Origin: Gibbula magus
Lineage: Eukaryota > Mollusca > Gastropoda > Trochida > Trochidae
Length of the DNA: 64,000 nt
Assembly: GCA_936450465.1 (NCBI GenBank)
Contig: OW388289.1
Span: 65,842,420-65,906,419, forward strand
Reading direction: 5' to 3'
The notes under the pieces were generated by a model. That model did not search any database and was not told where the DNA came from. It saw only the letters and a list, made by a program, of their open reading frames with translations. The translations under genes were made by a program, and so were the position numbers. Shown piece after piece: positions 1 through 64,000 of the stretch (its first letter is position 1; each line of letters begins with the position of its first letter).

Positions 1-75
1 GAACAATTGTTTATTTGATTCTAATACCAAGCCTCAAATACATAAATATGGAATCAGAAGCTAATACAACCAAAG

Positions 76-545
76 TAGTCCGGCAGCCAAACCCCGATTT
101 TCACCCTCGGTGGGAAAGTGCGTCCATAGAAAATGTTTCTACAGAAATTGAACCTTGTGGGTATATACTATAGGAAACTGAATGATGACACTTTGTCATC
201 ATTGAGCATTTTGAATAATTAATGTTTTAATTAGATAGGGTACACTCCTGATTTCATTTATCCAGACAAATCATGTAATTATATTAAAGTGTTATCAAAA
301 TTGAAATAAAATTAAGGCAGTTATATACCAAGCGTTTTCTATTAGTATTACGAACATAAGTACAAAACAATGTTGAAAAAAAACGAAAGGCCAAAATGTT
401 GATAATATGTCTGGATAAACGAGGTTTTCTGAGCAAATATGGTTTTCTTACAATAAAATTGGATTTAATGGTGTAATCATTTACTTTTGATTATAATTAC
501 GATTATTGAATCATAATCAAAAGAAATGGTGATAAAGTTTCAGTT
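76..545 (+). repeat. Left arm of the foldback element
   Basis: This arm pairs with 2655-3113. Shared landmarks include the block around GAAACTGAATGATGACACTT at about 175-195 and the block around AATGTTTTAATTAGATAGGG at about 221-240. No coding potential is seen. Confidence 0.7.
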
Positions 546-1289
546 AGTGTTTATATTTGTATACTATTCTGAAATAGGCTTTCGTGTAACAATGTCACTA
601 ATTGTGGTGAGAAAATGGTGATTTTTGACAATTTAATGGTATTTTTAAAAAATCACAATTTACCATTTTTATTTTGTATTGAAATGAATTTGTTTATTCA
701 CCAAGCAACACATTTATTACAAAGAGTTTATTTCCAAAAGACAAAAACAGGAAATAGTCAATTTCAAAGTTTAGACCCAAGATTCGAACACGAAGCGGGC
801 ACTGAAATTGGGCAATTTGAAGGTTGAGTTATTGGTTGACAAGAGTAGTCTCCATAAAAGAAAAAGCTAAACGTATAGATTCTAACTGCAATGACCTGAA
901 AAGTGACATTAAAAAGTGTGGGCGTGCACATATTCAAACCCTTATTCAGATAACACTAATGGTGTTGCAACACATTTTTGAAACAGGAACATCAAACACC
1001 TTGTTATTTCATAGGTCATTTGAATCATGTTTACATCAAAACAACACAGCAAAGACAAAGATATGAGAGACAACGAAAACAACAAACTAAAACAGTTGCT
1101 CGGCTTCTCCCAAGAAATTGCGCAGTTGTACGGACAATAATGTGTTACATTTTAAAGAACACTGTACTGTATTTCTGTCGAATCAACGGAGCATTGAGTG
1201 ATTTACATTGCTGCAGATGCAAGATATGACGTTGATTTCAAGTATAAATTAATTTTCAAAGGGTATCAATTTTGCCGCACGGACTTGTC

Positions 1290-2290
1290 TCACAGACACC
1301 ATGGTCAGCTTCGATGTTGTCGATTTCTTCACCATCATATCCCTCAACAGAAAACCCTAGCAGCTACCAAGCTCCACATCCGCATTGAACAGGTCGACAC
1401 CAAGTTAACCACCAGCTACGTCTATTTTATCTTCACTGAAGATCCACGGACTTCAAATAAGCTCACAACTATCTTCCCTAATAACATATATGTTCATGAC
1501 ATCCTTCCAAGAACCAGCACTGTCTAATGCTCCTTTTCAGTCGCTTTATTGGTTCCACAAGGTTGATAAGACCTTCACCACCATAGCCATCATCTCCTAC
1601 AACATCTCAACGCCAAGCATCCAAGAATCAGGTTGACCATGGAAACAGAAACTAACCACCATCTCCCCTTCTCATATGTCTCCGTGCAAACTACTGGGTA
1701 TGGACTGAGAACATCTGTCAATCGCACGCCAACACATACCCTGACCAGTACACATAAATGCAGTTATCATCCACTAATCAAGCAAAGCCACACTCACAAG
1801 AAGTGATAAAAACATCGAAAAGACACATTTACCCAATCAATGGGTATCCAGCAAGCCTAGTCATCAAGAATACCGTGAAAACACTCACCATAAGAGCTAC
1901 TAGCCAGAGGTCTTAACCAAGAAATTCGACTAAATACATCAGCTATCTCAGCTACAAGATCGCCCGCCTCATCAAGAACAAAGCATCTTCCTCACATGTT
2001 CTTGGCGATTCACTCATCTCAAACTTCTATATTCTGTCGGAGGCAAATCCGAGGAGCACCCACCCTACCATCCATTCACTCTTGTCAGAGCTATGTTCGA
2101 GGAGTCTACAATTATCAGAACCATTCACCGCCCAACCACTTCACATCCCAGCCACAATCACTGGCCTCTCCTAATACTCTGAATCACCATGTCTTCTGCA
2201 TTTCACACCCAATCAACTGTTCTTGTATCTACAATAAAGGCAATTGGCTTTCCTCCTCTTACCAATGTGTATTACTTGTCCAATCACTAC
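1290..2290 (+). pseudogene. Decayed Penelope-like element (reverse transcriptase, trace of GIY-YIG)
   Basis: Short stretches in shifting plus-strand frames match the order of Penelope-like reverse transcriptases. At about 1301-1355 is MVSFDVVDFFTIISLN, the catalytic-aspartate block (family form FDVVSLFTNIPL). Around 1550-1580 is KVDKTFTT, where the family has YVDDTFTT, so the second catalytic aspartate is lost. Next is HLNAKHPRIRLTMETE (family LN..HP.I.FTME.E), then LPF, and then a block like G-L-T-S-V-R-PTHT. Near 2210-2240, NCSCIYNKG resembles the NCSCIYIGET start of a GIY-YIG endonuclease. Stops and frameshifts separate all these pieces, so it cannot encode an active protein. The family call rests on motif order, not on alignment. 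Confidence 0.65.
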
Positions 2291-2491
2291 TTAAATAAAG
2301 CCCACAGGCCATTGCTGATTTAACAATCAAATGTTGATGCTCCTCATGTTTGCATCACAAATCATAAATGTATACCACTCTCATGCGTAATTTATCTTAA
2401 AAACTTAATTCAATCTAACTGATTGAGTTTTCTCGCCATTGGTTTCTTTACTATATGAATGTATACCATTTTTTTATTTCTTACATTTCAC

Positions 2492-2525
2492 CTGATGATG
2501 GAGTATGTATATACTCCGAAACGTC
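2492..2525 (+). other. Hammerhead-ribozyme-like core (candidate)
   Basis: CTGATGA at 2492-2498 is followed by a perfect 7-bp hairpin (GGAGTAT, loop GTAT, ATACTCC; 2500-2517) and then GAAA at 2518-2521. This is the order of the hammerhead core: CUGANGA, stem II, GAAA. Hammerheads are known in Penelope-like elements, and this one lies 3' of the PLE relic. Against it: one extra T (2499) sits between the core and stem II, and I see no clear stem I or III. Treat it as a decayed or coincidental motif. Confidence 0.25.
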
Positions 2526-2654
2526 TTATATTTCCACATCAAAGAAGTTGTTATCCAGAAGAGCGCCTTGTTCTAATGATAAGTAATCATAATTGTGTTG
2601 GGTTACATGGAGGTCTTTTTTCAGAATTTGTCAAAAGTAAACATATATTTACTG

Positions 2655-3113
2655 AAACTTTATCACTATTTCATTTGATTATGATTCAATAATCGTAATT
2701 ATAACCAAAAGTAAATGATTATACCATTAAATCCAATTTTACTGAAAGAAATCCAAATTTGCTCAGAAACCTCGTTTATCCAGACACATCAACATTTTGG
2801 CCTTTCTTTTTTTTCAACCAAAAAGTGAAAAAATTGCACTTATTTTCATAATACAAATAGACAACGCTTGATATATAACTGCCTTATTTTTATTTCAATT
2901 TTGTGAACACTGAAATATAATTACTTGATGTGTCTGGATAACTGAAATCAGGAGTGTACCCTATCTAATTAAAACATTAATTATTCAAAATGCTCAATGA
3001 TGACAAAGTGTCATCATTCAGTTTCCTCAAGTATATACCCATAGGGTTCACCGTGAACAAAAATATTTTCTATGGACGCACTTTCCCGGTCACAAGGGCT
3101 GGCTGCCGGACTA
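2655..3113 (-). repeat. Right arm of the foldback element
   Basis: Inverted partner of 76-545. It diverges by scattered substitutions and short indels, for example around 2810-2835, so the arms have aged since they were identical. Confidence 0.7.
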
Positions 3114-3212
3114 AAGGGATGTCCCAGTTGAATTGGGAGGTTTCTTTATATAATCATCACTACTGAGGATTTGACATTTGGGACAATGTCATGAAATTCA
3201 TTGATGTGTCAT

Positions 3213-3681
3213 CAGTGTCCAATCTAGGACGCGCGATCGCAAGATTCACGCTAAAAAATATCAAATCGCGCCTCATAAAAATATCATAGCGCGAACTGTC
3301 GCGCATAGTTATTTTGTACATTAAATGCTACACATATTCCTACCTTTTCCTTTTTAATCATATATTATTACAGCAAAAGAGAGAGGTTTATTTACAAGGA
3401 AAACATTTGTTTTTAAAACGTAGTTATCGATCTATCCAAGAATTGTAAGTGAATGAGAGTCTTATTTTGAGTTCATGTTGCAGGATTAAAGAAACCGAAA
3501 ACACACATTTCATATTTATTGTTTATATTTACAGTGATAAGGTTAAGACAGTACAGATATGAAAATGTTAACAACTTTGAAGAAATCAATATCCCCCCTT
3601 ATGTTTTCAAATCCCCTATCTTTTCTACAAGAAGGGGGGGGACAAATCCCCCCTTGCTTTCCAGTTCTAGATTGGACACTG
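3213..3681. mobile_element. Non-autonomous TIR element (MITE), 469 bp
   Basis: The left end starts CAGTGTCCAATCTAGGAC and the right end is the complement with one mismatch (…GTTCTAGATTGGACACTG). The 5 bases GTCAT occur immediately outside both ends (3208-3212 and 3682-3686) and are a likely target-site duplication. No transposase is inside. The CAGTG terminus is seen in some hAT elements, but those usually make 8-bp duplications, so the superfamily is open. It lies just upstream of the first visible CIB exon. Confidence 0.65.
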
Positions 3682-3822
3682 GTCATTATGTTTGTTTCAT
3701 GAAAATCTTATTTCATATTTGTGATGCTTTTTTGCTAATTGCAATGTTAGGAATGAATGAAATTGATATCAGACTATCATAATGATTTAAATTCAATTCA
3801 AGATTTTTTTGTATTTTTACAG

Positions 3823-3857
3823 GATTGTACCTTCTTCACCAGAAAAGAAATTTTAAG
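3823..3857 (+). CDS. CIB: CIB exon a (35 bp)
   Basis: Acceptor TTTTTACAG, donor GTAAAT. It encodes [11 protein letters not shown] plus the first two bases of an Arg codon (phase 2). The equivalent region in CIB proteins follows a Tyr-Gln pair, which should end the missing preceding exon. Confidence 0.9.
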
Positions 3858-6800
3858 GTAAATATTATAACAATGTTAATTTATTGAAAAGTTGATGTAT
3901 TCATATGGATATTCTGAATGAATAAAGCTAACAGTTTGCAGCCAAAAAAGAAACATCAAAATTCTTATACTGAAAAAAATATATATTGGATGACTCTTAG
4001 TTTCTAGTGACATATTTAGAAAATAAACATACTGTGTTTGAAAATCAGCAGCATATAACGGATAGCTTTAAATTTAATTTAAAGTCCAACGCGTAGTGTG
4101 AGACTTTAAATCGATAATTTAGAGCTATAATATAAATGTCTTAAATTTTAAGACCACCTACATTTGGGTGTTACACAAACACCAGTCCAATTTGGAGACA
4201 CTTATTTTCAAGAAAAAAGTAAACAGGTTACTGGTGCTGTTGTACTCGTGACAAAGATGAATGAACACTGGAACATTGCTGGTGCTGTAGTCCTGGTACT
4301 GGTCAATTGTGTTGATTTCCCTCTTCAGAGTATTCAAGAGATTCCAGGAACTGGCGCCGGATCTCATTCCATTTGATATGACCGGTAATGAAACTCGGAG
4401 ACTGAAGATTCCGGTGGATATGATTGAAAACATGCCTGAATTAAAGGTATGTTGGAAGTACACATTGATTTGAATGGTTGTTTTTATATTGGATAGGACA
4501 GTAGCCAAGTTGCCATTTCTTTATTATTGTTAAAACCAAAGAATTTCAGTGACTCAAACCTTGTGAGCTTAATATACAGGGGGCGGGATAGTGCAGTGGT
4601 TAGAGTGTTCAGTTTTGGATCAAGAGGTCCAGGGTTCGAATCCCACCAGGGGCACGGCAACTTTGTCTGCAGTAGAGAACTGTTCTACACGCAGTAAGGT
4701 TTGGGTACAATGCTACACTGAATTTCAGTGCACTACCACCCATGGTTTGCTAGTTCCAGCCGTTGCTCGCAGGTTTCACCGCAATGCATAGCCACATGGC
4801 GTTGCGGATTTTCTCCCTGCACTAATACTAGCAGCCGTGATATAAGTGAAATACTCTTGAAAGCGGCGTTAAACCCTAACTCACTCACTCACTTAATTTA
4901 CAATTAAAACTTTACAGGTCCAAAAATATTCCAGGATATCAGCTGGTTCTTTATCCTGTAGCCAATTCCAGTTTCCCAATTTCCATTGTTGACAGGTTGT
5001 ATTTGTGTAGATTGGCCACTATGAATGGTTTGGAAATAGTTGGTTCAGCAGCAAACTGTTCCAAGATCATTTAATTTGACAGTAACATGTTGTTCTCGAA
5101 AGTTTTGGTATAGTTTATATACTAGTTATGATCCCTGGTTGTATTTTCAAGATTTAAAATCAACCATAGCTATATATCACTTTAATAGTTTTAACTAGAT
5201 TAACAGGGTTTAAAAAATAGCATAGCTTTAGTTTAGTAATACAAAAGTATATTTTTCACGCTAATACCCCCATTTCACTGAGCTACAAGATCGTTGCGGA
5301 CTGAAAGTAGTCAGTAAGTCGTCAGTGAATTGTCAGTGAGGCATATCGGAGTCCCCTTAACTTGGCTTGAAGCGTGTATGAGTCTCCAAGAGTCTTTAAG
5401 AGTCGGGTGGTCAAATTCAGTCGGGCGATGCTCGTACTTTTGGACCGGAAATTCCATCAAGTTATTTTCAGTCGTGATTTAGTCGTACATAGCTCGTATC
5501 TGATTTTTATGGGGTCGTATTAAGTTGTCTTGTCAGTCGTATTTACTCGTATCCAGTCGTATTGAGTCGTGGTGGTCGTGTGTGAGTTGGGAATAAATCT
5601 TCCCCTAAAATACTTGCCGACTCACTTCCAACTACATTGTAATGCCAACTCACGTACAACTATCCAATACTCAACGACCAGTGACAACCCGTTCCAGACT
5701 AAACACGACAATAAGGCCAAATAACTTGTATGTGATTCGTATGTGACTCGTAAGTGGGTTGTATGTGGGTAGTGATGAGTCGCCATGGTCATGAACTAGT
5801 CGTTATTAGTCATGAGTGGGTCGGGAATGAGTCCTTGTCAGAGTCGTCGTGGCGGATTAGTGTCTGGAAAAAGTTGGCAGTTAGTCATGAATGGGTCAGG
5901 GGTTCCTCCTCACTATGTCGTAAGTAAGTCTTAAGTAACTCGTAGAAATATCAAATTTGAAAATTTTACAAATGTTCCCCGACTCATGTCGACAAAGTCG
6001 TAGCCAAAAAGTTGGGAAGAGTCGGGAATAGTCGTGAAGAATTTTGGAAATCGTAGCTCAGTGAAATGGGGGTATTAGCAACTACCTAGGACTATGTTTT
6101 TCAATATTTATGATGGTTACAAGCAGGGATGCAGATTCAAATTTTTGCCAGTCGGACATTTCATCTTTTACCCAAAAAGACGAACCCGGAAGTAAATTTT
6201 TTTTTATGAATAAAGTATGAGAAAGTATTACTATTTGTTGGTTCTTCATTCATTGCATACTATTAATCATAACACGAAAGCAATTAACGTTAACTATTAA
6301 TTTATCATTAACATGCATAAAATAGTTCATAATTTAAAAACAATGTTTACCAACTACGATTTACTGACAGTGCTAGTTTGAGCGAGTTTACACAAGCTAA
6401 CTTACAAGTATCACTTTTCATATATGTCAAATTATTTGAGAAATAAACTAAATATTCTAAATACTATATCAAGATTTATTCAAGGCAACTGTAATTTGTT
6501 TTATGGCAAGTGAAAATAATGATGTTTTTTTGTTTAGAATTTGGCATGCATATAGACAAATTGTATACAGGTGCTTTTAGATTTTCTTCAAATGTTTTCT
6601 GAATATTCAATGTTTGTAACTTGTAACCATGACAACACCAACAGGAGAACCCATTCAAGCGACGACTGTGTGAGGTGTTCTCCGAAGATGGGTCGGGCAG
6701 CATGTCCTTTGATGATTTCCTCGACATGTTCTCAATCTTTAGTGAGGCAGCGCCAAGAGATATCAAGACTGTCTATGCTTTCAGAATTTATGGTGAGTTC

Positions 6801-9800
6801 AAGGGAAAACTCTTGATGCTGTAGTTCATTTTCTATATGGAGTTGTCAAATAGCATGCAGAGGTTTGGATGTACTGCCAATGAGTTTCATAGAACTCAGT
6901 CATTAAGTTTGGTCTATCTTACACCACTTGTTGAGACAAATGTGAATCTGGTAAACAAAGTGAACTAAGATTTACCGATTTTTAGCTTATCACAGCCTAC
7001 ATTTTCAAAGTCAGAGCCCTCGTCCATGAAAAACTATAATGGCTTTTTGAGGTTGATTATTGTACTATTAATATACTATTGAAATTATCTCTTTGAAGTG
7101 AAAGACATCAAACATTTGACTTTTGTCAGTCTCCGGACATCATAATGTCAGTAGGAGATATCAAGTGAAATAGAGCAGGCATTAGATGTATATTTTCACT
7201 ATTTGTAGACTTTGACGGAGACATCATATTTTCACTATTTGTAGACATTGACGGAGACATAATATTTTCACTATTTTTAGACTTTGACGATGCCATCATA
7301 TTTTGATTTTTGTAGACTTTGACAGTGACGTCATATTTTCACTATTTGTAGACTTTGACGGAGACATCATATTGTCACTATTTGTAGACTTTGACGGAGA
7401 CATCATATTTTCACTATTTCTCGATTTTGACGAAGACATTATATTTTCACTATTTCTAGACTTTGATGGAGACATTATATTTTCATTATTGTAGACTTTG
7501 ACGGAGACATTATATTTTCACTATTGTAGACTTTGACGGAGACATTATATTTTCACTATTGTAGACTTTGACGGAGACGTCATATTTTCACTATTTGTAG
7601 ACTTTGACGGAGACATCATATTGTCACTATTTGTAGACTTTGACGGAGACATCATATTTTCACTATTTCTCGATTTTGACGAAGACATTATATTTTCACT
7701 ATTTCTAGACTTTGATGGAGACATTATATTTTCATTATTGTAGACTTTGACGGAGACATTATATTTTCACTATTGTAGACTTTGACGGAGACATTATATT
7801 TTCACTATTGTAGACTTTGACGGAGACATTATATTTTCACTATTGTAGACCTTGACGGAGACATTATATTTTCACTATTGTAGACTTTGACGGAGACATT
7901 ATATTTTCACTATTGTAGACTTTGACGGAGACATTATATTTTCACTATTGTAGACTTTGACGGAGACATTATATTTTCACTATTGTAGACTTTGACGGAG
8001 ACATTATATTTTCACTATTGTAGACTTTGACGGAGACATTATATTTTCACTATTGTAGACTTTGACGGAGACATTATATTTTCACTATTGTAGACTTTGA
8101 CGGAGACAACTACCTGAACAAGGAGGACCTGGAGAAGACTCTCTTCTGTCTGACCGGGGAGGAGCTCACCAAGGAGGAGGTCACCTTCGTAGTGGACAAG
8201 GTTCGGACAACACCCTCCTCTCTGTCTGTCTCTCTGTCTGTCTCTCTGTCCCTCTCTCTGTCTGTCTGTCTGCATATATTGCATTGCCATTGTGTAGACA
8301 GCTTACATAGTATCAGGATTGCATGTACCCATGAGTATTGTTGTATGCTTTTTATCCCACCGGTATGTAATACCGTGGGATATAGTCGTCACCCTGGGTG
8401 TCCGTCCGTAATCATTTCGTTTCCGGAGCAGAACTCGAAAACCATTTATCATATCTTTCTGAAACTTCACATATGTATTACACAATTACTGGAGTGGTGC
8501 CTTTTGATATTTTCAGATTTTGGAAAACAATTATTTTTTTTCGTTTCCATGGAAACGTGTTGAAATTGAACTCTGTTCAGGGATATGTTAGTTTCCGGAG
8601 CAGAACTCAAAAACCACTCATCATATCTTTCTGAAACTTTGCACATGCTTTACCTATTTACTGGAGTGGTGCCTTTTGATATTTTCAGGTTTTTGAAAAA
8701 AGATGTAAATTTTTTTCCATCGAAACGTGTCGAAAATGCAGGGTTAGGTTTGTTGCCACAGCAAAACTCAAAAACCGTTCATGATATTTTTCTGAAACTT
8801 CCCATGTGTATGACCCACCTACTGAAGTGGTGTTTTTGATATTTTGAGATTTCTGAAAATTTAATTTGATTCTGTTTCCATAGAAACGTGTTGAATTTGG
8901 ATTTTGTTCAGAAACAGGTTCATTTCCGGAGCACAGATCCAAAACTCTTCATCATATCTTCCTGAAACTTTGCATGTGTATTACCCAGTAACTGAAATGG
9001 TGCCTTTTGATATTTTCTGATATGTGAAATGGTTTTTTTTACAATTTTCATAGAAATGAGTTTAATTTGGACTTTGTTCAGAAATAGGTCAGGAGCAGAA
9101 CTCCAAAACCCTTTATCATATCTGAACTCAGCATGTGTATTACCCACTAACTGAAGTAGTAGATGTACAATTATCTGTCAAAGATGTGTTTTACAAATTG
9201 TGTGGGACCGGTGGGATATGTCATCTTCTCATGACTCTTGTTATTCACCAGTGTATAGTATAATCACTTCGCAAACACACATAATAAACTGATATACTTT
9301 GAAATCCGTTTTTGTTTGATTATTTAAAACAGCATCAGATGTATAAGCCAACAGTAGCAGCTCGACGAGCCCCTTCTTTGTTTGTTCTACCTTACAATAG
9401 TATCAACTGTTTGAGAGACAATGGTTGTGAAGTTGGTGTGATGAAGAGATTCTAGGACAAAACCCCAAATGGACAAAAGCCCCCTAAGGGAAAAAATAAA
9501 CGCCGGAACCGATAGACTCTCTCTCTCTCTCTCATACTTTTTTAGATCCGATAGAAATAGGGTATAAGTCATGTTGCCTTAGCCTAACTTCTATTGAAAA
9601 TTGGGATTATCCTGTTTTTGTTGAATATAATTATCATTAGGAACCTAGAGCAAAGTAACAATCAGTTGTTGACTATTAATATTAACGTTGCATGTTTATC
9701 GTGAGCGAAATAACCTGAGTTATTGTGAAGGATTTTATGAATGCTTCTTATGTCTGCCTCAATGATTTTCTTACACCAGGTACTAGAAGAGACGGATCTC

Positions 9801-11018
9801 GATGACGATGGCTCCCTGTCCTATATAGAGTTTGAGCATGTCATATCTCGAGCTCCAGACTTCCTCAAGTGAGTACATGTACAACAATTTCATACTTGTA
9901 GCGTTTGCTTTTGAGTCAACAATTTTTCAATGCTCTAATGTCACATTCTCTTCCCACAGAGGTTACTCCCTTCAGATTTCAGATCCTCTGTTGTTTTACG
10001 CTTGTAATCGGGGGCAGAAAGGGTGTGTCCTGATTGGTTGCAATTGAATCTAGTTGTGCAATCAGCTATGCCATTGTAAAACATTTGCCGATGTCATGTC
10101 ATAATAATAAAATAAATGTAAGGCCAACGTTTTCTTGTTTCATGTGTTTTCCTCGAAAGATGCTATTTGATTTTGTGAAAACTTTTGATCATTAACATGC
10201 TTATAAATAAAGAAGACCAAATCAGAGACAAATACCAATACAGTTCATTTGCGTTATTTACATCAGACATATTTGAATGACATATGCTAATGAGCAAGAC
10301 TCTTCAGAGTAAAATGCCTAGATCTTTGAAGTTACTCGGTCGTAATGGCCACTGAAAGATGAGTTTTCATTGGTTAAGAAGAAGGGATATGGTATGAGTT
10401 TTCACTTTCCACCGCTAGGGGACTTTGGTTCCGCTCTCGATTTCAAGCGAAAAACAACAGAGGGTAGGATCGGAAATCTGAAGGGAGTAACCTCTGTGGG
10501 AAGTAGTGTGTGAAATATTGTCACCGATTTATTGAATTTATGAAATACAGAAAATTGATTACAAATTAAACTGTGTTTGTGATTAGAAATATACGCCCTT
10601 TAGACAGTAAACGAATGCAACATTGTTATATTTTGGAGCATACTGTCTGTAATAAGGTCAAACAACCGTTAGTAAGGCCATGTTTACATTCAGTATCTAA
10701 AGTGGCACATCTCTCAAAGCTGAATCCATTGGAAGTCATTTTGACAGCAAACAAATGTAATATTGTTATATAATTGGTTCGGTCTTTAGCGTTTCTACAA
10801 ATAGAATGTCTCGAAATTACTATATGGACAAGCTGTACATACAGTCAGTGCTGGAGAGGGGTGTCTGACTCTGAGGGTGTTGGTTTGAATCCTGTGAGGG
10901 ACTGGACCTGTAAAATCAACAATGTACTTGGCGTGTGACATAATGCAACCATCTTGTGGTACCAATTATAAAGATCTTGAATTGTTTATATTTCAGCACA
11001 TTCCACATCAGGCTTTAG
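3823..11018 (+). CDS. CIB: Calcium- and integrin-binding protein (CIB family), N-terminus not found
   Basis: A small EF-hand protein related to calcineurin B. Family members bind Ca2+, partner with integrin tails, kinases or TMC channels, and are often N-myristoylated. The six exons are 3823-3857, 4329-4446, 6645-6792, 8094-8200, 9780-9868 and 10997-11018. Their junction phases all match and give about 172 residues ending in the CIB terminus FHIRL; vertebrate CIBs have about 187-191. EF-3 has the loop [12 protein letters not shown] and EF-4 the loop [12 protein letters not shown], both with acidic residues at positions 1, 3, 5 and 12. The start [11 protein letters not shown] and the terminus favour CIB2/CIB3, while LTGEE and VISRAPDF resemble CIB1, so the paralogue is not settled. 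About 17 N-terminal residues, including any MG myristoylation signal, were not found in 1-3822 and may lie upstream of the window. Confidence 0.93.
4329..4446 (+). CDS. CIB: CIB exon b (118 bp)
   Basis: Acceptor CCCTCTTCAG, donor GTATGT. The first base completes Arg, and 39 codons follow, from [16 protein letters not shown] to MIENMPELK. This is the helical N-lobe with the degenerate EF-1. It ends in phase 0 and joins exon c to give the family motif PELKENPF. Confidence 0.93.
4579..4891 (+). mobile_element. tRNA-derived SINE in CIB intron
   Basis: A box-A-like GTGCAGTGGTTAGAG and a box B GGGTTCGAATCCC form a tRNA-like head (4583-4655). A unique body follows, ending GGCGTTAAACCCTAAC plus TCAC repeats. 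The flanks CTTAATATACA (4568-4578) and CTTAATTTACA (4892-4902) are an 11-bp target-site duplication with one mismatch. A degraded relative is at 21735-21985. Confidence 0.88.
5260..6079. mobile_element. Foldback/MITE with perfect 27-bp inverted ends and GTCGT-rich core
   Basis: The left terminus 5260-5286 (starts GCTAATACCCCCATTTCAC) is the exact complement of 6053-6079. The interior is dense in variants of AGTCGT, GTCGTA and ACTCGT and has no open frame. A palindromic TA at each end is compatible with a TA target. It lies in the CIB intron between exons b and c. Confidence 0.8.
6645..6792 (+). CDS. CIB: CIB exon c (148 bp)
   Basis: Acceptor ACACCAACAG, donor GTGAGT. It begins [16 protein letters not shown] and runs through [20 protein letters not shown] to YAFRIY plus one base of Asp. 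This is the EF-2 region, in which CIBs have lost canonical Ca2+ ligands. Ends in phase 1. Confidence 0.95.
7200..8093 (+). repeat. Minisatellite made of the CIB exon-d splice acceptor (about 25 copies)
   Basis: The unit is 35 bp in the proximal 10 copies (7744-8093, exact period 35) and about 36 bp in older copies. Each unit holds TATTTTCACTATTGTAG (pyrimidine tract and acceptor) followed by ACTTTGACGGAGAC, the first 14 bases of exon d. A block of about 249 bp near 7330-7578 is repeated once as a higher-order unit. The 36-bp copies stay open ([12 protein letters not shown] repeats), but the 35-bp copies bring the acceptor's TAG into frame. Confidence 0.95.
8094..8200 (+). CDS. CIB: CIB exon d (107 bp, EF-3)
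   Basis: The acceptor is TTTTCACTATTGTAG, and the first two bases complete the first Asp of the EF-3 loop ([12 protein letters not shown]). The exon ends VVDK at the donor GTTCGG, which is weak beyond GT. It is boxed in by repeats: directly upstream are about 25 copies of its own acceptor plus its first 14 coding bases, and directly downstream is a CTGTCT microsatellite. Only this last copy continues with AACTACCTG and leaves an open frame. Confidence 0.93.
8214..8272 (+). repeat. CTGTCT-type microsatellite beside CIB exon d
   Basis: Imperfect CTCTCTGTCTGTCTCTCTGT repeats begin within 15 bp of the exon-d donor. No other feature is seen before 8354. Confidence 0.85.
8354..9217. mobile_element. 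Short-TIR element with five tandem units of about 168 bp
   Basis: The ends are ATCCCACCGGT (8354-8364) and its complement ACCGGTGGGAT (9207-9217). Between them, five diverged units start near 8419, 8589, 8755, 8925 and 9090. Each carries a form of GAGCAGAACTCAAAAACC and then ATCATATCTTTCTGAAACTT. There is no transposase. It lies in the CIB intron between exons d and e. Confidence 0.7.
9780..9868 (+). CDS. CIB: CIB exon e (89 bp, EF-4)
   Basis: Acceptor TTCTTACACCAG, donor GTGAGT. It encodes [20 protein letters not shown] and then VISRAPDFL plus AA. The EF-4 loop is canonical, with Gly at position 6 and Glu at position 12. Phase 2 continues into AAC (Asn) in exon f. Confidence 0.95.
9950..10503. 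mobile_element. MITE with TIRs of about 65 bp in CIB intron
   Basis: CTTCCCACAGAGGTTACTCC opens the left end, and the complement closes the right end at 10503. Similarity continues for about 65 bp to the region of CTCTGTTGTTTT and CGCTTG. The interior of about 420 bp has no open frame. I see no convincing target-site duplication. Confidence 0.78.
10997..11018 (+). CDS. CIB: CIB exon f (terminal, 22 bp coding)
   Basis: Acceptor TTTATATTTCAG. The first base completes Asn, then TFHIRL and TAG. This tail matches the conserved C-terminal extension of CIB2/CIB3-type proteins. The 3' UTR follows; I could not assign a poly(A) signal. Confidence 0.9.
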
Positions 11019-12089
11019 AAGATGTTGACCACTTGGATTGTTCCCCAATGTTGATGATATAGGATATAGGTAGATACTTAACAGATTGTTGCTAGTTTTT
11101 ATTTCGCACTCAAATAGAAAGTTAAAGGTGTGCATGTTTTAGGCAAATGCCAATACCTTTGTTGTAACTTGCTATCACGGTATTCAGATCAATGATAGAT
11201 ATATTTTAAAACAACATTTCAATACATTAAAAAGGCATTAGAAACTAAATTGTTCAACATTGATATGAACACAAAATATTTACTCTTTGAGCTGTTTAAT
11301 TTTTATGGCATTAAAACTTTTATTTTATGTTACAAACAACCAAAGCAATACCTTGTTTTAAAGTTTTGTTTGTTTCAAATACATTTGTTACTTTTTTGAT
11401 ACTATATCCTGTGAAAAAGTCCATATTTCAATGATTTATTGATTTTTTAATTTGTTTAAACTTCTGACATTCCATCAACCAAAATCACAAATTTGAAGTC
11501 AAATATAAGAATTTTTACCTCTTTGTTGTTTTTTTTATAATGTTATATATATATATATATTGATTGCAGCAATTGTTACCAATGAAAAAGTGCCTAACGA
11601 CATCTTTGCGTCCAAACATTTTAATGTTACCATGGTGTATATTTTCTAGTCACATGTAAACAAAATACTCATTTCACGGTCTTTCTGTTCCATTGCAATG
11701 CACACTGAAATTGAAATGATTTGGATTATGTGATCAAGTAATCAATGCAAGAAAGGCCGGGGATGCTGAGACCTGTTTTACACTACATCCCTTTTGTTTG
11801 GGATGCGATGCATTTCTTTCATGCGTTGCTATGCGATGCAAAAAAACTAGAACTTGTTCTGCTTTATTCGCATCACATTTACAATCGCACCGGAATTCCC
11901 TGTATTATGTCATGATATTTTGATCTTCTGAAAGGGGTATTTTCCACCACATGTTTGGGCAAAGAACTCAGGTAGGTCTCTCTACATAACAATTCATTGC
12001 TTTTGGCAATTTAAATGCATATTATATCACAACCAATTTGTTCATTTATCGGAAGACTTAAAAGTCAAGAAAGAGGTACATGAGTATAA
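11019..12089. other. CIB 3' UTR and AT-rich flank
   Basis: This is AT-rich sequence with a short (AT)n run near 11547-11560. No gene or classed repeat is recognised. Confidence 0.5.
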
Positions 12090-12660
12090 ACAACACCCAC
12101 ACATACACAAATTATGCCAAGAAACATCTATACATCAATACAATCAAACATATATCTATCCATTCAGACTTGTATACATCCATACAATTGTACACAGATG
12201 CATCCGTACATACATACATTTGTACATATATACATCAGATTCTTTAAATTAACCTGTACTTTCACCCATTGTACGTACATCCACAGTTAATAATAATAAT
12301 AATAGTATATTTATAATGCGCACATATCCATGCACAATGCATGCTCAAGGCGCTACACAATTATTACCCTGAAGGAATCATACTTTTGGTGCTGCCTATG
12401 AAGCGCTCCGCGCGACCGATTAAGTCCATACGTTCCCATGTCCAGGTACCCATTTGTACAGCTGGGTGAACTGAGTGCAATGTGGATGAAGTGCCTTGCC
12501 CAAGGACACAGTATAAGACCCAGGTCACAAATGTTTGGTGTCTCCACCGGGATTCGAACCCGGGCCGTTGGCGTGAGAGGCAGACATGCTAACCACTACA
12601 CCACTGTGCTCCACAGTTATTACATACATCTATACATACATACATATACATACAGTATCA
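12090..12660. repeat. Degenerate ACATACAT microsatellite, split by a SINE
   Basis: Variants of TACATACATCTATACAT flank 12290-12609 on both sides. The SINE therefore landed inside an existing simple repeat. Confidence 0.75.
12290..12609 (-). mobile_element. tRNA-derived SINE (minus strand) with perfect 10-bp TSD
   Basis: Read on the minus strand it begins AGCACAGTGGTGTAGTGGTT and has box B GGTTCGAATCC in a Glu-like tRNA head. A body with CCTTGGGCAAGGCACTT and GCGCCTTGAGCA follows, and it ends in an ATT repeat. TCCACAGTTA at 12280-12289 and 12610-12619 is the duplicated target. The body resembles conserved central domains of widespread invertebrate SINEs; the exact family is not claimed. Confidence 0.9.
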
Positions 12661-12779
12661 CATATGGAACTAAAACAATTGTACTTATGATATTAGCATG
12701 CAAAACGTGTGAAGTGTATATCCCAAAATCGTATGCGTCAACGCAGAGAAAATTATTTGGATCTGGTGTAAACCAGCTA

Positions 12780-12880
12780 AATATATTAGAAAGGGTGTTA
12801 AAGAAGATTCTCTCGCTGCTAATGGCTCCGATACTGCCGAAGCGGCATTAAACAATAACTCACTCACACACTTAAAGAGG
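12780..12880 (+). repeat. SINE tail fragment
   Basis: GAAGCGGCATTAAACAATAA followed by CTCACTCACACAC resembles the 3' end of the SINE at 4579-4891. No tRNA-like head is present. Confidence 0.5.
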
Positions 12881-12889
12881 GTTCTATCT

Positions 12890-14560
12890 GCCAAAAAAAC
12901 ACCCGGATAGAATCCTTCCTTTTATGAGAATATTACCTTAAGAACTATGTAATTGGTTATTTAGAGGTCGCCAACTTGATCCATCTCACACAAAACTGGT
13001 ACTCGTTAAGGTGTTTAATTATCATGTACATAATACACATGTTATTTGATTGTATTCTTTTGGTAATTTTTCAGATTATTTACTTTTTCATAATTTTATG
13101 ACAATATTAACTGTTGTTATTATTACATATTAGCTTTGTAACTGTTAATGAAAGGAGAACCTATTTTGTGAGCATTCCATGAAAACAAAATATGGGTTGT
13201 TTATTTTCATTTTCCATTCTATTAATTTTCATTTCCTCGTCAAGACAATGTTGTAACATAATGAAATTAATAATGAGGAAATTAGTCCAATGCTAAACAC
13301 CTGTAACCTTCCCACTACTGTGCTGTTTGTACCTCCCTGTTGACAGCGACTTTCATTCTTTTAATCCAAATAAATTGTTAAATTTATGTGATCTTAATCA
13401 ATATGTTATGTTTGTTCCAAACAGAGGGAACACGTTTTTTTAAATTTTCAATATCCAGTTTCAATTATTCGATGTAATTGATAGTGTAGAGATCAAAGAT
13501 TGAAATGAACGGAAGTTTATTTTCAATTTAAAAAACCTTATTTCATTGTTCTCTTAAAGCCTTTGTCTTGAACCATCAAGTTTTGTTAATGGTTGTCTCC
13601 ACCAAGAATGTTTATTGAAATTACTAAATTTCTTCACATCAAAAGTAACTATCATCAACTTTAACAATTATTTCTTATATTTTAAGTCCACAATTTACTA
13701 TATTTTTATGGCTAGAAATGTTTCGTTATTAATGAAAAAAAGCTTATTCTGAGATCTTATAAATATAATATCAGCTAAATTTATTCCAAAATTCATTATC
13801 ACAATAACAAAAATGATAATAGCAATGAAGAATTGTCAGCCTTTTGTTGTCAAAACAAAAAGAGACTTTTATGGGGAAAAAAATCATGGTCGCATAATAC
13901 AACCAAGTCTGAGCAAGAAGTTTCGTCAGCAAAATAACAAAATAAACTGTGTCAACGGAGTGTGATTTCATTGTTTGTATCGGTTTCCATGGAAATGCAA
14001 CACAGGATGTATTGGCTTTTACTTTAGATAATTAATCTCCATTTACTCTACCGCTCTCAGGACCAGAAAAATGTTTTATATAGATTTAAGACATATTGTT
14101 TCATTCATTTGTCTATTATGTTATTGTTTATTTGTTCATAATTCATTATCAAAGGTTTTAACAATTCAAAATGAATTTCATAATGAAATGTTGGTTGTGC
14201 CTGCTGGTCTTAATTTATCATATTACTATCTTTATTTGTCATGTATAATGATGTTCATTGTTTCATAATTCATGTATTAGTTATACTTTTTGACCGTTTC
14301 ATGATGTATAGAAAAAGTATTGTTGATTTACCCCCAATAAGATATATTTGAATGGTACTGTCTCATAATTCAATACAATGTTATATTGTTTCACAATCCA
14401 TTTAAAAATGTTTTCATAATCCATTGTCAGATTATTATTATTAACTAAGATTTTTTTTTTTTTTTACTTCTGTTCATGTGCAATATTAAATTTTCCCAGA
14501 AGATATTGATTTTCAGATGTTGAATTGAATAAAATGTTTCACTACAAACTCTTCTGTCAT
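12890..14560. other. AT-rich DNA with no recognised gene
   Basis: No coding signal is seen. Between about 14090 and 14420, loose repeats of TTTCATAATTCATT recur at irregular spacing and may be an old tandem repeat. Confidence 0.5.
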
Positions 14561-15060
14561 TGTATATCAAAACATATGTACCATTACATTGTCTTTCCAC
14601 CTCACCATATTGTCAGGTTTATCACTATAAAAAATGTCATGATGTATCTCTGTAATGCCAATGCACATCATAAGAATATCATGCATATGGTACATCCTGT
14701 ATATTATTTTTCATCACTGAAACACAATGGTATATATACCTATAATGTCATGGTACACCACTATGTCATGGTACATCACTGATACATCATTAATGTCATT
14801 GTACATCACTATGTCATGGTACACCACTATGTCATGGTACACAACTATGTCATGGTACACCACTATCTCATGGTACATCACTAATGTCATGGTACACAAC
14901 TATGTCATGGTACACAACTATGTCATGGTACATCACTGATACATCACTAATGTCATTGTACATCACTACTGTCATGGTACATCACTACTGTCATTGTACA
15001 CCACTATGTCATGGTACACCACTATGTCATGGTACATCACTAATGTCATGGTACACAACT

Positions 15061-17680
15061 ATGTCATGGTACACCTCTATGTCATGGTACATCACTGATA
15101 CATCACTAATGTCATTGTACATCACTACTGTCATGGTACATCACTTCTGTCATTGTACATCACTATGTCATGGTTCATCACTATGTCATGGTACATCACT
15201 ACATCATGGTACATCACTATGTCATGGTACATCACTAATGTCAATGTACATCACTACGTCATGGTACATCACTAATGTCATGGTACATCACTACGTCATG
15301 GTACATCACTACATAATGGTACATCACTATGTCATGGTACATCACTAATGTCAATGTACATCACTACGTCATGGTACATCACTAATGTCATGGTACATCA
15401 CTACGTCATGGTACATCACTACATCATGGTACATCACTACATCATGGTACATCACTACATCATGGTACATCACTATGTCATGATACACCTCTATGTCATG
15501 GTACATCACTACATCATGGTGCATCACTAATGTCATGGAACATCACTTTGTCAAGGTACATCACTATGTCAAGGTACACCTCTATGTCATGGTACCCCTC
15601 TATGTCATGGTAAATCACTGTAATGTCATTGTACACCTCTATGTCATGGTTCATCACTAATTTCATGGTACATCACTACATCATGGTACATCACTATGTC
15701 ATGGTACATCACTTTGTCATGGTACATCACTAATGTCATGGTACATCACTACGTCATGGTACACAACTATGTGATATTTCATCACTACATCATGGTACAT
15801 CACTATGTCATGGTACATCACTTTGTCATGGTACATCACTACATCATGGTACATCACTAATGTCATGGTACATCACTAATGTCATGGTACATCACTATGT
15901 CATGATACACCTCTATGTCATGGTACCTCACTTTGTCAAGGTACATCACTATGTCAAGGTACATAACTATGTCAAGGTACATCACTATGTCAAGGTACAC
16001 CTCTATGTCACGGTACCCCTCTATGTCATGGTAAATCACTGTAATGTCATTGTACACCTCTATGTCATGGTTCATCACTAATTTCATGGTACATCACTAC
16101 ATCATGGTACATCACTATGTCATGGTACATCACTTTGTCATGGTACATCACTAATGTCATGGTACATCACTACGTCATGGTACACAACTATGTGATATTT
16201 CATCACTACATCATGGTACATCACTATGTCATGGTACATCACTTTGTCATGGTACATCACTAATGTCATGGTACATCACTACTGTCATGGAACATCACTA
16301 ATGTCATGGTACATCACTATGTCATGATACACCTCTATGTCATGGTACCTCTCTTTGTCAAGGTACATCACTATGTCAAGGTACATCACTATGTCAAGGT
16401 ACATCACTATGTCAAGGTACACCTCTATGTCATGGTACCCCTCTATGTCATGGTAAATCACTGTAATGTCATTGTACACCTCTATGTCATGGTTCATCAC
16501 TAATTTCACGGTACATCACTACATCATGGTACATCACTATGTCATGGTACATCACTTTGTCATGGTACATCACTAATGTCATGGTACATCACTACGTCAT
16601 GGTACACAACTATGTGATGGTTCATCACTACATCATGGTACATCACTATGTCATGGTACATAACTTTGTCATGGTACATCACTAATGTCATGGTACATCA
16701 CTATGTCATGGTACATCACTAATGTCATGGTACATCACTATGTCATGGTACATCACTACATCATGGTAAATCACTATGTCATGGTACATCACTATGTCAT
16801 GGTACACCTCTATGTCATGGTACATCACTTTGTCATGGTACATCACTAATGTCATGGTACATCACTATGTGATGGTTCATCACTACATCATGGTACATCA
16901 CTATGTCATGGTACATCACTAATGTCATGGTACATCACTATGTCATGGTACATCACTACATCATGGTACATCACTATGTCAAGGTACATCACTATGTCAA
17001 GGTACACCTCTATGTCATGGTACCCCTCTATGTCATGGTAAATCACTGTAATGTCATTGTACACCTCTATGTCATGGTTCATCACTAATTTCATGGTACA
17101 TCACTACATCATGGTACATCACTATGTCATGGTACATCACTTTGTCATGGTACATCACTAATGTCATGGTACATCACTACGTCATGGTACACAACTATGT
17201 GTTGGTTCATCACTACATCATGGTACATCACTACATCATGGTACATCACTATGTCATGGTACATCACTATGTCATGGTACATCACTATGTCATGGTACAT
17301 CACTTTGTCATGGTACATCACTAATGTCATGGTACATCACTTTGTCATGGTACATCACTATGTCATGGTACATCACTAATGTCATGGTACATCACTACAT
17401 CATGGTGCATCACTAATGTCATGGTACCTCACTTTGTCAAGGTACATCACTATGTCAAGGTACACCTCTATGTCATGGTACCCCTCTATGTCATGGTAAA
17501 TCACTGTAATGTCATTGTACACCTCTTTGTCAGGGTTCATCACTAATTTCATGGTACATCACTACGTCATGGTACATCACTATGTCATGGTACACCTCTA
17601 TGTCAAGGTACATCACTAATTTCATGGTACACCACTATGTCAAGGTACATCACTATGTCAAGGTACATCACTATGTCATG
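15061..17680. repeat. Higher-order block, copy 1 (2.6 kb)
   Basis: This block matches 18743-21362 at a constant offset of 3682 bp. It starts where ACACCTCTATGTC follows an ACACAACT variant and ends where TCATGG becomes TCATGATAC. I saw no difference in the stretches compared by eye. Confidence 0.85.
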
Positions 17681-18512
17681 GTACACCTCTATGTCATGGT
17701 ACATCACTGATACATCACTAATGTCATTGTACATCACTACTGTCATGGTACATCACTATGTCAAGGTACACCTCTATGTCATGGTACCCCTCTATGTCAT
17801 GGTAAATCACTGTAATGTCATTGTACACCTCTATGTCATGGTTCATCACTAATTTCATGGTACATCACTACATCATGGTACATCACTATGTCATGGTACA
17901 TCACTTTGTCATGGTACATCACTAATGTCATGGTACATCACTACGTCATGGTACACAACTATGTGTTGTCTCATCACTACATCATGGTACATCACTACAT
18001 CATGGTACATCACTATGTCATGGTACATCACTATGTCATGGTACATCACTATGTCATGGTACATCACTTTGTCATGGTACATCACTAATGTCATGGTACA
18101 TCACTTTGTCATGGTACATCACTATGTCATGGTACATCACTAATGTCATGGTACATCACTACATCATGGTGCATCACTAATGTCATGGTACCTCACTTTG
18201 TCAAGGTACATCACTATGTCAAGGTACACCTCTATGTCATGGTACCCCTCTATGTCATGGTAAATCACTGTAATGTCATTGTACACCTCTTTGTCAGGGT
18301 TCATCACTAATTTCATGGTACATCACTACGTCATGGTACATCACTATGTCATGGTACACCTCTATGTCAAGGTACATCACTAATTTCATGGTACACCACT
18401 ATGTCAAGGTACATCACTATGTCAAGGTACATCACTATGTCATGGTACACCTCTATGTCATGGTACATCACTGATACATCACTAATGTCATTGTACATCA
18501 CTACTGTCATGG
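16985..18512. repeat. Tandem duplication of a 764-bp block inside the satellite
   Basis: About 16985-17748 and 17749-18512 are near-identical. One visible difference is GTGTTGGTTCATC near 17210 against GTGTTGTCTCATC near 17974. A further 306-bp duplication follows (about 18210-18515 and 18516-18821). Confidence 0.8.
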
Positions 18513-18742
18513 TACATCACTATGTCAAGGTACACCTCTATGTCATGGTACCCCTCTATGTCATGGTAAATCACTGTAATGTCATTGTACACCTCTTTGT
18601 CAGGGTTCATCACTAATTTCATGGTACATCACTACGTCATGGTACATCACTATGTCATGGTACACCTCTATGTCAAGGTACATCACTAATTTCATGGTAC
18701 ACCACTATGTCAAGGTACATCACTATGTCAAGGTACATCACT

Positions 18743-21362
18743 ATGTCATGGTACACCTCTATGTCATGGTACATCACTGATACATCACTAATGTCATTGT
18801 ACATCACTACTGTCATGGTACATCACTTCTGTCATTGTACATCACTATGTCATGGTTCATCACTATGTCATGGTACATCACTACATCATGGTACATCACT
18901 ATGTCATGGTACATCACTAATGTCAATGTACATCACTACGTCATGGTACATCACTAATGTCATGGTACATCACTACGTCATGGTACATCACTACATAATG
19001 GTACATCACTATGTCATGGTACATCACTAATGTCAATGTACATCACTACGTCATGGTACATCACTAATGTCATGGTACATCACTACGTCATGGTACATCA
19101 CTACATCATGGTACATCACTACATCATGGTACATCACTACATCATGGTACATCACTATGTCATGATACACCTCTATGTCATGGTACATCACTACATCATG
19201 GTGCATCACTAATGTCATGGAACATCACTTTGTCAAGGTACATCACTATGTCAAGGTACACCTCTATGTCATGGTACCCCTCTATGTCATGGTAAATCAC
19301 TGTAATGTCATTGTACACCTCTATGTCATGGTTCATCACTAATTTCATGGTACATCACTACATCATGGTACATCACTATGTCATGGTACATCACTTTGTC
19401 ATGGTACATCACTAATGTCATGGTACATCACTACGTCATGGTACACAACTATGTGATATTTCATCACTACATCATGGTACATCACTATGTCATGGTACAT
19501 CACTTTGTCATGGTACATCACTACATCATGGTACATCACTAATGTCATGGTACATCACTAATGTCATGGTACATCACTATGTCATGATACACCTCTATGT
19601 CATGGTACCTCACTTTGTCAAGGTACATCACTATGTCAAGGTACATAACTATGTCAAGGTACATCACTATGTCAAGGTACACCTCTATGTCACGGTACCC
19701 CTCTATGTCATGGTAAATCACTGTAATGTCATTGTACACCTCTATGTCATGGTTCATCACTAATTTCATGGTACATCACTACATCATGGTACATCACTAT
19801 GTCATGGTACATCACTTTGTCATGGTACATCACTAATGTCATGGTACATCACTACGTCATGGTACACAACTATGTGATATTTCATCACTACATCATGGTA
19901 CATCACTATGTCATGGTACATCACTTTGTCATGGTACATCACTAATGTCATGGTACATCACTACTGTCATGGAACATCACTAATGTCATGGTACATCACT
20001 ATGTCATGATACACCTCTATGTCATGGTACCTCTCTTTGTCAAGGTACATCACTATGTCAAGGTACATCACTATGTCAAGGTACATCACTATGTCAAGGT
20101 ACACCTCTATGTCATGGTACCCCTCTATGTCATGGTAAATCACTGTAATGTCATTGTACACCTCTATGTCATGGTTCATCACTAATTTCACGGTACATCA
20201 CTACATCATGGTACATCACTATGTCATGGTACATCACTTTGTCATGGTACATCACTAATGTCATGGTACATCACTACGTCATGGTACACAACTATGTGAT
20301 GGTTCATCACTACATCATGGTACATCACTATGTCATGGTACATAACTTTGTCATGGTACATCACTAATGTCATGGTACATCACTATGTCATGGTACATCA
20401 CTAATGTCATGGTACATCACTATGTCATGGTACATCACTACATCATGGTAAATCACTATGTCATGGTACATCACTATGTCATGGTACACCTCTATGTCAT
20501 GGTACATCACTTTGTCATGGTACATCACTAATGTCATGGTACATCACTATGTGATGGTTCATCACTACATCATGGTACATCACTATGTCATGGTACATCA
20601 CTAATGTCATGGTACATCACTATGTCATGGTACATCACTACATCATGGTACATCACTATGTCAAGGTACATCACTATGTCAAGGTACACCTCTATGTCAT
20701 GGTACCCCTCTATGTCATGGTAAATCACTGTAATGTCATTGTACACCTCTATGTCATGGTTCATCACTAATTTCATGGTACATCACTACATCATGGTACA
20801 TCACTATGTCATGGTACATCACTTTGTCATGGTACATCACTAATGTCATGGTACATCACTACGTCATGGTACACAACTATGTGTTGGTTCATCACTACAT
20901 CATGGTACATCACTACATCATGGTACATCACTATGTCATGGTACATCACTATGTCATGGTACATCACTATGTCATGGTACATCACTTTGTCATGGTACAT
21001 CACTAATGTCATGGTACATCACTTTGTCATGGTACATCACTATGTCATGGTACATCACTAATGTCATGGTACATCACTACATCATGGTGCATCACTAATG
21101 TCATGGTACCTCACTTTGTCAAGGTACATCACTATGTCAAGGTACACCTCTATGTCATGGTACCCCTCTATGTCATGGTAAATCACTGTAATGTCATTGT
21201 ACACCTCTTTGTCAGGGTTCATCACTAATTTCATGGTACATCACTACGTCATGGTACATCACTATGTCATGGTACACCTCTATGTCAAGGTACATCACTA
21301 ATTTCATGGTACACCACTATGTCAAGGTACATCACTATGTCAAGGTACATCACTATGTCATG
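18743..21362. repeat. Higher-order block, copy 2 (2.6 kb)
   Basis: Partner of 15061-17680. Rare variants are shared at the same positions, such as CTACATAATGG at about 15310 and 18992, and GTGATATTTCATC at 15771 and 19453. This indicates recent duplication or an assembly effect. Confidence 0.85.
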
Positions 21363-21734
21363 ATACACCTCTATGTCATGGTACCTCACTTTGTCAAGGT
21401 ACATCACTATGTCAAGGTACACCTCTATGTCATGGTACCCCTCTATGTCATGGTAAATCACTGTAATGTCATTGTACACTTCTATGTCATGGTTCATCAC
21501 TAATTTCATGGTACATCACTATGTCAAGGTACATCACTATGTCATGGTACATCACTACGTCATGGTACATCACTATGTCATGGTACCTCACTTTGTCATG
21601 ATACACCTCTATGTCATGGTACCTCACTTTGTCATGGTACTTCACTGTCATGGTAATAATCCCTTCATATGTCATGATACATCACCACGATGTCATTGTA
21701 CATCACCATGATATAATTGTACACCACTGAAAGG

Positions 21735-21985
21735 TATGGTTTAGCTTGGTGCATTTGCTTTGGGATCAAGTGGTCGAGGTTTCAATCCACTGGGAAACTT
21801 TGTCTGCTATAGAGAACTGTTCTACATGCAGTAAGGTTTTGGTGCAATGCTACAGTTAAGAGTAGTACCACCCATGGTTTGCTGCAATACATAACCACAA
21901 TTGTGAAATGGGTTTTCTCCCTGCAATAATACTAACCATCACGATGTGGAAACGACTTGAAAGCAATTTAATCCCTAAATCACCT
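21735..21985 (+). mobile_element. Degraded SINE at the satellite edge
   Basis: Same family as 4579-4891. It shares GAGAACTGTTCTACATGCAG, ACCACCCATGGTTTGCT and GGTTTTCTCCCTGCA. Box B is mutated (GGTTTCAATCC). Satellite-like GGTACATCA units resume at about 21990-22050, so it inserted into the array margin. Confidence 0.85.
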
Positions 21986-22069
21986 CACCTCATCACCGCA
22001 ATACCATGGTACATTACTGTAATATTATGGTACATCATAATGTCATGGCACATCATTATAAGTTTATCA

Positions 22070-22700
22070 GTCCTGACATAAGGCTTATGTCATGGGCCGG
22101 CTTCGTCGTCCATCGTCCATAGGATGTACACTTGTCACATTTTCAACTTCTTCTCCAGAACAACTTTATCTCTAAAGTTGAAATTTTGTGAAGGTACCTT
22201 GCACCTAGGGGATCAAAATTTGTTCATTTGGTTCTCACCTCCAGCCCCTCAAATATGGGCGTGGCATGTGTTATTAGTGAAACCTTTCGATGCCACTTGA
22301 CATTGAAGCTGATTTTTAGCTCATCAGGCCTAAAAGGCCCGATGGGCTTATGGCATGGCATGGCGTCCGTCCGTCCGTCCGTCCGTCCGTCCGTCCGTCC
22401 GTCTGTGGCCGTCCATACGTCCGTCTGTTAACTTTTGCTTTTTCGACTTCTTCTCCAGAACCAATAACTCTAGAGAGCTGAAATTTTATATGCAGATTCT
22501 AAATTGTATATTTGGTGACCCCGTAACCCCGATTAAGGTCACAGGGGTCATGATCTAAAAACCTATTTTCATCTTCTTGCCCAGTATCAAAAGGTCTTCA
22601 ACAAGCTGAAAACAATATATTTTGTTTTTTGTTACTTTGGACAATACAAATCCTGATGAACTACAGAGCCCGCGGCTCTATTTTTTTTTAGAATAACCTC
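22070..22700 (+). repeat. GTCC-type interspersed repeat, plus orientation
   Basis: Two related segments each carry a form of TTCGACTTCTTCTCCAGAAC followed by GAAATTTT. The second starts at TAGCTCATCAGGCC, GATGGGCTTATGGCATGGCA and a (GTCC)n run at 22365-22402. The same family is inverted at 61650-62490 and partly at 39480-39650. Confidence 0.8.
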
Positions 22701-24290
22701 TTTGTTATATGGAGATTAAATTATGTTTATTTGGTCAAAAATGGGCGTAGCTGGGGGGTTCACCCTTCTTGGTCTCCCAAAGAACCATTAAATTTTTAAT
22801 TACTTTTTTTTTATTAATCTATTCCTTAGAGATAATGAGCAACACACTTCCTGATAAGCTTCAGAGCCAATGGCCCTTTTTTAACATTATTAATACTCTT
22901 TAAATGCATTCATGTTGCCATGTTGTCAGTATATTTAATATTCATTTTTATGAATTGTTCTTAGACACTTTTACACATTGACATTGTCGACGTAAGGCAC
23001 ATGGGACCACTTTAGCAACCTAAGTTGAAATGAAAGACTTCCATATCGACTGTTTTCGTTGACATTTAAGTCTTTAACTACCCATATCCTGATGAGCAAT
23101 GGATTGATCATCTTAAATCCGTATTTGTATGACTCAAATCATTCCATGAAATTCTAAACATCCATCCATTGTTATGAAACCCCTGAAGGTTACAATAGTG
23201 TTCGAAACGAGGCAATTCAGAAACAGTAAAGATTGCTATGGTTTTACACAAGTTGAGTTTTAAGTCCATATAATTTGGTTCTCCTTCCTTAACTAATGAA
23301 GCGACACACGTGCAACCATAATAAAGCAGCATTGAGTGACATCTAGATGTTCATTTTGAAAATGTGATTGCTTTCTACCCTTGTGACTCTTCGTAACAGA
23401 TCATACATAATTAAACTGAGCAGGTTTCATCAGCTTAAGTTTTTTTGTAATGAGAAAATCGCCGCCTTTCTCGAAAGTGCATTATAACGGAAACCTATGG
23501 ACGTCTTCAGTTAAACTACGTTGTTGAGAATCATACGTAGCACAATGTGATACTTAACATCTTCCTTACTCGGGTTCTGAAACCGTCTAGATGTAAAGGA
23601 TAACATCGCTTGTTTAAAATGAAAAAGAGACGCAACGTCTACGCGTATGCATTCATCAATTCTCTCACAGAGGTTGAACTTCGTTCAGCAGAATTGATGT
23701 TATGATATGTTTTAATACTACTGAAAAAAATATTGATTCCTTGCTAGCATTATTTAAAAAAATTCTCTTGGAAAATACCTATTTTTGATTGGATTAACAT
23801 ATGCATTGCGTTCAGAATTTTTATGCAAGACCCTAAATTAAGGATTAGAAGAAAATGATTTTCATTATTATTACTAATCTTGCACAACTTCTGTTTGACT
23901 GGATGCAGTGAGCATGCTTGCCGACCGAAAAAGCGGTTAGTGATTCTGGAACGTTTACTTGGTGCATGAAATCAACTGCACATGTTGGCGTAGAATAACC
24001 AGAAAGACAAGATTAAAGAAAATATGTTGGTTTACTTTATTGAACTTTTAGTAAATAATTTTATTACAAAGTTACTGTTCAAGTGACGATGACTGAAGCT
24101 CCGTTCAAGAGCCTGTCCAACAGCTCGGAACGTGTATCTTTTAGTCCGAGCTGGAAACATTTTGAGGTTTTTTTTTAATTTTGCCAATTAAATTGACCAA
24201 ACGCCACCTTTGGACGGACTGCTTGTCAAGCTTAGTTCATACAGTGGGTCAAGTGATGATAATTACCGTTTCAGTGATTAGTGAAGAGTT
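22701..24290. other. No recognised gene
   Basis: AT-rich intergenic sequence with short frames only. A GGGG tract and TTTTTTTTTA runs occur near 22680-22810. Nothing else is supported. Confidence 0.5.
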
Positions 24291-24295
24291 GCCGT

Positions 24296-25436
24296 TAAAT
24301 ATAACGATTAACAGGTACCGTTACAAGTGAGATTATGAAGGTACCGTTACAAGTGACGATTATGAAGGTACCGTTACAAGTGACGATTTTCAATGTACCG
24401 TTACAAGTGACGATTATGAAGGTACCGTCACGGGTGACGATTTCCAACGTACCGTTACATGTGACGATTATGAAGGTACCGTTACATGTGACGATTATGA
24501 AGGTACCGTTACAAGTGACGATTATGAAAGTACCGTTACAAGTGACAATTACCAAGGGACCGTTACAAGTGACGATTACCAAGGTACCGTTACGGTTGAC
24601 GATTTCCAAAGTACCGTTACGAGTGACGATTATGAAGGTACCGTCACGGGTGACGATTACCAAGGTACCGTTACGAGTGACGATTTCCAACATGCCGTTA
24701 CAAGTGACGATTATGAAGGTACCGTTACAAGTGACGATTATGAAGGTACCGTTACGGGTGACGATTTCCAACGTACCGTTATAAGTGACGACTTTGAAGG
24801 TACCGTTACAAGTGACGATTATGAAAGTACCGTTACAAGTGACAATTACCAAGGGACCGTTACAAGTGACGATTACCAAGGTACCGTTACGAGTGACGAT
24901 TTCCAACATGCCGTTACAAGTGACGATTATGAAGGTACCGTTACAAGTGACGATTATGAAGGTACCGTTACAAGTGACGATTATGAAAGTACCGTTACAA
25001 GTGACAATTACCAAGGGACCGTTACAAGTGACGATTACCAAGGTACCGTTACGGTTGACGATTTCCAAAGTACCGTTACGAGTGACGATTATGAAGGTAC
25101 CGTCACGGGTGACGATTACCAAGGTACCGTTACGAGTGACGATTTCCAACATGCCGTTACAAGTGACGATTATGAAGGTACCGTTACAAGTGACGATTAT
25201 GAAGGTACCGTTACGGTTGACGATTTCCAACGTACCGTTACAAGTGACGACTTTGAAGGTACCGTTACAAGTGACGATTATGAAAGTACCGTTACAAGTG
25301 ACAATTACCAAGGGACCGTTACAAGTGACGATTTCCAACGTACCGTTACGGGTGACGATTTCCAACGTACCGTTACAAGTCATGATTATACAGGTACCGT
25401 TACAAGTGATGATTTTCAAGGTACCGTTACAACTAC
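24296..25436. repeat. 27-bp minisatellite, about 42 copies, with a dyad in each unit
   Basis: The unit is a 27-mer built on GGTACCGTTACAAGTGACGA. It has three main endings (TTATGAA, TTACCAA, TTTCCAA) that alternate in recurring blocks. CGTTAC-AA-GTGACG is a near dyad, and the variant CGTCAC-GG-GTGACG has perfectly complementary arms. Both strands are open for long stretches (374 codons on minus at 24295-25419), as expected for a stop-free unit whose length is a multiple of three. Confidence 0.93.
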
Positions 25437-25529
25437 GTTCAGGTATACGTCATTTTTTATTTATCAAACAAACATCAACATCACAAATTCGTTGATGTAT
25501 TCATTTGTCAAGACACTCGCCGAAACATT

Positions 25530-25567
25530 TCAGTCAGTCAGTCAGCCAGTCAGTCAGTCAGTCAGCC
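25530..25567. repeat. (CAGT)n microsatellite
   Basis: About nine CAGT/CAGC tetramers lie in a row between the 27-bp array and the 3' end of the RGS9BP-like gene. Confidence 0.9.
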
Positions 25568-25851
25568 AATCATCCATTCACCCATATTCATTAGGTCATT
25601 ACTTTATTTGCCTTTAATAAAATATGTTCACTTCTTGCTCTCTCATTTCGCATTTCAAAGTGTCTAGTTTGCGTTACACGTATTACTTCTGGGTAATGAC
25701 ACTCTTTATAGTTTCCAAGGTAACGGCCATGTCCACGTTATGTGTAACTTCTAGACGATCCATATTAATCACACAGAATTATATAAAGACGAATGATTTA
25801 AACCAATAACAATATGTCCTTCATTGTCTCCAGTTTACCTTGGTGCACTTA

Positions 25852-25899
25852 TCTGCGCCTGCGCAGAACTGTCGTATTGATCAAATCTTTATGACGTCA
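25852..25899. promoter_or_regulatory. NRF1-like site plus full CRE palindrome (candidate)
   Basis: TGCGCCTGCGCA (about 25853-25864) fits the NRF1 consensus with one change, and TGACGTCA at 25892-25899 is a perfect CRE. A second NRF1-like TGCGCATGCG sits at 26460. Such clusters mark animal promoters, but no recognised gene starts nearby. The only frame after it (25928-26161) has no known domain. Confidence 0.3.
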
Positions 25900-26542
25900 T
25901 CACAATCGTACACAAACACACCAGCTATTGGTTAATCAAGTACAACGAACATACATTGTGAAGTGTAGTGCAGTGTACATTGACAATGGTAACTGTCATC
26001 TATTGCAATGTGTTACTTGTTTGCTGTTGCTAGTTTTGATGTTTGCTCTTATCTTGCTTGAACACATGGACACATTCTCATGTGTTCATATTCAGAGGAT
26101 GAAGAATAGGGTTTATAATCCGAAATTAGGTCCCAATGCCAGCTGCTCACATCCAATTTGAAGCTTTTCTTTGAGGGTATGGTATTTTCAAGATGTCGTA
26201 TAACGAATCAATTGTTATCAGCACAATCGCTATTGTTCGTTTGCTCCATCCTCAAACACGCTTGATCTTTGGACTAAACCGGGAAAGTTTTAACTTGTTG
26301 ATTTCCACACATGATCGAGGAGGGCGAGACACTAAGTTCCCTAGATGTGATATCTCGCTTTCGGGAGATACTCTCTCAGTACGGTTTAACCAGACTATCA
26401 CACCTTGACGCAGTTACTATCCCGATAGCACTGTTTATCCATATGGTGGGGGATATCAGTGCGCATGCGTGCATATTAAAACAAAAGAGCACTTTGTTAT
26501 TTTTTTCTAATAATAAATCACCATATGTGAGGTAGCACGGTG

Positions 26543-59324
<32,782 letters not shown>

Positions 59325-61640
59325 CCCAACTTTGACAGGAGGAAACACCGGCTGCACCAACTCATCTTTTCAAAGAGAAACAGCGCGTGCAGTGCGCGTG
59401 CTGAGGGACAGTTACTGTCAGCACCGATGCATGTTTCGTCCTCCGACCACTCCAGAGCAAAGGCTACGGTGTAATTTCTTAATAATAACTCCCATTTACT
59501 CGCCAATGCACTCTAGAAGATTGCAAACCACATCTGTGCACTGGTCTCAACCATTACAATAAATCACGTCTGCACGAGCTCAACAAGCAGACGTGAACAC
59601 TCGCAAACGTGAACTCGTAGTCGTGAATTCGCAGACGTTAAGTCAAACATGTTTTTCTGTTTGTGTCGTATACTGGTCAAACCAATCTGTGCTTCACTCA
59701 CCTGGCACAGGTGGAATCGTGCCTCTATGGGATCGATATACTGTTAGTATTGCAGAGAGTAACTTGTCACTATAGAAACGGGTAGGCCATTAACACTTAT
59801 AGTTAATCAGTCCTATGAAGAGAGTAATACGACGAAGGTTTTCAGAGGATGAATGGTTCTCCCGTTGTTCATCCGACTTCCGCTTGTAATTGAGTGCCGC
59901 TGTTGCGGTTTCGCTTGTTTTAGTTGTTTGTAAATCGATTTCACACATGACAGCGAATTAAGCTGTGCTGTGACGGTGCTGTATACAAATATAACCGCCT
60001 GAGTCTGCCCAACACGCACAGTTCATTAGTCTTCATTCAGGATGTGATGGTACAAGAGCTTTTAATTACAAAACAATTCATTATGGATGATGGCTTCTTA
60101 ATTATTGTCTGCAGAACGCTTCTGGTTTGAACTGTACATGTGACTATAATTAAGGTAAAGCCTATACAATAATGGGGGATTATACACTGATGATGTATAA
60201 AGATACACGTGGGCTTATATAGAGAATTGAATTACAAAAAGGCAGAGAGGGTGTCGTCGCAGTAAGTAAAATGGCTAACTGATAACCATTATCACTTGTA
60301 ACGAGTCTTCAGTTTCAGGACTTCCGTGTTCGCAGGAAGTGATGGTAAAGAAGCGTTAATATGTTAATATACAGCTAAAGAAACGCGAATTTTAATGCTT
60401 ATAGTTTCTGTTTGCATATCAGCACATGGTTTGTCATATCATTAGTAAATGTCAGAGAACAGGTTGAGCTATTGGTACTGTAGTTACAGATGGTTACCAT
60501 TGCAATGTCAAAGGATATCAGTTCGTGAAAATGCACGACACATGGTAACATGATCTGCAAGAGCCTGGTAAAATTCAAATTACTCGTGCTGCAATCCGAG
60601 ACTTCCTCTGTGAAAAGAACCCCAAATTGTGACTCCAGCCTCAATGTTTAAAAAAAAAACGTGAAAATTTGGCCGATTGCATGCAGAAAGAGAATGTAAT
60701 ACCTTGAAGTTTTACTAAAATGAGACCCATAGAACCATCCTGAATGAAATTCAAAATGACGCCATAACGTCAAATCAACATCAGCAAAGACAGGGGTTTT
60801 GCATCAAACAACTTCATGCGAGTGTTTGCACAAGTTCCAATTGCATTTAAAAGCACATTAGGCCCTTCATCATCTGAACAGGAATGTGGCTGTTTCCCAG
60901 AGAATGACTTTGGCACAAGATAATGCTCTGCAGAAGTTCTACACCAGTATTGACTTTTCGTTATGCCTGCATTTCGTTGAACACGTTATTAACATCATGT
61001 CAACAACATTTGAATGCTAAGATATTAATCATAAATTTGCTCAATACAGGGTTATCAGTAATTACGAAATTGTTACAGTGGACTCGCGTTTCTTTTGCTG
61101 TTAAGTATATGAGCATTCTCAAATAGCTTATTTGGTATCTGAATACTGAGTTTTAAAAAAGAATATTGACCAGCTATAGGCATCTAAATTCTGGAAACTA
61201 ATATGGCTATGAATTTATTACTATTGAACATATAAATAATGAATTTATTCACACATGGCTATTATATCATGTTACAAGAAGCGTTCATATGTTAATTGAA
61301 TGACAAGACAAAAAAAAAAAGTTACACAGGTAATTAAATTGACACTATAATGACTATATTAATTGTCACAAGGCAATTAGAAAATTAAAGATATTACCAT
61401 GTTTACAAAAACTTACAAAAAATAGAGCCATACAAAACTATGTAACCCACCATGATTTGTATTGTTTGACTTAGCGAAAACAGAAAGAAATTGTTCTCGG
61501 CTTGTTCTAGAGCTTTTCATACTGGAGGAGATGATACGTCATGACGCCTGTGACTCATATTTGTGTCATCAATTCTACAATTTAGACCTTTTTAAGTTTT
61601 CTAGACCTTTTGTTACCAGAGAAGAAAATGAAAATATGTT
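59325..61640. other. Upstream region of the RGS9BP-like gene
   Basis: This should contain the 5' UTR and promoter, but I see no clear TATA box or initiator. Between 59580 and 59640, related 'CAGACGTGAAC' and 'CAAACGTGAACTC' words repeat irregularly. No second gene is recognised. Confidence 0.4.
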
Positions 61641-61649
61641 TTAAGCTCG

Positions 61650-62490
61650 CGACCCCTGTGACCCTATTTATTATTATTTTGTATCTTGGAGAAGAAGAGG
61701 AAAACAGAATTTAGGTCATAGCCTGTGAGGCCCTTATTTGATGCCACAGGGTCACCAAATCTACAATTTAGAATCCCATTTGGCTAAAGAGTATGCACAC
61801 AATATTGCAGCCTTCTAAGTATATGTGTTCTGGATAAAAAGATGAAAATAGGTTTAATATTAGGTCATGGCCTGTGAGGCCTTTATTTACGGCGACAGGG
61901 TCACCAAATCAACAATTTAGAATCCCAATTGGCTAAAGAATCTGCACACAATATACAGTCTTCTAGGTATATTTGTTCCAGAGAAGAAGATGAACATATG
62001 GTTTTAGGTTGTGGCCTGTAAGGCCCTTATGTGGGGTCACAGGGTCACCAAATATACAGTTTAGAATCTCCATTGGCTAAAGACTTTGCAAACAATAGTA
62101 CAACCTTATATATGCCCTTTTCTTCTGAAGAAGGTAAAACAGGATTTTAGATCAATGCCTGTGAGACCAATCTACAATTTAGACTCTCCATTGGCTAAAG
62201 AGTCTGTACACACAATTTCAGCCTTCTATGTCTATTTGATAATAGGTTGTTAGGTTATGGCCTGTGAGGCCCTTATTTGGGGCCACACTGGAGCACCAAA
62301 TCGACAATGTAGAATTCCCATTGGCCAAGGAGTCTGTACACAACATTTCAGCTCCCTAGACCCAGTGGTTCTGGTGAAGAAGACGAACAAGCGAAGTTTA
62401 CAGACGGATGGACGGATGGACGGACGGACGCCGGACACCATGCCATGCCATAAGCCCATCGGGCCTTTCATATCTGATGAGCTAAAAATC
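61650..62490 (-). repeat. GTCC-type interspersed repeat with about five tandem units
   Basis: On the minus strand it begins TTTTTAGCTCATCAGATATG, with GATGGGCTTATGGCATGGCA and a CGTCC run. Five units of roughly 100-165 bp follow, marked by AAGGGCCTCACAGGCC-like strings near 61725, 61875, 62018, 62155 and 62262. Same family as 22070-22700. In both places the CATGCCATAAGCCCATCGGG block marks one end. Confidence 0.85.
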
Positions 62491-62499
62491 ACACTTGTT

Positions 62500-63870
62500 T
62501 CGTAAAAGTCGTATGACACACTTCCTCGAGTAATAATCTCTATTTATTGTCTACATTTCAAGTTCATACATAATATTAACACTTTTCACATGGATGCCCT
62601 TAATTTGAATTCAGTACTCACTGAACAAACCATTTGTATATAATGGATGATTAATTCAGTCAATATCATCCTAACATTCTCACAAATTCTGAAACGATGG
62701 GGCTGCGGTACCTTTGTTCATCTGTATAATTGGACTGAACACTGAACTGGTTCAAATTCCATACATAATGAACGTCTGATCTGTTGTCCATCCATTCACA
62801 TCATTAACCGGTTAATCACACATAAGTCTACACGTGGTGTCCGCTTCTCTTTATTGATAATGAACGATGCTATGTACAGCTGCATCCCAAAAGTTCGTTC
62901 ATCTACTTCTGAGTGCAAAGGTCATGTATTTTATGACGTCTTTGAGGCGTCTTGGAAAAACGGAAACGAGTCTGATAGTTTAATGTTTTCACTACAGATG
63001 TGACGATTGTATGTTCGATGAGGTAATCTAACTGTATACCTCACAGTTAAAATCACATTGTTCCATAACAGTTTTACATCTCGTTGTAGTCATTAGGGTC
63101 AAATCTCCAATAGTTATCACTGGCCAAACCTTAGTCATGCATTTTATTTAATATTCATTCAATGAGCTTATGAAGACACGTTTATCATTAAGTTAAAATA
63201 TTTTTAAAATGTTCAAAAATTTAAGGAAATGACCCCCTCTATATTTTTGCCAAAGTTTGAAATCTTGCCCAAATGATGACATTAGGTTTGAGACTGATAA
63301 CTGTACCCATGGACACATAATGACCCTTTGTCAGTTCGGGTGAAGTAAAGCAGTATGTAATGCCCAAGCGAAATATCCATCACATTTTATTTGCGCTCAG
63401 GGTGAAGAAACTTTCGGGATGCAGCTAAAATATAGTGTTGGGATTCGATTCTAATGGCGATAAATCACGGCGGCAGTAATAGGTAACAATCAATCAATGT
63501 TGAGATACGTCTTCCTCTGTCGGACTTTTCCATATCAGTTTCTATTAATCAAAAATGTATGTAGTGTAAAGATTAATTTGCTTTGCATAAAGAAATATAT
63601 AAACTAACTAAAGTCATTGACTCTGTAGCTCGCCAGTATTTGTATGGTTTATTATCTCAAAGGTTGATGACTAACATATCAAATGTTTTAAACCATTGTT
63701 CGTGTGGTCATCAGTATTGTTTGAACTGTTGTAAAATTGACAGTTAATCGCCAAAATTAGTCAAAACGTCCATTCTCTAGCTTGTCTTCCACTATAGAAG
63801 AGGTAACAAACGCGTGTTGGTGTTAGATTATGGCCTCGTCTGTCTGTTATTCAACATACCAACTTCCCTA
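62500..63870. other. No recognised gene
   Basis: AT-rich flank without repeats or coding signal that I can support. Confidence 0.5.
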
Positions 63871-63875
63871 TATTC

Positions 63876-64000
63876 AAGGGGTCCGTTCCATAACAGCGAG
63901 CGCTTATAATCGTTCATTGATTGCTCAAAGTAGCGCTCAAGTAGCGCTCATTCTCTCTTGAACGACACAGTGCAAATTCCTCGAAGTTTGCTCGCCTTGC
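63876..64000 (+). mobile_element. Interspersed hairpin element, copy 3, cut by the window end
   Basis: GGGTCCGTTCCATAACAGCG and GTAGCGCTCAAGTAGCGCTC match copies 1 and 2. The right half lies beyond the window. Confidence 0.85.

Follow-up and report, generated by a model that had tools for sequence, protein, structure and literature searches.

The window, a 64,000-nucleotide stretch of the Gibbula magus genome (C1:65842420-65906419; the assembly totals 1.47 Gb in 140 contigs), carries on its plus strand most of a gene for an EF-hand protein of the calcium and integrin-binding (CIB) family. The predicted protein matches Pfam EF-hand_7, and its closest solved structures are those of CALMyrin/CIB2/CIB3. 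Its top protein match, among the best 120 of 202 hits, is a CIB3-like protein from Haliotis rubra (95% across the portion that was searched). When the flank upstream of the window is included, the coding sequence comprises seven exons and 570 nucleotides, or 189 codons with no internal stop, and 169 of the 189 residues are identical to those of the H. rubra protein. A functional mRNA is therefore presumably made.

The intron between exons c and d ends in a tandem array (period 35, 26.0 copies and 92% matches according to TRF) that runs into exon d itself. Each unit consists of about 20 bases of the CIB intron end followed by 15 bases of exon d (ACTTTGACGGAGACA), and base 16 of the exon already differs. 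Acceptor positions number 26 and run from 7209 to 8094: the native junction and 25 extra copies. The first-pass annotation had proposed that the gene's own 3' splice site was amplified into 25 copies, and the TRF call, the alignment of units and the self-matches all agree with this description. It had also stated that every unit copies the acceptor and 14 coding bases. The junction is indeed copied, but the exonic part measures 15 bases, and the AG is kept in only 24 of the 26 copies, with CG in copies 7 (7424) and 14 (7673). Coordinates are collected in Table 1.

Table 1. Features of the CIB gene, its tandem array and two further arrays at splice junctions (window positions unless a contig is named)
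Feature	Position	Strand	Basis or remarks
CIB exon 1	412 to 362 bases before the window's first base		outside the window
CIB exon 2	3823..3857	+	tblastn with H. rubra protein; CDS layout
CIB exon 3	4329..4446	+	tblastn with H. rubra protein; CDS layout
CIB exon c (exon 4 of 7)	6645..6792	+	tblastn with H. rubra protein, frame and junctions; donor GTGAGT at 6793
Tandem array of 35/36-bp units (26 copies, native junction counted)	7189..8108	+	TRF; unit alignment
Decoy acceptors, 23 with AG (25 upstream copies; CG at 7424 and 7673)	7206..8061	+	unit alignment; frames
Higher-order duplication in the array, 7327-7578 exact again at 7576-7827	7327..7827	+	252-bp exact self-match, offset 249
Homogenised exon-side block, identical 35-bp copies, reaching 15 bases into the exon	7852..8108	+	187-base exact self-match from 7852, offset 70
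CIB native acceptor TAG	8091..8093	+	inferred from homology and the uninterrupted frame
CIB exon d (exon 5 of 7), 107 nt	8094..8200	+	first 15 bases common to the array; donor GTTCGG; tblastn, CDS layout
CIB exon e (exon 6 of 7)	9780..9868	+	tblastn, frame, CDS layout
CIB last coding exon, NTFHIRL and stop	10997..11018	+	CDS layout
L046 acceptor mirage, calmodulin-like gene	C1:58379790-58381360, locus 376-680		108-bp unit, 2.8 copies
L057 donor mirage, EF-hand gene	C17:19898993-19900172, locus 666-783		18-bp unit, 6.6 copies

The array is not a product of chance. A 25-mer taken from the unit and allowed up to three mismatches gave 14 matches, all within the array, and none in each of 100 shuffles. 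The DFDGD stretch encoded by the copied exon bases is common to six of eight aligned mollusc relatives, which identifies exon d as the source and the array as the copy. Eleven units are 36 bp long and 15 are 35 bp, and copies 16-26, on the exon side, are all of the shorter kind. The 5' copies are diverged and the exon-adjoining ones identical, with copies 20-26 alike across the whole 35 bp; divergence from the native copy declines toward the exon (Spearman -0.76 for 26 copies, which are not independent). The two CG copies look like a single event that was carried along by a later duplication, because an exact 252-bp self-match links them at an offset of 249. Judged from these patterns, the array is ordinary minisatellite growth in which the newest part would adjoin the exon.

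An exact internal duplication and a long identical block might also be expected if the assembler had generated the copy number or the 252-bp duplication. We consider such an artefact highly improbable: the 5' copies diverge in a graded fashion, comparable arrays are common in this genome, and the small number of contigs, which reach 117 Mb, suggests a long-read assembly.

Tandem repeats are in fact abundant here. Arrays of period at least 7 and length at least 100 bp make up 21.4% of the window according to a hand-merged list, which omits a period-10 array of 108 bp at 56997. Half of this amount is a single 6.9-kb array at 14745-21655, with an 18-bp unit and 379.6 copies (TRF). In 20 arbitrarily placed 10-kb stretches of the genome, arrays account for 40,855 bases, or 20.4%; 20,000 of these bases come from two stretches that lie wholly in long-period satellite, and the figure is 11.6% without them. 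The position of the CIB array was considered as a surprising feature in itself, and this idea was rejected. When the hand-listed arrays of the window were thrown at random 20000 times, an array end fell within 20 bp of one of nine CIB junction positions in 12% of trials, and a CIB junction was covered in 54%.

Other repeats in the window include a 27-bp array at 24304-25432 (41.9 copies). Both of its strands hold long open frames, which may mean nothing because the unit length is divisible by three. A 63-bp array at 29336-29573 (3.7 copies) starts no more than about 10 bp from the end of a putative minus-strand exon. Long minus-strand frames at 27998-29041 and 43041-47585 resemble, by eye, a Tc1/mariner-type transposase and reverse-transcriptase elements. 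A further minus-strand exon end, at 30814, was tried as a second copied junction against the 96-bp array at 30424-30712. The best local match was 10 bp and was equalled in 31 of 300 shuffles (10 of 500 when the exon end alone was used), and this candidate was rejected. The homology search found no homolog of that minus-strand gene, which we guess encodes an RGS7BP-like protein.

A search of the genome's DNA with the CIB unit, by a program that skips very common words, returned 12 matches, nine in the array itself and three on contig C15 at 76-78% identity. The C15 matches belong to locus L009, where two arrays (3560-4446 and 4857-5119) have a 31-bp unit and share a 15-base block, TTATATTTTCACTAT, with the intron half of the CIB unit, perhaps by chance. 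That half could alternatively have come from a dispersed 31-bp repeat family that was joined to the CIB junction. The best of the three matches has an E-value of 5.5e-7, which is inflated by tandem repetition, and chance would produce about 32 occurrences of the shared 15-mer given the size and make-up of the genome. Furthermore, the 15 exon bases of the unit are CIB's own, and none of four patterns drawn from the 31-bp unit was found in a 200-kb genome sample. An outside origin is very unlikely; the array would have grown from the native acceptor of exon d, by slippage or unequal exchange.

The array was also considered as coding sequence, and this was rejected when its translation, compared with 1580 candidate proteins, gave no match at E <= 1. 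The array would be removed by splicing as part of the intron. This poses a choice for the spliceosome, which, as the first-pass annotation anticipated, faces near-identical acceptors; copies 20-26 cannot be told apart over 35 bp. The annotation had further noted a TTTGAC that fits the branch-point consensus YTNAY about 28 bases before the next AG, and this holds as a motif match: in units of 35 bp, TTGAC precedes the AG by 28 nucleotides. Another YTNAY, TTCAC, stands just 9 nucleotides before the AG, and the exon-like part of the unit contains an additional AG.

When exon c is joined in silico to the upstream positions, 23 AG and two CG, an in-frame premature stop follows in 25 of 25 cases. 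The proposal that an earlier acceptor leads to a stop in the 35-bp copies is therefore right as to the stop and too narrow as to the copies, since all 23 AG and both CG positions behave in this way. For copies of 35 bp, the TAG of the next copy serves as this stop. Because the stops lie 107 to 894 nucleotides upstream of the d|e junction, decay of the decoy mRNA would be at least as likely an outcome as a truncated protein. If all 24 AG sites were used equally, only about 1 message in 24 would be correct. The conservation of the CIB protein implies that the native acceptor is used far more than the decoys.

We infer, with roughly three chances in four, that the CIB array is a minisatellite born at a splice junction, of the kind called a mirage, that it is most likely passive, and that the native site is chosen by way of its own exon. 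The native acceptor is the sole copy joined to a real exon body and a downstream donor, and exon definition rather than local sequence would pick it. Use of the decoys would probably amount to a minor leak, with premature stops as its outcome. In support of this reading, the 92-nucleotide body of exon d beyond the copied 15 bases is rich in purine-type enhancer-like pentamers, with 12 of them versus 24 in the 920 nucleotides of the array.

Several observations count against this reading. Of the 24 pentamers in the array, 22 are GGAGA in the array units. Because each unit bears this enhancer-like motif, exon-like signals occur within the array too, which speaks against the exon-definition view. 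The donor of exon d, GTTCGG, looks poor relative to the usual consensus, and this weakens the same argument. The decoy acceptors are transcribed before the native one, which counts against choice of the native site. Folding of the array RNA was considered as a mechanism and rejected: the array is less structured than shuffled sequences (each of 20 shuffles folds equally well or better; z +5.8). The decoys are thus probably accessible, which again counts against a passive array.

A rival possibility is that some transcripts use the decoys, whether in a regulated or a noisy way, so that array length sets the amount of CIB. Such poison splicing would draw on the stop that follows from every one of the 23 upstream AG acceptors, 107 to 894 nucleotides before the d|e junction, and on the inability of local sequence to separate copies 20-26. 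There is also a precedent, since repeat-borne donors are used in human IFI6, as described in the cited portion of PMC4526556. Selected decoys might be expected to show constraint. To count derived states in 36 columns, copies 12-17 were dropped as an exact duplicate of copies 5-10. Of the 20 derived states, 10 fall in the 20 intron-like columns and 9 in the 15 exon-like ones; the 2 AG columns show 1, and the length column 1. The AG columns gave no sign of extra constraint in this count, where variation is about equal to that of other columns and the few events confer low power; this argues weakly against selected decoys. In addition, amphioxus mirages are reported without aberrant mRNA in the cited portions of PMC3087553 and PMC3902484. 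Poison splicing is, on balance, unlikely although not negligible, and we continue to favor a passive array.

Several features of the array correspond to those of mirages, which were described in excerpts of PMC3087553 as minisatellite-like duplications of intron-exon boundaries in amphioxus globin genes, and which excerpts of PMC3902484 report in troponin C and PGBD5 as well. The CIB units span the boundary and include an exon part, many of them (24 of 26) keep the splice signal, and the identity of copies 20-26 and the exact 252-bp duplication indicate concerted evolution. The authentic junction and reading frame are retained despite the array. By anatomy, as read from its sequence, the CIB array is of the mirage kind. 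In the same excerpts (PMC3087553, PMC3902484), the amphioxus examples (Adh3, troponin C, BflGb6/BflGb9 and PGBD5) likewise have units across the intron-exon boundary, AG or GT in many units although not in all, and homogenisation. Adh3 data and globin RT-PCR suggest that splicing is undisturbed there, and the globin mirages were proposed to seed new introns or exons (PMC3087553, as excerpted).

There are also differences. The host is a mollusc rather than a cephalochordate. The 26 CIB copies of 35-36 bp compare with 6 and 3 units of 150-160 bp in BflGb6 and with Adh3 units of 10-72 bp, according to the excerpts of PMC3087553. There, BflGb6 boundary copies escape homogenisation, perhaps not a defining trait, whereas in CIB the exon-side copy 26 is identical to its neighbors and it is the 5' end that has diverged. 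The CIB mirage has an unusually long run of identical acceptors.

Human genes offer looser parallels, each known here from excerpts. In IFI6 (6-16), a tandem repeat at an exon edge also multiplies a splice site, but the sites are donors rather than acceptors, and downstream units are used to give three mRNA species (PMC4526556). By analogy, this use of minisatellite donors in real transcripts would count against a passive CIB array. The CBS variant 844_845ins68 duplicates the junction of intron 7 and exon 8, and the distal copy (the passage says 'donor') is strongly favored, which speaks for choice of the native site in CIB; unlike the CIB array, it has only two copies, is 68 bp long and is a population variant (PMC2630376). 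Internal tandem repeats in human segmental duplications resemble the CIB array in that minisatellite units, averaging about 30 bp, lie at boundaries of exons and introns, where they can alter splicing, but they differ in that they reportedly yield novel introns or alternative transcripts, in their short copy numbers and in residing in recent paralogs (PMC2812944).

The idea that the CIB array is singular is weakened by two more exon edges of the genome that carry mirages. An EF-hand_7 search of the genome yielded at least 144 matches among the best 150 of 446 candidates scored. From these we surveyed 30 EF-hand loci, taken mostly in the order of the list; none lies in the gene cluster at C3:89.6-90.8 Mb, and some come from the same or neighboring genes. 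Arrays of period at least 7 (TRF, score 40) occur at 16 of the 30 loci, and at six they lie no more than 120 bp from the exon part that was matched. Two of these six near-exon arrays were read closely, and both are mirages, L046 at an acceptor and L057 at a donor (2 of 30 loci); the remaining four, L043, L049, L056 and L058, are short, weak arrays.

In the acceptor case (L046), the exon aligns to calmodulin residues 60-139 and truly begins at 630; copies of its acceptor with 50 exon bases precede it, at 414 and at 522. The decoy at 522 is in frame and would add 36 residues, and the one at 414 leads to a stop. A separate 43-bp array of 15.7 copies begins 25 bp past the matched exon part at this locus. 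In the donor case (L057), the exon ends ...AAGATCACATTTAATG and is followed by GTAAGA; the 18-bp unit copies the last 16 exon bases and the GT. Four extra GTAAGA donors occur at 700, 718, 736 and 772, and the frame is open to 785.

With two more cases among 30 EF-hand loci, splice-junction mirages recur in this genome, and at both kinds of junction. The excerpted amphioxus reports likewise describe mirages at both 5' and 3' boundaries. A bolder proposal is that minisatellite birth at exon edges is common in this snail lineage, so that splice junctions are copied at a few percent of exons, and that the length of the CIB array is a heritable dial on CIB output via poison splicing, the 35-bp length giving every decoy product a stop. 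We consider this combination quite unlikely. No mollusc mirage stood among the papers listed in our literature searches, and absence from print is not claimed. The mirage kind is already known; what is new, to our knowledge, is the mollusc host group and the recurrence within one genome.

A series of acceptors that match across all 35 bp, the last alone being correct, constitutes a natural test of 3' splice-site choice. Since the acceptors are identical and local sequence cannot decide among them, either exon-side signals decide or the gene leaks. Given the further mirages at 2 of 30 loci, molluscs could be used to measure how often repeats arise at splice junctions, how often the resulting decoys are used, and whether such arrays seed new introns or exons.
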